64,000 bases of DNA from Synechococcus sp. RS9916 (GTDB taxonomy: Bacteria > Cyanobacteriota > Cyanobacteriia > PCC-6307 > Cyanobiaceae), in the NCBI RefSeq assembly GCF_000153825.1, contig NZ_DS022299.1, positions 2,134,869 through 2,198,868 of the forward strand, written 5' to 3'. This document shows positions 1 to 64,000 of this stretch, piece after piece. Below the pieces are notes generated by a model. That model did not search any database. It was not told the DNA's origin and saw only the letters and a program-made list of their open reading frames with translations. The translations under genes and the position numbers were made by a program. Position 1 is the first letter of the stretch, and each line of letters opens with the position of its first letter.

Positions 1-1811
1 TTGGCTTCTGCGGCCTGGCGGTACTGGCGGCGGAACAGGGGTGCTCCGATCAGGGTCAGGCCCACCTGGATCGGCAGCACCACCAGGGCGATCAGAGTCA
101 GCAGCCAGCTGTAGAGCACCATCACCACGATGTAGATCACCGAGAAGGCAGCATCCAGAAGGGTGGTGAGGGCCTGACCGGTGAGGAAGTTGCGGATCTT
201 CTCAAGCTCGCCGATGCGGGACCCCAGTTCACCCACCGGGCGTTTGTCGAAGTAGCCAAGGGGCAGGCGTAGCAGGTGGTCGATCACCTCTGCGCCAAGG
301 CGTTGGTCGATGCGGTTGGTGGTTTCCGAGAACAGGAACGTCTTGAGACTGCCCAGGACCCCTTCCAGCAGGGTCACCACCACCAGCGCGATGCCCAGCA
401 CTTGCAGTGTGTCGAGGCTGCGCTGGGTGATCACCTTGTCGATGATCACTTGAATCAGCAGGGGGTTGGCCAGGGCAAACAGCTGCACCACGAAGCTGGC
501 CGCCAGCACCTGAATCAGCACCCCCCGGTGACGTTTCAGCGCTGGCCAGAACCAGGAGGGGCCGAACGTCTCGTTCGGGGTGGTGTTGGTGCGGTCAAGC
601 AGCAGCAGGTCGATGCCTTCCGGGAACTTCTCCTCCAGCTGCTCCGGCTTGAGGTTGATGATTCCCTCCTTCGGTGAGGCCAGGGTGAGGCCGTCCTGAT
701 TGCTGCGGGCCACCAGAGCGAAACTGTCACCCCACGGAATCAGCGTCGGTGTTTGCAGTCGGGTGCCCATCGCGGCAGCGACCCTGGCGCCAGAGACGTG
801 TAGACCAAGACCTGCGGCGATCTGGCCGCATAAGCGCAGATTGGGGGTTTGGCCGCGGCGGATGGTTTCGCGCAGGATCTTGTCGATCGCATCCCGGCGC
901 ACCGGCAGCTTCATCAGCTGCGCCAGCATCTGGAAGCAGGCCAGGGTTTCCTGAAGCACGCCTTCGGCGCGAATCAACCGCAGTTGACCGAGCACATTGC
1001 CGCTCGGATCAAAGCGGCTGACGGGGGTCGGTCCACCGGGTTGGGCGCTGAGGGCATCGTCAGAGGGCTCGCTGTTCGCCACCAAAGCAACCGGTGCCCC
1101 ATCGGCCGCGCTTGGGTCGTCATCAGCACTGCTGAGGATCATCTCCACGAGCGCCGCCGGCAGGCTGATCAGGCGCGCAGGAAACGGTTGGCTTGTGGGC
1201 GGAAGCTCGCCGTCGTTCAGGAGCTGGCCGGGCGTGCCGTCGTTCCATGTCGACACCACAAACACCTGGCGTTGCTCGCCTTGGGCGGCCTGGATGGCTG
1301 CAGCCTTCAAGGGAACCCGCTGAGCAGCCCGCAAGCTGTCCTGAAGCAGTCGCAGGGAGGTGCCTTCGGTGCGGGCGTTCCCCTGCTGCAGGTCCTGCAG
1401 CAGGGTGATCACTTCCTGGCCCCACAACTGGCGATCGCACCAGTCGCGGAAGCTGTCTTCCGTGCCGTAGAGCTCGGCCCACAGTTCATCGCTGATCGAG
1501 GCAGCGGTGACTGCATCACTGGCGATCAGGTTTTCGCAGTTGCGTCCACAAAGCAGGCTGGCGGCCCCGAGCACGGCCCCGGGGTCAAATTTTCCGAGGG
1601 AGATCAGCCGGCCCTGATCGTTGCCCACCAATCGGGCCCGGCCTTTCAGCAGGATCAACACCCGGCCTGGAATCACCCCGGGTTCCACCAGTTGCTCTCC
1701 GAGCTCGAAGGAGAGCATCTCCATGCCGTCGCGCAGGCGCTGCCGCGCTGACTCACTAAGGCCGCGAAACGCTTCGTGCTGAAGCAGCTGATCCAGGTTG
1801 ATCGGGCTCAT
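1..1811 (-). CDS. ABC exporter with N-terminal cyclic-nucleotide-binding domain and degenerate C39-like domain (3' end outside window)
   Basis: About 603 codons are visible and the frame runs off the left edge, so the C-terminal ATP-binding domain is not in view. Residues about 10-120 resemble a cNMP-binding (Crp-type) domain. Around residues 290-400 a C39-peptidase-like fold is suggested, but the catalytic Cys and His are not evident (the usual His-containing strand reads WGDSFALV), as in HlyB-type exporters. An ABC type-1 membrane region follows from about residue 440, with an exporter-typical stretch YFDKRPVGELGSRIGELEKI. The family energises type I secretion of proteins or peptides across the inner membrane. 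The ATG overlaps the stop of the upstream isomerase gene by four bases, implying translational coupling. The substrate is unknown. Confidence 0.85.
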   Translation of the reverse strand, partial: MSPINLDQLLQHEAFRGLSESARQRLRDGMEMLSFELGEQLVEPGVIPGRVLILLKGRARLVGNDQGRLISLGKFDPGAVLGAASLLCGRNCENLIASDAVTAASISDELWAELYGTEDSFRDWCDRQLWGQEVITLLQDLQQGNARTEGTSLRLLQDSLRAAQRVPLKAAAIQAAQGEQRQVFVVSTWNDGTPGQLLNDGELPPTSQPFPARLISLPAALVEMILSSADDDPSAADGAPVALVANSEPSDDALSAQPGGPTPVSRFDPSGNVLGQLRLIRAEGVLQETLACFQMLAQLMKLPVRRDAIDKILRETIRRGQTPNLRLCGQIAAGLGLHVSGARVAAAMGTRLQTPTLIPWGDSFALVARSNQDGLTLASPKEGIINLKPEQLEEKFPEGIDLLLLDRTNTTPNETFGPSWFWPALKRHRGVLIQVLAASFVVQLFALANPLLIQVIIDKVITQRSLDTLQVLGIALVVVTLLEGVLGSLKTFLFSETTNRIDQRLGAEVIDHLLRLPLGYFDKRPVGELGSRIGELEKIRNFLTGQALTTLLDAAFSVIYIVVMVLYSWLLTLIALVVLPIQVGLTLIGAPLFRRQYRQAAEA

Positions 1812-2575
1812 GACGCTTCCGCACCGTTGTCAGTGTTGCCCGAAAGGGCTTGGACCCGACGACGGGTGTCTTCTTTCAGCCACTCTTGAAGCAATTCCAT
1901 CCTCATCTGAGCACCCATCCGCTCGTCGAAACTCGCGGGTGCGAAGCGCTCCAGTCGAGCCACCACCCACCAACGGTCGATGCGGAAGGGTTCGAGCAGC
2001 ATGCCGGGTTTGGCGGCCCGCAATTTTTCCGACAAGGTCGGATGGGCCTGGTTGAGGGGCACAGGGCCGATCACGCCATTGGTGTTGCGTTCCATCCCTT
2101 CGGAGTAGCGCCCGGCTAAGTCGCTGAAATTGGCTTCGCCATGGGCGATGCGCAGGTACAGCTCCTGGGCTTGGGATTGGCTGTTGAGGCGCAGCAGGCT
2201 GTAGACGACCCGATCGAGGCGTCCTTTCTGGCCCAGGAAGCGGGCTTCGGCTTTGGCGCCGAATTGCTCCTGCGCGATCTGGGCCATCCGGGCAGGCCGG
2301 AAAAGCTGTTCGTAAAACGCGTCTTCGCTCAGGCCGCTATTGCGGATCAGTTCCCCAAGCGCTTCAGGTGAACCCGCGTTTTGCTGTCGTAGGAAGTCGT
2401 TGATGACCGTTTGTTCGGTGGCTTCTGGGAGCTCGACGCTGCGGGTGATTTCACTTACCACCATGCGTTCAATCAGTGACTCCAGCAGGCCGTGCCGGGT
2501 GAGCAACGCCAAGCCATCGGCACTAAACGACGAGCGCAGATCGGGCAGCGTGGGTTCGAGCACAGGCTTAGGCAC
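1808..2575 (-). CDS. PpiC/parvulin-type peptidyl-prolyl cis-trans isomerase
   Basis: This 255-residue protein has a helical N-terminal half of the SurA/trigger type and a parvulin-like domain at about residues 125-215 (FSDLAGRYSEG, then GVIGPVPLNQAHP). I see no convincing signal peptide, so it probably acts in the cytoplasm. Its last codons overlap the ATG of the downstream ABC exporter in an ATGA junction. Paired isomerase and exporter genes suggest that it helps keep the exporter substrate in a secretable state; this is inference from position. It is the third gene of a probable four-gene minus-strand operon beginning with tilS. Confidence 0.85.
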   Translation of the reverse strand: MPKPVLEPTLPDLRSSFSADGLALLTRHGLLESLIERMVVSEITRSVELPEATEQTVINDFLRQQNAGSPEALGELIRNSGLSEDAFYEQLFRPARMAQIAQEQFGAKAEARFLGQKGRLDRVVYSLLRLNSQSQAQELYLRIAHGEANFSDLAGRYSEGMERNTNGVIGPVPLNQAHPTLSEKLRAAKPGMLLEPFRIDRWWVVARLERFAPASFDERMGAQMRMELLQEWLKEDTRRRVQALSGNTDNGAEAS

Positions 2576-2621
2576 CTCGAAAACAGGGTAGTGATGAGAT
2601 TCAGCCCTTTCCAGCTCTGCA

Positions 2622-3464
2622 TTAATCGTTGTTGAAGGCGATGGTGCGGCGCAGCAGCCAGGGGGTCAGATCGATGCTCTTCGCTGCGATGGTTCGCTCT
2701 GGTGCCGGCTTGGTGTCGAGTTCTGCGTCTGTCGATCCCGTGTCTGTCAGCGCTGTGCTCGTTTGCAATGCGTTCGTCTGCACCGTGTTCAAGCTGGCGT
2801 CAAGCGTGTCGTGCTTCTCCTCGCTGTTGACGTTGTCTGTGGGGTGGGTGTCGGGTGCGGGCTGATCAGGCTCCGCCATGGGGGCATCGCCCGTGAAGGC
2901 GGTCGGAGCTGGGGCGGGGTTGTCGTCAACGCCTGGCTGCACGGGGTCCTCGGTGACACCATCTCCCAGCCAGGGGGTGGCGGATGGTGTGGCCCCAACA
3001 GGTGCACTGGGGCTGGCCGCGGCGCTGCCAAGGAAAGGGTCGCGGATCAGTTCCAGCCCAGGGTCGTGGAAAGCCATGGGTGCTGGTGCAGCGTCGTCTG
3101 CAGGAGCCACGCTTGGTTCCTGGACAGGATTGGGTGCGGGGGTGGTGGTCGTGATCTGGGCTTCACACCGCTCCACTCCCTGTTCGGCGAGGTCGCGCAG
3201 GGTCTCAGGCGGCTGGCTTTGCAGTGCCAGTTGGTAGTGGTGCAGCGCTTGCTCCGGTTGATTCAGCCCATGGAAGTGAATGTGGCCGAGGAGCAGAGCG
3301 ACAAAAGCCCGCCACGCCAGCCGGGCCTCCTCCTCTGCCTCCCTGCTGCTCGACTCTTCGAGTTGGGCCAGCAGGGTGCTGGCAATCGACTCGGCTTGGG
3401 CGAAATCTCCATCCCCGTAGGCCTGTTCAGCGGCGAGATAGTGCTGCTGAACATCACCGTCCAC
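2622..3464 (-). CDS. TPR-like protein with long low-complexity C-terminal region
   Basis: The 280-residue product has an alpha-helical N-terminal part (residues 1-100) resembling two or three TPR-like repeats (for example residues about 61-85, LNQPEQALHHYQLALQSQP). A Pro/Ala/Thr/Asp-rich stretch of about 150 residues without predicted structure follows, then a short conserved-looking tail ending LTPWLLRRTIAFNND. There is no signal peptide or membrane segment. It begins six bases after the tilS stop and precedes the isomerase gene, so it is probably co-transcribed with both. Function unknown; TPR-like repeats usually mediate protein-protein contacts. Confidence 0.7.
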   Translation of the reverse strand: MDGDVQQHYLAAEQAYGDGDFAQAESIASTLLAQLEESSSREAEEEARLAWRAFVALLLGHIHFHGLNQPEQALHHYQLALQSQPPETLRDLAEQGVERCEAQITTTTPAPNPVQEPSVAPADDAAPAPMAFHDPGLELIRDPFLGSAAASPSAPVGATPSATPWLGDGVTEDPVQPGVDDNPAPAPTAFTGDAPMAEPDQPAPDTHPTDNVNSEEKHDTLDASLNTVQTNALQTSTALTDTGSTDAELDTKPAPERTIAAKSIDLTPWLLRRTIAFNND

Positions 3465-3470
3465 AGGCCC

Positions 3471-4499
3471 TCACTGTCTGTAGTCCAGTTGTAGTGACTT
3501 TCTGTCCCATTGGATGCGCCAGCCGCTAGGGAGATCGCGTCCTCCGGCAGGACTGCCCGCTGCTGTGGCTCGCGCCAGTTCCTCCAGTAGAGGCGCTTTC
3601 AGTGGCGGTGCACCGCACGATTGCAACCAGTGGGCGAGCAGGTCACGACGTAGCGGCAAGGGAAGCGCGCCCAACCGCTTGCGTTGCAACACGTTCTCTG
3701 CCCCTTCCCCGGCCTTCAAGCTCTCCAGGCTGAGTGCCAGTAAAGTCTGCTGGGTGTCCTGCACCTGGGACAGTCGCTCGGACAGGGCGGCCATGCGCTG
3801 TTCGCAGCCGGGATACAGGTCGTTCAGCACCGGCATGACCTCCTGGCGGATGCGGTTGCGGCTGAACCGCAGATTGGTGTTGCTCGGGTCGAGCCAAAGC
3901 GGCAGGTTCAGATCACGGCAGATGGCGGCTGTGTCGTCACGATTGAATCCCAGCAAAGGCCGCACCAGATGCACTGCGGGGTGTTGCTCGGCATCAAGGA
4001 GGCGTTGTCGGCGCAAGCTGCCAAGGCCGGCAAGGTCGGTGCCCCGCGTGAGCTGCAGCAGCAGGGTTTCCGCCTTGTCGGTGGCGGTGTGGCCGCACAC
4101 CACCCGGCTCCCCAGCGCAGTGGCGCAGGTGGCCAGCTGCGCGTAGCGCCATCGACGGGCTTCGGCCTCCGTTCGTCCCGTCGCTTCGTTTTTGGCGTTG
4201 CGGTCAACGGTGATCGGCAGCCCCTGCCCCAGGCTCCAGGCCTGAAGTTCAGAGGCGATGGCCGCCGAGCCTGGGTGCCAGCTGTGATCGCCATGCCAGA
4301 GATGGAGCTCCCAGTGGTGCAGCCGGCTTAAGCCCAGCAAGAGAGCCGTGAGAGCCATGGAGTCCTGGCCGCCGGACACGGCCAGCAGCAGTGGTTCACC
4401 AGCAGGAAGCAGCTGCGGGTCTTGAAGCAGGTCCCGGTGCAGACGGTCGTGCCACGCCGTCCAGCTGCGCCTCAGAGGTGGATCGAGTGCTGGATCCAT
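3471..4499 (-). CDS. tilS: tRNA(Ile)-lysidine synthase
   Basis: TilS modifies C34 of tRNA-Ile(CAU) to lysidine using ATP and lysine, so that AUA is read as isoleucine. The 342-residue protein carries the PP-loop motif SGGQDS at residues 42-47 and the family features WHGDHSW, ARRWRYAQL and GHTATDKAETLLLQL, where the last is the H-x-x-D-x-x-E-T segment of the N-type ATPase. The C-terminal region is short, as is usual in cyanobacteria. The gene is divergent from ycf23 with only 35 bases between the start codons, so either promoters overlap coding sequence or the true start is slightly downstream. Confidence 0.93.
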   Translation of the reverse strand: MDPALDPPLRRSWTAWHDRLHRDLLQDPQLLPAGEPLLLAVSGGQDSMALTALLLGLSRLHHWELHLWHGDHSWHPGSAAIASELQAWSLGQGLPITVDRNAKNEATGRTEAEARRWRYAQLATCATALGSRVVCGHTATDKAETLLLQLTRGTDLAGLGSLRRQRLLDAEQHPAVHLVRPLLGFNRDDTAAICRDLNLPLWLDPSNTNLRFSRNRIRQEVMPVLNDLYPGCEQRMAALSERLSQVQDTQQTLLALSLESLKAGEGAENVLQRKRLGALPLPLRRDLLAHWLQSCGAPPLKAPLLEELARATAAGSPAGGRDLPSGWRIQWDRKSLQLDYRQ

Positions 4500-4534
4500 G
4501 CGGTGGGAGAATCGACCGATATGACTCTGGCCTG

Positions 4535-5308
4535 ATGACTCGCCTCGCTCAGTTGCCCACCTCTTTGCGTCAGCGCCTCGAGCAACGCTCGGCGCTGAAG
4601 GTGATCGCCGGTCTGATGAATTTCGATGCAGCGTCGGTGGCTCGCGTGGCCCGTGCTGCTGGCCATGGTGGTGCTGACCTGATTGACGTGGCCTGCGATC
4701 CCGAGCTGGTGGCCCTGGCGATCCGTGAATCCGGTGGTGTGCCAGTTTGCGTGTCCGCCGTGGATCCTGAGTTGTTCCCTGCTGCTGTGGCGGCGGGTGC
4801 CCAGATGGTGGAGATCGGCAACTTCGATGCTTTTTATCCTCAGGGCCGCATCTTTGATGCTGCCGAAGTGCTCGCGCTCACCCGTCAGACCCGCGCTCTG
4901 CTGCCCGACGTGGTGCTGAGCGTCACCGTTCCCCACGTGCTGCCCATGGATGAGCAGCAGCAGCTGGCTGTGGATCTGGTGGACGCTGGCGCTGACCTGA
5001 TTCAGACCGAGGGCGGCACCAGCGCCAAGCCTTCCAGCGCCGGCACCTTGGGCCTGATTGAAAAGGCTGCTCCCACCCTCGCCGCCGCCCACAGCATTAG
5101 CGCTGGGTTGCAGCAGGCTGGTGTTGAGGCCCCCGTTCTTTGCGCCTCCGGCCTCTCCGCCGTCACCCTCCCAATGGCGATCGCCGCCGGTGCCGCCGGT
5201 GTTGGCGTTGGCTCTGCGGTGAACCGCCTCAACGACGAGCTGGCCATGGTCGCCGTGGTGCGTGGCCTGCGTGAAGCTCTCGGCACTGCCGCCGCTGTCC
5301 GCAGCTGA
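4535..5308 (+). CDS. ycf23: Ycf23 family protein (DUF561), TIM-barrel-like
   Basis: A 257-residue protein of the DUF561/Ycf23 family, conserved in cyanobacteria and algal plastids. It shows barrel-like repeats: LKVIAGLMNF near the N terminus, ADLIDVACDPELV, MVEIGNFDAFYPQGR, the loop IQTEGGTSAKPSSAG, and a phosphate-binding-like GAAGVGVGSAVN near the C terminus. These features resemble NanE or thiazole-synthase type barrels, but the biochemical role is unknown. The frame is open upstream; I chose the ATG at 4535 because family proteins begin close to the LKVIAGL strand. The stop codon lies inside a 15-base tandem duplication, and a strong terminator follows. Confidence 0.88.
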   Translation: MTRLAQLPTSLRQRLEQRSALKVIAGLMNFDAASVARVARAAGHGGADLIDVACDPELVALAIRESGGVPVCVSAVDPELFPAAVAAGAQMVEIGNFDAFYPQGRIFDAAEVLALTRQTRALLPDVVLSVTVPHVLPMDEQQQLAVDLVDAGADLIQTEGGTSAKPSSAGTLGLIEKAAPTLAAAHSISAGLQQAGVEAPVLCASGLSAVTLPMAIAAGAAGVGVGSAVNRLNDELAMVAVVRGLREALGTAAAVRS

Positions 5309-5334
5309 ACGGTTCGCGTCTGAACGGTTCGCGT
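5305..5334 (+). repeat. 15-bp perfect tandem duplication across the ycf23 stop codon
   Basis: The unit CTGAACGGTTCGCGT occurs twice head to tail, at 5305-5319 and 5320-5334. The ycf23 stop codon (5306-5308) lies in the first copy. The duplication does not alter the protein and looks like recent replication slippage. Confidence 0.95.
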
Positions 5335-5361
5335 TTGGACCGCGGACTCAACACGTCCTCT

Positions 5362-5389
5362 AAGCCCCCCAGCGATGGGGGGCTTTTTT
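5362..5389 (+). terminator. Rho-independent terminator after ycf23
   Basis: The arms AAGCCCCCC and GGGGGGCTT enclose a six-base loop (AGCGAT) and run directly into a T tract of six. It lies 54 bases after the ycf23 stop and 57 bases before uvrB, so it separates the two transcription units. One of the clearest intrinsic terminators in the window. Confidence 0.92.
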
Positions 5390-5445
5390 GTTGGCGTCGC
5401 CTCCTAGCCTGAACGGCCTTCACCGACGGCGCCGCTTCCAAGCCC

Positions 5446-7482
5446 ATGCCCGCCTTCGACCTCTCGGCGCCTTACACCCCTAAGGGGGATCAACCCACGG
5501 CGATCGCCCAGCTGGTGGAGGGGGTGAACGGCGGTCAGCGCTACCAGACCCTGCTCGGGGCGACGGGCACGGGCAAGACGTTCACGATGGCCAACGTGAT
5601 CGCCAAAACGGGCCGTCCGGCCCTGGTGCTGGCCCACAACAAGACGCTGGCGGCCCAGCTCTGCAATGAGTTGCGGGAATTCTTCCCCCACAACGCCGTC
5701 GAATATTTCATCTCTTACTACGACTACTACCAGCCGGAGGCCTACGTCCCGGTCAGCGACACCTACATCGCCAAAACCGCGTCGATCAATGAGGAGATCG
5801 ACATGCTGCGCCACTCGGCGACGCGGTCGTTGTTTGAGCGTCGCGATGTGATCGTGGTCGCCTCCATCAGTTGCATTTACGGCCTGGGTATTCCCAGCGA
5901 ATACCTCAAGGCGTCGGTGAAGTTCCAGGTGGGCGAAAGCCTGGATCTACGCGGCTCATTGCGTGATCTGGTGAACAACCAGTACAGCCGCAACGACACC
6001 GACATCACCCGTGGGCGCTTCCGGGTGCGTGGGGATGTGCTCGAGATCGGCCCGGCTTACGAAGACCGCCTTGTGCGGATCGAGTTGTTTGGTGATGAGG
6101 TGGAGGCGATCCGCTACGTGGATCCCACCACTGGCGAAATCCTCCAGAGCATGGAGGCGATCAATATCTATCCCGCCAAGCACTTCGTCACCCCTAAGGA
6201 GCGCCTCGACACTGCCATCAAAGACATCCGCTCGGAACTCAAGGAGCGGCTGGATTTCCTCAATACCGAAGGAAAGTTGCTGGAGGCGCAACGGCTTGAG
6301 CAGCGCACCACCTACGACCTGGAGATGCTGGGCCAGGTGGGCTATTGCAATGGTGTTGAGAACTACGCCCGCCATCTGGCAGGCCGTGAGCCCGGTACAG
6401 CGCCGGAATGCCTGATTGATTATTTCCCCGACGACTGGCTGTTGATCGTCGACGAGAGCCATGTCACCTGTTCACAGCTGCAGGCCATGTACAACGGCGA
6501 TCAGGCTCGCAAGAAGGTGCTGATCGATCACGGTTTCCGCCTCCCCAGCGCTGCGGACAACCGACCGTTGAAGGGCGACGAGTTCTGGACCAAAGCGCGG
6601 CAGACCGTGTTTGTGAGTGCCACTCCTGGCAACTGGGAGATGGAGGTGAGTTCAGGGCAGGTCGCTGAGCAAGTGATTCGTCCGACGGGTGTGCTCGATC
6701 CTGTGGTGGAAGTGCGGCCCACCACCGGTCAGGTGGATGACCTGCTCGGTGAGATCCGCAGCCGTGCCAAGAAGCAGCAGCGGGTGCTGGTCACGACCCT
6801 CACCAAGCGGATGGCGGAAGACCTCACGGATTATCTGGCGGAGAATGAGGTGCGGGTGCGCTACCTGCACTCCGAGATCCATTCGATCGAGCGGATCGAG
6901 ATCATCCAAGACCTGCGCCTTGGCGAATACGACGTGCTCGTGGGCGTCAACCTCCTGCGGGAAGGTCTCGACCTGCCGGAGGTGTCGTTGGTGGCCATCC
7001 TCGATGCCGATAAAGAAGGTTTCCTGCGGGCGGAGCGCTCCCTGATTCAGACCATCGGCCGGGCCGCGCGGCACGTGGAAGGGGTGGCGCTGCTCTACGC
7101 CGACAACATGACCGATTCGATGGCGAAGGCGATCGAAGAGACCGAGCGTCGCCGCAAGATCCAGCAGACCTACAACGACAAGCACGGCATCGTGCCCACG
7201 GCGGCCGGCAAGAAGGCGAGCAACTCGATCCTCTCGTTTTTGGAGTTGTCGCGGAAGCTCAAGACCGAAGGCCCGGATGCCGATCTGGTGCAGGTGGCGG
7301 GTCAGGCCGTGAAGGCGATTGAAGACGACAGCGAAGGCATGGCCCTTGATGCCCTCCCGGAACTGATTGATCAGCTGGAGGTGCGCATGAAGGAGGCGGC
7401 CAAGAAGCTTGATTTCGAGGAGGCCGCCAACCTGCGCGATCGGATCAAACAGCTGCGTCAGAAACTGGTGGGGAAGGGCTGA
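5446..7482 (+). CDS. uvrB: Excinuclease ABC subunit B
   Basis: UvrB is the damage-verifying helicase-like subunit of nucleotide excision repair; it receives DNA from UvrA and recruits UvrC. The 678-residue length is typical. Visible features are Walker A GATGTGKT (residues 38-45), the beta-hairpin region [12 protein letters not shown], the box VDESHVT, helicase motif [16 protein letters not shown], motif [11 protein letters not shown], and a C-terminal UVR motif ([20 protein letters not shown]) that contacts UvrC. A BioC-like methyltransferase gene starts nine bases after its stop. I saw no LexA-box-like palindrome upstream. Confidence 0.98.
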
Positions 7483-7491
7483 CTTCCACTC

Positions 7492-8331
7492 TTGACCTCG
7501 TCCTTTGCTGCTGCGGTCACCACTTACGACGCTGCGGCACAGCCTCAGCGCCTTGCTGCGATGCAGCTGGTGGCAGAGGCGCATCGCTGCATCACGGCTG
7601 GTGAGTCCTGCAGTGCCGATGTGTTGCCGACCTGTTTGCTGGATCTCGGTTGCGGCACCGGGCTCGCCACTCGCCTCTGGTTGGATCAGCTTCAGGCTTC
7701 AGGTCAGCCTGTCCCCGACCAGGTGCTGCTGGTGGATCAAGCAGCGGCCATGGTCGAACGGGCTCGCGCTGTGGTGGCGGAGCGTCATGGGGCCGTGACC
7801 GGTTTGGTGCTGGATGCGTTTCAGCCAGAGGCCGTTGCTGTGTTGGCCCCTCAGCTGCCGCTGAACGGGAGCCGGCTTCTGCTCTCCAGCTATGCGCTGC
7901 AGTGGAGTCCGACGCCCCTGACGGTGCTCCAGCAGGTTTGGGCCCCATGGCTGCGTGCCGGTGATTGGCTGGCCCTGGCGGTGCCGGATGCTGGCAGTTT
8001 TCAGGTGTTGCGTCGGGCCTTGGCCGCGGCGGAGCTGCCCTCCCATCTGCTCAAGCTGCCGGATCAGGAGGCTTTGAGCGGGCCGGTGGCTCAGCGCGCT
8101 TTGGCGTCTCAGTTTCTGTGGGTGGCGGGCGGTTCGTTTGCCAATGGGGTGCCGGTGCCATCAGCCCTGGCCTATCTGCGCCATTTCGCCCTGATCGGGG
8201 CTCGGCCGCAGCGTTCTCCCTATTCCCGCATCCAGCTGGTGCGTTTGCGGCGCTGCCTGGATCAGCAGCTCAGCGTTGGAACCGCTGAGCTCGATTACCA
8301 CTCCACCTGGATGCTTCTGCGGCGCCGCTGA
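7492..8331 (+). CDS. BioC-like SAM-dependent methyltransferase (malonyl-ACP O-methyltransferase candidate)
   Basis: This 279-residue class I methyltransferase has the SAM-binding motif LLDLGCGTG at residues 49-57, the acidic strand VLLVDQAAAMV, and a motif IV-like LLLSSYALQWSPTP resembling the BioC stretch. BioC methylates malonyl-ACP to disguise it for pimelate (biotin) synthesis. The N-terminal FAAAVTTYDAAA matches where BioC proteins begin, which favours the TTG start at 7492 over an internal ATG at 7561. It sits nine bases behind uvrB, away from the bioA gene at 36136. A generic methyltransferase remains possible. Confidence 0.72.
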   Translation: MTSSFAAAVTTYDAAAQPQRLAAMQLVAEAHRCITAGESCSADVLPTCLLDLGCGTGLATRLWLDQLQASGQPVPDQVLLVDQAAAMVERARAVVAERHGAVTGLVLDAFQPEAVAVLAPQLPLNGSRLLLSSYALQWSPTPLTVLQQVWAPWLRAGDWLALAVPDAGSFQVLRRALAAAELPSHLLKLPDQEALSGPVAQRALASQFLWVAGGSFANGVPVPSALAYLRHFALIGARPQRSPYSRIQLVRLRRCLDQQLSVGTAELDYHSTWMLLRRR

Positions 8332-8337
8332 GTGCTT

Positions 8338-10140
8338 TCAGGCGTCGAGCGGTGATTCGGTGCCCTGGGCCTGGTGAATCGTGTTGCCTCCCAAGCCAAA
8401 ACCGGCATGCACCGCCTGCAGCGCGGCCACTCCATCGTCTTCCGCCACCACGCAGCTGGTGCGGATTTCGCTGGTGGCGATCAGTTCGATGTTGAGCCCT
8501 GCATCCGCGAGCGTCCGGAACATGCGAGCGGCTGTGCCTGCTGTGGCTGGCATGCCGGCACCAACTGCACTCACCCGGGCAATCGCTGGACCATCTTCCA
8601 GTTGCGCTCCGGGCCATTGCGCCAGCAGCGGTGCCAGGGCCTGATCAGCACGGCCGCGATCCTCGCGTTTGAGGGTGAAGCTGATGTCGCGGCTGCCGTC
8701 GGCGTGTTGCCGTTCCGACTGCACGATCGAATCAAGGCTGATGCCGGCATCGGCCAGGGCTGAGCAAAGAGAGGCGGCTGTGCCGGGCTTGTCGGGCACG
8801 TGGCGCACGCTCACCTGGGCCTGGTCGCGGTCGAGAGCGACACCGCGCACTTCGGGGTCGTCCGCGCCCGATGCCGGTGGATTCAGATGCACCTGCTGAT
8901 CGTTGAGTTCAAAGGCTGTGGTCACGGCTCGAAGAGCCTTTGCGCCTTGGTCGGCGTCGATCACACAGCTCACCTTCACCTCGCTGGTGGCAATCAGCCG
9001 GAGGTTGATCCCCTCTCGGGACAGGGTGTCGAACAGGCCAGCGGCGATGCCGGGTCGGCCCATGATGCCGGCGCCATTGATGCTCAGCTTGCTCATGCCG
9101 CCTTCGGCCACCAGTTGACCGCCCCAGTCGTCCAGAAGGCTGGCGCAGATGCTGCGGGCCTGCTCCAGATCCGCCTCGGCCACGGTGAAGGTGATGTCGT
9201 TGCTGCTGCCTTCGTGGGTGGCCTGAATGATTAGGTCCACATTCACGCCGCCGGCTGACAGGGCTTCAAACAGTTGAGCGGCGACGCCGGGTTGATCCGG
9301 CACATGAGAGAGGGCCAGCACCGCTTGCCCCTCCACCAGGTCGGCGCCATCCACCGGCCGCCCCAGTTCCAGGCCCTCGCGGCCAATCGGCCGGGCACTG
9401 CGGCTGGTGAGTGTGGTGCCGGGCTCATCACTCCAGCTGGAGCGCACCACCAGCGTCACCCCATAGTTGCGGGCAATCTCCACGGCGCGGGGGTGCAGCA
9501 CCGCAGCTCCCAAGCTGGCCAGCTCCAGCATTTCGTCGCAGCTCACCTCAGGCATCAGCTGGGCATCCGCCACCTTGCGCGGGTCAGTGGTGAGCACCCC
9601 CGGCACATCGGTGTAGATCTCACAGGCATCTGCGCCGAGGGCCGCGGCCAAGGCCACGGCTGAGGTGTCGGATCCGCCTCGCCCCAGGGTGGTGATCTCG
9701 GCGGTGCCACCGCTGCTTTGGCTGGTGCCCTGGAAACCGGCGACCACCACCACTTGGCCTTCAGTGAGGCGACTGCGTAGACGGTCGGTGCGCACCTCCA
9801 GGATGCGGGCCCGGCCATGGGCGGATTCGGTCACGATGCCCACCTGAGGACCGGTCATGGAGACGGCCGGGATGCCCAGGGTGTTGAGCGCCATGGAGAG
9901 CAGAGCGATCGACACCTGCTCGCCGGTGGCCAGCAGCATGTCCATCTCCCGCTGGGGCGGGTTGCTGCTGATCGCCCGGGCCTTGCTGGTGAGTTCGTCG
10001 GTGGTGTGGCCCATGGCCGACACCACGATCACCAGATCGTGGCCGTCCTCCTTGCTGGCGGCAATGCGACGGGCCACCGCCTGAATGCGCTCCACATCCG
10101 CCACGGAGGTGCCGCCGAATTTCTGCACCAGCAGGGCCAT
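8338..10140 (-). CDS. lysC: Aspartate kinase with four ACT domains
   Basis: Aspartate kinase phosphorylates aspartate in the first step of lysine, threonine and methionine synthesis. The 600-residue protein starts with the kinase signature KFGGTSV (residues 7-13) and contains the catalytic-domain stretches GRGGSDTSAVALAAALGA and EIYTDVPGVLTTDPR. The C-terminal half, from about residue 270, holds four ACT-type modules (starting near LSHVPDQPGVAAQLF, LSINGAGIMGRPGIA, VRHVPDKPGTAASL and VSAVGAGMPATAGTA). This duplicated ACT arrangement is known from cyanobacteria and implies feedback control by lysine and/or threonine. It is convergent with the BioC-like gene, six bases apart. Confidence 0.96.
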   Translation of the reverse strand: MALLVQKFGGTSVADVERIQAVARRIAASKEDGHDLVIVVSAMGHTTDELTSKARAISSNPPQREMDMLLATGEQVSIALLSMALNTLGIPAVSMTGPQVGIVTESAHGRARILEVRTDRLRSRLTEGQVVVVAGFQGTSQSSGGTAEITTLGRGGSDTSAVALAAALGADACEIYTDVPGVLTTDPRKVADAQLMPEVSCDEMLELASLGAAVLHPRAVEIARNYGVTLVVRSSWSDEPGTTLTSRSARPIGREGLELGRPVDGADLVEGQAVLALSHVPDQPGVAAQLFEALSAGGVNVDLIIQATHEGSSNDITFTVAEADLEQARSICASLLDDWGGQLVAEGGMSKLSINGAGIMGRPGIAAGLFDTLSREGINLRLIATSEVKVSCVIDADQGAKALRAVTTAFELNDQQVHLNPPASGADDPEVRGVALDRDQAQVSVRHVPDKPGTAASLCSALADAGISLDSIVQSERQHADGSRDISFTLKREDRGRADQALAPLLAQWPGAQLEDGPAIARVSAVGAGMPATAGTAARMFRTLADAGLNIELIATSEIRTSCVVAEDDGVAALQAVHAGFGLGGNTIHQAQGTESPLDA

Positions 10141-10170
10141 GCCAGCCGTCTCATACCGCTGGCGATTGTC

Positions 10171-11175
10171 TCACTGGGCTTCCCCAGCGGTGCCCGCCCC
10201 CAGCAGGCCGTCGCGGAAGGCTGCCGCCGGTTGGGCTCCGCGTTTGAGGGCCGCTTCCACTTCCAGCAGCCGGCCCAGCAGGTTGAGGCAGCGGGTCGGT
10301 GGGCGCCCTTGCAGTTGCTTGCGCATCACGTAGATGCGTTTGGGGTTGCCGATGCCGGCCGCTTTGGCAATCACTGCCACATCCCGCTCCCCCTGTTGCT
10401 CCATCAGGCTCACCCACAGCCATCCGCGGATCTGGCCGGTGAGGGTGGCCACGATGCGCAGAGCCGGCTCCCCCGCATCAATCAGTGCATCAAGGCAGCT
10501 GATGGCTTCCCCCACCTGACCTTCCAGCAGGGCATCACCCACCTGCAGGGCATTGGTGGCCTGACCATCGATCATCGTGGCCACCGCATCGGCGCTGATC
10601 CGGGTGCTTCCGCAGCTGGCAGCGTGCAGGGCCAGTTTCTGCAATTCGGCGCTGAGCCTGGCGCTGTCGCTGCCGATCGTGTCGATCAGCGCATCGATGG
10701 CGTCGGGCTCGAGGTCGAGGTTGAGATCGCTGGCGGTGCGCTGCACCAGTTGGCGTTGACCCGCTCCGTCCCAGATGGCGGGCAGTTGAAACGACTGCTC
10801 GGCCGCCTGCTTGGCCTTGATGCGTTGTTGCAAGGCCTTGGTGGTGCGCAGACGCCCGTCCGGCTTGGCTGGATTGCACAACACCAGATGGCTGGTGTCC
10901 GGGATCAGGTCCAGGGCGTTATCAAAACGGTCGGCCAGGTCGCTTGGGCAGGCATTGCAGAAGGGGGAGCGTTGCAGGAGCACCAGGCGGTCACCTCCGC
11001 CGAAGGGCGGCGTGCGCGCCTCCTCCAAGGCCTGCAGGGCCTGGCTGCTGTCGGCACCATCCAGACGGCTGAGGTTGATGCTGCTCCAGGTCGGGTCGAC
11101 GACCTGATCGATAAGCTTGCCCACGGCCCTTTCGAGGGCGGCGCTGTCATCCCCCCAGAAGAGATGCACGGGCAT
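10171..11175 (-). CDS. holA: DNA polymerase III, delta subunit
   Basis: The delta subunit of the clamp loader opens the sliding clamp. The 334-residue protein begins MPVHLFWGDD, a good match to the family N terminus (short strand followed by a degenerate nucleotide-binding region), has the mid-protein segment IDTIGSDSARLSAELQKLAL and the C-terminal helical domain with PKRIYVMRKQL. The frame is open far upstream; the ATG at 11175 fits family length. It lies upstream of lysC (30 bases apart), and its 5' end faces cobH. Confidence 0.88.
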   Translation of the reverse strand: MPVHLFWGDDSAALERAVGKLIDQVVDPTWSSINLSRLDGADSSQALQALEEARTPPFGGGDRLVLLQRSPFCNACPSDLADRFDNALDLIPDTSHLVLCNPAKPDGRLRTTKALQQRIKAKQAAEQSFQLPAIWDGAGQRQLVQRTASDLNLDLEPDAIDALIDTIGSDSARLSAELQKLALHAASCGSTRISADAVATMIDGQATNALQVGDALLEGQVGEAISCLDALIDAGEPALRIVATLTGQIRGWLWVSLMEQQGERDVAVIAKAAGIGNPKRIYVMRKQLQGRPPTRCLNLLGRLLEVEAALKRGAQPAAAFRDGLLGAGTAGEAQ

Positions 11176-11227
11176 GGTCGGGACGACCGCAGACGATGCT
11201 GAAGTCTGCCCCCTGCCGCCAGCTCCT

Positions 11228-11884
11228 GTGACCCGCGAGGTTGTCAGCGACCATCCGATCTTCACGGAAAGCATTCGGCGCATCCGTGTGTTGCTGGGTG
11301 ATACCGGCCTGGATGCTCTGCAGCAGCAGGTGTTGGAGCGGTTGGTGCACAGCAGCGGTGATCCCGGTTTAGCCCCTTTGCTGCGCTTCAGTGATGGTGC
11401 CTGTGAGCGCGGGTTGGCGGCTTTGAAGGCGGGTGCCGCCATCCTCACCGACACCGCCATGGCGGCGGCGGCGGTCTCGCCGATGGCGCGGCGCACGGGG
11501 GCGAATGCGGTGTGCGGTCTGTTGGATTGGGCACCGGACCGAGCACCGGAGGGATCGACCCGATCGGCCGCTGCCATGGCGCAGGCCTGGAGGGCCTTGA
11601 CCACCCAGGCTGAGGCCGCTGGCCAGCCGATGCCGTTGGTGTTGGTGGGCAGTGCGCCCACGGCCCTTGAGCAGCTGATTGATCAGCTGGAGGCAGGGGC
11701 TCCGGCCCCCAGTCTGGTGATCGGCATGCCGGTGGGATTTGTGGGGGTGCCAGAAAGCAAGCGCCGTTTGGCCAGCACCGATCTGGCTCAGATTCGCCTG
11801 GAGGGCACCCGTGGAGGTGCCGGTCTGGTGGGTGCGGCCTGCAATGCCCTGCTCAGGGCGGCAGCGCTAGAGGGGCAGGGGTGA
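11228..11884 (+). CDS. cobH: Precorrin-8X methylmutase
   Basis: CobH/CbiC moves a methyl group from C-11 to C-12 of precorrin-8X to give hydrogenobyrinate in corrin (B12-type) synthesis. With the GTG start at 11228 the protein has 218 residues, near the usual 210. The probable catalytic His lies in RLVHSSGD (residue 41), followed by the family stretch AGAAILTDTAMAAAAV and the C-terminal VIGMPVGFVGVPESKRRL. The frame stays open to an ATG at 11174 that would overlap the divergent holA start; I prefer the shorter form. It ends seven bases from the convergent mutS. Confidence 0.92.
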   Translation: MTREVVSDHPIFTESIRRIRVLLGDTGLDALQQQVLERLVHSSGDPGLAPLLRFSDGACERGLAALKAGAAILTDTAMAAAAVSPMARRTGANAVCGLLDWAPDRAPEGSTRSAAAMAQAWRALTTQAEAAGQPMPLVLVGSAPTALEQLIDQLEAGAPAPSLVIGMPVGFVGVPESKRRLASTDLAQIRLEGTRGGAGLVGAACNALLRAAALEGQG

Positions 11885-11891
11885 AGCCTGT

Positions 11892-14633
11892 TCAGGCCGC
11901 CAGGCGATCCAGCACCTGTTGCGCCCGTTGCACCACCGACGTGGGCACACCGGCCAACCGGGCCGCTTCGATGCCGTAACTGCGGCTGGCCCCCCCTGGG
12001 GCGACGCGATGCAAAAACACCAGGTCATCGCCGGTTTCTTCCACCAGCACCTGGAAATTGGCCACATTGGCGCGCTGTTCCGCCAGGGCATTGAGCTCGT
12101 GGTAGTGGGTGGCGAACACCGTGCGGGCCTGGAGATCGCCGGCGAGATGTTCACTCACCGCCCAGGCAATCGAGAGCCCGTCAAAGGTGGCTGTGCCCCG
12201 GCCGATCTCATCCAGCAGCACCAGGGAACGTTCGCTGGCGTGGTGAAGGATGTTGGCGGTTTCCGCCATCTCCACCATGAAGGTGGACTGACCGGCGGCC
12301 AGATCGTCGACGGCGCCGACGCGGGTGAAGATCCGGTCGGCGATGCCGATTGCTGCCGATTGCGCCGGCACCCAGCCACCCACCTGAGCCAGCAGCTGAA
12401 TCAGACCGATCTGGCGCAGGTAGCAACTCTTGCCGCTGGCATTGGGGCCGGTGAGCACCACCAGATCGGTGCTGTCTCCGAGCTGCACATCGTTGGGGGT
12501 GAAGCGTTCCTCCACCAGCAGCTGTTCCACCACCGGATGGCGCCCTGCCTCCACGGTCAGCTCGCGGCTGTCGTTCACCGTTGGCGCGCACCAGCCTTCA
12601 GTGGCGGCCACATCAGCCAGGCTGCTGAGCGCATCGAGACCGGCCACGGCTCTGGCGGCTCGGCGGATGGCCTCGGCGTAGGAGCCCACCTGTTCGCGCA
12701 GCTGGCAGAACAGTTCGTATTCCCGCTGGGCGGCCCGGGCCTTGAGTTGGAAGATGGTGCCTTCCCTCGCTTTGAGGTCGGGGGTGATGAAGCGTTCTTC
12801 GTTGGCCAGGGTCTGACGGCGGATCCAGTGGTCCGGCACGGCCGTCGACTTGGCCCGACTGACGGAGAGGAAATAGCCGAAAGTGCGGTGGTACTGCAGG
12901 CGGAGATTGGCGTTGCCGCTCAGCTGACGTTCCTGCTGTTCCTGGTCAGCCAGCCAGCTGTCTTGATCGTCGAGTTGGTTGCGCAGGCCATCGAGCAGGG
13001 GGTCGACACCGTCATGGATCAAGCCCCCCTCGCTCAGGCTCAGTGGCGGGGTGTCGATCAGTTGGTGGCGGATCGTTTGCGCGAGGGTCAGCAGGTCTGG
13101 GTCTGGCACCAGCAGATGGGCGAGCCAATCCGGTCCGTCGGTTAACCGGTCGCGCAGGAGACCGGCCAGCTGGGGCAGGCGTTCCAGGCCATCGGCGATG
13201 GCCACCAGATCCCGCGCACCGGCCTGGCCAGCACCGGCCCGACCGGCCAGGCGTTCCAGGTCACCCATCGGCCGCAGCAGCCGACGCAAGGCCTGCCGCA
13301 GGGGTCGGGTTTGTACCAGGGTGCTCACACTCGCCTGGCGCTGCTGAATGGCGCGGGTCTGCACCAGCGGAGCCTCCAACCAACGGCGCAAACACCGCCC
13401 TCCCATGGCTGTGAGGGTGCGGTCGATCGCCCACAGCAGTGACCCTTGAAACTGCCCGTCGCGCTGGGTGCTGGTCAATTCAAGGTTGCGGCGCGTCTGC
13501 GCATCCAGCACCAGCGCATCACCGCTGAATCGCAACTGGGGCCGCTCCAGCGGCGGTGCATGCAACGCGTCGCCTTCCAGCGGGCGGGTGTCCTGCAGAT
13601 AGGCCATCAATCCGCCCGCGGCCCGCAGGGCCAAGGGGTGCTCCTGGAGTCCAAGGCCATCGAGGGTGCTGAGCCTGTAGTGGTTCAGCAGCGCCTGTTC
13701 GGCTTCCGGGCGGCTGAAGGGGGTGTTGGCCATCGCAGTGAGCTGGAGCCGGTCCGGGCACCAGGCCGGTCGGTCGTCGGGTGCTCCACCCCACACCAGT
13801 TCGGCGGCCTCCAGCCGCGCCAGCTCCTGGTGCAGGTCACTGCTGCCTTCCATCTGCTGCAGCACCAGTTCGCCTGTGCTCACATCGGCGCTGGCAAGAC
13901 CCCAGCGGAACGGTTGTTTCCCTTGAGCGGGTTCCACCACCACGGCTGCCAGCCAGTTGTTGCGGCGGGCGCTGAGCATGCCTTCTTCAAGCACCGTTCC
14001 CGGGGTCAGCACCCGAGTGATGTCGCGCTTGAGCAACGTGCCTTTTGCACTTCCCTTGGCCGGGGCTGCCTCCAACTGATCGCACAGGGCCACGCTGCGC
14101 CCCTTGCGGATCAGGTCGGCGCAGTAGCGCTCGGCCGCATGGTGGGGGATGCCTGCCATCGGCACCCGGCCGATGCTTTTGCCTCCTTCCTTGCCGGTGA
14201 GGGTCAGCTCAAGAAGCCGAGACAGTTCGATGGCGTCTTCGAAAAAACACTCGAAGAAGTCCCCCAGTCGGTACAGCAGCACCCGTTCGGGATGGGCGGC
14301 TTTCAGTTCGACGTAATGCCGCAGCATCGGTGTGAGCTGCAGTGGGTCCACCAGGCTGTGGTGACTCCAGGCCGGCAGGTCGTTGTCGGCTGTGTCTTCG
14401 TTGAAGGCTGTTCCTTCGCTGTCGGCGCGTTCTGCGCCTGAGGCTGCCTCTCGTGGTGGGCCCTCGCCGGTGTCGCTTGCTGCTGGCGCCTGGCGTTGCC
14501 GTGGTCGGCTTTGTGCATCCGCGGTGAGGGACGCGTCATCGAGTTCTGGACTGGCTTCGGGGCTGCTTGCAGCGCTCCGTCGTTCCTTGCCGCTGGCCTC
14601 GGGTTCGCCAAACAGATTGCCCTGCAGGGCCAT
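11892..14633 (-). CDS. mutS: DNA mismatch repair protein MutS
   Basis: MutS recognises mismatches and signals with ATP. The 913-residue protein has the mismatch-reading Phe-x-Glu within [13 protein letters not shown], the Walker A GPNASGKS, the Walker [17 protein letters not shown] and the ABC-type H-loop ATHYHEL. Unusually, about 85 low-complexity residues (Ala/Ser/Pro/Glu/Asp-rich) sit between the N-terminal MALQGNLFG and the conserved domain beginning near [14 protein letters not shown]. The start at 14633 is chosen because MALQGNLF looks like a genuine N terminus; the frame remains open further upstream. It is convergent with cobH. Confidence 0.95.
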
Positions 14634-14792
14634 GTCCAGTTGGGGCACGCAGGGGTCCGGCGGGGGGACGATCGTAAGGGGGCTGCCTCGGGGAGCATCA
14701 CCACAAGCTGTAAAGGTTGGTCGCGTCCATGCCGGGCCCGTTAGCCCCCGCATGTGAGAATCCGGTGCACCGACCTGGCGTCGACTTAATCC

Positions 14793-14981
14793 ATGCAGAT
14801 CCTCAACACCCTCACCGTTCTGGCCCTGGTGGTGATGTCGTTTGCCCTGATTGTGGCCGTCCCCGTTCTTTACGCCTCCAGCGAAGACAGTGGCCGTTCC
14901 AACCGTCTGATCCTTTTGGGTGGCATTGCCTGGGTGGCTCTGGTGCTTCTCAACTGGGGTGTGAGCTTTTTCGTGGTCTGA
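14793..14981 (+). CDS. psbZ: Photosystem II protein PsbZ (Ycf9)
   Basis: A 62-residue protein with two hydrophobic helices (residues about 4-27 and 38-60) separated by a short polar loop containing SSEDSGRSN. The segment [11 protein letters not shown] matches the PsbZ loop. PsbZ is a core subunit at the photosystem II periphery that stabilises the supercomplex and thylakoid antenna contacts. The 160 bases between the divergent mutS start and this gene should hold its promoter, but I see no convincing -10/-35 pair. A nested inverted repeat separates it from ribH. Confidence 0.93.
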
Positions 14982-15010
14982 GTCAGACCGCTCTTCCGTC
15001 TGATTGCTAT

Positions 15011-15053
15011 TGATCACTGTTGTGGCTCCCACCGGAGTGGGAGCATGTGATCA
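15011..15053 (+). repeat. Nested inverted repeat between psbZ and ribH
   Basis: An outer pair of arms, TGATCAC (15011-15017) and GTGATCA (15047-15053), encloses a perfect 8-bp inner hairpin, GCTCCCAC-CGGA-GTGGGAGC (15025-15044). Only a weak T-rich stretch (AGTTTCT) follows, and the ribH ATG is 15 bases downstream. It could end psbZ transcripts or act in the ribH leader. It lacks the conserved core of the FMN riboswitch. Confidence 0.85.
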
Positions 15054-15068
15054 GTTTCTGCCGGTTTC

Positions 15069-15545
15069 ATGGCCACTTTTGAGGGTCGCTTCACCGATGC
15101 CCAGGGGCTACGGATCGGCGTTGTGGTGGCGCGTTTCAACGATCTCGTCACCAGCAAGCTGCTGAGTGGCTGTCTGGATTGTCTGTCTCGCCATGGTGTG
15201 GATGCGTCGGCCACCAGTGCCCAACTGGATGTGGCCTGGGTGCCTGGATCCTTCGAGCTGCCCTTGGTTGCCCAAGCGATGGCACGCAGTGGTCGGTACG
15301 ACGTGCTGATCACCCTCGGTGCCGTGATTCGCGGTGACACCCCCCATTTCGATGTGGTTGTGGCGGAGGCCAGCAAAGGGGTTGCCGCTGTGTCGCGCGA
15401 CAGCGGCGTGCCGGTGATCTTCGGGGTGCTCACCACCGACACCATGCAGCAGGCGCTCGAGCGTGCCGGAATCAAGAGCAATCTGGGCTGGAGCTACGGC
15501 TTGGAGGCTCTGGAGATGGGCTCCTTGATGAAAGCGCTGGCTTGA
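15069..15545 (+). CDS. ribH: 6,7-dimethyl-8-ribityllumazine synthase
   Basis: Lumazine synthase condenses 5-amino-6-ribitylamino-uracil with 3,4-dihydroxy-2-butanone 4-phosphate, the penultimate step to riboflavin. The 158-residue protein has the family blocks [27 protein letters not shown], the active-site segment [14 protein letters not shown] (catalytic His within TPHFD) and [19 protein letters not shown]. Length and motif order are normal. It follows psbZ by 87 bases, which contain the nested inverted repeat. The tRNA-Gly gene begins 67 bases after its stop. Confidence 0.97.
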
Positions 15546-15575
15546 TTGCCGGAGGGCACCTCTGTGGTGCATACT
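15546..15575 (+). promoter_or_regulatory. Candidate promoter of tRNA-Gly
   Basis: TTGCCG (15546-15551) and CATACT (15570-15575) are spaced by 18 bases, 37 bases upstream of the tRNA. A small inverted repeat, GCACC-TCTGT-GGTGC, lies between and partly over the -10 element. By eye only. Confidence 0.35.
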
Positions 15576-15612
15576 TTCCTGGTCGCGAGGGAAACATCCT
15601 CACGGCCGACCT

Positions 15613-15684
15613 GCGGATGTAGCTCAGTGGTAGAGCATCTCCTTGCCAAGGAGAGGGTCGAGAGTTCGAATCTCTTCATCCGCT
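15613..15684 (+). tRNA. tRNA-Gly (anticodon GCC)
   Basis: The 72-base gene folds as a full cloverleaf: acceptor GCGGATG with CATCCGC, D arm GCTC/GAGC, anticodon stem TCTCC/GGAGA around loop TTGCCAA (anticodon GCC), and T arm GAGAG-TTCGAAT-CTCTT. The discriminator base is T, and 3' CCA is not encoded. No integrase or repeated fragment of the tRNA is visible nearby. Confidence 0.98.
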
Positions 15685-15690
15685 CTTGAT

Positions 15691-16146
15691 TTATTGCCTG
15701 CGAATCAGCAATTGCTGGGGATTCGCATCACAAAAACCAAGTTGTTTGTAAAACCCGGCGCTGTTCGTGGTCATCAAATACACCCGTTCCACGTTGCGGA
15801 TTGCTGGAGCCGTCAGCAGGGCCTCCACCACCCGTCGTCCCAGGCCTCTGCCCTGTAGATCACCGGCCACCACCACGTCCCAGAGCACGGCGCGGTGAAT
15901 CCCGTCGCTGTGGGCCCTTCCGAAGCCCACCATGCGCTTGCCGCGCCACAGGGTCACCACCACGGTGCTCCCCGCCAGCATGCGTTTGAGATCGCTTTGG
16001 GTGCGGCTCTCAGCCCAGAAGGCGTGTTTGTGGAACAGCCGTTGCAGTTTCAGCAGCCCTCGGCTGGGGCGAAGATCCGGGCCGCAGCCCAGCCAGCGCA
16101 GGCCGGGAGCTCCAGGGGCATGTTCAACCAGGCGTATGCGGGCCAT
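15691..16146 (-). CDS. GNAT-family N-acetyltransferase, Ycf52/NSI-like
   Basis: The 151-residue protein has a GNAT fold: a beta strand pair with VVTLWRGKRMVGFGRAHSDG, then RAVLWDVVVAGDLQGRGLGRRVVE, where QGRGLG is the acetyl-CoA pyrophosphate-binding motif, and a C-terminal NSAGFYKQLGF. The pattern of SDG, IWDV-like strand and QGxGLG resembles Ycf52 of red-algal plastids and plant NSI, which acetylate chloroplast proteins. The actual substrate here is unknown. The stop lies only six bases from the convergent tRNA-Gly, and the start is 21 bases after the amidase stop. Confidence 0.82.
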   Translation of the reverse strand: MARIRLVEHAPGAPGLRWLGCGPDLRPSRGLLKLQRLFHKHAFWAESRTQSDLKRMLAGSTVVVTLWRGKRMVGFGRAHSDGIHRAVLWDVVVAGDLQGRGLGRRVVEALLTAPAIRNVERVYLMTTNSAGFYKQLGFCDANPQQLLIRRQ

Positions 16147-16167
16147 GGCATCGGAGGTGAATCTTCA

Positions 16168-17100
16168 TCATCCGCCCCGGAGTTCTCCCAGGCTGAAGGG
16201 GGTGTACTGCACTGAGATTCCGAACTCTTCGGCGAACTCGAGCACCCGGCACCAGGCACGCGGTGTGCCATTGCTGGTGTCCGGTCGCAGGATGCCCCGC
16301 AGGATCACGGGAGCTTCGCGGCTCTGGAGGACCATCTCAAACAGCGGCCAGCCAACGGAAGCTTGAATGCCGTCCGGGCGGTAGGTGGGGGCGACGTCCA
16401 GGCTGCCGATCAGCACCCGCTGTTGCGCGCTGTCCCAGCTGTAGGAGATGCCATAGCGATTCAACAGGTCAGCGACGCGAGCCCAGCTGAGCCCTGCTGC
16501 ATCGATCGCCACCTCTAGCTCGTCCCCGCGCACACGCATGTGGCTGGTGCGCTTGAAGCGCAGAGCGGAGGCATCGCTGACGGCTGTCGCAGGTGGCGCC
16601 GCCGTGCTGGAGGCGGGGTTGTTGAGCAGTGTGCGGATGCGCTCGCGCAATTGCTCGCCGCCGTCATGGCTGCCGTTCCGCTCCAGTTGCCACAGGTCCC
16701 AGCGTTCGCCGGTTCCACCCCAGAGCATGGGCCCGTAGTTGTCATGCATGATCCGCCCGTCCCGGTTGGAGGCGGCCTCGGCATGGGTCATCACCCTCGC
16801 AATCGTGATGGCGTCTGCGTCCCAGCCCCAACTGCGGGCGATGGCTGCGGTTTCCTGGCACAGCCCCTCCAGTTGCTCCGCTGATGGGGGCTGGCTCCAG
16901 GGATCGGGCTGACCGCCCATGCAGGCGCAGGCCAGGGCGATGGAATTGCTGTTGCGGCCCCAGGTGTGAGCAGGTAGGTCCACCCCGTAGGAATGCAGCC
17001 GGTGGACCCGGCCATCGCCGGTGATGATCGAGTGGTAGTGGCCGGGCCGAATCCAGTCGTAGCCGGTGGCGGTCCAGTGCAGATAGATCGTGGCTGCCAT
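16168..17100 (-). CDS. N-acetylmuramoyl-L-alanine amidase-like (PGRP/Amidase_2) protein
   Basis: A 310-residue protein. Its first 155 residues resemble Amidase_2/PGRP domains: IYLHWTATGYDW (zinc-ligand type His), HSIITGDGRVHRLH, NSIALACACMGG, and RVMTHAEAASNRDGR with another candidate ligand His. Such enzymes cut the bond between MurNAc and L-Ala of peptidoglycan. The C-terminal half has an unusual region (about residues 180-260) that may be a wall-binding or small-molecule module. No signal peptide is obvious, so export is unclear. The gene is divergent from secA across 108 bases. Confidence 0.78.
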   Translation of the reverse strand: MAATIYLHWTATGYDWIRPGHYHSIITGDGRVHRLHSYGVDLPAHTWGRNSNSIALACACMGGQPDPWSQPPSAEQLEGLCQETAAIARSWGWDADAITIARVMTHAEAASNRDGRIMHDNYGPMLWGGTGERWDLWQLERNGSHDGGEQLRERIRTLLNNPASSTAAPPATAVSDASALRFKRTSHMRVRGDELEVAIDAAGLSWARVADLLNRYGISYSWDSAQQRVLIGSLDVAPTYRPDGIQASVGWPLFEMVLQSREAPVILRGILRPDTSNGTPRAWCRVLEFAEEFGISVQYTPFSLGELRGG

Positions 17101-17208
17101 GGCTCCTGCTTAGCCAGATCCTGGTGAACGTCAGCGTCGTATTCCCGTTCTCTGCCAGGCGTTCCCCGTGTTCTCAGTAGGCTGGCCCCCAGACGATCCA
17201 CCGCTTCC

Positions 17209-20061
17209 ATGCTCAAGCTCCTGCTGGGTGACCCCAATGCCCGCAAGCTGAAGCGCTACCAGCCGATCGTCTCGGACATCAATCTGCTGGAGGAGGAGAT
17301 CGCTCCTCTCAGCGACGATGAGCTGCGGGGCAAGACGGCTGCGTTCCAGGAGCGCCTCGCCAACGCCGGCAGCCTCAAGAACCAGCGCCCGATTCTGGAT
17401 GAAATCCTGCCGGAGGCTTTCGCGGTGGTGCGCGAAGCCGGCAAGCGGGTGCTGGGGATGCGTCATTTCGACGTGCAGCTGATCGGCGGCATGGTGCTGC
17501 ACGAAGGCCAGATCGCAGAGATGAAGACCGGCGAAGGCAAGACCCTGGTCGCGACTCTGCCCAGCTACCTCAATGCCCTCACCGGCCGTGGCGTGCATGT
17601 GGTGACCGTGAACGACTACCTGGCCCGCCGTGATGCGGAGTGGATGGGCCAGGTGCACCGTTTCCTCGGTCTTTCCGTCGGTCTGATCCAGCAGGACATG
17701 GATCCCTTCACCCGGCGACAGAACTACGCCTGCGATATCACCTACGCCACCAATTCGGAGCTGGGGTTCGACTACCTCCGCGACAACATGGCGAACGACA
17801 TCAGCGAGGTCGTGCAGCGGGAGTTCCAGTACTGCGTGATCGACGAGGTGGATTCAATCCTGATTGATGAAGCCCGCACCCCGCTGATCATTTCCGGTCA
17901 GGTGGAACGCCCCCAGGAGAAGTATCAGCAGGCCGCCCAGGTCGTGGAAGCACTGGAGCGGGCTGCCGAGATGGGGAAAGACGGCATCGATCCGGAAGGT
18001 GATTACGAGGTGGATGAGAAGCAGCGCAGCTGCACCCTCACCGATGACGGCTTCGCCAAGGTGGAGGAGTTGCTGGGTGTCTCGGACCTCTACAACCCTC
18101 AGGACCCCTGGGCCCACTACATCACCAATGCCCTCAAGGCCAAGGAGCTGTTCGTTCGCGATGTGAATTACATCGTTCGCGACGATGAAGCGGTGATCGT
18201 TGATGAATTCACCGGTCGGGTGATGGCGGGTCGTCGCTGGAGTGATGGCCAGCACCAGGCGATCGAAGCCAAGGAGGGCCTGCCGATTCAGGCTGAAACC
18301 CAGACTCTGGCGTCGATCACCTATCAGAACTTCTTCTTGCTCTATCCCCGACTGGCGGGCATGACCGGCACGGCGAAGACCGAAGAAGTGGAATTCGAGA
18401 AGACCTACAAGCTGGAAACCACGATCGTGCCCACCAACCGGGTGCGGGCTCGCAAGGACCTGGCAGACCAGGTCTACAAAACCGAAACGGCCAAATGGCG
18501 TGCTGTGGCCAAAGAGACGGCGCAGATTCACCGCGATGGGCGGCCTGTGCTGGTGGGAACCACCAGCGTTGAAAAGAGTGAGTTGCTGAGCACCCTGCTG
18601 GCGGAGGAATCCATCCCCCACAACCTGCTCAATGCCAAGCCTGAAAACGTGGAGCGGGAGGCCGAGATCGTGGCCCAGGCCGGTCGTTCCGGCGCCGTCA
18701 CCATCGCCACCAACATGGCCGGCCGCGGCACCGACATCATCCTTGGCGGCAACAGCGATTACATGGCCCGCCTCAAGTTGCGGGAGGTGTTGTTACCCCG
18801 CTTGGTGAAGCCCGAGGAGGGTCACCGACCCCCGGTGCCGCTGCAGCGCAGTGGCGAGGCATCCGGGTTCGCGGCCAAGGCGGCACCTGCGACGGGCCCC
18901 CATGGCAACGCCCCCAGTGAGGCGCGTGCCATCGGCAATCTCTACCCCTGCCAGTTGAGTGAAGACACCGATCAGTCCCTCGTTGACCTGGCCAAGGATC
19001 TGGTCAAGGCCTGGGGTGATCGAACGCTGAGTGTGATCGAGTTGGAGGACCGTATTTCCACAGCCGCGGAGAAAGCGCCCACGGAGGACCCCCAGATCGC
19101 AACGCTGCGCGCTGCGATCGCTCGGGTCAAAGCCGAATACGACGTGGTGATCAAGCAGGAGGAGGCGCTCGTGCGGGAAGCCGGCGGTCTGCATGTGATC
19201 GGCACCGAGCGCCATGAATCGCGGAGGGTGGACAACCAGCTGCGTGGTCGTGCTGGCCGTCAGGGGGATCCCGGCAGCACTCGCTTCTTCCTCTCGCTGG
19301 GCGACAACCTGTTGCGCATTTTTGGCGGCGATCGTGTGGCTGGCCTGATGAATGCCTTCCGCGTTGAGGAAGACATGCCGATTGAATCCGGCATGCTCAC
19401 CCGTTCCTTGGAAGGGGCGCAAAAGAAGGTCGAGACCTACTACTACGACATTCGCAAGCAGGTGTTTGAGTACGACGAGGTGATGAACAATCAGCGTCGT
19501 GCGGTGTACACCGAACGCCGCCGTGTGCTGGACGGCCGTGAACTGAAAAAGCAGGTGATCGGCTACGGCGAACGCACGATGAACGAAATCGTCGAGGCTT
19601 ATGTGAATCCCGATCTGCCGCCAGAGGAGTGGGATGTGGGCCAGCTTGTGGGCAAGGTGAAGGAGTTCGTCTATCTGTTGGAAGATCTCGAGCCCGGCCA
19701 ATTGCAGGGGCTGTCGATGGAGGATCTCAAGGCCTTCCTCCAGGAGCAGCTGCGCAACGCTTACGACCTCAAGGAGGGGCAGATCGAGCAGGAGCGTCCG
19801 GGGCTGATGCGCCAGGCCGAGCGCTTCTTCATCCTTCAGCAGATCGACACCCTCTGGCGGGAGCACCTTCAGGCCATGGATGCCTTGCGTGAATCCGTGG
19901 GTCTGCGCGGCTACGGCCAGAAGGATCCGCTGATCGAATACAAGAACGAGGGCTACGACATGTTCCTGGAAATGATGACGAACATGCGACGCAACGTGAT
20001 CTATTCGATGTTCATGTTCCAGCCGGCCCCTGCTGCCGCTGAGCCCACCGCCAACGTCTGA
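17209..20061 (+). CDS. secA: Preprotein translocase ATPase SecA
   Basis: SecA drives preproteins through SecYEG at plasma and thylakoid membranes. The 950-residue protein has Walker A MKTGEGKT (residues 105-112), Walker [19 protein letters not shown], and the helicase motifs [11 protein letters not shown] and [13 protein letters not shown]. An insertion of roughly 120 residues, about 525-650, splits the second nucleotide-binding fold and includes a low-complexity stretch; a similar insertion is known in cyanobacterial SecA. The C terminus ends in an Ala/Pro-rich tail without the Cys-rich zinc motif that binds SecB. It converges on cysE with a 12-base gap. Confidence 0.98.
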
Positions 20062-20073
20062 GTTAGGCGTGGG

Positions 20074-20811
20074 TCATTCGCCCAGAAACTCAAGGATTTC
20101 CCGGTCCTTGAGGTTCTGGGCCTGACCTGATCGCACTTCCTTGATCGGAAGGTCACTGGCCACGGCTTTCAGCGTGGCCTGAAGGTTGGTGACTTGGTTC
20201 TCCAGTTGGTCGATCCGTTCCATCAGATTGCGGATCACGTTGGCTTCGGCATCCGGCAGGGCCGAGTGGGCCAGGGGATTGATGCGCACACCGCTTTGGT
20301 GGATGACTCGCCCGGGAATGCCCACCACCGTGCAGTTGGCCTCCACGTTGCGCACCACCACTGACCCAGCGCCGATGCGGGTGTTAGTGCCGATTTTGAG
20401 GGCGCCCAGCACCTTCGCGCCCGCACCCACCACCACATTGTTTTCCAGGGTGGGGTGGCGTTTACCGCTTTCTTTGCCGGTGCCCCCCAGGGTGACGCCC
20501 TGATACAGCAGGCAATGGTCCCCCACTTCGGCGGTTTCACCGATCACCACGCCCATGCCGTGGTCGATGAAGACACCGTTGCCGATGCGGGCGCCGGGGT
20601 GAATCTCGATGCCGGTCAGGCCACGGCTCAACTGGCTCAGCAGGCGGGCCGGCAGTTTTAAGGGGAGGCGTGACCGCCACAGGCGGTGACTGAGGCGGTG
20701 CGCTGTGATGGCTTGAAAGCCTGGGTAGCAGAGCAGGATTTCCAGGGCACCCCGGGCAGCTGGATCCCGTTCACGGATAACGGCCAGGTCGGCTCGGATC
20801 TGTTTGAACAT
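20074..20811 (-). CDS. cysE: Serine O-acetyltransferase
   Basis: CysE acetylates serine to O-acetylserine, the carbon acceptor for sulfide in cysteine synthesis. The 245-residue protein starts [20 protein letters not shown], typical of the short bacterial form, and contains left-handed beta-helix hexapeptide repeats ([20 protein letters not shown], then [19 protein letters not shown]) with the catalytic His in IDHG. The C-terminal tail (about residues 170-245) extends beyond the helix and contains a coiled-coil-like [18 protein letters not shown]. Probably a single-gene unit convergent with secA. Confidence 0.95.
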
Positions 20812-20881
20812 GGCTCCGCCGGGACTGCACGCTTGCCTGGTTGAGGCATCATCTCTCGTCGCCGGTGCCGGTTGTGATCCT

Positions 20882-21871
20882 TCAGCTGGTCTGAAGACCG
20901 ATTTCCTTGCGCAGCAGCTCGATCGTGTCGCCGCTTAGATAGCTCTCGGCGCAGTGCACCTGGGGCATGCGCATCAGTTGGGAGCGGTTCTGGCGCAGGC
21001 TCTGTTCCACCAGGGGAAGGCTGGGGCGGTCGCAGAGCACGTGGCTTGAGGCCCGCAGCAGCGCCAGCAGCCTGCTGCCCACGTCTGGGGTGGCGGTCAT
21101 CAGCAGCAGCTCATTGCCCCGCATGCTGTGCAGAATCACCTCGGCAGCTCGGAGGATGCCGGGACTAATGCTCACCAGGCCCACGCAGCTGCCGGGGCGC
21201 AGCTCCTTGAGCAGATTGAGCTCTTCGCGGAAGTCATTGAGATCCACCGCCACGGCCCGCACGCCGTGGCGTTTGGCCAGGTCCTCGACGGGCTGAAGGA
21301 AATAGCGGCTGGTGACCACGGTGCCGTTGCTGGCGCTTTCCAGCACGCTTTCCAGTTCCTCCATGGGCACCACCTCCACGGGAACGTCGAGGCAGGGCTC
21401 CAGCTCCTCAGCGATCAGCATCGAGGCGCCGATGTCTTCTCTGGGGGTGCTCACCAGCACCCGGGCGCCGCAGCGCAAACGCCAGTCGATCTCTCGCGTG
21501 AGCAGTTCTCGGGTCTGTTGCAGGGTGCAGCCTGCATTGAGAAGCCCATCAACGCATTTGCGCACCTCGCGATCGAGGTCGGTCACCCCGCGGTTGCGGA
21601 TGTGCACCGGAGTGCGCACCTCTCGGGGTTTCTGCTGGTCGCGCACATAGATGCCGGAGCCGGCCATGGCTTCGACCACGCCGTCGGTTTCCAGCTGGCG
21701 GTAGACCTTGCTGATCGTGTTGCGATGCAGGCCGGTCTGCATCGCCAGCTGGCGTGTGCTGGGCAGGCGATGGCCAGGCGGGTAATGACGCGCGGCGATC
21801 GCGAAGCAGATTTGGTTGTAGAGCTGGGTCGACGCCGGAATGTCGCTTTCCTGCTGAATGTGGAATCGCAC
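20882..21871 (-). CDS. GntR-family transcriptional regulator
   Basis: The 329-residue protein has an N-terminal winged helix of GntR type (residues about 12-78: [48 protein letters not shown]). The remaining 250 residues do not match the FadR, HutC or aminotransferase-like effector domains I recognise; they include [17 protein letters not shown] and a predicted alpha/beta fold. A cyanobacterial GntR protein of similar shape (Sll1961 of Synechocystis) affects photosystem stoichiometry, but identity with it is not established here. The gene is divergent from the dienelactone hydrolase gene, with 79 bases between starts. Confidence 0.85.
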
Positions 21872-21950
21872 GCCGGTGGACCGGATCGGATTGCGGCCAC
21901 CCTAAGAAGTGATCGGTCTGGTGACAATTGATTGGGTGGTCTGTCTCCTG

Positions 21951-22700
21951 ATGCCGATTTCTCAGCAGCCTTTATTGCCTGGCCACTGGCAGATGCTTCA
22001 GGGGGCCGATGGTCCGTTGCGGTGTTGGTGGTCGCCAGTTGATGACACTTCGCCGTCTCTAGGGCGTGCCGTTCTCGTGCTTCCTGAGGTGTTTGGCGTG
22101 AATGCCTGGGTGCGCAGCGTCGCTGATCGGTTGGCGGGTGCGGGTGTGCCGGCCCTGGCCATGCCCCTGTTCTCCCGCACCGCTCCTGACCTGGAGCTCG
22201 GTTACGACCCCGACGCCTTAGCGGAGGGGCGCCGGCATAAAGACCGCACCACCGTGGCTGGAATCCTGGAGGATGTCGCTGCTGCGGCGCGCTGGTTGCA
22301 GGTTCAGGGGTGTTCCCGCTTAACGGTGGTGGGGTTCTGCTTCGGGGGCCATGCCGCTTTGTTGGCGGCCACCCTGCCCCAGGTGCAGGTCAGCTTTGAC
22401 TTCTATGGCGCAGGCGTCTGTCAAGGGCGTCCTGGCGGGGGAGCCCCAAGCCTGGAGCTGCTACCCCAGGTGCATGGACAACTCACCTGCCTCTGCGGCA
22501 CCGCAGATCCGTTGATCCCCGTGGGTGATCAGAAGCAGATTGAAGCGGCGCTCACGGCTGAGGATCCCTCTGGGACCCGGCTGCGCTACGAGGCCTTGGA
22601 GGGGGCTGACCACGGCTTCATGTGTGAAGCCCGCAGCAGCTTCAGCCCTGCGGCATCGGCGCGGGGCTGGCAACTACTGCTGGAGAGTGTTCAGGTCTGA
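21951..22700 (+). CDS. Dienelactone hydrolase family protein
   Basis: A 249-residue alpha/beta hydrolase with the DLH catalytic triad visible as Cys130 in GFCFGGH, Asp186 in CGTADPLIP and His221 in GADHGF. The family hydrolyses dienelactones and related esters; the physiological substrate in cyanobacteria is unknown. The ATG at 21951 is preferred over an upstream one at 21909 because the family fold starts near the LLPGHWQ segment. Its last ten bases overlap the 3' end of the convergent infC gene. Confidence 0.88.
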
Positions 22701-23347
22701 GGGCTGGTGCTTGCGGCCCTGGCAGCACGCGGTGGCGCCGTGATCGTGCGCACGGCTTTCACCACCGGCTGATCGTCAGCCTTGTCCTTCTTCACCAGCG
22801 GCGTTTTGCGCGGCGTGAGGAACATGATCATGTTGCGACCTTCCCGCTTGGGAGCCTGCTGGATCTCAGCCTGTTCCTCCAGATCCTTCGCCATGCGACG
22901 CAGCAGAACTTCCGCCAGGGCGGTGTGCTGAATCTCCCGGCCACGGAAGATCACGGTGCACTTCACTTTGTCGCCGGCTTTGAGGAAGCGCTGGGCCTGA
23001 CCAATTCGCACGTCGTAGTCGTGCTGATCGATCTTGTAGCGCATCTTGACCTCTTTCACTTCGGTCTGATGCGACTTCTTCTTCGCTTCTTTGGCCTTCT
23101 TTTCTTGCTCGAATTTGAACTTGCCGTAGTCCATGATCCGGCACACGGGCGGATCAGCCTTCTCGCTCACGAGCACCAGGTCCAGTTCCCGTTCCTGCGC
23201 GACCGACAGCGCTTGTTCCCTGTCGATCACGCCCAGCTGGGTGCCGTCGGCATCGACCACCCGTAGCTGCGGATAATTGATGCGGTCGTTGATGTTGGGG
23301 AGCTCCCTGACAGGAGCGCGTCGATCAAACCGGGGACGTGGAGGCAT
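22691..23347 (-). CDS. infC: Translation initiation factor IF-3
   Basis: IF-3 keeps ribosomal subunits apart and proofreads the initiator tRNA. The 218-residue protein has the N domain ([17 protein letters not shown]), the linker-preceding signature [16 protein letters not shown], a Lys-rich linker, and the C domain with [20 protein letters not shown] tail of about 40 residues (from MIMFLTPRK onward) is rich in Lys, Pro and Ala and longer than in E. coli, as is common in cyanobacteria. I read the start as ATG; E. coli infC uses a rare AUU for autocontrol, and no such codon is apparent here. Confidence 0.97.
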
Positions 23348-23413
23348 TCAGGGTGTTGAGGGAACCAGGGAAGGACGACGATGCAGCTTGTGCTGGCAAA
23401 GCCACTTCTCTTC

Positions 23414-24358
23414 TCACACTAGACCTCCTCTGATCAGTGTCATCGCTTCATTGAGCGGGTCCGCACTTCGTAGCCAGTGGGGTTGATGCTGACGACGGAA
23501 CCAGGTGCGCTGTCGTTTGGCGAATTGCTGGGTGCGTTTGGTGGTGGTCGCGATGGCCTGCTCGCGGCCGATGGCGCCGTTCAGTTCTTGTAAAGCTTCG
23601 CCGTAACCGATCGTTTGCAGCAGTGGTAGATCCGCGCCGTAGTGATTCCGCAGTTGCGCGGTTTCATCCACCAGTCCTTGGTCGTAGAGCTGACGGGTGC
23701 GCAGGGCGATCCGCTGGCGCAGGTCGGTGGGGTCCAGGCCCAGTTCGAGCACCCGCCAGGGGGGTGGGGTGGCTCCCTGCTGGGCGGTGATGGTGCGGCC
23801 CGTGGCGTAGAGCACTTCCAGAGCCCGTTGGGTGCGCACCGCATCGGCGGCAGCGATCCGTTGGCCCGCTGCCGGGTCGGCCTGGCTGAGCAGGCCGTGG
23901 CAAATCGGTTGGCCCAGTTGCTCAAGTTGGGCCCGCAGCGTCGGTTGGGGTGGCACGGCTGGTGGCTTGAGGCCTCCGGTGAGGGATTTGAGGTACAGCC
24001 CGCTGCCCCCCACCAGCAGCGCGCTGCCACGGCTCTGAATCGATTGATTGACCGCTTCCATCGCCAGGGTTTGGAACTCCTGCAGGGTCAGTGGCGCGTC
24101 GGGGGTGCGCAGATCCAGCAAGTGGTGCGGCACTTCGGCTTGCTGCGCCGGTGTGGGCTTGGCGGTGCCCACGCTCATGTCGCGGTAGAGCTGGCGCGAA
24201 TCCACGTTGATCACGTCCAGCTGCAGTTCCTTCGCCAGGGCGATGCCCAGGGCGGTCTTGCCGCTGGCGGTGGGACCCAGCAGCACCACCACCAGGGGCA
24301 GAGCATCGCCGGATTCGGTGTCTGCGGCGCGGCTGGCGAGGGTGCTGATGTCGGCCAT
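23414..24358 (-). CDS. miaA: tRNA dimethylallyltransferase
   Basis: MiaA adds a dimethylallyl group to N6 of A37 in tRNAs reading UNN codons. The 314-residue protein has a P-loop GPTASGKT (residues 28-35), the [16 protein letters not shown] segment, [18 protein letters not shown] and a C-terminal [17 protein letters not shown] that contacts tRNA. The ATG at 24358 gives the normal length; the frame remains open to 24469 but that extension is not family-like. It is divergent from gyrB across 117 bases, and infC starts 66 bases after its stop. Confidence 0.95.
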
Positions 24359-24394
24359 GGGCGGAGGCAGGGGGTGCACCCCCTCAAACAATGA

Positions 24395-26442
<2,048 letters not shown>

Positions 26443-26443
<1 letters not shown>

Positions 26444-26781
26444 TGCAGCGACCGGTGGTCTCCGTCCTGCGTTGGAGTTGGTTGCTGGGCATTGCATTGC
26501 TGGCGCCGGCAGCGCTTCCTGCCGGTGGTGCAGATCGCCGTCAGCCCGAGGTGCGTCGCCGTTCTGCGGGTGGACCGTTGATCAGTGGCGGAGGGGATGT
26601 GTTGCAGGCAGCCCCCCATATCAGTGCCCCCGCGCTGCGCCGGCTGGATCTCGGCACGCCATTGCAGGTGCTGCGTCGCTGGCGCTGTGAGAATGGAGAG
26701 GAGTGGTTGCAGGTGCAGGTGGCGGCCACCGTCGGTGCTGATCACCCCGCTCAGACGCGGCGCGGCTGGGTGCATGGCTGA
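26443..26781 (+). CDS. Small exported SH3-like domain protein
   Basis: A 112-residue protein with a probable signal peptide (residues about 8-28, [20 protein letters not shown]). The mature part ends in a stretch resembling bacterial SH3 (SH3b) domains ([20 protein letters not shown] and RRGWVHG), which usually bind cell-wall peptides. It overlaps the gyrB stop by one base and the first crcB start by eight bases. Function unknown; the tight packing suggests co-expression, not shared function. Confidence 0.75.
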
Positions 26782-27175
26782 TTCACTCCTGGTCGCCAAG
26801 CAGGTGCTGCTGGTTGGCCTTGGTGCGATTCCCGGTGCCTGGCTGCGGCTGCGGGTGGTGAATCATTTCGAGCCGGTGGTGCCCCGAAAGCACTGGGGCA
26901 CCTTTGCGGTCAATCTGATTGCTGCCTTTGGTCTGGGGTTGGTCGCCGGCCTGGGGGTGAGTGGCAACTGTCAGCCGTCAACGGCCAATGGTCCGTTGAT
27001 GTTGTTGGTGGCCACGGGATTCTTCGGCAGCCTCAGCACGTTTTCCACGTTTGCGGTGGAGCTGCTCAACACCCTGCGTGAGCGTCAGTGGCTTGAAGGG
27101 ATTGTGCTTTCTGTGGGTTCGATTCTTGGGGGCTTGCTGGTGGCCGCAGCGGGCTATGCCCTGGGGATGGCGTGA
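26774..27175 (+). CDS. crcB: Fluoride channel subunit CrcB/Fluc (first copy)
   Basis: A 133-residue four-helix membrane protein. Fluc motifs are visible: [11 protein letters not shown] near the N terminus, [14 protein letters not shown] in helix 2, and [15 protein letters not shown] in helix 3 with the Phe-box region. Fluc proteins are dimeric fluoride exporters, and paired genes in several bacteria form heterodimers. The ATG at 26774 overlaps the previous gene by eight bases, and the stop overlaps the second crcB start. Coupled expression with the neighbour is therefore likely. Confidence 0.88.
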
Positions 27176-27570
27176 TGACTGGTAGGAAGTCCGATCTCAC
27201 CCTGCGCCAGGACTTGACCGAATTGGTTCTGGTGGCGATCGGTGCCGTTCCTGGAGCTGTGTTGCGCTGGCAGCTTGGGGTGCACTGGGCTGATCAAGAC
27301 CTGATCGCCAATGTGGTTGGAGCCTTGCTGTTGGGGTTGCTTGCCGGATTGCCGACGCGGCCGCGGCGTCAGTTGTTGGTCGGTATCGGGTTTTGCGGTT
27401 CGCTCACCACGTTCAGCAGCTGGATGGTGAACTCCGTGAAGTTGCTGGCTTCGGGCCAGTGGGCTGCAGCTGTGGGCTTGATTGCGCTCACCCTTGGCCT
27501 GGGGCTGGGGGCTGCGGCGGTGGGCTTTGGACTTGGGCGGGCCCTCAAAGGACCCGCGCCAAGCGGATGA
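27175..27570 (+). CDS. crcB: Fluoride channel subunit CrcB/Fluc (second copy)
   Basis: A 131-residue relative of the preceding gene with GAVPGAVLRWQLG, NVVGALLLGLLAGL and GFCGSLTTFSSWMVN, giving four hydrophobic helices. Compared with its partner, the helix 2 Phe is replaced by Leu, so the two pores probably differ, as in heterodimeric Fluc pairs. The ATG at 27175 shares its first base with the last base of the upstream stop (TGATG). A GTG three bases earlier would give an equally plausible start. It converges on the glutathione peroxidase gene nine bases away. Confidence 0.85.
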   Translation: MTGRKSDLTLRQDLTELVLVAIGAVPGAVLRWQLGVHWADQDLIANVVGALLLGLLAGLPTRPRRQLLVGIGFCGSLTTFSSWMVNSVKLLASGQWAAAVGLIALTLGLGLGAAAVGFGLGRALKGPAPSG

Positions 27571-27579
27571 AGTCGGTGG

Positions 27580-28059
27580 TCAGGCGGCCAAGGCTGCCTC
27601 AATGGCTGACTTCAGTTCGGCGGATTCGGGATCGACCCCGCTCTTGAAGCGGGCGATCACGGTGCCGTCCTTGCCCACCAGGAACTTCTCAAAGTTCCAG
27701 GCCACATCACCAGCGGGTTCCATCTGGTTGAGGGTGGTGTAGGGCTCGGTGGTGGTGCCGGTGGCGTGCACCTTGTCGAACAGTTCGAAGCTGGCGCCGT
27801 AGGTGGTGGAGCAGAAGGTTTTGATCTCCTCCAGGGTGCCGGGCTCTTGGGCGCCGAAGTCGTTGCAGGGGAAGCCCAGCACTTTCAGGCCTTTGGCGCC
27901 ATAGCTCTGGTTGATGGCCTCAAGACCGGCGTATTGCTTGGTGAAGCCACAGCGGCTGGCCACGTTCACGATCAGCAGCACGTTGCCGGCGAAGTCGCCC
28001 AGGCTCTTGTCGCTGCCATCGGCGCTGCGCACCGTCACACCGTTCACGCTCGGGGCCAT
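27580..28059 (-). CDS. Glutathione peroxidase family protein (Cys type)
   Basis: A 159-residue enzyme of the GPx family with the active-site Cys37 in VNVASRCGFTKQY (cysteine, not selenocysteine), the Gln-containing motif at FPCNDFGAQEP and the Trp-Asn motif in WNFEKFLVGKDG. Such enzymes reduce lipid and hydrogen peroxides, mostly with thioredoxin in bacteria and plants. The ATG at 28059 begins a family-like sequence (VNGVTVRSADGS); the open frame further upstream is not. It is divergent from mgtE across 88 bases and probably monocistronic. Confidence 0.93.
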   Translation of the reverse strand: MAPSVNGVTVRSADGSDKSLGDFAGNVLLIVNVASRCGFTKQYAGLEAINQSYGAKGLKVLGFPCNDFGAQEPGTLEEIKTFCSTTYGASFELFDKVHATGTTTEPYTTLNQMEPAGDVAWNFEKFLVGKDGTVIARFKSGVDPESAELKSAIEAALAA

Positions 28060-28147
28060 AGATCTAAATGAAAGAGAGCAGACCCTAGCTGGGAACTGCT
28101 GGCTGCAGGCATGGGCCATACACTGAGCAGGCCCAGACCACTGGCCG

Positions 28148-29536
28148 ATGGACGAGGCAACTGGGGTGGTCGCGTCTGTTGTCACCCAGCAGCTGGAAAC
28201 GATGCTGACGGCGGGCAATTACGACGCCGTCAAGTTGCTGTTGGAACCGGTCCAACCGGTGGATATCGCTGAGGCGATCGGCAATCTGCCGCGCACTCTG
28301 CAGGCGCTGGCGTTTCGTCTGTTGGGCAAGGACGAAGCGATTGAGGTCTACGAATATCTGGATGCTGCGGTGCAGCAAAGCCTGCTGGAGCGCCTGCGTT
28401 CCGGGGAGGTGCTGGAGCTAGTGGAGGAGATGTCACCTGATGACCGGGTGCGTCTGTTTGATGAGTTGCCAGCCAAGGTGGTGCGGCGGCTGCTGGCGGA
28501 GTTGAGTCCGGCGGAGCGACGGGTCACGGCCCAGCTGCTCGGCTACGAGGCGGAGACCGCCGGCCGTCTGATGACAACGGAGTTCATCGACCTCAAGGAG
28601 TTTCACAGCGCGGCTCAGGCCCTCACCATCGTGCGCCGCCGGGCACGCGATACCGAGACCATCTACAGCCTGTATGTCACCGATGGGCAACGCCATCTCA
28701 CCGGCATCCTGTCGCTGCGCGATCTCGTGACGGCCGATCCCGATGACCGGGTGGGCGATGTGATGACCCGCGATGTGGTGAGCGTGGGAACGGATACGGA
28801 TCAGGAAGAGGTGGCCCGGGCGATTCAGCGCTACGACTTCCTCGCCGTGCCGGTGGTGGACCGGGAGCAGCGGCTGGTGGGGATCGTCACCGTCGACGAC
28901 GTGATCGACGTGATTGAGCAGGAAGCCACCCGCGACATCTATGCCGCCGGTGCTGTGCAGGCTGGTGATGAAGACGATTACTTCCAGAGCAATCTGTTCA
29001 CCGTGGCCCGCCGGCGCGTGGTGTGGCTGGCGGTGTTGGTGGTGGCCAATGGCTTCACGACACAAGTGATTGCCATGAATGACGGCGTGTTGCAGGAGGT
29101 GGTGCTGCTGGCGGCCTTCATCCCTCTGTTGATTGGAACCGGTGGCAATGTGGGCGCTCAGAGCTCCACGGTGGTCATCCGAGGCTTGAGCACGCAACGC
29201 ATTCAGGCCCTTGGCCCTGTGCAGGCGATTTTTCGCGAGGCGATCGCCGGAGCGCTGCTCGGTTTATTGATGCTGGTGTTGGTGGTGCCGTTTGCCTGGT
29301 GGCGCGCGGGCGTCGATGGTGCCTTGGTGGGCACGGCTGTGGGCATCAGCCTGATGGCCATCTCTACGCTGGCGGCCACTGCAGGAGCAGCGCTCCCGTT
29401 GCTGTTCAACCGGATGGGGCTTGATCCTGCCTTGATGTCAGCGCCCTTCATCACCACAGCGACGGACGTGGCTGGAGTGTTCATCTATTTGCGAACGGCC
29501 GATTGGCTCCTGTTGCATCTGCCGCCCGCGGCCTGA
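28148..29536 (+). CDS. mgtE: Magnesium transporter MgtE
   Basis: A 462-residue Mg2+ channel. The N domain (residues 1-130) has superhelical repeats such as LPAKVVRRLLAELSPAERR. It is followed by the signature ETAGRLMTTEFIDL, two CBS domains (about residues 140-270) and five membrane helices from about residue 295. The pore region shows IPLLIGTGGNVGAQSSTVVIRGL, characteristic of MgtE. Cytoplasmic Mg2+ bound at the CBS/N-domain interface gates the channel in studied relatives. The sigma factor gene follows after 125 bases. Confidence 0.95.
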   Translation: MDEATGVVASVVTQQLETMLTAGNYDAVKLLLEPVQPVDIAEAIGNLPRTLQALAFRLLGKDEAIEVYEYLDAAVQQSLLERLRSGEVLELVEEMSPDDRVRLFDELPAKVVRRLLAELSPAERRVTAQLLGYEAETAGRLMTTEFIDLKEFHSAAQALTIVRRRARDTETIYSLYVTDGQRHLTGILSLRDLVTADPDDRVGDVMTRDVVSVGTDTDQEEVARAIQRYDFLAVPVVDREQRLVGIVTVDDVIDVIEQEATRDIYAAGAVQAGDEDDYFQSNLFTVARRRVVWLAVLVVANGFTTQVIAMNDGVLQEVVLLAAFIPLLIGTGGNVGAQSSTVVIRGLSTQRIQALGPVQAIFREAIAGALLGLLMLVLVVPFAWWRAGVDGALVGTAVGISLMAISTLAATAGAALPLLFNRMGLDPALMSAPFITTATDVAGVFIYLRTADWLLLHLPPAA

Positions 29537-29614
29537 GATTGGCAAGGTCGCCGCGGCGCGCTTGGCTAGGGATTTTTACCTAATCTCCCGCTTTCGAGCT
29601 TTCCTGAGAGCCTG

Positions 29615-29645
29615 TTTACACTTCTTTAGAGGTAAGCTTTACATA
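29615..29645 (+). promoter_or_regulatory. Candidate promoter of the sigma factor gene
   Basis: An unusually AT-rich patch in a GC-rich genome contains TTTACA twice (29615-29620 and 29638-29643, 17 bases between), the second overlapping TACATA. Either TTTACA/TACATA or TTTACA/TTTACA could be the promoter. A Shine-Dalgarno-like AAGGAG (29651-29656) lies five bases before the ATG. By eye only. Confidence 0.35.
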
Positions 29646-29661
29646 ACGCAAAGGAGCACGC

Positions 29662-30687
29662 ATGGTCGTTGCCACCGCTGTAGCCGCAGCCCCTACAACT
29701 GCTGCAAAATCACGTCGTTCTCAGTCATCGCGCTCGGCGGTTGCCGAAGTCGATCTGGTCCGTTCGTACCTGCGGGATATCGGTCGTGTGCCGCTTCTGA
29801 GTCACCAGCAGGAGATCACCCTGGGCCGTCAGGTGCAGGACCTGATGGAACTGGAAGCTTTGGAGTCGGAGCTGAAGAGCGAAAGCGGCGAGGAGGTGGT
29901 GGCCCCCGAAGCTCTGGCGAAGAAGGCTGGATTAAGTGGTGTGCAGCTGAAGCGGAAGTTGCAGGCAGGACGCCGTGCCAAGGAGCGGATGGTGGCCGCC
30001 AACCTGCGCCTGGTGGTGAGCGTCGCGAAGAAATACACCAAGCGGAACATGGAACTGCTGGATCTGATCCAGGAGGGAACGATCGGCCTGGTGCGGGGTG
30101 TGGAGAAGTTCGACCCCACCCGCGGCTACAAGTTCAGCACCTATGCGTATTGGTGGATTCGTCAGGGGATCACGCGGGCGATTGCGGAGAAGAGCCGCAC
30201 GATCCGGCTGCCGATTCACATCACCGAGATGCTGAACAAGCTGAAGAAAGGGCAGCGTGAGCTGAGCCAGGAACTGGGGCGGACTCCCACGGTGACGGAG
30301 CTGGCGGAATTTGTGGAGCTGCCGGAAGAGGAGGTGAAAGACCTGATGTGCCGGGCCCGTCAGCCGGTGAGCCTGGAGATGAAGGTGGGCGATGGGGATG
30401 ACACCGAATTGCTGGAGCTGCTGGCCGGTGATGGTGAGCTGCCGAGCGAGCAGGTGGAAGGGGAGTGCCTGAAGGGCGACCTGCGGGATCTGTTGGAGCA
30501 GCTGCCGGAGCTGCAGCGCAAGGTGCTGCGGATGCGTTACGGGATGAATGGCGAGGATCCGATGAGCCTCACCGGCATTGGTCGCATCATTGGCATCAGC
30601 CGTGATCGCGTGCGCAATCTCGAGCGCGACGGCCTCGCAGGCTTGCGTCGCCTCAGCGATCAGGTGGAGGCCTACGTCGCCTGCTGA
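29662..30687 (+). CDS. RNA polymerase sigma factor, group 2 (sigma-70 family)
   Basis: The 341-residue protein lacks region 1.1 and so looks like a cyanobacterial group 2 factor. Region 1.2 is VRSYLRDIGRVPLLSHQQE; region 2 contains NLRLVVSVAKKYTKRNMELL, then DLIQEGTIGLVRGVEKFDP and the -10-reading YKFSTYAYWWIRQGITRAI. Region 3 is IRLPIHITEMLNKLKKGQRE. Region 4.2 ends with SRDRVRNLERDGLAGLRRLS, which differs from the primary factor sequence. These factors tune transcription in stress, light or nitrogen responses; which paralogue this is cannot be told. AAGGAG five bases before the ATG supports the start. The 3' end overlaps the convergent hydrolase by 16 bases. Confidence 0.93.
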   Translation: MVVATAVAAAPTTAAKSRRSQSSRSAVAEVDLVRSYLRDIGRVPLLSHQQEITLGRQVQDLMELEALESELKSESGEEVVAPEALAKKAGLSGVQLKRKLQAGRRAKERMVAANLRLVVSVAKKYTKRNMELLDLIQEGTIGLVRGVEKFDPTRGYKFSTYAYWWIRQGITRAIAEKSRTIRLPIHITEMLNKLKKGQRELSQELGRTPTVTELAEFVELPEEEVKDLMCRARQPVSLEMKVGDGDDTELLELLAGDGELPSEQVEGECLKGDLRDLLEQLPELQRKVLRMRYGMNGEDPMSLTGIGRIIGISRDRVRNLERDGLAGLRRLSDQVEAYVAC

Positions 30688-31628
30688 TTCAGGCACCTCA
30701 GCAGCAGGGGATTGACTTGATCCGGATGTTCGTCGTGGGGGCAATGCCCCCCACCGGCCACCACCGAGAGCGAGCGGACCGTCGCGTAGCGATCCGCCCA
30801 TCGCTGTGCTTCCGGTAGGGGCTCCCAGGGGTCGTTTTCGCCCCAGATCAGATCGACGGGCACCGACAGCTCGTTCAACAGATCGGGTGCGAGGTAATCG
30901 TCGAACAGATTGATGAAACCGCGGAACGCTTCTGCGGCACCAGCGCGTTGGGTCGGCTGAAATAGCAGCTGCACCAGCTCGTCATCGACGTTGCAGCCGC
31001 TGGGGTATGCCTGTTTCAGCACGCTGCGGATGACGGAGGGGCGGGCGGCGTTGCGGAACAGGGCGGAGCTCAGCCAGCGCTGGCTCACCAGGGTTTTCAG
31101 CAGAGGTCTGATCCAGGCCATCCAGGCCGGTTGGGTGGCCAATTGCTTGTCATCCATCAACCGCTGGGCGCAGTCGATCAGCACGACTCCCTTGCAGGTG
31201 CTGCCGTCCGGATTGGCGGCAAGCAGCTGGGCTGCCCTCAGTGCCACAACGCCGCCGATGGAATTGCCCACCAACAGCACGGGCCTGTTCACCACCTGCC
31301 GGCAGAAGCTGGCCACTTGCTCACCCCAAAGGTCAAAGCTGTAGTGGAGCCCGTCTTGGGTGGCGCTTGTGGATGGTTCTCCCTTCAGCAGTGCTTGGGG
31401 CTGACTGCTGCGTCCGAAGCCGATCAGGTCGAGGGCATAGGTGGGGGTCTCGGCGCTCAGGGTCGGCATGGTGTGGCGCCAGTGGTCGGTGTTGGCGCCA
31501 AACCCATGAATCAGCACCGCCGCGGGGTTGGTCGTTGTGGTCAGTGCGTCAGTGCCGGCATGGCTCCAGCCCACCTCCAGCATTCGCCCTGTGGAGTTGC
31601 TCCACTGCCAGATCTGTTCAGCTGGCAT
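30672..31628 (-). CDS. Alpha/beta-fold hydrolase
   Basis: A 318-residue hydrolase with the oxyanion segment LIHGFGANTDHWR, the nucleophile elbow LVGNSIGGVVALRAA (Ser), the acid DLIWGENDPWEPL (Asp) and the catalytic His in GGGHCPHDEHP. Related cyanobacterial and chloroplast proteins act on chlorophyll or lipid derivatives, but the substrate here is unknown. The ATG at 31628 overlaps the 3' end of the RND pump gene by 11 bases, so it is probably the last gene of that operon. The start could also be 15 bases earlier. Confidence 0.85.
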   Translation of the reverse strand: MPAEQIWQWSNSTGRMLEVGWSHAGTDALTTTTNPAAVLIHGFGANTDHWRHTMPTLSAETPTYALDLIGFGRSSQPQALLKGEPSTSATQDGLHYSFDLWGEQVASFCRQVVNRPVLLVGNSIGGVVALRAAQLLAANPDGSTCKGVVLIDCAQRLMDDKQLATQPAWMAWIRPLLKTLVSQRWLSSALFRNAARPSVIRSVLKQAYPSGCNVDDELVQLLFQPTQRAGAAEAFRGFINLFDDYLAPDLLNELSVPVDLIWGENDPWEPLPEAQRWADRYATVRSLSVVAGGGHCPHDEHPDQVNPLLLRCLNQQAT

Positions 31629-34600
31629 GGCTTTCTTCAGCACCGAACCAGCGCCGTTCTAACGCCTTCACCACCACATAGAAGGGCGGCACCACCCCAA
31701 GGGAGAGCACGGTGGCTACCACCAGTCCGCCAAAGATCACGGTGCCCAGGGATTGCTGACTCTGGGCGCCGGCCCCATTGGCCACCACCAGAGGCAGAAA
31801 CCCAGCCAGGGCAGCGATGGCGGTCATCAGGATCGGCCGCAGCCGGGATTCGGCTGACGCGATCACGGCTGCGGCGGGTGCCATGCCCTGTTCCAAATGC
31901 TGTTCCGCCACTTCCACGATCAAGATGCCGTTTTTCGCCGCCAGGCCGATCAGAGTCACCAGGCCTACCTGGGCATAGATGTTGAGGTCGATGGAGCGGA
32001 TCGCCAGAAAGGCCAGTGCGCCGAGCATGGCCAGAGGCACCGTCATCAAAATGATCACCGGTGTGACGTAGCTCTCGTACTGGGCTGACAACACCAGGTA
32101 GACGATCAGGATGCCGAGGCCGAACACCAGCACACTGGCGTTGCCAGCGGAGAGCTGCAGGGCGGCAAGACCGGTGAAGGCGGAGCCGATGTTGGTGGGG
32201 TTGAGCTGGTTGAACAGGTTCTGGATCGAGGTCAGCGCCTGACCGGAGCTCTTGCCCGCCGCCTGGACGCCCTGGATCAGCACCGTGCGATAGAGGTTGT
32301 AGTGGCTGATGATCGGCGGCGCACTGTCGAGTTCGGCTTCGGCGAACTGAGACACCTGCACCAATTGGTCGTCGCGGCTTTTCACGTAGTAATCGAGGAT
32401 CTTGTTCACCTCGGAGCGCTCCGTGGCCGTGGATTGCACGTAGACGTTGCGCACCTGGCCGTTTTCGTAGGTGAGGCCTGTGTAACTGCCTCCAGCCAGA
32501 GTGGCGATGGTACTCATCGCCTCCTGGTAGTCGACGTTCAGGGCTCCCATCACGGCTCGATTCACCTTGAGCCTGAACGCCGGGGCGCTGGGAATGAACT
32601 GGGAGTAGAGCGCTCCGAAGTCACCCGACGCTTGGCCGGCTTTGATCAGTGACTGCGCCTGTTGATCGAGCGCGTTGAAGCTGTAGTTGCCGCTGAGATC
32701 GTTGAATTGGAAATAGAAGCCTCCTTGGGCGGAAAAGCCCGGCACGGCCGGAGGTTGACCAATCCTGGCCATGCCACTGCTCAGCTGGGAGAGCTTCGCG
32801 TTCAGGCGATCGGCGATCGCGAAGGAGCTGTTGCTGGCCCCAGATCGTTCACTCAGGGGCTTCAGCCCCACCAGGATCGTGCCTTGATCAGGGCTGGAGC
32901 CATTGAAGCCGTAGCCACTGATCACGTTGCCGTTGAGGATGTCGTCTTCCTCTTTCAGGATCGCGGCGATCTCGGCGGCCATCGCTTCGGTCTGGTTGAG
33001 GGAGGCTCCGTTCTGGAGTTGATAGATCCCTGCCAGGTAGCCCTGATCTTCATCCGGAATGAATGCCTGGGGTAAGGCCATGAAGGCGAGAGCCGTCACC
33101 ACGATGCCGCTGATCAGCGCCACCATCACCACGCGGCGCCCGTCAATCAACCGGCTGATCAGACGGCCATAGGCCTGTTGCAGGCGATCGAAGCCGTTGT
33201 TGAACACCCGGAAGATCAACGGCAGATTGGCGCCCGCCAGCCCGAACACCACCACCCCAAGGGCGTAGGTCCAGATGCCGAAGGCGGCGGCGCTGAAGCG
33301 CCCGAAGGCCAGGCCGATGATCACGCCAGCCACTGGCCACCCCCAGCCGCGTGGTTCCTCGGACGCTTCGCCTCGCAGGATCAGGCCTGCGAGCATCGGC
33401 GAGAAGGTGAGGGCGTTGAAGGCTGAGATCGCAATCGAGAACGCAATCGTGAGCGCGAATTGCTGGTAGATGATGCCGATGCTGCCCGGATAGAAGGCCA
33501 CGGGCACAAACACCGCCATCAACACGAGGGCCGTGGCCACCAGGGCGCCGAACAGCTCGCCCATGCAGGCCAGAGCCGCCTGCCGGGGGCGCCTGCCGCT
33601 TTCGATATTTTTCGAGACCGCTTCGATCACCACGATTGCGTCATCCACCACCAAGCCGGTGGCCAGCACCAGTCCCAGCAAGGTGAGCTGGTTGATCGAG
33701 AAGCCGAACACCTTGATGAAGGCAAAGGTGCCCACCAGGGAGATCGGAATGGCCAGACTCGGCACGATCGTGGCGCGCCAGTTCTGCAAAAACACGAACA
33801 GGATCACCAGCACCAGCACGATCGCCAGGCCCAGGGCATCGATCACGCCCTCCACGGAGGATTCGATGAATTGACCGACGTTGTACACCTGTTGCACCGT
33901 GACGCCAGGAGGCACCTCGGCGGCGAAGGCCTCCATCTGTTGCACCACGGCGTCGGCAACATCGAGGGCATTGCTGTCCGGTGTTTGGAACACCGCTACG
34001 GAGATGGCGTCGTGGTTGGAGGTGTCAACCGCGGCCGTTGTGTAGTTGTTGAAGCCGTAGCGCACCTCCCCCACGTCCTTGAGGAGCAGGAGATTGCCGG
34101 TGGGGGTGCGCCCCACGATCAGGTTGTTGAACTCCTCCAGTGAGAGCAGGTTGCCGTTGTTCTCCACCAGCAACGGGTAGGTGTAGGCCTGATTGCCCGA
34201 GGCGGGTGGCCCACCCACCAGGCCGCCGACGGCGATGCTGTTTTGCGCTTTGACGGCATTGACCACATCGGTGGCCGTGAGCCGGTTGGCGGCCAGTTTG
34301 TTGGGATCAACAAACAGCCGGTAGGCGGGGTTGGTGCCTCCGAGGATGTTGACGTTGGCGACACCCGGGACCCGCTCCAAGGGGTAATAGAGCTGCTCGT
34401 AGACCAGTCCGTTCAGGTAAGCGGCGTCGAACTGACCCTCGGTTGACGACACCTGATAGGCGAGCAGGATCGATGGTGTGCTTTGCAGCACGGAGACGCC
34501 TGTGTCAGAGACCTGGTCTGGAAGCTGGGGCATCGCCAACGACACCCGGTTCTGCACATTGACCTGGTCGATATCGATATCGGTGGTCTCGTCGAAATAG

Positions 34601-34881
34601 ACCTGGATGATGCTTTGCCCCTCCATGTTGCTGGTGGAGGAGATGTAGGACGCACCAGGAACGCCGTTGATTTGTTGTTCCAGGGGATTGGTCACCGCTT
34701 GTTCCGTGACCAGTGAATTGGCGCCGCTGTAGCTGGCCGTCACCTGAATGAGTGGTGGGGCAATGTTGGGCAGGTTGGCGATCGGCAGGTTGGGGATGGC
34801 GATCACCCCCATCAGCACGATCAGGATGCTGCAAACGGTGGTGAGAACCGGTCGCTTGATGAAGTTGTCGGAAAAGGCCAT
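31618..34881 (-). CDS. RND efflux pump inner-membrane transporter (AcrB/HAE1 type)
   Basis: The 1087-residue length and topology match the HAE1 family: helix 1 at the N terminus, two large periplasmic loops, and a second helix bundle after each. Motifs include GLVVDDAIVVIEAV, with the proton-relay Asp pair of helix 4, and the segments QAALACMGELFGALVATALVLMAV (quoted in part) and GLVTLIGLAAKNGILIVE. The pump uses the proton gradient to expel drugs, detergents or metabolites, and needs an adaptor and an outer-membrane channel. The adaptor gene is seven bases upstream; no TolC-like gene is in the window. Confidence 0.95.
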   Translation of the reverse strand: MAFSDNFIKRPVLTTVCSILIVLMGVIAIPNLPIANLPNIAPPLIQVTASYSGANSLVTEQAVTNPLEQQINGVPGASYISSTSNMEGQSIIQVYFDETTDIDIDQVNVQNRVSLAMPQLPDQVSDTGVSVLQSTPSILLAYQVSSTEGQFDAAYLNGLVYEQLYYPLERVPGVANVNILGGTNPAYRLFVDPNKLAANRLTATDVVNAVKAQNSIAVGGLVGGPPASGNQAYTYPLLVENNGNLLSLEEFNNLIVGRTPTGNLLLLKDVGEVRYGFNNYTTAAVDTSNHDAISVAVFQTPDSNALDVADAVVQQMEAFAAEVPPGVTVQQVYNVGQFIESSVEGVIDALGLAIVLVLVILFVFLQNWRATIVPSLAIPISLVGTFAFIKVFGFSINQLTLLGLVLATGLVVDDAIVVIEAVSKNIESGRRPRQAALACMGELFGALVATALVLMAVFVPVAFYPGSIGIIYQQFALTIAFSIAISAFNALTFSPMLAGLILRGEASEEPRGWGWPVAGVIIGLAFGRFSAAAFGIWTYALGVVVFGLAGANLPLIFRVFNNGFDRLQQAYGRLISRLIDGRRVVMVALISGIVVTALAFMALPQAFIPDEDQGYLAGIYQLQNGASLNQTEAMAAEIAAILKEEDDILNGNVISGYGFNGSSPDQGTILVGLKPLSERSGASNSSFAIADRLNAKLSQLSSGMARIGQPPAVPGFSAQGGFYFQFNDLSGNYSFNALDQQAQSLIKAGQASGDFGALYSQFIPSAPAFRLKVNRAVMGALNVDYQEAMSTIATLAGGSYTGLTYENGQVRNVYVQSTATERSEVNKILDYYVKSRDDQLVQVSQFAEAELDSAPPIISHYNLYRTVLIQGVQAAGKSSGQALTSIQNLFNQLNPTNIGSAFTGLAALQLSAGNASVLVFGLGILIVYLVLSAQYESYVTPVIILMTVPLAMLGALAFLAIRSIDLNIYAQVGLVTLIGLAAKNGILIVEVAEQHLEQGMAPAAAVIASAESRLRPILMTAIAALAGFLPLVVANGAGAQSQQSLGTVIFGGLVVATVLSLGVVPPFYVVVKALERRWFGAEESHAS

Positions 34882-34888
34882 GGCGTGA

Positions 34889-36019
34889 TCAGCGGGAGAC
34901 CTTCACCGGCATGCCGTTGCTGAGTAGGGCGGTGTTGCTCACCACCACCGTTTCGCCAGTGCTCAGGCCTGAACGCACCGCGTAGTGATTGTTCTGCAAC
35001 GGCCCCAATTGCACGGGGGTTTGCACCACCAGGGGGGTGTTGCCTGGCAGGCGTTCCAGCCTCTTCTTCTTGGCGTCCGGGATGGAGGTGGATGCCTTGA
35101 TCTTGGGCAGGGCTTTGCTTAAGGGAACCAGCTTGTAGACGAAGGGTTGCTGGGCCTGCATGAACACGGCCTGCACGGGCACGGCTAGGGCTTGCGTGTT
35201 GCCCGTGATGATCTGGCTTTTCACGAACTGCCCGGTTTTCAACTGGCCCGTCAGGTTGGGGAAGGTGGCTTTCACCATCAAGGTGTTGGGTCCCTGATCG
35301 GTGCCAGGCACGCCGAAGTAGGGAGAAATGAAACTGACGCTTCCCTCGCCGGTCACCGGCGGGTTGGTCTGGGAGGCGACGGTGACCCGTTGCCCGAGCT
35401 TGACCTGCCCCGCCTGGGTGGCAGGAATCTGCATCAAGGTCCAGAGGGTGGAGTTGTCGACGATGCCGGTGATGGCCTGGCCTGTTGTCACGTAGTCGCC
35501 GAGCTTGACGGTGTCGAGATCGCCGACGACGCCGTCGATGGGTGAGCGCACGTATTTGTATCCGAGCGTGGCTGCATCGGCGAGGGCCTTGTCGCGTGAC
35601 GCGATCGCCTGGGTGGCGTATTGATCTCTCTGCTTGGCTGAGGTTGCACCGTTTAGATACAGAAACTCATAGCGCTCGGCATTGATCCGATCGGTGTGGG
35701 CCTGGGCGCGGGAGGCATTCAGCGCTGCGCTTTGTTGCACGTTGTCGAGCACCAGGATCGGTTGTCCGGCTTTGACCCGCTCGCCTTCGGTCGCCAGAAT
35801 CTTCACGACACGACCTTCCGCCTCAGGTCGCAGTGCCACGTTGGTGGTCGACTCGAGCACGCTGATCGCGTCCACACTGGGGCTGAAGCTGGCTTCGCGG
35901 ATTTGGGCCGTCTTCACCGACGGCATCGTGCGGCCGTGTTGTGCCTGATGGCTACAACTTGCCAGCAGATAGAGAGCTGGTAAGAGCATCGGCACTGTGA
36001 GTCGCCGCACCGTTTTCAC
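34889..36019 (-). CDS. RND efflux periplasmic adaptor (AcrA/MFP family), predicted lipoprotein
   Basis: A 376-residue membrane fusion protein. The N terminus carries a signal with a lipobox (LLASC), so it is probably lipid-anchored to the inner membrane. Next come the split lipoyl halves (VALRPEAEGRVVKILATEGERVKAGQPILVLD, residues about 60-92, and VRSPIDGVVGDLDTVKLGDYV), a short hairpin between them with AEQRYEFLYLN-type helices, and beta-barrel and membrane-proximal domains. It links the inner-membrane pump to an outer-membrane channel. The gene is first in a minus-strand operon with the pump and the hydrolase. Confidence 0.93.
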   Translation of the reverse strand: MKTVRRLTVPMLLPALYLLASCSHQAQHGRTMPSVKTAQIREASFSPSVDAISVLESTTNVALRPEAEGRVVKILATEGERVKAGQPILVLDNVQQSAALNASRAQAHTDRINAERYEFLYLNGATSAKQRDQYATQAIASRDKALADAATLGYKYVRSPIDGVVGDLDTVKLGDYVTTGQAITGIVDNSTLWTLMQIPATQAGQVKLGQRVTVASQTNPPVTGEGSVSFISPYFGVPGTDQGPNTLMVKATFPNLTGQLKTGQFVKSQIITGNTQALAVPVQAVFMQAQQPFVYKLVPLSKALPKIKASTSIPDAKKKRLERLPGNTPLVVQTPVQLGPLQNNHYAVRSGLSTGETVVVSNTALLSNGMPVKVSR

Positions 36020-36135
36020 CGCTTTTTGCGCACGGTAGAGCTGTTTTGAATGGTGGTCAGCGCATGGTGTGGTTCACGTCATCGCTGCCGCTGGCGATGC
36101 CTGCTGTGCCGTTGTTGGGTTGTTGCAGGGTTGCT

Positions 36136-37404
36136 TTAGGCGATCTGTGGGATGCCATCGCCAATGGCTCGGTAACAGTTGCTCAATTGATCGTCGCTGA
36201 TGCAGAGCGGTGGCAGTAAATACACCACGTTCCCTAACGGCCGGATGTACACACCACGCTGCAGGCACAGCTTCTGCAGCTGGCGCCCCACGGGATTGAG
36301 ATAACTGGTGCTCCCGCACTTGAGCTCAAAGGCGGCCATGGTGCCCTGGCAGCGCACATCCTTCACCTGCGGAAGGCTGGCCAGGGTTTGAAGGTGTTGG
36401 GTGTGCCGTGCCTCGAAGTCTTCAAACCGCTTGGGGTTCTGTTCCAGCAGCGCAAGGCTGGCGAGGGCGGCGGCGCAGCCCAGTGGATTGGCTGTGAAGC
36501 TGTGGCCATGGAAGAAGGTCTTTAAGGGTTCTTCACTGATGAACCCCTGATACAGCGCCTCGCTGGCCAGGGTTCCGCCCATGGGCAGGAAGCCACCGGT
36601 GAGTCCCTTGGAGAGGGCCATCAGATCGGGTTGGATGCCGGCCCGTTGGCAGGCGAACAGGGCGCCGGTGCGGCCGAAGCCGGTCATCACCTCATCGGCA
36701 ATGATCAGAGCGCCATGGGCACGGACTAACGCTTCCACCCCCCTGAGGAATTCCGGACGCACCATGCGCATGCCCGAGGCCCCCTGGATCAGGGGTTCGA
36801 GAATCACTGCTGCCGTTGGAATGGCCAGGGCCGCTTCGAGCGCCTTGAGGGCTTCCGCTTCCCGGGTCTCGACGTCGTCATCGCCCCAGTGGGTGTGCGG
36901 CCAGGGCACCCGGGCCACATCAAACAGCAGTGGGTCGTAGGGCTCAGTAAAAATCGAGCGGTCCCCGAGGGCCATCGCTCCGAAGGTGTCGCCGTGATAC
37001 GCCCCCTCGAAGGCGATCAGCTGGCGCCGTTCATTGTTTTGATTGCGCCAGAACTGCCAGGCGATCTTCAACGCCACCTCAACGGCGGTGGAGCCGTTGT
37101 CGGAGAAGAACAAGCGCTCCAGACCTGAATGGGCCGCGAGCCGGGTGGCGAGTTGTTCGGCAGGGCTGTGGCTGAAGTTGGCGAAGATCACCTGCTCCAT
37201 CACCTGCGCCTGCTTGGCGATGGCCGCGGCAATGGAGGGTTCGCTATGGCCGTGCAGGGTGACCCACCAGCTGCTGATGGCATCGATCAGGCTGCTGCCG
37301 TCGTCGCGTTGCAGCACCGCGCCCTTGGCGCTGCTGACCCGCAGCGGTTCGGGATGCAGCGCCACCTGGGTGGTGGGGTGCCAGAGGTGCGGGTGCCAGG
37401 GCAT
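36136..37404 (-). CDS. bioA: Adenosylmethionine-8-amino-7-oxononanoate aminotransferase
   Basis: BioA transfers an amino group from S-adenosylmethionine to KAPA, giving DAPA in biotin synthesis. The 422-residue PLP enzyme has HLWHPTTQV at the N terminus, WWVTLHGHSEPSIAAAI, SDNGSTAVEVALKIA, AYHGDTFGAMALGD, the DEVMTGFGRTG loop and the PLP lysine in LMALSKGLTGG. These match BioA and not the other class III transaminases. The ATG at 37404 is chosen; the frame is open upstream through a GTG at 37488. BioF and BioD are not in the window. Confidence 0.92.
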   Translation of the reverse strand: MPWHPHLWHPTTQVALHPEPLRVSSAKGAVLQRDDGSSLIDAISSWWVTLHGHSEPSIAAAIAKQAQVMEQVIFANFSHSPAEQLATRLAAHSGLERLFFSDNGSTAVEVALKIAWQFWRNQNNERRQLIAFEGAYHGDTFGAMALGDRSIFTEPYDPLLFDVARVPWPHTHWGDDDVETREAEALKALEAALAIPTAAVILEPLIQGASGMRMVRPEFLRGVEALVRAHGALIIADEVMTGFGRTGALFACQRAGIQPDLMALSKGLTGGFLPMGGTLASEALYQGFISEEPLKTFFHGHSFTANPLGCAAALASLALLEQNPKRFEDFEARHTQHLQTLASLPQVKDVRCQGTMAAFELKCGSTSYLNPVGRQLQKLCLQRGVYIRPLGNVVYLLPPLCISDDQLSNCYRAIGDGIPQIA

Positions 37405-37496
37405 CCAGGCCGCTTGCGTCGCTGTGTTCAGGTTTGCAGAGCACTGGCTGCCCAGACCAGCTCGGTTGCCTCCGTCTTGGGTGATCACGAGCCCGT

Positions 37497-38033
37497 TCAG
37501 TGCTTTTCGACCTTGCCGATCAGCCAGGCGCTGAAGGCAAGCATCAACACCCCTGCGCAATACATCAGCAGTTCGTTGGCTGTGCTGACCTTGAAGCTCA
37601 CCATTGATTTGAACGCCGTCACGATCAGGGCGACCACGATCACTTTGGTGAGCTTCTGCTTGAGGCCGTCGAGTGACTCGATGCTGAGCAGATTGCGTCG
37701 CACTGTGGATTGATCGTGCAGGCGCGGATCGATGTCGGAGATCACTAATTCGTAGATGCCGTAGCCAAAAATCAGCAGTGCGATGCCGATCAAGTAGTAG
37801 TCGATCCCTCCCACCACTTCACCGATCAGAAGGGTGCTGCTGCTGTTGTTGAAGCGGCCTTGCATCACCTGGCTGAGTGCCCGCAATTCAGCTTCGGTGC
37901 CGATCACAAAACAACTCACGCTGCCCAGCAGGCTCATCACGACAGGGATCAAGGTGATCAGCCGGAAATGCCAGATCAAGCGTTCGAAACTGTGTTCTAG
38001 CCGGCTGGGTCCGAGGCGTCTTGGTGCGGTCAT
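37497..38033 (-). CDS. YqhA family (UPF0114) membrane protein
   Basis: A 178-residue protein with helices near residues 22-46 (WHFRLITLIPVVMSLLG), 78-100 (GIDYYLIGIALLIFGYGIYEL), and two more close to the C terminus (LTKVIVVALIVTAF and LLMYCAGVLMLAF). LIDPRL-like and LLSIESLDGLKQKL stretches are typical of the YqhA family. Function is unknown in all organisms I know. The ATG at 38033 gives the family-like length. It is divergent from the unknown membrane protein at 38246. Confidence 0.82.
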   Translation of the reverse strand: MTAPRRLGPSRLEHSFERLIWHFRLITLIPVVMSLLGSVSCFVIGTEAELRALSQVMQGRFNNSSSTLLIGEVVGGIDYYLIGIALLIFGYGIYELVISDIDPRLHDQSTVRRNLLSIESLDGLKQKLTKVIVVALIVTAFKSMVSFKVSTANELLMYCAGVLMLAFSAWLIGKVEKH

Positions 38034-38128
38034 GGCGGTTCCCCTGCGTTGTGTTGGTAGCAGCCACCGTGGGGTCGGCTCCGGCTCTTGACGCAATCGG
38101 TTGTGTCTGTGGAACAGTCAGAGGGTGC

Positions 38129-38152
38129 GCGTTGCGTGCCCGGGGGCAACGC
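38129..38152 (+). repeat. Inverted repeat in the yqhA-like/38246 divergent intergenic region
   Basis: GCGTTGC (38129-38135) and GCAACGC (38146-38152) flank a 10-base GC-rich loop. It lies in the 212-base region between two divergent genes, so it could be an operator or part of a leader. No run of T follows. The rest of that gap shows an isolated TTGACG at 38089 but no matching -10 that I trust. Confidence 0.6.
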
Positions 38153-38245
38153 TGCGCGTTTCGTTCATGACGACAAAAGCCCGGCCATGCAGGGGGCAAC
38201 CGTGAGAACCTGCCCTCAAGACAGTTGGCAGGCGTCGTGTTTCGC

Positions 38246-38998
38246 ATGTTTCGATCACCGAGTCGCTTCGATTGGCCGTTTGTCCGCAAGCGCTATCCGG
38301 TGCTTGATCCGCGCTATTTCGATGACCCTGTGGCCCTGCGAACGGGCTGGGTGCCTTTGTCGCCAGGGGGGTCCCGCCACATCACGAATCGCCTCCGTGA
38401 GATTGCACCTCAGGTGCTGAGCTTCCAGCCGACGGCCTATCGCCATTACCAGTCACTCGTCCACCTGCTGGCGTTGCTGGTGTTTGGCAATGTGTTGGTT
38501 GTCAGCCTTCTGCGCGACGAGCTCAACATCAATCGTCCTGATGAATGGTGGGTGATCTCAGCGCTTGTGCAGATTCTTGTCGGATGCGTTATCACATTGG
38601 TTCTGCTGAATCGTTCCATTGATGTTGATGGACATGCTGCACAAGTTCGATTGGGCCTTCCAAAGCTGAAGTGGCTCAACCAGGTTCCGTGGCTTCAGCA
38701 CTTGCTCTGCCGTTCGGTGCCTTTCGCTGCGATCCACAGCATTCAGCTGTTGGATGAAGAAGTTCGCAACCCACGTGAGCAGATGTTTTGGAGCTATGAG
38801 CTCAACTTGGTGCTTGGTGACGGCAAGCGCATCAACCTGATTGACCATCGCGATCAAAGGGAGATCCGTTGGGATGCCGGTGACCTATCGCGGATGATGG
38901 ACGTTCCGATCTGGGATTTTATTGGTTACAGGCAGCCTTCTCATGCCATGGATCCTGATGAGATCAAGGCCAGGATTCTCGAGCGGATTCTTTGGTGA
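38246..38998 (+). CDS. Unknown membrane protein with two transmembrane helices and a C-terminal cytoplasmic domain
   Basis: A 250-residue protein. Residues about 80-100 (LLALLVFGNVLVVSLL) and 113-133 (VISALVQILVGCVITLVLL) form two hydrophobic helices. The C-terminal half has a beta-rich pattern ending RDQREIRWDAGDLSRMMDVPIWDF, reminiscent of membrane-anchored PH-like domains, but I cannot assign a family. The ATG at 38246 is the first in frame after a likely leader; a TTG at 38225 is possible. It lies 58 bases upstream of mutY on the same strand and is divergent from the YqhA-like gene. Confidence 0.7.
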   Translation: MFRSPSRFDWPFVRKRYPVLDPRYFDDPVALRTGWVPLSPGGSRHITNRLREIAPQVLSFQPTAYRHYQSLVHLLALLVFGNVLVVSLLRDELNINRPDEWWVISALVQILVGCVITLVLLNRSIDVDGHAAQVRLGLPKLKWLNQVPWLQHLLCRSVPFAAIHSIQLLDEEVRNPREQMFWSYELNLVLGDGKRINLIDHRDQREIRWDAGDLSRMMDVPIWDFIGYRQPSHAMDPDEIKARILERILW

Positions 38999-39056
38999 TC
39001 CAAGCGCTGTTGAGCCATGGACTTGTGTGCATCGTTTGCAACCGGAGTGATGGGAT

Positions 39057-40295
39057 TTGAATCGCCAGTTGTGCAGTGAAGTCGTGCGTGGGAGTGATCA
39101 CGACGCATGGCCAGATCTCGGTGCATCGCCTCCTGAGCTGAGCCGCTCGTTGTTGGTCTGGTGGGAACGGCACGGTCGCCGGGATCTTGCGCAGAAACCC
39201 TGGATGTTCACCGCGGATCAACGCTGGCCACAGCCTGACGAGCTGTTGTCTCCCTTCGGCATCTGGATTGCCGAGGTGATGTTGCAGCAAACCCAGCTGC
39301 AGGTGGTGTTGCCGTACTGGCAGGGATGGATGCAATCCTTTCCGACGCTCCAGGCTCTCGCGGCGGCGGATGAGCAGGCCGTGTTGTTGCGCTGGCAAGG
39401 CCTGGGTTATTACTCCCGAGCCCGTCGCTTGCACGCAACAGCGCGCTTGCTGCTCGCGCCACTCGACGGTGACCCGACGGACCCCGCCCGCTGGCCCCAG
39501 GATCTCGACGCCTGGTTGGCCTTGCCGGGGATTGGCCGCAGCACGGCAGGCGGCATTCTCTCCTCAGCCTTCAATAGCCCGCTGGCGATTCTGGATGGGA
39601 ATGTGCGCCGGGTGCTGGCGCGCTTGATGGCCCATCCGCGTCCGCCGATGCGCGACCAGGCGCTGTTCTGGCGTTGGAGTGAGGCGCTGATTGCAGTTGT
39701 TCCGCAGCGCAGCCGTGATCTCAATCAAGCCCTGATGGATCTCGGGGCCACCCTCTGCACCCCGCGTAATCCATCGTGCGGGCGATGCCCCTGGCAACAC
39801 GCGTGTGCTGCTTACGCTGCTGGCTCCCCAGCTGACTACCCCGTGAAAGAGGCCCCTCGCGAGCTCCCCTTCCAGGTGATTGGTGTGGGCGTGGTGCTCA
39901 ATGAAGCTAGAGAGGTGTTGATTGACCAGCGCCTCAACGAAGGCTTGCTGGGCGGGATGTGGGAATTTCCCGGTGGCAAACAGGAGCCCGGTGAGGCGAT
40001 TGAAGCCACCATCGCCCGTGAACTGATGGAGGAACTGGCGATCGAGGTGTCGGTGGATCAAGAGCTGATCTGCGTCGATCACGCCTATAGCCACAAGAAA
40101 CTGCGTTTTGTGGTGCATCTCTGCCGCTGGCGGTCCGGTGAACCCCAGCCGTTGGCCAGCCAGCAGGTGCGCTGGGTGCGTCCCCAGGACCTCGGTGCCT
40201 ATCCCTTCCCTGCCGCCAATGCCCGGATCATTGCGGCCTTGCTGGAGCACCTGGGCTTGCCCGCGATTCAGGCTCCTGCCGTTGATCAGCCTTGA
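39057..40295 (+). CDS. mutY: A/G-specific adenine glycosylase MutY with NUDIX domain
   Basis: MutY removes adenine misincorporated opposite 8-oxoguanine. The 412-residue protein has the helix-hairpin-helix glycosylase domain with catalytic Glu73 in IAEVMLQQTQ and Asp180 in LDGNVRRVLAR, a [4Fe-4S] cluster at Cys234-x6-Cys241-x2-Cys244-x5-Cys250, and a NUDIX-like C-terminal domain with GGKQEPGEAIEATIARELME. The NUDIX part recognises oxoG. The start codon is taken as TTG at 39057; a GTG at 39084 is an alternative. PfkB-type kinase follows after 77 bases. Confidence 0.96.
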   Translation: MNRQLCSEVVRGSDHDAWPDLGASPPELSRSLLVWWERHGRRDLAQKPWMFTADQRWPQPDELLSPFGIWIAEVMLQQTQLQVVLPYWQGWMQSFPTLQALAAADEQAVLLRWQGLGYYSRARRLHATARLLLAPLDGDPTDPARWPQDLDAWLALPGIGRSTAGGILSSAFNSPLAILDGNVRRVLARLMAHPRPPMRDQALFWRWSEALIAVVPQRSRDLNQALMDLGATLCTPRNPSCGRCPWQHACAAYAAGSPADYPVKEAPRELPFQVIGVGVVLNEAREVLIDQRLNEGLLGGMWEFPGGKQEPGEAIEATIARELMEELAIEVSVDQELICVDHAYSHKKLRFVVHLCRWRSGEPQPLASQQVRWVRPQDLGAYPFPAANARIIAALLEHLGLPAIQAPAVDQP

Positions 40296-40372
40296 GCCGG
40301 ATGCGTTGAGTGGTTTGCGCAGTTGGCAGAGACGACGCCTCTGGCCACGCTGCAGGAAGTTGACTCCGGCCG

Positions 40373-41434
40373 ATGGCCAAGCGTGCGGTCTGCGCCCCTC
40401 GGGTGCTTTGTCTGGGTGAGGCGTTGGTGGATCGTCTGGGCCCCCTCGGTGGTGATCCAGCGACGGCGACTCCGGCGGAGTGCGATGACCGTCTCGGTGG
40501 TGCTCCCGCCAATGTCGCTTGCGCCCTCGCCCGGCTGGGTACTCCTGTGGCGTTTCTGGGTCGCTTGGGCGATGACGCCATCGGCTCCAGTTTTCAGGAG
40601 CTGCTGCGCAATCGTGGGGTCGATCTGCGCGGCCTGCAAACCGACATGCAACGCCCCAGCCGGGTGGTGTTGGTGCGCCGGGATGCCAATGGGGAACGGG
40701 TGTTTCAGGGGTTCGCCGGCGAGCGAGGACAGGATTTCGCGGATCAGGGGCTCGATCACCGGCAGCTGGCTTTGGCCTGGCCTGCCTTGGCGCCATCGGC
40801 CCGCTGGCTGTTGGTGGGCACCATTCCCTTGGCGACACCTGCATCCACCGACGCTCTGCTCTGGGCGATCGAGCAGGTGGATCACTCCGGTCTGCGGCTG
40901 GCGTTGGATGTGAATTGGCGCCCCACGTTCTGGGATCCCCAGGCCGATCCGGCCGCGGGCCCCGCTCCGGAACAGTTGGCCACCATGGCTCCGCTGTTGG
41001 ATCGTGCGTCGTTGATCAAGCTGGCCAAAGAGGAGGCGATCTGGCTGTTCAACAGCGCCAATCCGGAAGCGATCAGCGCTTGCCTGCCCACCCATCCGGA
41101 TGTGGTGGTCACCGATGGCGGCAATCCCGTGCAGTGGTGCATTGCTGGCCACGCGGGAACGATGGATGTGTTGCCTCCGCCTCGGGTGGTGGATACCACC
41201 GGAGCGGGGGATGCTTTCACGGCGGGGTTGCTGCATCAGTTGTTGGCCCTCACTCCCGCTGGAGGGTCCCCATTGGAGCTCTCGGCAGCGGTGGTGCAGC
41301 AGGTGATTCGCTATGCCGCCGCGTGTGGTGCCCTGGTCTGCGCCGGAGCTGGTGGGATTGATCCGCAGCCGTCCGCCTGTGATGTGGAGCATTTCCTCCA
41401 GCACAGTGCGCCGATGGCCACGGGTCTGCGCTGA
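40373..41434 (+). CDS. PfkB-family carbohydrate kinase (fructokinase-like)
   Basis: A 353-residue kinase of the PfkB family. The N-terminal VLCLGEALVDRLGPLGG and DDRLGGAPANVACALARLG segments, then AFLGRLGDDAIGSSF, are typical of sugar kinases. The C-terminal DTTGAGDAFTAGLL supplies the catalytic Asp and the phosphate-binding anion hole. The family phosphorylates fructose, ribose or related sugars at the terminal hydroxyl; specificity cannot be read from the sequence. It is convergent with tsaE three bases away. Confidence 0.87.
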   Translation: MAKRAVCAPRVLCLGEALVDRLGPLGGDPATATPAECDDRLGGAPANVACALARLGTPVAFLGRLGDDAIGSSFQELLRNRGVDLRGLQTDMQRPSRVVLVRRDANGERVFQGFAGERGQDFADQGLDHRQLALAWPALAPSARWLLVGTIPLATPASTDALLWAIEQVDHSGLRLALDVNWRPTFWDPQADPAAGPAPEQLATMAPLLDRASLIKLAKEEAIWLFNSANPEAISACLPTHPDVVVTDGGNPVQWCIAGHAGTMDVLPPPRVVDTTGAGDAFTAGLLHQLLALTPAGGSPLELSAAVVQQVIRYAAACGALVCAGAGGIDPQPSACDVEHFLQHSAPMATGLR

Positions 41435-41437
41435 GCT

Positions 41438-41941
41438 TCAGCGCGACGGTGTCTGCAGCACGGCGTGCCGTCCGCCGTCGTCTCGGTGATGGAGCTGCAC
41501 CCGCCAGGTGTCTGAGCAGGCGTTGAGACAGGCCACGCTAAGGCGCTCGGGCCACTCCACCACCAGCAGTGCACCCATCCCGCGAGCTTCTTCCTCTTCC
41601 TGGAAGAAGAGGTCGTCGGCGGCTTCGGGGCGCTCAAGCCGGTAGAGGTCAAGGTGCACGAGGGGGGGCTGGCCCTGGGGGTAGTGCTGGGCGAGCGCAA
41701 AGGTGGGGCTGGTGATCGGTTCCTCGATGCCCAGGGCCACAGCCAGACCTTGCACCAGGGAGGTTTTCCCGGCTCCCAGTTGCCCTTGCAGCAGCACAAC
41801 AGCACCGGTTGGCAGACGATTGGCAAGGGCGTGCCCAAGATGGTGGGTGGCCTGCAGGTCCTCCAGGATCCAGGTGCTCTCTGTAGATTGGGCGTCTGGC
41901 GAGCCCGAAGCCTCGGCGACTCTGCAGAGATTTCCGTCCAC
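41438..41941 (-). CDS. tsaE: tRNA threonylcarbamoyladenosine biosynthesis ATPase TsaE
   Basis: TsaE drives the TsaB/TsaD complex that makes t6A37 in ANN-decoding tRNAs. The 167-residue protein has Walker [11 protein letters not shown] (around residues 53-62), [12 protein letters not shown], the acid segment [11 protein letters not shown] and the Glu-Trp switch [10 protein letters not shown]. The GTG start at 41941 gives a slightly long N terminus (first 20 residues not family-like) and lies only 26 bases from the divergent ahcY start. A start further downstream in the coding sequence is possible. Confidence 0.92.
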
Positions 41942-41967
41942 GTTCTCCCCAGGGAGCTTTCTTCATC

Positions 41968-43398
<1,431 letters not shown>

Positions 43399-43444
43399 TC
43401 ACGGTGCCGTGAGGCGACGCTGCTCCGCCTCGCTTGCGTTTGTG

Positions 43445-43474
43445 GCCAGGTTGCTTCGGCAGCCTGGCTTTTTT
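43445..43474 (+). terminator. Rho-independent terminator after ahcY
   Basis: GCCAGGTTGC and GCAGCCTGGC pair (one G-T wobble) around a stable TTCG tetraloop, followed by six T residues. It ends 21 bases before the next start codon, so the membrane protein at 43496 needs its own promoter or read-through. Confidence 0.93.
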
Positions 43475-43495
43475 GATGTGTCAGGGTTTGTGGCC

Positions 43496-45046
43496 ATGGA
43501 ACAACCCAGGGTCTGGTCTCAATGCAGCGACTGGGTCAAGGATCCAGACCTGCGCCGTCAGTGGTGGGCGGCGATGGTGGCTGGCCTTGCTGCCCTGTTC
43601 CCTCTGCTGATGTCGGTTGATCTGTACATCGATGACATCGCGCGTGCCATGGACGGCAGCCTGGGCTGGGTGCGGGTCGGTCGTCCCTTGGCCGATGCCT
43701 TGGTGGGGTGGCTGAACTTCGGACATCCGGTCACGGCGGTGGCTCCGCTGAACACCGTGGTGGCGATCGTGCTGCTCTCGGCTGTGGGGGTCGCCTGCGC
43801 CAGGGCTTATGGGATTCGCTCGCCGTTTTGGACAGCAATGGCGAGCTTGCCACTCATGGCTCAGCCCTACGCGCTTCAAGCCCTGTCCTACGGCTTCGAT
43901 GCGGTGTTCATGGCCGCGGCTTTGGCCGCGGCTGTGGTTGCCGCTCTGCTCGTGAATGCCCAAGGCCGTTGGCGGCATGTGGCGGTGGCGTTGGTGCTGC
44001 AGCTGGTGGCCTTCAACCTCTACCAACCGGCGGCCAATGGCTTTCTGGTGATGACGGGTTGTCTGATCATTGCTGCATCGCTTGGCCTGCTGCATCCCAC
44101 CTGGCAGCGGCAGTCGCTGCGCGCACGTCTGCTTGTCAGTGCCGCGGTGTATGGCGGCGGCTATGGTCTTTATCGCTTGCTGTTCGCCCTGTTCTTTGAA
44201 CATCGTTTGAACCGCTATGCCAGCAGCGCTGCGGCGTTCAAACCACTGGATTGGCAGCTGCCATGGGCCTTACTCGGATCAGCGTTGGAGCCGATTCAGC
44301 AAGTGCTGCGCGACTTTGGTGCCTGGCCGGTGGTGTTGCCGCTGATCCTGCTGCTGCTCATCTACGCAGGGCTGCTGCGCGCCGTGTGCGGTTGGCGGAC
44401 GATGGCTCGGGTGCTGGCGTTCAGCGTTGTGGTGTTGCTGCTGGCTCCCGGCGGCATGGTGTTGTTGCGGGAGTCGTTTGTGCGTCATCCCCGGGTGCTG
44501 TTGTATTTCGGCCCTCTGCTCACCAGCCTGATTCTTCAGATCCTGGTGCTGACGCGCTTGCAAGGTCGCCGGATCTGGCGCCTCGGTGTGCTGCCTTTGG
44601 TCTGGCTGATGGTGGTGGTCTCCTATGCCTATGGCCACGCTTTTGCGGCCCAAGTCAGCTTCGAACAGGGTCGTTTGTCGCGCATCGTGGCCGCGGCATC
44701 GACGTTGGCTGCGCGTGAGGATCAACCGCCGGCGCAATTCCTGATGGTGGAGGGCATCATGCCCCGTTCTCCCGTGCTCACAAACACGGTGCGCAAGTTC
44801 CCCGTGATTGATCGGTTGATTCCGCCTCTTTTGAATGGCAATCAAACCTTCAGCTTCAGTCAGTTGCGTCTTTACGGTCTCGCCCTGGAGAAGCGCCGGC
44901 CTGAGGATCTCAACGAGGGGTGGCCGAAGGGGTGTGATCCATCGCCGGATGCGATCTGCACCAGTGAGTTTTCTCTGCAGCGGGCCGGTGCTGACACCTT
45001 GGTGTTGCAGTTGGCCCCAGGGTCTGAGGTGCGCCCAGAGACCTGA
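43496..45046 (+). CDS. Polytopic membrane protein, glucosyltransferase (GtrII)-like
   Basis: The 516-residue protein has about ten hydrophobic helices across its first 400 residues and a soluble C-terminal domain of about 100 residues. The N-terminal part, with IDDIARAMDGSLGWVRVGRPL followed by helices, resembles GtrII-type glucosyltransferases that use polyprenyl-linked sugars to modify surface polysaccharide; the Asp-Asp pair near residue 45 is suggestive. The identification is by pattern only. The ATG at 43496 lies close behind the ahcY terminator. DedA family gene follows after 47 bases. Confidence 0.65.
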   Translation: MEQPRVWSQCSDWVKDPDLRRQWWAAMVAGLAALFPLLMSVDLYIDDIARAMDGSLGWVRVGRPLADALVGWLNFGHPVTAVAPLNTVVAIVLLSAVGVACARAYGIRSPFWTAMASLPLMAQPYALQALSYGFDAVFMAAALAAAVVAALLVNAQGRWRHVAVALVLQLVAFNLYQPAANGFLVMTGCLIIAASLGLLHPTWQRQSLRARLLVSAAVYGGGYGLYRLLFALFFEHRLNRYASSAAAFKPLDWQLPWALLGSALEPIQQVLRDFGAWPVVLPLILLLLIYAGLLRAVCGWRTMARVLAFSVVVLLLAPGGMVLLRESFVRHPRVLLYFGPLLTSLILQILVLTRLQGRRIWRLGVLPLVWLMVVVSYAYGHAFAAQVSFEQGRLSRIVAAASTLAAREDQPPAQFLMVEGIMPRSPVLTNTVRKFPVIDRLIPPLLNGNQTFSFSQLRLYGLALEKRRPEDLNEGWPKGCDPSPDAICTSEFSLQRAGADTLVLQLAPGSEVRPET

Positions 45047-45093
45047 ACAGCTCGAGCAGTTGTGAAACACTAATTTCGTCTTTACAGGTCTCC

Positions 45094-45753
45094 ATGGGAC
45101 TGGCGGAACTGATCACCGAGCTGCCTGAGCTGATCAAACAGGCGGTTGCGGTGAATCCCCTGGCGGGCTATGCCGCGATCTTCACGGCCATGTTTCTGGA
45201 GAACCTGTTCCCGCCGATTCCCTCCGAGCTGATCATGCCGCTGGGGGGCTTTCTGGTGCAGCAAGGCGAGCTGCAGTTCATTCCCGTGGTGTTGGCCGGA
45301 TTGCTGGGCACGGTGATCGGTGCCCTCCCCTGGTACGGCATCGGGCGGGTGATCAACGAAGAGCGCATTGAGCAATGGCTGGAACGCCATGGCCGTTGGA
45401 TTGGCATCAGTCCGGCTGAGCTGGCCCGCAGCCGCCGGTGGTTCAACCGCTTCGGCACCGCCTTGGTCTTCTGGGGTCGCTTGGTGCCTGGCATCCGCAC
45501 CCTGATCTCCGTGCCGGCCGGCATCGAGATGATGCCCTTCGCGCCCTTTCTGATCTGGACCACGGCCGGCAGTCTGATCTGGACCCTGCTGCTCACCCTG
45601 GCCGGATTCCTGATGGGGGAGAGCTACAGCTCCGTGGAGCTTTGGATTGAGCCGGTCTCGAAGGTGATCAAGGTGGGCCTGGTGGTCGCTCTGATTGCTG
45701 GGGTGATCTGGCTGGGTCTGCGCATCTGGCGCCGGCGCCAGTCGGCCGACTAA
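45094..45753 (+). CDS. DedA family membrane protein
   Basis: The 219-residue protein has the DedA signature FLENLFPPIPSELIMPLGGFL, followed by GTVIGALPWYGIGR, and FGTALVFWGRLVPGIRTLISVPAG with the conserved Arg and Gly-x-Arg motif, plus several helices. DedA proteins are thought to flip or recycle polyprenyl phosphate or phospholipids and to affect envelope homeostasis. Its position behind a GtrII-like gene, which would consume polyprenyl-linked sugar, is compatible with that but not proof. It is convergent with ssb. Confidence 0.9.
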   Translation: MGLAELITELPELIKQAVAVNPLAGYAAIFTAMFLENLFPPIPSELIMPLGGFLVQQGELQFIPVVLAGLLGTVIGALPWYGIGRVINEERIEQWLERHGRWIGISPAELARSRRWFNRFGTALVFWGRLVPGIRTLISVPAGIEMMPFAPFLIWTTAGSLIWTLLLTLAGFLMGESYSSVELWIEPVSKVIKVGLVVALIAGVIWLGLRIWRRRQSAD

Positions 45754-45762
45754 GCGTTGACC

Positions 45763-45784
45763 AAGGGGCTTGAGCAAGCCCCTT
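45763..45784 (+). terminator. Symmetrical hairpin between convergent dedA and ssb
   Basis: AAGGGGCTTG and CAAGCCCCTT form a perfect 10-bp inverted repeat with a two-base centre, so the working stem has a slightly larger loop. It lies midway between the two stop codons (45753 and 45797). The short T and A ends on each side suggest a weak bidirectional terminator. Confidence 0.75.
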
Positions 45785-45796
45785 AGCCAAGGTCGT

Positions 45797-46195
45797 TCAG
45801 AACGGCACTTCTTCGTCGCTGGGAGCGCCGCCCCCGAAGCTGCCGCCGCCCCCGCCGCCATAGCCACCGCCTTCGTTGTCACGCTTGGAGCCCAGCAGCT
45901 CCAGGCGGTCGACACGCACCACAGGCTTGCTGCGCTCTTCACCGCTGTTGCGATCGGTCCAGCGGTCGAGTTTGTAGCTGCCAATGATCCCGAGCAGTGA
46001 GCCCTTTTTGACGTAGTCGGCGGCCACCTGAGCCTGTTTGCCCCAGATCTCCAGATTGAACCAGTCGGGTTCGTCGTCGCGGCTGCGGCGGTTCACGGCG
46101 ATGGTCAGGTTGGCCACCATGCTTCCGGATTCGAAGTAGCGCACTTCGGGGTCGCGGCCGGCGCGGCCCACCAGGGTGACGGAATTGACGCCCAT
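45797..46195 (-). CDS. ssb: Single-stranded DNA-binding protein
   Basis: SSB coats single-stranded DNA in replication and repair. The 132-residue protein has the OB fold (MGVNSVTLVGRAGRDPEVRY, FNLEIWGKQAQVAADYVKKG, KSLLGIIGSYKLDRW-type strands), a Gly-rich linker and the acidic tail ending DEEVPF that recruits partner proteins. The ATG at 46195 is family-like; the open frame beyond it is not. It is divergent from mreB across 119 bases. Confidence 0.95.
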   Translation of the reverse strand: MGVNSVTLVGRAGRDPEVRYFESGSMVANLTIAVNRRSRDDEPDWFNLEIWGKQAQVAADYVKKGSLLGIIGSYKLDRWTDRNSGEERSKPVVRVDRLELLGSKRDNEGGGYGGGGGGSFGGGAPSDEEVPF

Positions 46196-46314
46196 GGATT
46201 CCTCCTCTTCGTTGGTCAATGATGCGCCACGGGTTTCGTGGCTGCTTTCAAGGAGTTCCACCCTCTGGTCCGGATGTCTCAGAACGGGCCGAGTTCGGTC
46301 GCGAAAACGCAACT

Positions 46315-47394
46315 ATGATTCGTCGACCTGAGCCTTTCTCCGTGCTTTTCCGTCGCTTCCAGCTGTCCCGCGACATCGGTATCGACCTGGGCACGGCGAA
46401 TACCCTGATCTATGTCTCCGGCCGCGGCATCGTGCTGCAGGAGCCCTCGGTGGTGGCCCTCGATCTGGATCGGGGTGTGCCTCTGGCGGTAGGCGATGAA
46501 GCGAAATTGATGCTTGGTCGCACCCCCGGCAACATCAAGGCAGTGCGTCCCCTGCGCGATGGCGTGATTGCTGATTTCGACGCCGCTGAGCAGATGCTCA
46601 AAACCTTCATTCAGAAGGGCAATGAAGGGCGTGGCATCGTGGCGCCCCGCCTGGTGGTGGGCATCCCCAGTGGTGTCACCGGTGTGGAGCGGCGGGCCGT
46701 CCGCGAAGCAGGTCTGGCTGGTGCCCGCGAAGTGCACCTGATCGATGAGCCGGTGGCCGCCGCCATCGGTGCAGGCCTGCCGGTGACGGAGCCTGTGGGC
46801 ACCATGATCGTCGATATCGGTGGCGGTACCACGGAAGTGGCGGTGCTCAGCCTCGGGGGCACGGTGTTGAGTGAGTCGGTGCGGGTGGCCGGCGATGAGA
46901 TCAGCGACTCCATCGGGGTCTATCTCAAAAAGGTGCACAACCTGGTGGTGGGCGAGCGCACTGCGGAAGACATCAAGATCCGGATCGGGTCGGCCTTTCC
47001 GGACAACGAGTTCGATCAAACGGTGATGGACGTGCGCGGCTTGCACCTGTTGTCGGGCCTCCCCCGCACGATTCAGCTGCAGGCTGGTGATCTGCGGGAA
47101 GCCATCGCTGAGCCCCTCAACGTGATCGTTGAGGCGGTCAAGCGCACCCTGGAACGCACGCCCCCCGAACTGGCTGCCGACATCGTGGATCGCGGCATCA
47201 TGCTGGCCGGCGGTGGCGCGTTGGTGCGCGGGATCAGCGACCTGATCAGCCACGAAACCGGAATCTTCACCCACATCGCTGAGGATCCTCTGCTCTGCGT
47301 GGTGAACGGTTGTGGTCAGGTCCTGGAGGACTACAAGCGTATGCAGCGGGTGCTTGACACCCCTGAATACGTCCGCAACACCGTGACGGCCTGA
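46315..47394 (+). CDS. mreB: Rod-shape-determining protein MreB
   Basis: MreB is the bacterial actin that directs cell-wall elongation. The 359-residue protein has IGIDLGTANTLIYV (phosphate 1), the phosphate 2 segment MIVDIGGGTTEVAVLSLGG, the adenosine-binding LAGGGALVRGISDLI and typical MreB sequence throughout (GIPSGVTGVERRAV). The first about 18 residues before LSRDIGIDLGTAN are an extension with a Phe/Arg-rich patch suited to membrane binding. The ATG at 46315 is chosen because the extension further upstream looks non-coding. First gene of mreBCD. Confidence 0.97.
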   Translation: MIRRPEPFSVLFRRFQLSRDIGIDLGTANTLIYVSGRGIVLQEPSVVALDLDRGVPLAVGDEAKLMLGRTPGNIKAVRPLRDGVIADFDAAEQMLKTFIQKGNEGRGIVAPRLVVGIPSGVTGVERRAVREAGLAGAREVHLIDEPVAAAIGAGLPVTEPVGTMIVDIGGGTTEVAVLSLGGTVLSESVRVAGDEISDSIGVYLKKVHNLVVGERTAEDIKIRIGSAFPDNEFDQTVMDVRGLHLLSGLPRTIQLQAGDLREAIAEPLNVIVEAVKRTLERTPPELAADIVDRGIMLAGGGALVRGISDLISHETGIFTHIAEDPLLCVVNGCGQVLEDYKRMQRVLDTPEYVRNTVTA

Positions 47395-47398
47395 TCCC

Positions 47399-48142
47399 AT
47401 GGGCGCCTCCCAGTGGCCAGCAGGTTCCCGTTGGCGGGGGGGGCGCCGCCTTTGGCCGTGGTTGGGTTTGCTTGCCGTCTTGGCCCTGGTGCGCTGGAGC
47501 AAGGGCGCAGGCTTTCTTGATGCGTATGCCTTGCTGAGCCGTCCGTTCTGGCCCGGTTCGGCGCAGAAGGAGTGGCTGCAGTCCGCTGGTTCCTTGGAAC
47601 AGAAGGCCCAGCTTGAGCTGCTACAGCAAGACAACGCCCGTTTGCGCAAGCTGCTGGAGCTCAATCGTCAGACCGCCCAGGGACAGGTGGCTGCGGCGGT
47701 GATCTCCCGCAACGCTGCGGCCTGGTGGGAACAGCTGGAGCTGGGCAAGGGATCGTTGGATGGCATTGCCAAAGGCGATGGCGTGATTGGTCCGGGAGGG
47801 TTGATCGGCCGGATTCAGAGCGCAACTCCCACCACAGCCCGGGTTCGCCTGCTCACGGCTCCGGGCAGTCAGATCGGGGTCTGGGTTCCGCGCACCCGAC
47901 AGCACGCCCTGCTGGTGGGGGTTGGAACGGCACGGCCCCTGCTGCGATTTATCGATAAAGACGTGAAAGTGCACGCCGGTGATCTGGTCAGCACCTCCCC
48001 TGCCAGCACCCTGTTGCCGCCGAATTTGCCGGTGGCCGTGATTCAGTCGATCAACAGCCGTGCGGTGCCTGCTCCGGAAGGAATCGTGCAATTGATTGCA
48101 TCGCCTGAGGCGGTCGATTGGGTGCAGGTGCAGACCCGCTGA
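47399..48142 (+). CDS. mreC: Rod-shape-determining protein MreC
   Basis: MreC is a periplasmic scaffold of the elongation machinery. The 247-residue protein has an N-terminal helix (residues about 18-32, LWPWLGLLAVLALVR), a coiled coil at about 65-92 (EQKAQLELLQQDNARLRKLL), and beta domains with GDGVIGPGGLIGRIQSATPTTARVRLLT and IDKDVKVHAGDLVSTS. It starts four bases after mreB and its stop shares a base with the mreD ATG (TGATG), so the three genes form one operon. Confidence 0.95.
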   Translation: MGASQWPAGSRWRGGRRLWPWLGLLAVLALVRWSKGAGFLDAYALLSRPFWPGSAQKEWLQSAGSLEQKAQLELLQQDNARLRKLLELNRQTAQGQVAAAVISRNAAAWWEQLELGKGSLDGIAKGDGVIGPGGLIGRIQSATPTTARVRLLTAPGSQIGVWVPRTRQHALLVGVGTARPLLRFIDKDVKVHAGDLVSTSPASTLLPPNLPVAVIQSINSRAVPAPEGIVQLIASPEAVDWVQVQTR

Positions 48143-48648
48143 TGGCTCGTTTGCATGCCCAGCCCGTCTGTCTGGTGTCCGCGTTGGCCGTGCCATTTCT
48201 CACGCTGGCGCAGCCCACATGGCTGACCCTCTCTGGCGTGGCGCCCAGCTGGGTGGTGTTGTGGCTGCTCCCCTGGTCGCTGGTGGATGGACCGGTGTCG
48301 GGAGTGATCGCGGCCGCGGCCATGGGGTTGGTGCTCGATGGCTTCGGCAGTGACGGTCTGACGCAGTTGCCGGCTCTGGTGCTGCTCGGTTGGTGGTGGG
48401 GCCGTTTGGGGCGCCGTGGCCGGCCGATCCAACGCAGTCTCAACCTGGGTTTGCTGGCCTGGATCGGCGCCATGGTGGTGGGCCTGAGCTTCTGGCTGCA
48501 GTTGCGTCTGGTGCAGGGGCTTGATGCTCCTTTGCTGCAGCACTGGGCCTGGCACCTCTGTCTGGCTCAAGCGCTGATCACCGGGCTGTTGGCACCCCTG
48601 TTGGTGTCGTTGCAGATGTTGGTGTGGCGCCGTCGTGCGCCGGGATGA
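48142..48648 (+). CDS. mreD: Rod-shape-determining protein MreD-like
   Basis: A 168-residue hydrophobic protein with five or six predicted helices (for example WLTLSGVAPSWVVLWLLPW and GVIAAAAMGLVLDGFGSDG). Sequence is poorly conserved in MreD, but the GLxxDxxxG-type motif after helix 3 and the place after mreC make the call firm. The ATG at 48142 overlaps the mreC stop by one base. Its stop overlaps an ATG of the next frame (ATGA at 48645-48648). Confidence 0.85.
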   Translation: MARLHAQPVCLVSALAVPFLTLAQPTWLTLSGVAPSWVVLWLLPWSLVDGPVSGVIAAAAMGLVLDGFGSDGLTQLPALVLLGWWWGRLGRRGRPIQRSLNLGLLAWIGAMVVGLSFWLQLRLVQGLDAPLLQHWAWHLCLAQALITGLLAPLLVSLQMLVWRRRAPG

Positions 48649-48665
48649 CCAGTGACGATGAAGGC

Positions 48666-49997
48666 ATGACAAGGGTGACGGGCCTGCAACGGCGCAAGCG
48701 CTTCCGGCGTGTGCTCACCGCCATTGCGCTGGCGGGGTCTGCTGTGCTGGCAGTCGGTTGCAGGACGCAACCGGCGGGAGATCAGCCGCTTCAGCTCTGG
48801 ACCCTGGCGCTCGCCCCCAAGTTCAATACCTACATGGATGGGGTGGTCCAGTCGTGGACTGCCGATCATCCCGAGGAGCCGGTGCGGTGGACGGATCTTC
48901 CCTGGGGGTCGGTGGAGCGCAAGTTGCTGGCGGCGGTGTTTGCCCGCACGGCTCCTGATGTGGTCAACCTCAATCCCCCCTTTGCTGCCAATCTCGCCAG
49001 CAAAGGGGGATTAACGGATCTCACTCCCCTACTGCCAGAGGGTGCGGCCGAGCGTTATCTCCCGTCGGTTTGGCAGGCCTCCCGGGATCCCCAGGCCGGG
49101 CAGATCGCTGTGCCCTGGTATCTCACCGTGCGCTTGAACCTGGTGAATCAGCAGTTGCTTCAGCAGGCGGGGGTGCAGGGGCCGCCGCGGCGCTGGCGCG
49201 ACGTGCCGGCTTTCGCCAAGAGGATCCGGGAGCGCACGGGCCGCTACGCCTTGTTTGTGACGGTGGTTCCGGATGACTCCGCAGAGTTGCTGGAGTCGAT
49301 GGTGCAGATGGGCGTGACGCTGCTGGATGGCAAGCAGCGCGCTGCGTTCGCCACGCCTGAGGGGCGTCAGGCCTTTGCCTTTTGGGTGGATCTGTACCGC
49401 CAGGGCCTGTTGCCCCGAGAAGTGATCAGTCAGGGCCAGAACAGAGCTGTGGAGCTTTATCAGAGCGGTGAGTTGGCTCTGCTCGCGAAAGGTCCGGAGT
49501 TTCTCACCAGAATCCAGACCAATGCCCCTCAGGTGGCGGCGGCCACGGCGTCTCATCCGCCCCTGGCTGGGGCCGACGGCACGGCCAATGTCGCCTTGAT
49601 GACCTTGGCGGTGCCGCGCCAGAGCAGTCGCCCGCGTGAGGCCCTGGCTTTGGCGTTGTTCCTCACCAACGGGCCCAACCAGGCCCGCTTCGTGCGCGAG
49701 GCGCCGGTGCTGCCCTCATCGTTAGAGGCTCTCGCCCAAGTGCGTGCTGAACTCTCGGCAGAGCGGCCCACAACCCCTCAGGCCGTGCAGCTGCGTCAGG
49801 CCCGTTTGCTGTCGTTGGACACGCTGGAAAGGGCCAGGGTGCTGGTTCCTTCCACCCCGGGGATCAAGCGCCTCCAGAGCATCATTTACACCCAGTTGCA
49901 GCGGGCGATGCTGGGTCAGATCAGCAGTGATCAGGCGGTGAACGAGGCGGCGCGCGAGTGGAACCGTTACGCGGCAGCACGCTGGCCAGATTCTTAA
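48666..49997 (+). CDS. Sugar ABC transporter substrate-binding lipoprotein
   Basis: A 443-residue extracellular solute-binding protein of family 1. The N terminus MTRVTGLQRRKRFRRVLT is a basic n-region followed by a hydrophobic stretch ending in a lipobox-like LAVGC. The mature part has LWTLALAPKFNTYMDGVV and later family segments (WRDVPAFAKRIRERTG, FWVDLYRQGLLP). It probably binds a sugar or glucosylglycerol-like osmolyte, but no permease or ATPase genes are adjacent. An alternative ATG at 48645 overlaps the mreD stop; I prefer 48666. A terminator-like hairpin follows the stop. Confidence 0.85.
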   Translation: MTRVTGLQRRKRFRRVLTAIALAGSAVLAVGCRTQPAGDQPLQLWTLALAPKFNTYMDGVVQSWTADHPEEPVRWTDLPWGSVERKLLAAVFARTAPDVVNLNPPFAANLASKGGLTDLTPLLPEGAAERYLPSVWQASRDPQAGQIAVPWYLTVRLNLVNQQLLQQAGVQGPPRRWRDVPAFAKRIRERTGRYALFVTVVPDDSAELLESMVQMGVTLLDGKQRAAFATPEGRQAFAFWVDLYRQGLLPREVISQGQNRAVELYQSGELALLAKGPEFLTRIQTNAPQVAAATASHPPLAGADGTANVALMTLAVPRQSSRPREALALALFLTNGPNQARFVREAPVLPSSLEALAQVRAELSAERPTTPQAVQLRQARLLSLDTLERARVLVPSTPGIKRLQSIIYTQLQRAMLGQISSDQAVNEAAREWNRYAAARWPDS

Positions 49998-50000
49998 GAC

Positions 50001-50045
50001 AACCGGAAGCCTCGGGCGGCGCTGGAGCGTCAGGCCCGGTTTTTT
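50001..50045 (+). terminator. Terminator-like hairpin after the sugar-binding protein gene
   Basis: ACCGG (50002-50006) pairs with CCGGT (50036-50040), then GCCT with AGGC across an AA bulge, with further pairing inside (CGCT and AGCG). The stem runs directly into T residues (50040-50045). It separates the transporter gene from the response regulator and supports a regulator start downstream, at 50090. Confidence 0.6.
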
Positions 50046-50089
50046 CTTCGCCGGCGGGTATGGTTGCCTTTCTTCATCTGCGCGGACGC

Positions 50090-50902
50090 ATGCCCGACAC
50101 CGGGTCGCCCAACCAGAATCGCCGCGGCGCGGAGGAGTCTCAGGCTCCTGAGGCGCCCAAGGCAACCATCCTTGTGGTCGACGACGAGCCCGCTGTTCGT
50201 CGCGTTCTGGTGATGCGTCTGCAGTTGGCCGGGTATCGGGTCATTTGCGCAGAAGACGGCGAACAGGCCCTGGAGGTCTTTCACAGCGAGTCGCCCGATC
50301 TGGTGGTGCTCGACGTGATGCTCCCCAAAATGGATGGCTTCGCGGTCTGCCGGCGGCTTCGGGCTGAGTCCTGTGTGCCGATCATTTTCCTGTCGGCTCT
50401 CGAAGCGATTTCCGAGCGGGTCGCCGGACTTGATCTCGGCGCCGATGACTATCTCCCTAAACCCTTCAGCCCCAAGGAGCTCGAGGCGCGTATCGCTTCA
50501 ATCCTGCGGCGTGTGGGTCGTGGTTCCGCCACCGCCGAGCCCCGCGAAATACCCGTTGGTCAAGGCGTGCTTCGCGTCGGCGATCTGGTGGTGGACACCA
50601 ATCGCCGTCAGGTCACCCGCGGCACCGATCGCATTTCCCTCACCTACACCGAATTCAGCCTTCTCGAGTTGCTGTTCCGTGAGCCCGGGCGGGTGGTCCC
50701 TAGGGCCGAAATCCTCGAGCAGCTCTGGGGTTATCCCCCGCGTCGTGCGGCGGACCTGCGGGTGGTGGATGTCTATGTCGCCCGACTGCGCGGCAAGCTC
50801 GAGCCCGACCCCCGCAACCCCGAGTTGATCCTCACGGTCAGAGGAATTGGCTATGCCTCCCAGCGCATGGGTGACCTTCCTCAGGCGGCAGCCAACGGTT
50901 GA
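50090..50902 (+). CDS. OmpR/PhoB-family response regulator, RpaB-like (Ycf27 group)
   Basis: The 270-residue protein has a receiver domain with acid pocket Asp31/Asp32, phosphoacceptor Asp75 in LVVLDVMLPKMDG, Ser102 in the switch position (FLSALEA; usually Thr) and Lys124 in PKPFSPKELEARI. A winged-helix domain follows with DTNRRQV, the recognition helix region RVVDVYVARLRGKLEPDP and the C-terminal TVRGIGYASQRM. The KPFSPKELEARI segment is a hallmark of RpaB and its close relatives, but other picocyanobacterial RpaB sequences I recall differ in the ALG switch, so this may be a paralogue. No sensor kinase is adjacent. The ATG at 50090 follows the terminator. Confidence 0.85.
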   Translation: MPDTGSPNQNRRGAEESQAPEAPKATILVVDDEPAVRRVLVMRLQLAGYRVICAEDGEQALEVFHSESPDLVVLDVMLPKMDGFAVCRRLRAESCVPIIFLSALEAISERVAGLDLGADDYLPKPFSPKELEARIASILRRVGRGSATAEPREIPVGQGVLRVGDLVVDTNRRQVTRGTDRISLTYTEFSLLELLFREPGRVVPRAEILEQLWGYPPRRAADLRVVDVYVARLRGKLEPDPRNPELILTVRGIGYASQRMGDLPQAAANG

Positions 50903-50917
50903 TGGCCTGAGGAAGGT
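50874..50917 (+). repeat. Perfect 13-bp inverted repeat spanning the response-regulator stop
   Basis: ACCTTCCTCAGGC (50874-50886) and GCCTGAGGAAGGT (50905-50917) are exactly complementary, with an 18-base loop that contains the stop codon (50900-50902). No T tract follows, so it is not a standard terminator. A second hairpin begins seven bases later. Confidence 0.95.
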
Positions 50918-50923
50918 TCTGCC

Positions 50924-50945
50924 GTCGGGCAAGATGGCGCCCGAC
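50924..50945 (+). repeat. Perfect 7-bp hairpin just upstream of lysS
   Basis: GTCGGGC (50924-50930) and GCCCGAC (50939-50945) enclose an 8-base loop, AAGATGGC. It ends 13 bases before the lysS GTG and has no T run. Together with the adjacent 13-bp repeat it forms two consecutive hairpins in the lysS leader. Confidence 0.9.
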
Positions 50946-50958
50946 TGACTGCATTGCT

Positions 50959-52452
50959 GTGTCCGAGCTGCGCGACACCCGTCTGGAGAAGGCGCAAGCC
51001 CTTCAAGACCTGGGCCAGGGTCCCTATGCGCTCGGCTTCGAGCCAAGCCACCGCATGGCGGCGCTGCAGGAGGCCCATGCGGATCTCCCCAATGGTGAGG
51101 AGCGCGATGTTCCCGTCGCTGTGGCTGGACGGGTGATGACCCGGCGGGTGATGGGCAAGCTGGCGTTCTTCACCTTGGCCGATGAAACCGGCACGATCCA
51201 GCTGTTCCTGGAGAAGGCGGGCCTTGAGGCCCAGCAGGAGGGTTGGTTCAAGCAGATCACGTCGCTGGTCGACAGCGGTGACTGGTTGGGTGTGAGCGGC
51301 ACCTTGCGGCGCACCGATCGCGGTGAACTCTCCGTGAAGGTGAGCGATTGGCGCATGCTCAGCAAGTCGCTGCAGCCGCTGCCCGACAAGTGGCATGGCC
51401 TGGCTGATGTGGAGAAGCGCTACCGCCAGCGTTACCTCGATCTGGTGGTGTCCCCTGACACCCGGGAGACCTTCCGCCGCCGTGCCCGTCTCGTGAGCGG
51501 CATTCGCCGTTGGCTGGATGAACGGGATTTTCTTGAGATTGAAACCCCTGTGCTGCAAAGCGAGCCCGGTGGTGCTGACGCCAGACCGTTTGAAACCCAT
51601 CACAACGCTCTGGATCTGCCGCTCACGCTCCGGATTGCGACGGAACTCCATCTCAAGCGCTTGGTGGTGGGTGGCTTTGAGCGGGTGTATGAACTCGGTC
51701 GAATTTTCCGTAATGAGGGAGTCAGCACCCGCCACAACCCTGAATTCACCTCAGTCGAGATTTATCAGGCCTACAGCGATTACATCGGCATGATGGAGCT
51801 GACCGAGCAGATGGTCGCTGCGGTCTGCCAGGAGGTGTGCGGCAGCACCAAGATCACCTACCAGGGCACGGAGGTGGATCTCACCCCCCCTTGGCGGCGG
51901 GCCACGATGCACGAGTTGGTGGAGGACGCTACGGGTCTCGACTTCAACGGGTTCAGCAGCCGGGATGAGGCTGCTGCAGCCATGACCGCCAAGGGTCTGC
52001 ATGTGCCCGAACTGGCGGACTCCGTGGGCCGGTTGCTGAATGAGGCCTTTGAACAGGCCGTGGAATCGACCCTGATTCAGCCCACCTTTGTCACCGACTA
52101 TCCGGTGGAGATCTCCCCACTGGCCCGTCCTCATCGCAGCAAGCCCGGGCTGGTCGAGCGTTTTGAATTGTTCATCGTTGGCCGCGAGCATGCCAATGCC
52201 TTCAGTGAGCTGATCGATCCGGTGGATCAGCGTCAGCGTCTGGAGGCACAACAGGCCCGCAAGGCGGCTGGTGATTTGGAGGCTCAGGGCCTTGATGAGG
52301 ACTTCGTCAATGCCCTGGAAGTGGGCATGCCGCCCACCGGAGGCTTGGGGATCGGCATTGATCGCTTGGTGATGCTGCTGACCGACAGTCCCTCGATTCG
52401 CGACGTGATTGCCTTCCCGCTGTTGCGTCCTGAGAGCCGTGTTGAGGCTTGA
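50959..52452 (+). CDS. lysS: Lysyl-tRNA synthetase (class II)
   Basis: LysRS charges tRNA-Lys. The 497-residue protein has the N-terminal OB anticodon-binding domain ([25 protein letters not shown], residues about 55-80) and the class II core: motif 1 near [14 protein letters not shown], motif 2 [20 protein letters not shown], and motif 3 [14 protein letters not shown] near the C terminus. The GTG start at 50959 fits the family length. Two hairpins precede it. A small inverted repeat overlaps its stop. Confidence 0.97.
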
Positions 52453-52463
52453 TTCCCCTCAAC
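52441..52463 (+). repeat. Inverted repeat across the lysS stop codon
   Basis: GTTGAGG (52441-52447) and CCTCAAC (52457-52463) pair perfectly, extended by a T-A pair outside. The lysS stop (52450-52452) lies in the loop. A TATAAT box begins four bases after it, so the hairpin may separate lysS transcription from the next gene. Confidence 0.75.
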
Positions 52464-52466
52464 ATG

Positions 52467-52472
52467 TATAAT
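52467..52472 (+). promoter_or_regulatory. Candidate -10 box for the small gene at 52500
   Basis: A perfect TATAAT preceded by TG lies 28 bases before the ATG at 52500. The matching -35 is weak (TTGAGG at 52442-52447, 19-base spacing). In this GC-rich sequence a perfect TATAAT is rare, which favours a real promoter. Confidence 0.55.
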
Positions 52473-52499
52473 TAGTGTCAGTGGCATTGTCCTCTTCCC

Positions 52500-52763
52500 A
52501 TGAGTGGTGAGCGCGTAGGTTTCCGCTTTAAGCACGCCGATGCGGTGGTCAAGCGCAATCCCCAGGGGCGCTCGCGCCGCGGATGGGTGATGGAGCCGGT
52601 GGAGCAAACCACCAGCCGAGGCACGAAAATGCCCGCTTATCGCATCCGCTGGCGCGATAGTGAGCGTCCCGAGATCGTGCTTCAGCACATGCTGATTGCT
52701 GATCCCGATCCCACGCCTCCACCCGAGAACGTCAGCCTCGAGCCCCCCGCTCCGAAGGCCTGA
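52500..52763 (+). CDS. Small conserved-looking protein of unknown function
   Basis: An 87-residue, slightly basic protein. Residues 1-66 appear folded (RVGFRFKHADAVVKRNPQGR, then GWVMEPVEQTTSRGTKMPAYRIRW with a beta-strand pattern), and the last 20 residues are Pro-rich (PDPTPPPENVS). There is no signal peptide, membrane segment or Cys motif. It has its own strong -10 box and sits between lysS and the convergent ergothioneine operon. I do not recognise a family. Confidence 0.75.
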   Translation: MSGERVGFRFKHADAVVKRNPQGRSRRGWVMEPVEQTTSRGTKMPAYRIRWRDSERPEIVLQHMLIADPDPTPPPENVSLEPPAPKA

Positions 52764-52783
52764 TCACAGTGTTGTCTTGAAGG

Positions 52784-53263
52784 TCAGCTGAGGCCGTGTT
52801 GGCGTCTCAGCTCCTCCAGCTCTTGTTGTGCTTCAAACAAAGCCCAGTCCTGGTCGAGTGATCGACCGGCACTGGGTTTTTTGCTGTTCGCGGCCAACGT
52901 GGCCAGTTCCTCCTCCACGGCGCGAAAGCGTCCCCCCAGGCCATCAAGCTCCCCCCAGAGCTGACGCCCCTGATCCATCAGGCTCTGCACATGCTGCTCG
53001 GCCCGCACCGCCAGCTCCTGGGCCCCAGCACTTCTGGCCCGTTGGCTGCGGGCGGTCCAGTCACGCACCTCAGTTGCCAGCGTCAGTAGTTGCCTGCGCA
53101 GGTCCCTGGCGTCATCTTGGAGCTGCCGGCGCCGCTGTTCCAGGCTGTGTTGCCGGTCGCGCAGATGTTGGTCCCGCAGCAGGAGGTCCTGGTGGGGATT
53201 GGCGCGCAGGAACGCATCGAGCCGTTGCTCCAGGCTGCGTTCCAGATCATCCAGCCAGCTCAT
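52784..53263 (-). CDS. Coiled-coil protein of the ergothioneine (hercynine) operon
   Basis: A 159-residue protein that is almost wholly alpha-helical and charged, with heptad-like stretches (residues about 20-70 and 95-155, rich in Arg, Gln, Glu, Leu). Picocyanobacterial relatives in the same gene position are, to my memory, named 'hercynine metabolism protein', a name based on gene neighbourhood and not on biochemistry. The ATG overlaps the upstream small gene by four bases (ATGA). No signal peptide or membrane segment is seen. Last gene of the egtB-egtD operon. Confidence 0.8.
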   Translation of the reverse strand: MSWLDDLERSLEQRLDAFLRANPHQDLLLRDQHLRDRQHSLEQRRRQLQDDARDLRRQLLTLATEVRDWTARSQRARSAGAQELAVRAEQHVQSLMDQGRQLWGELDGLGGRFRAVEEELATLAANSKKPSAGRSLDQDWALFEAQQELEELRRQHGLS

Positions 53264-53487
53264 GCTTGGCCCGGTGTGGTGATTACAGGCTTTTCGATTT
53301 CCTCCTGCAGAGGGGTGATGGCCGCTTCGCGGGAGCGCAGCATCAGTTGGGTCAGGCGCGCCACGGCGCCTTCGCCAAGGTCAAGTTGGCCGATGCGTTC
53401 AAACGCATCCATGTACACCGTTTCCAGTTCGTTGATTAGTTGTTCCCGCTGAGCCTTGATGGTTTGACGGCGGTGTTCCAGTCCCAT
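53260..53487 (-). CDS. Small helical protein of the ergothioneine (hercynine) operon
   Basis: A 75-residue protein beginning MGLEHRRQTIKAQREQL, predicted to be mainly helical, with a conserved-looking centre (VYMDAFERIGQLDLGEGAVARL). The ATG at 53487 gives a compact protein; the upstream extension in frame is not family-like. It follows egtD by 25 bases and overlaps the next coiled-coil gene by four. Relatives are known, to my memory, as 'hercynine metabolism small protein'. Role unknown; it may partner the larger coiled-coil protein. Confidence 0.8.
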   Translation of the reverse strand: MGLEHRRQTIKAQREQLINELETVYMDAFERIGQLDLGEGAVARLTQLMLRSREAAITPLQEEIEKPVITTPGQA

Positions 53488-53512
53488 GGCGGCGCTGCAG
53501 CGGTGGATGGTC

Positions 53513-54490
53513 TCAGTCTGCCGGCACCAGCAGATGGAGGGAAAGAGTGTCGTCGGGATCATGCCAGCGCTGCACCCAGCGCCATCCGGCCGTGGCGGCC
53601 AGTTCTTGGGCCATGGCGGGGCTGTATTTGAGGCTGTATTCGGTCACCAGGGGTTCGCCGGTTTGGAAGTTCCAGCGTTGGTCAGCGATCTGCACGTCTT
53701 GATCGCAACAGCTCACCAGGGCCATTTCCACCCGGCTCTGATCGGGTTGCCAGCGGGCGCGGTAGCGGAACTGCGCTGGATTGAAATCGGCGTTCAGTTC
53801 GCGCTTGAGCCGCTGCAGGAGATTGCCGGCGAAGGCAGCGGAGACCCCTGCGGCATCGTCGTAGGCCGCCTCCAGGACCGGGGCGGGCTTGGGATGGTCC
53901 AGTCCCAGTAGCAACGGACCTCCCGCGAGCAGGGTGCGGAAGCGCTTGAGCAGCGTGATGGCGTCTTGGCGGCTGAAGTTGCCCAGGGAACTGCCGGGGA
54001 AGAATCCCAGGCGACGTTGGCCTTCCAGCAGGGGATGGGCAGGTAAGGCGTCGAGCTGGCTGTGGTCACAGCAGATGCCCAGCATCGGCACCTTGGGATG
54101 CTGCTCCTGCAACGCCTGGGTGGCGTGGCGCAGGTGATCGGTGCTGATGTCGAGTGCCACGTAGGCGTCTGGTGTCAGGGCCTTGAGCAGGGGGCCCACC
54201 TTGCGGGCGCTGCCGGCGCCGAATTCCACGATCACTCCAGGGCCGAGGGTGGTGGCCATGGCCTCCGCCTCTTGCTCGAGCAGGGCGATTTCGGTGCGGG
54301 TCAATTGGTATTCGGGCTGCTCGCAGATCTGGTCGAACAGGCGTGAGCCCTCAGCGTCGTAGAGGAACCAGGCGGGCAGTTGCTTGGGCTGGCTGTTGAG
54401 CCCCTGTTCCACCAGCCGTTGCATGTCGGCGGCGGGGGGGTGCAGGTCGATCAGGTCGGCCTGCAGGGATGAGGTGGAGGTGGTGGTCAT
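53513..54490 (-). CDS. egtD: L-histidine N-alpha-methyltransferase EgtD
   Basis: EgtD trimethylates the alpha-amino group of histidine with three S-adenosylmethionine to make hercynine. The 325-residue protein has the family hallmark YDAEGSRLFDQICEQPEYQL near residue 44, the SAM-binding VIVEFGAGSARKVGPLL (residues about 87-103), and FFPGSSLGNFSRQDA. C-terminal segments carry the substrate-binding region (ARWQPDQSRVEMAL). The ATG at 54490 overlaps the egtB stop in an ATGA junction, so the two genes are translationally coupled. Confidence 0.93.
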   Translation of the reverse strand: MTTTSTSSLQADLIDLHPPAADMQRLVEQGLNSQPKQLPAWFLYDAEGSRLFDQICEQPEYQLTRTEIALLEQEAEAMATTLGPGVIVEFGAGSARKVGPLLKALTPDAYVALDISTDHLRHATQALQEQHPKVPMLGICCDHSQLDALPAHPLLEGQRRLGFFPGSSLGNFSRQDAITLLKRFRTLLAGGPLLLGLDHPKPAPVLEAAYDDAAGVSAAFAGNLLQRLKRELNADFNPAQFRYRARWQPDQSRVEMALVSCCDQDVQIADQRWNFQTGEPLVTEYSLKYSPAMAQELAATAGWRWVQRWHDPDDTLSLHLLVPAD

Positions 54491-55689
54491 CGGGCCAGGC
54501 GCACGCCGGCTGCCATCCAGCGGCAGGCCGGGGCAAAGAAGTTGCGGTAGGTGAGGCGGGCATGGCCTGCCGGCGTGAGTTGGCTGCTGCCGCGCAGCAC
54601 AAATTGAGAGGTCATGAACTTGCCGTTGTATTCGCCGACAGCGCCTGCGGTGGGCTGAAAGCCGGGGTAGGGGCGGTAGGGGCTGGAGGTCCACTGCCAG
54701 AGAACGCCGTAGGCCTGATCGAGCGCTTCGCGATGGGTGGCAGCGGCCACTTCCCATTCCGCTTCGCTGGGCAGGCGGCTTCCGGCCCAGCGGGCGTAGG
54801 CATCGGCTTCGAACCAGCTCAGATGTCGCACTGGTTGCTGCAGGTCGAGGGGTTGGCGGCCGGCGAGGCTGAACTCCCAGGCCCAGGGGGCTTCGGGGTG
54901 CTCACGGCGCCAGTAGCGCGGGGCTTGCCAGCCTTGCTCTTGGCGTTGCGCCCAGCCTTCACTCATCCACAGCTCGGGTCGGCTGTAGCCCCCATCGCTG
55001 ATGAACTCCAGGTAGTCACGGTTGCGCACCAGGGCACTGGCCAGGGAAAAAGGCTCGAGCCAGACCCGGTGGCGCGGCCCCTCATTGTCGAAATGGAAGC
55101 CAGTGGCGGGATCGCTGGCCTCCGAGCCGATCTCCACCAGGCCACCGGGATGGGAGAGCCACTGGCAGGGGCTGGCGGGGTCGGCCGTCGCGGCTGGTGG
55201 CCACTGCGGGTCGTAGCTGGGTTCCAGAGGCTGACGGCTGAAGCCATCGAGCACATCCATCAACAGCAATTCCTGATGCTGTTGTTCGTGCTGCAGCCCC
55301 AGTTCGATCAGGCCGCTCCACCGAGGGTCCTCATCCCCGCCAAGCAGCGTCTCCAGCGAGGCGTTCACCCGCTGGCGCCATTCGCTCACCTCCGCCATCG
55401 GTGGCCTGCTGAGCAGGCCGCGTTGCGGTCTGGGTTGGCGCGGGCCCACCGCCTCGTAATAGGAGTTGAACAGATAACCCCAACGTTGATCCGCGTTGCG
55501 GTGAGCCGGCAGGAACGGCTGCAACACAAAGGTTTCAAAGAACCAGGTGGTGTGGGCCAAATGCCACTTGGGAGGGCTGGCATCTGCCATTCCCTGAAGG
55601 CAGAGGTCCTCCGGTTCCAGCGGGGCGATGAGCGCTTCGCTCTGCTGCCGCACCGACAGCAACCGTTGCAGCAGGGTGCTGGAAGGCAT
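54487..55689 (-). CDS. egtB: Ergothioneine biosynthesis sulfoxide synthase EgtB
   Basis: EgtB is a non-haem iron enzyme that joins a thiol to hercynine with O2. The 400-residue protein has an N-terminal DinB-like part whose His46 (WHLAHTTWFFETF) and His134/His138 (HEQQHQE) fit the three iron-binding His of characterised EgtB. The C-terminal FGE-sulfatase-like domain follows, with EIGSEASD and the late segment VLRGSSQLT. No EgtA or EgtC gene is nearby, so cysteine may be the direct thiol donor; that is inference. First gene of the operon, divergent from the kinase-like gene (99 bases). Confidence 0.92.
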   Translation of the reverse strand: MPSSTLLQRLLSVRQQSEALIAPLEPEDLCLQGMADASPPKWHLAHTTWFFETFVLQPFLPAHRNADQRWGYLFNSYYEAVGPRQPRPQRGLLSRPPMAEVSEWRQRVNASLETLLGGDEDPRWSGLIELGLQHEQQHQELLLMDVLDGFSRQPLEPSYDPQWPPAATADPASPCQWLSHPGGLVEIGSEASDPATGFHFDNEGPRHRVWLEPFSLASALVRNRDYLEFISDGGYSRPELWMSEGWAQRQEQGWQAPRYWRREHPEAPWAWEFSLAGRQPLDLQQPVRHLSWFEADAYARWAGSRLPSEAEWEVAAATHREALDQAYGVLWQWTSSPYRPYPGFQPTAGAVGEYNGKFMTSQFVLRGSSQLTPAGHARLTYRNFFAPACRWMAAGVRLAR

Positions 55690-55788
55690 GGATCCGGTGC
55701 GCTGCGCTCGACCCTAAGGGCCAGGCGCCAGGCCTGTAGACCCCTACAGGGGCCGGTGTGGGCCTGACACTGCCCCTAGCATCGGCCC

Positions 55789-57852
55789 ATGCCAGGAGAG
55801 GTGATCGTGATCGGGTCTGTGCTCGCGCAGCGCTACCGCATCGATCAGCAGCTCGCGACTGGGCAGGCTGGGCAGGGGGTGCTTCCCCAGGGGCAGCTCT
55901 GGCGAGGATCTGACCTGCTGGCGTCGGATGCTCCGGTGGCCTTGCGCCAGTTGCAGGACCCGGAGTCCCAGGCCCGTTTCCGTCAACTCTGGCCGTCGAT
56001 GCAGGCCGTTCTCCATCCTCAGATTCCCCGCTTTGGGGGCTTGCTGGAGGAGGACGGGGCTCTTTGGTTGGTGCGCGAATGGCAGCAGGGCACACCCTTT
56101 GATCAGATCCAGCAGCAGCGCGTCGAGCGCCAGCTGGTGTTTGGCGCCGGTGAAGTGCTGTTGCTTCTGCGCCAGTTGCTGCCGGCTCTTGCTGTCTTGC
56201 ATGCCAATGGCCTGGTGCACGGTGATCTGAACCCCAGCAATCTCTTGCGTCGGGATCAGGACGGACTGCCCCTGCTGCTCGATTTCGGGCTGTTGCAACG
56301 CCAGGGGGAGAAGCCGATCCCAGGTGCCACTGCGGGTTTTGCTTCGCAGGCCCAGGGACGTCTCGAAGCCGCTGCGGCCTGGATGGACCTGCATGCCCTT
56401 GGGGTGACGGCCTTGGTGCTGTTGAGCGGCAGCCGGCCTGAGCAACTCCTGGATGCGCAGGCAGGGGCCTGGGTGATCCCCGAAGGACTTGATCTGGATG
56501 CGTCGTTTCGAGAGGTCCTGGGTCGCCTGCTCAGCGAGCGTCCTGAGGAGCGGTTTGAGCAAGCCAGCGCAGCTTTGGAGGCTTTGCGTGGTGTGGTGAT
56601 GCCGGAGTCCACCGGCCCGATCGCCCGTGCGGAACGCACCCTGGTGCTGGCCCCTGCAGCACCACAGCCGGATCTTCCTCGTTGGGACGACGGTGTGTCC
56701 GAGGCGGGTGGAGCTCCAGGGGCGTCGCAGTCCGCAGCCAAAGCATCGCCCTCTCGCGTGCGGCCCACGGAGCAGGAGCGCCGCCAGGCCGCTGAGGGTC
56801 GCCTTTGGCCTGTGGTGGGTGCCTTGCTGGCTTCTGCTCTGGTGGGCACGGCGATTGGTTGGTTCTTGCTGACTCGCGGTCAGGCGCCGGGCACCGCGCC
56901 TTCAACGGATCGAGACCTGGCCGGGCGGTCGCCGCAGGCCAGCCTGCCGCCGGCGGAGGTGGATCAGCGTCAGCAGCTGCTCAGCCGGTTGCGGGCCTTG
57001 CAGGTGGACCGCAGCTGGTTCCTCAGCCTGGTGGATTCCAGCCTCCTGTCCCGTTACCCCGAGCGGAACGGGCGGTTGCCAGGGGATGGTCTGGAGGATG
57101 CGCCGTTGCGCAGGGTTTGGCATGAATTGGCGGAGGAATGGCTGGCTCGCGTTGAACAGTTGCCTCCCGCTTTGCGGTCTCGTCTGGGTCGCTTGAAGGA
57201 CGCTGATTGGCGCAAGCAGCGGGATTTGCTCACGCAGCAGGGAGTGGATCTCCGGGTGGTGGAGCAGTTGGTGACCGCTTCGGCTCAGTCCTTGCTGCCT
57301 GGCGTGGCGACAGGGTCCAAGCCGCCGGAGCCCTACCGGCAGCTCTGGTTTGCAGCGGCCATGCGCAGCCTGGAGGAGGTGCGTATTGAAACCCTCTCGG
57401 CGCGTCCTCAGCAGGCCACCGTGCTGTCCAGCCGGGTGCAGGCCGGTGGAGCCCGTTTGATCACCATCAACGTGCCCAAGGGGCGCCGCCTGGTGCTGGG
57501 CATTAACGGCACGCCCTTGATGCAGATGACCGTTTACGGGGCCAAGGGTGATGTGATGGCGGAGCGTGGTCCGTTGCGGGTGGTGACTTTGCCGCTGGAT
57601 GCGGGCACGCCGGTCCAGGTGTTGGTGACCAATGAAGGGGTGTCTTCTGGCGTGATCACCCTGTCGTGCCGTGCTGATCGTCCGGCACCGAAGCCTCTGC
57701 CTCCGGTCGATCCCAATCCTTTGCCAGACCCGGCCACCGGCGTGCTGGGCCCTGCTGAGGTGCTGCCGGAGCCTCCGGGCCCGCGTCCCGCGGGTGCGCC
57801 TGATCCAGAGCCTGCAGAGGCGGGCGGCCCTGATGCTCCGCCCCAACCCTGA
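55789..57852 (+). CDS. Membrane serine/threonine kinase-like protein with degenerate active site
   Basis: The 687-residue protein has a kinase-like domain (about residues 15-265). The catalytic loop is HGDLNPSN (His144, Asp146, Asn151) and the Mg-binding DFG is present at 165-167, but the beta-3 lysine position reads VALR (Arg53) and the Gly loop is interrupted by an insertion. A single helix at about 340-361 and a periplasmic-type domain of 325 residues follow, ending in a Pro/Ala/Gly-rich tail. It may be a pseudokinase or a kinase using another lysine. The ATG at 55789 is chosen; an ATG-less alternative start (GTG, 55801) would also keep the domain. Confidence 0.75.
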   Translation: MPGEVIVIGSVLAQRYRIDQQLATGQAGQGVLPQGQLWRGSDLLASDAPVALRQLQDPESQARFRQLWPSMQAVLHPQIPRFGGLLEEDGALWLVREWQQGTPFDQIQQQRVERQLVFGAGEVLLLLRQLLPALAVLHANGLVHGDLNPSNLLRRDQDGLPLLLDFGLLQRQGEKPIPGATAGFASQAQGRLEAAAAWMDLHALGVTALVLLSGSRPEQLLDAQAGAWVIPEGLDLDASFREVLGRLLSERPEERFEQASAALEALRGVVMPESTGPIARAERTLVLAPAAPQPDLPRWDDGVSEAGGAPGASQSAAKASPSRVRPTEQERRQAAEGRLWPVVGALLASALVGTAIGWFLLTRGQAPGTAPSTDRDLAGRSPQASLPPAEVDQRQQLLSRLRALQVDRSWFLSLVDSSLLSRYPERNGRLPGDGLEDAPLRRVWHELAEEWLARVEQLPPALRSRLGRLKDADWRKQRDLLTQQGVDLRVVEQLVTASAQSLLPGVATGSKPPEPYRQLWFAAAMRSLEEVRIETLSARPQQATVLSSRVQAGGARLITINVPKGRRLVLGINGTPLMQMTVYGAKGDVMAERGPLRVVTLPLDAGTPVQVLVTNEGVSSGVITLSCRADRPAPKPLPPVDPNPLPDPATGVLGPAEVLPEPPGPRPAGAPDPEPAEAGGPDAPPQP

Positions 57853-57903
57853 ACGGGGGACTGGGGCGCCGAAGGCACGTCGCCGTGCATATTGCGTCTC
57901 TAT

Positions 57904-58404
57904 TTAGTAGCGAGACAGTGCTGCTCTTGTTTCTTTCTTGGTCTGCTTTTCTTTCTCGGCGGCCCGTTTGTCGTGCAGTTTTCGGCCTTTGCACAGGCCG
58001 ATGGTCAGTTTGATCCAGGACCCTTTGAGGTGCAGGTTGAGGGGTACAAGGGTCAGTCCCTTCTGATCCAGTTCAATGCGCAGCTTGTTGATTTCCTTGC
58101 GGTGGGCCAGCAGTCGCCGCACACGCAAGGGGTCGTGGTTGAAGTAGCTGCCGGCGTGGGTGTGGGGTGAGATGTGCACGTTGTGCAGTTGCATCTGCCC
58201 GTTGCGGATCAGGCAGAACCCATCCCGCAGGTTGGTTTGTCCTGCCCGCACCGATTTCACTTCCGTGCCAAGCAGCTCGACCCCCGTTTCCAGGGTCTCG
58301 AGAATGTCGTACTGATGGCGGGCGAAGCGGTTGTCCGCCAGGATTCTCGGCTTGTCTTTGTCGTCTTTTCCGCCGTTGCCCCTGCGGCCCGGGCCCTTTG
58401 CCAT
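57904..58404 (-). CDS. smpB: SsrA-binding protein SmpB
   Basis: SmpB delivers tmRNA to stalled ribosomes. The 166-residue protein has [20 protein letters not shown], the conserved [33 protein letters not shown], then [14 protein letters not shown], and a basic C-terminal tail ending with RY. The first 20 residues form a Gly/Lys-rich leader slightly longer than usual. The ATG at 58404 gives family-like length. It is divergent from ruvB and convergent with the kinase-like gene. Confidence 0.96.
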
Positions 58405-58487
58405 GACGCTGTGCTGCTGGCGCTCCTGAACCGAGCCTAGTGGGGACTGGCCTCCCATCCACCCGTTGCGCTCGGTACGCTCAACCC

Positions 58488-59618
58488 ATGGCGATTGAGT
58501 CCTCCGCGGCCAGAACGCAGCGGGTCCGCAAGGACTCGCCCGCTCCTTCAGGGTCTGCTGCGCGGCCATCGCCCTTGCTGTCGCCCGAACCTTCGGCCCA
58601 GGAGAGTGCCAGTCCCCGTGAAGATGGGCTGCGGCCGCGGCGACTGAACGACTACATCGGTCAGCGCGAGCTCAAGCAGGTTCTGGGGATTGCCGTTCAA
58701 GCCGCCAGCGCCCGCGGTGATGCCCTCGATCACGTGCTTCTCTATGGCCCTCCCGGGCTCGGCAAGACCACCATGGCGCTGGTGTTGGCCGAAGAGCTGG
58801 GGGTGACCTGCCGGATCACCAGTGCGCCAGCCCTCGAACGCCCCCGCGACATCGTTGGTCTGTTGGTGAATCTGCAGCCACGGGAACTGCTGTTTATCGA
58901 TGAGATTCACCGGCTCACCCGGGTCGCGGAGGAGCTGCTCTATCCGGCGATGGAAGATCGCCGTCTTGATCTCACCGTGGGCAAGGGCAGCACGGCGCGC
59001 ACCCGCACCTTGGATCTGCCTCCCTTCACGCTGGTCGGTGCCACCACTCGGGCGGGATCGCTTAGTTCGCCGCTGCGGGATCGTTTTGGCCTGATCCAGC
59101 GCCTCGAGTTTTACGGCCAGGAGGATCTCGAAGCGATTGTGGAGCGGGCTGCCGGCTTGCTCGGCTTGAAGCTGTCGCCTCAGGGCTGCACCGAAATCGC
59201 ACGGCGTTGCCGGGGCACGCCGCGGATTGCCAATCGCCTGCTGCGGCGGGTGCGCGATGTGGCCAGCGTGCGGGGGGCAGCCTCAGGTGATCCCGTCGAG
59301 GCGACGGTGATTGATGCCGAGCTGGTGGATGAAGCCCTCAGCCTGCATCGGGTGGATGGCCGTGGCCTGGATGCCAGTGATCGCCGCCTGCTGGAGCTGT
59401 TGCTTCAGGGGCATGGCGGTGGGCCGGTGGGTCTCGACACCCTTGCAGCGGCCCTCGGTGAAGATTCCACCACTCTGGAAACTGTGGTGGAGCCCTATCT
59501 GTTGCAGCTCGGTTTCCTGCAGCGCACGCCCCGTGGCCGCGTCGTCACTGCTGCCGGTCGGCGCCATCTTGGTTGGCCTGTCGATGGAGATCCCGCATCG
59601 GGCCAGGAGGTGGCATGA
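58488..59618 (+). CDS. ruvB: Holliday junction branch migration helicase RuvB
   Basis: RuvB is the AAA+ motor of RuvAB. The 376-residue protein has Walker A GPPGLGKT (87-94), Walker [11 protein letters not shown], sensor 1 [19 protein letters not shown] (arginine finger nearby), and the C-terminal winged helix ending in [11 protein letters not shown]. An N-terminal extension of about 45 Ser/Pro/Ala-rich residues precedes [12 protein letters not shown], where most RuvB proteins begin. The ATG at 58488 is used; the ATG of the next gene overlaps its stop (ATGA). Confidence 0.97.
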
Positions 59619-60397
59619 CGCGTCTGTGGGCTCTTGTGCTGGTGCTGCTCATGGCCTGGGGTGCGGTTCCTCGCCCTGTCTTCGCGACGCCTGGACTCGA
59701 TCAGGCCCTGTTTGACCAAGCCCTTCAGGCCAGCCGCAACGGTGACATCGCCGAAGCACTGCCGCTTTGGAATCGGTATCTCGATGCTCATCCAGGTGAT
59801 GCAGCGGCCCTGAGCAACCGCGGCAATGTGCGCCTGGTGTTGGGGGATGCCGAGGGAGCGATCCGTGATCAGAGCCGCTCGCTCGAGCTGTCACCAGACG
59901 AGATTGATCCCCATCTGAACCGCGGAACGGCGGAGGAAGCGCTGCAGCAATGGGATGCAGCGGCTGCCGATTACGACTGGATCCTGGAGCGCGATCCCGC
60001 TGAAGCGTCCGCCCTCTACAACCTCGGCAATGTGCGTGGATCCCAGCAAGACTGGACGATGGCTGCTGATCTCTACAACCATGCCGCCCTGGCCAGACCA
60101 GGATTTGCCATGGCCCGTTCCAGCGAAGCGATGGCGCGCTACCAACTGGAGCAGTTCGAGCAGGCTGAACGGGAGTTGCGCAATCTGATCCGCCGCTATC
60201 CGATGTTTGCTGATGCCCGTGCCGGTTTGAGTGCGCTGCTGTGGAAACAGGGCCAGGGGGGAGAAGCGGAAAGTCATTGGGCCGCGGCATCGGGTCTCGA
60301 CCCTCGCTATCGCCAGGCCGACTGGCTGCTGTCGGTGCGGCGCTGGCCGCCTGGTCCCACCGCCGACCTGATGGCGTTTCTGGATCTGAAGTCTTGA
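59615..60397 (+). CDS. Exported TPR-repeat protein
   Basis: A 260-residue protein with a signal peptide ([21 protein letters not shown] then VFA) and five or six TPR motifs from about residue 30 to 240 (for example [20 protein letters not shown] and [20 protein letters not shown]). It probably resides in the periplasm or thylakoid lumen and binds a partner. Start and ruvB stop overlap in ATGA; its own stop overlaps the next ATG by one base. Related photosystem assembly proteins have similar TPRs, but no specific role is assigned. Confidence 0.85.
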
Positions 60398-61596
60398 TGA
60401 GCGTCACGCCCTGCTGGCAACCGGCTCTGGAGAGGGATTTGCCCGGTTTGCTGGAGCTCCGCCGCCATCTGCATGCCCACCCTGAGCTCAGCGGTGAGGA
60501 GCACCAGACTGCAGCGCTGGTGGCCGGAGAACTGCGCCAGCAAGGGTGGCAGGTCCGGGAAGCGGTGGGCCGTACGGGCGTGGTGGCGGATCTTGGCCCT
60601 GTGCAAGGGGCCCGCGTTGGTCTTCGGGTGGACATGGATGCCCTGCCGGTGGAGGAGCACACCGATCTGCCCTACGCCTCCCGTCGTCAGGGGGTGATGC
60701 ATGCCTGTGGTCATGACCTGCACACCTGCATCGGTCTCGGAGTGGCCCGGATGCTGGCGGTGCAGCATGCCGAGACTCCCCTGCAGCGCGGCGTGCGGCT
60801 GTTGTTCCAGCCGGCCGAAGAGCTGGCAACGGGTGCTCGCTGGATGCGTGACGACGGTGCTCTGGACGGTCTCAGCGCTCTCTATGGGGTGCATGTCTTC
60901 CCGTCGCTGATGGTGGGCACCGTGGGAGTGCGCAGCGGCAGCCTCACGGCTGCGGCGGGCGAGTTGTCGATTGAGGTGATTGGTGAGGGAGGCCATGGGG
61001 CCCGGCCCCATCAGTCGGTGGATGCGATCTGGATTGCATCCCGCGTGGTCACGGGGCTGCAGGAAGCGATCAGCCGCCGGCTGGATGCCCTTCACCCGGT
61101 GGTGGTGAGCTTCGGGCGCATTGAAGGAGGTCGCGCGTTCAACGTGATTGCTGATCGGGTTTCGTTGCTGGGCACCCTGCGCTGCCTCGATGGCGAGCTG
61201 CATGAACGCCTGCCGGGCTGGATTGAGGAGACCGTGAAGGCGATCTGCGCCAGCTTCGGGGCCACCGCTGAGGTCCGCTACCGCTGCATCGCGCCACCGG
61301 TGCTCAACGATCCCGCCCTGACCGAGCTGTTGGAGCGTTGCGCCATCGACGAGCTGGGGAAGGCTCAGGTGTTGCGGCTCGATCAACCGTCCCTGGGTGC
61401 CGAGGATTTCGCCGAACTGGTCCAGACCATTCCCGGCAGCATGTTCCGCCTTGGAGTCGCAGGGCCTGAGGGTTGTGCACCGCTGCATAACGGTCGCTTT
61501 TGCCCGGATGAAGCCAGCCTGGGGGTGGGCATTCGGGTGCTCACGGCCACCTTGTTGGCGTGGATGGGGGAGCCGGCCCAGGAGCCATCGTCATGA
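60397..61596 (+). CDS. M20-family metal-dependent amidohydrolase (IAA-amino-acid hydrolase type)
   Basis: A 399-residue M20D peptidase-like enzyme. The metal and catalytic motifs are visible: HAHPELSGEE, GLRVDMDALPVEE, HACGHDLHT (Cys104, His106, Asp107), QPAEE (Glu141/Glu142) and GGHGARPHQSVDAI in the dimerisation domain. The family hydrolyses N-acyl amino acids or conjugated amino acids; the substrate is unknown. It shares one base with the preceding stop (TGATG) and its stop overlaps the next gene in ATGA. Confidence 0.92.
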   Translation: MSVTPCWQPALERDLPGLLELRRHLHAHPELSGEEHQTAALVAGELRQQGWQVREAVGRTGVVADLGPVQGARVGLRVDMDALPVEEHTDLPYASRRQGVMHACGHDLHTCIGLGVARMLAVQHAETPLQRGVRLLFQPAEELATGARWMRDDGALDGLSALYGVHVFPSLMVGTVGVRSGSLTAAAGELSIEVIGEGGHGARPHQSVDAIWIASRVVTGLQEAISRRLDALHPVVVSFGRIEGGRAFNVIADRVSLLGTLRCLDGELHERLPGWIEETVKAICASFGATAEVRYRCIAPPVLNDPALTELLERCAIDELGKAQVLRLDQPSLGAEDFAELVQTIPGSMFRLGVAGPEGCAPLHNGRFCPDEASLGVGIRVLTATLLAWMGEPAQEPSS

Positions 61597-61841
61597 GCCG
61601 GCCGCGCTACCCCGTCGGTCATGTTTGGTTGTCGTTGGCTGCGCCGCTGCTCACCGTGCTGGGCCTGGTGGCGTTGCTGCAGCGCCAGGGCAACGATCGG
61701 CTTCAGGCTTTGCCTGCCATCCTGGTGGGCATCGGTCTGGTGATCAGTGCGGTGGTGGGTCGCCGCCGGCGCCGCCGCCGCTTGCTGCTGGCCCTGCGCA
61801 GCACGGCGACCGAGCGTCCCGACTCTCAGCCCCCGCGATGA
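61593..61841 (+). CDS. Small two-helix membrane protein (DUF3188-like)
   Basis: An 82-residue protein with two hydrophobic helices (residues about 9-29 and 39-55), an Arg-rich cluster (RRRRRRR near residue 57) that should stay cytoplasmic, and a short polar tail. Small proteins of this shape in marine cyanobacteria are grouped as DUF3188; I assign this from memory and pattern. The ATG lies within the stop of the amidohydrolase gene and its stop overlaps the HEAT-repeat gene. Confidence 0.75.
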   Translation: MSRPRYPVGHVWLSLAAPLLTVLGLVALLQRQGNDRLQALPAILVGIGLVISAVVGRRRRRRRLLLALRSTATERPDSQPPR

Positions 61842-62461
61842 CCTCCATGCCCGAGTCCCAGCCGTTGCCTGACCCTGAGGCGCTGAGGGAAGCGATTGGT
61901 TCAGGGGATCCCATGCGGGCCTTGCCGTCCCTGGCTCGGCTGCGGGAATTCCCATCCACCGACGATGACGCCTTGGTGGTGCCCTTGTTGATCTTGGGCA
62001 GTGAGCAGTCAGCCTTTGTGGTGCGCTCCCTCAGTTGCAGTGGTCTGGGCATGCGCCGCAATGAGCAGGGTTGGGCTGTGTTGACCCGGTTGGTGTCTGC
62101 GGATGAGGACGCCAATGTGCGCGCGGAAGCCGCCAATGCCCTGGCCAGTTTTGGGGTGGAGCGCTCCTGGACCTTGCTGCGCGAGCGCTTTGTCGTTGAT
62201 GACGCCTGGCTGGTGCGCTGCAGCATCCTGTCGGCCTTCGCCGAGGACCCGTCGATCAACCCGGCCTGGTTGTTGGACCTGGCGCAGCTGGCGATCAACG
62301 ATGGCGATGGCACCGTTCGGGTGGGTGGCGCTGAAATCCTGGGGCGCCTGGTCCATGACAGCGCTCCCCAGGCGGCCGAGGCCCGCGCTTTGCTGCAGGA
62401 GTTGCAGCGGGACGGGGATCACCGGGTGGTGGCTGCTGCCCTGAATGGGTTGCAGAGCTGA
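61838..62461 (+). CDS. HEAT-repeat protein
   Basis: A 207-residue protein with helical HEAT-like repeats (for example LVSADEDANVRAEAANALAS, then WLVRCSILSAFAED and DGTVRVGGAEILGRLVHD). The repeats resemble those of phycobilin lyases of the E/F type, but no phycobilisome gene is near, so that function is not implied. The ATG at 61838 overlaps the previous stop (ATGA). It ends the five-gene overlapping chain that starts with ruvB; the TPP riboswitch begins 29 bases after the stop. Confidence 0.85.
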   Translation: MTSMPESQPLPDPEALREAIGSGDPMRALPSLARLREFPSTDDDALVVPLLILGSEQSAFVVRSLSCSGLGMRRNEQGWAVLTRLVSADEDANVRAEAANALASFGVERSWTLLRERFVVDDAWLVRCSILSAFAEDPSINPAWLLDLAQLAINDGDGTVRVGGAEILGRLVHDSAPQAAEARALLQELQRDGDHRVVAAALNGLQS

Positions 62462-62490
62462 GCAGGCGGCGCTTGCTAGGTTTTACGTAC

Positions 62491-64000
<1,510 letters not shown>

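Follow-up and report, generated by a model that had tools for sequence, protein, structure and literature searches.

The window, by which we mean the whole analysed stretch of 64,000 nucleotides from Synechococcus sp. RS9916 (contig NZ_DS022299.1), carries on its forward strand an open reading frame for a kinase-like membrane protein (Table 1). The true start of this protein is probably the GTG at 55807 (Val7), instead of the ATG at 55789, because the putative ribosome-binding site AGGAGAGG ends 5 bases ahead of this GTG and because in L005 and L006, its nearest orthologues, the upstream ATG is missing and an ATG stands near residue 6 (16 rows inspected).

Table 1. Features of the kinase-like gene, with positions in the window and the basis of each assignment
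Feature	Position	Strand	Basis
Whole ORF	55789..57852	+	687 aa plus stop, open
Putative ribosome-binding site AGGAGAGG and GTG start (Val7)	55794..55809	+	sequence; orthologue starts
Kinase-like domain, residues 8-284	55810..56640	+	Pfam; structure model, fold match
Degenerate Gly-rich loop with variable insertion, residues 22-41	55852..55911	+	alignment
Arg53 codon at beta-3 lysine position	55945..55947	+	R in 91/92 family rows; K in 46/48 outgroup rows
Leu67-Trp68 at alpha-C Glu site	55987..55992	+	ungapped alignment: E in 45/48 outgroup rows, D/E in 0/85 family rows
Gatekeeper Arg96	56074..56076	+	Arg in 85/85 family rows; outgroup domains Q 40/42, R 2/42
Catalytic loop HGDLNPSN (His144, Asp146, Asn151)	56218..56241	+	D 91/92, N 85/92
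Arg154-Arg155, beta-7	56248..56253	+	each 85/85; outgroup 154 = Leu/Gln/Cys/Trp in 40/42, 155 = Arg in 40/42
DFG (Asp165-Phe166-Gly167)	56281..56289	+	D 90/92
Ala188 at expected APE Glu	56350..56352	+	E in 0/27 rows of own genus or close; 47/58 other family rows; 42/42 outgroup
Linker, residues 285-335	56641..56793	+	median dN/dS 0.12-0.67, six clusters
Single membrane helix, residues 339-362 (about), after conserved EGRLWPVV	56803..56874	+	hydropathy; alignment A1
Helical outer subdomain, residues 391-529	56959..57375	+	pLDDT 65-86 blocks, full-length model
Outer beta-sandwich, residues 530-632, PPC/CUB/GOLD-like	57376..57684	+	Z 9.4-12.3 over 85-108 residues
Variable Pro-rich tail, residues 634-687	57688..57849	+	median dN/dS 0.17-0.45, six clusters

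The inner half of the protein has the fold of a Hanks-type protein kinase. The Pfam Pkinase match covers residues 68-219 with 48 bits (cut-off 31.7). When the kinase domain was modelled by itself, a bilobal kinase fold was obtained for residues 1-284 (pLDDT 80, pTM 0.82; pLDDT 60 to 80 across the five models). The alignment for this model consisted of the window protein, seven orthologues and two distant kinases with canonical motifs, which may have biased it toward a canonical kinase. In a comparison with PDB folds, the best row was mycobacterial PknB (Z 22.3 over 239 residues, 3.0 A), although many other kinases scored within Z 1 of it. In the full-length model, built from 8 sequences, the kinase half was poor, with values below 50 for most of residues 1-199 and of 55-69 for residues 201-270. 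PASTA kinases such as PknB and StkP have a single-pass layout, like the window protein, and share the kinase fold with it. Their pocket residues differ, and no PASTA repeat was found in the window protein by the Pfam scan.

The single helix, the outer domain of about 325 residues and the Pro-rich tail of the original prediction were all recovered, the helix being placed by hydropathy. The putative beta-sandwich of the outer part gave fold matches to several unrelated PPC/CUB/GOLD-like families, whose rows mainly cover residues 526-634. The Pfam scan gave no significant match for the C-terminal outer subdomain, and nothing convincing came out of the PDB when it was searched with the outer-domain profile (best E 0.0084).

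Active site of the picocyanobacterial proteins

Using BLAST, we searched for orthologues in the window's own family and obtained a match in 176 of 300 genomes (135 of the 197 good ones). From the matching genomes and the named Synechococcus records, 92 different rows were picked and aligned. The non-orthologues L001 and L041, the window copies L002 and L004, the kinase-less L065, L085, which is cut by a contig end, and three identical sequences were left out. Seven of the aligned rows (L043, L044, L062, L063, L064, L067 and L082) have lost Asn151. The other 85 are called intact rows below.

It had been predicted that the beta-3 lysine is replaced by arginine, and a comparison of orthologues was proposed to see whether this arginine is fixed. 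Arg53 does lie in the beta-3 segment VALRQL of the window protein, and it is fixed among picocyanobacteria: of the 92 rows only L044 differs, with His at this position. The arginine is also found in seven named Synechococcus records (L034-L040, of which L038 is from marine Synechococcus WH7803; three are identical to other rows), and the rows with the lowest GC (0.57-0.62) have it too. A sequencing, annotation or alignment artefact could be suspected, as the Gly-rich loop is poorly aligned and alpha-C has a gapped alternative. Such an error is extremely improbable, since Arg53 is present in 91 of 92 different rows, the named records included, and since in the domain model Arg53 lies on beta-3 and Arg96 where beta-5 ends.

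The catalytic Asp, the Asn and the DFG motif were said to be kept, and this holds for the window protein and for most rows (Asp146 in 91, Asn151 in 85 and Asp165 in 90 of 92). Arg53, Asp146, Asn151 and Asp165 are intact together in 85 of the 92 rows. Arg53, Arg96, Arg154, Asp146, Asn151 and Asp165 are each present in 85 of 85 intact rows, an invariance that is partly a matter of definition, because the seven rows with lost Asn151 had been excluded.

We found further deviations beyond those first predicted. The alpha-C Glu is lost, as is the APE Glu in the rows of the window's own genus or close to it, HRD has become HGD, and the gatekeeper is Arg96. This last assignment is based on the alignment of Arg96 with the Met of the StkP motif MEY and on the end of beta-5 in the model. 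At alpha-C, the gapped alternative puts the site at Met71, where Asp or Glu is likewise present in none of the 85 rows. Thus, the beta-3 Lys and the alpha-C Glu of a canonical Hanks-type kinase are both absent, and so is its GxGxxG loop. The original prediction described a Gly-rich loop broken by an insertion. The loop is indeed degenerate, but the insertion varies in length and is missing in many orthologues, and we therefore rejected it as the cause of the degeneration. The feature shared across the family is that the first two glycines are lost; at the third (Gly35), 77 of 85 rows have Gly.

A lysine at another aligned position would have spoken against the prediction, and no conserved one was found among the picocyanobacteria. 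The best-conserved lysine column of the kinase domain reaches 12 of 85 rows, so no lysine elsewhere in the domain fills the pocket as a family rule. The kinase domain is free of lysine in 44 of the 85 intact rows and the N-lobe in 69 of the 92; in the window protein, the sole lysine of the domain is Lys175 in the activation segment. Lysine scarcity is partly a matter of composition: in 3 of 19 long ORFs of the window, a stretch of 277 residues likewise contains no more than one lysine, which weakens scarcity as a special trait. Together, Arg53 in 91 of 92 rows, the missing alpha-C Glu and the lack of a conserved lysine column support the description of the protein as a pseudokinase or an unusual kinase.

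The accessible text on the beta-3 lysine describes it as required for canonical kinase activity and often dispensable for nucleotide binding (PMC4718504). According to the same text, the pseudokinases GUCY2C, HER3, TRIB2 and murine MLKL need the lysine to bind nucleotide, so binding by the arginine form is not assured (PMC4718504). A Lys to Arg change is said not to keep EphB6 and KSR1 from binding ATP or other ligands (PMC12599244, in its accessible part). WNK and PRPK are listed as active without the usual lysine; WNK kinases lack the beta-3 lysine, as does the window protein, and use a beta-2 lysine, whereas the window family has no conserved lysine (PMC4718504, accessible text).

The retained Asp146, Asn151 and Asp165 speak against a pseudokinase; judged from the alignment, this is the pattern of an active enzyme. 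An active atypical protein kinase, in which Arg53, Arg96 and Arg154 would replace the Lys-Glu pair and position ATP, agrees with the presence of these six residues in every intact row and with the activity of other kinases that lack the usual lysine (PMC4718504). The protein is also the sole Hanks-type match over the cut-off in 19 of the 24 complete genomes of the genus. We nevertheless consider such a kinase unlikely. Loss is not confined to the beta-3 lysine, described as needed for canonical activity (PMC4718504): the alpha-C Glu and the first glycines of the loop have also gone, as has the APE Glu in the window's own genus, and the entire half has been lost repeatedly. Stated more broadly, an active site in which Arg53, Arg96 and Arg154 stand for the Lys-Glu pair might still use Mg-nucleotide, whether as a kinase or in other chemistry, and this we hold to be doubtful. 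If it were true, most complete genomes of the genus would retain no other clear Hanks-type domain, and this one is free of lysine in about half of the intact rows.

A non-kinase chemistry on the kinase fold, such as AMPylation or glutamylation, would be compatible with a rebuilt pocket that keeps its Mg ligands. SelO is an AMPylating enzyme. Alternative chemistry has been described for bacterial kinase folds with SidJ and SelO as examples (PMC12599244, accessible part). The Pfam and NCBIfam scans detected no specific signature of such enzymes in the window protein, and we regard this explanation as very unlikely.

Relatives that keep the lysine

Matches to the outer-domain profile (A1) were obtained in 129 of the 291 genomes from the class Cyanobacteriia, 109 of them outside the window's own family. 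From these 109 genomes, 40 outgroup regions were selected, and in all 40 the kinase domain, the membrane-side linker and the outer domain lie in one ORF. The beta-3 lysine is present in 46 of the 48 outgroup rows; the other two have a gap (the second copy of L134) and a Gln (L156). The alpha-C Glu is kept in 45 of 48 rows, and the catalytic Asp has become Asn in four, including second copies beside a canonical copy. After six incomplete or poorly matched rows were set aside, among them both rows without Lys, 42 complete domains remained. All 42 have the beta-3 Lys and the HRD Arg, and 40 have a Gln gatekeeper. Thus, these kinases share the architecture of the window protein and differ from it in having Lys, the alpha-C Glu, the HRD Arg and a Gln gatekeeper. 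Fourteen positions of the kinase domain differ in a fixed way between family and outgroup, two of which (68 and 72) depend on the gapped alpha-C alignment. All 48 distant rows have Ser, Ala or Thr at the position of the catalytic-loop Lys (Asn148 in the window protein), so the absence of this lysine is older than the Arg53 change.

The Arg53 change can be dated, because the distant relatives keep Lys at the same position. In the outer-domain tree, the family rows and ten outgroup rows lie on opposite sides of one branch (99*). One event on the stem is therefore the simplest explanation, rather than scattered decay, and the change from Lys to Arg was probably one event together with the arginine gatekeeper and the change from HRD to HGD. 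We also considered that the family might descend from pseudokinase copies that stand second in tandem in some other cyanobacteria, as the second copy of L143 has VREY and that of L134 has HGN. Against such descent, the kinase tree separates the 13 family rows from the others (100*), three tandem copies being among the others; this is a quick, midpoint-rooted tree with 13 family rows and a long family branch (1.75), so such descent may still hold.

These comparisons suggest the following history. The ancestor would have been a cyanobacterial Ser/Thr receptor kinase with a single membrane pass. On the picocyanobacterial stem, its ATP pocket would have been rebuilt, probably once: the beta-3 Lys would have given way to Arg, the alpha-C Glu to a non-acidic residue, the Gln gatekeeper to Arg and HRD to HGD, with the loss of two loop glycines. 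This change would have spared the catalytic Asp together with DFG and the Asn that binds Mg.

This gene was probably noticed before. In the accessible text of a 2007 survey, Prochlorococcus MIT9313 and Synechococcus CC9902, CC9605 and CC9311 are each credited with a single STK (PMT0154, Syncc9902_0160, Syncc9605_0116 and sync_0122), and WH8102 with none (PMC2176072). It states that the four marine STKs deviate from the canonical motifs, calls the deviations tolerable, and has the four cluster together near SpkE (slr1443) (PMC2176072). Matched by this description, they are probably the gene studied here. In that accessible text, neither a Lys to Arg change nor an arginine gatekeeper or domain loss is mentioned for the marine STKs (PMC2176072). 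SpkE itself was inactive in a first report and active in a later one, according to the accessible part of PMC11863333, which speaks for caution in reading the window protein as a pseudokinase. A literature search that covered few subscription papers gave no account of the fixed Arg, of the arginine gatekeeper or of an in-place loss of the kinase half.

Constraint on the inner half and its loss

Constraint was measured as the median Nei-Gojobori dN/dS per segment in six clusters. The medians were 0.07-0.23 for the N-lobe and 0.04-0.26 for the C-lobe, compared with 0.05-0.17 for the helix with the outer part; those of the linker were 0.12-0.67. Values of dS came close to saturation (1.0-1.3) in the cluster to which the window belongs. 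Thus, the kinase half is under purifying selection. The inner half is held less tightly than the outer one, because the N-lobe value exceeds that of the outer part in 6 of 6 clusters and the C-lobe value in 4 of 6. For L043 and L044, which have lost Asn151, dN/dS of the kinase was 0.44-0.47 vs 0.22 outside it, in this one pair. The sisters of the two rows are the kinase-less L200 and L201 (98*).

In some lineages the inner half has been lost altogether. Ten selected loci (L065, L184-L189, L197, L200 and L201) keep the helix and the outer domain, and no kinase-profile match was found in any frame of the fetched stretch. All ten stand in the same chromosomal place, each with one or more of EgtB, EgtD, SmpB and RuvB as a neighbour. 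No separate copy of the kinase half was listed in these genomes, each having one match among the best three candidates, at most, that were scored per genome. The ten loci are not a measure of frequency, because they came from a set picked for partial or weak match. In the outer-domain tree of 119 rows, the kinase-less label requires five changes, at least four of them forced by starred branches; this is a quick tree with long-branch warnings, L185-L187 among them. Such repeated in-place loss suggests that the output of the inner half is dispensable in some lineages.

Intermediate states also occur. In L062, L063, L064, L067 and L082 the activation segment is shortened, Asn151 is replaced by His, and DFG reads DGG or EGG. 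In L191-L193 the kinase profile matched over about the first 150 positions only, and L199 is a remnant. We also grouped L194-L196 and L198 with the shortened-segment rows, mainly by length; of these, L194 alone was inspected by eye. In 124 of the 300 family genomes there was no match among the best three candidates, at most, scored per genome, and the 20 of these genomes that were listed measure 1.0-2.2 Mb.

The shortened and half-recognisable forms, the remnant in L199, the ten kinase-less loci and the somewhat higher dN/dS of the N-lobe in 6 of 6 clusters would all be expected of a decaying relic, that is, an inner half without a role in nucleotide binding that persists until it is deleted. 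We think this quite improbable, as a dN/dS of 0.04-0.26 is still strong constraint and the 85 intact rows, spread over the family tree, show no deviation at the pocket residues.

We consider it somewhat more probable than otherwise that the protein is an envelope receptor whose essential part lies outside and whose inner half is a nucleotide-binding pseudokinase or a very weak kinase. The inner half most likely binds nucleotide and may act as a switch or a docking scaffold in signalling, with little or no phosphotransfer. The outer part, helical subdomain and beta-sandwich together, would be a binding or sensing module on one helix, and the one that the cell keeps longest. It probably binds a ligand in the envelope, and we take it as the main function because it is the constant across lineages. 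It may also sense the envelope, as originally predicted, which would agree with its PPC/CUB/GOLD-like fold matches and with its outliving the kinase half in several lineages.

Other bacterial pseudokinases offer partial parallels. According to the accessible part of PMC12599244, the ActPs2 pseudokinases share the beta-3 Arg with the window protein, but their HRD Asp has become Asn, DFG is mostly deleted and the activation loop has a very long insertion; the window protein keeps Asp146, DFG and a short segment. The pseudokinase domain of MviN (ActPs3) is likewise part of a membrane protein tied to envelope functions (PMC12599244). None of the three motifs is present in it, and PknB phosphorylates it (PMC12599244), whereas the window protein keeps the catalytic and metal motifs. 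CP1 pseudokinases have no membrane region and a linked COG3899 domain (definition in PMC12599244); the window protein has a membrane helix. A partner Hanks kinase was considered, but in 19 of 24 complete genomes of the genus the window protein's orthologue stands alone as a Pkinase match above the cut-off. An MviN-like role as the substrate of another Hanks kinase is therefore unlikely in most genomes of the genus. For the same reason, lists that count this protein as an active kinase in these phototrophs may overstate their Ser/Thr signalling.

The loci form a natural series of one orthologous gene in one chromosomal place, from lysine-bearing through fixed Arg, shortened or half-recognisable and kinase-less forms to genomes with no match. 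With this series it can be asked directly what residues of the active site are still needed in a pseudokinase, and what role is left to an envelope receptor once its kinase is gone. Viral contigs searched with the family kinase alignment gave no relative, and the same search with the lysine-bearing relatives gave two distant kinase loci.

Degenerate kinase domains in the receptor-kinase family

In three cyanobacterial genomes other than that of RS9916 (L134, L143 and L149), a second kinase copy adjoins the canonical, Lys-bearing kinase. These copies carry Asn at the position of the catalytic Asp and NFG at the DFG site, which points to a renewed origin of pseudokinases in the receptor-kinase family of the main gene.

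At the picocyanobacterial loci L191-L193, the outer domain is intact, and the attached kinase-like part is detectable over its first half only; its catalytic loop reads CGD or CAD in place of HGD. At L199 (complete genome G162), the main gene is reduced, within the fetched stretch, to a 126-aa frame with a kinase N-lobe match and a 36-aa frame with a C-terminal match. The dN/dS of the linker and of the Pro-rich tail exceeds that of the folded parts in most clusters.

Features and their coordinates
Feature	Location	Strand
Main gene, linker	window 56641-56793	
Main gene, Pro-rich tail	window 57688-57849	
Second kinase copy	L134:3276-5192	+
Second kinase copy	L143:623-2281	-
Second kinase copy	L149:1532-2344	-
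Cyclase and kinase-like protein	L001:433-2778	-
EgtD-like histidine methyltransferase and EgtB-like protein	window 53513-55689	-

Second kinase-like protein in RS9916

The RS9916 genome also encodes a 781-aa protein, in which a class III nucleotide cyclase domain (PF00211) is followed by a kinase-like domain with the Lys, HGD and DFS. Three other genomes of the genus contain a second Pkinase match above the cut-off, in frames of 747-755 aa, close to this protein in length.

Neighbouring genes

The EgtD-like and EgtB-like genes adjoining the main gene are apparently of the ergothioneine type. EgtB is present at 86 of the 96 family loci, SmpB at 83 and RuvB at 76.
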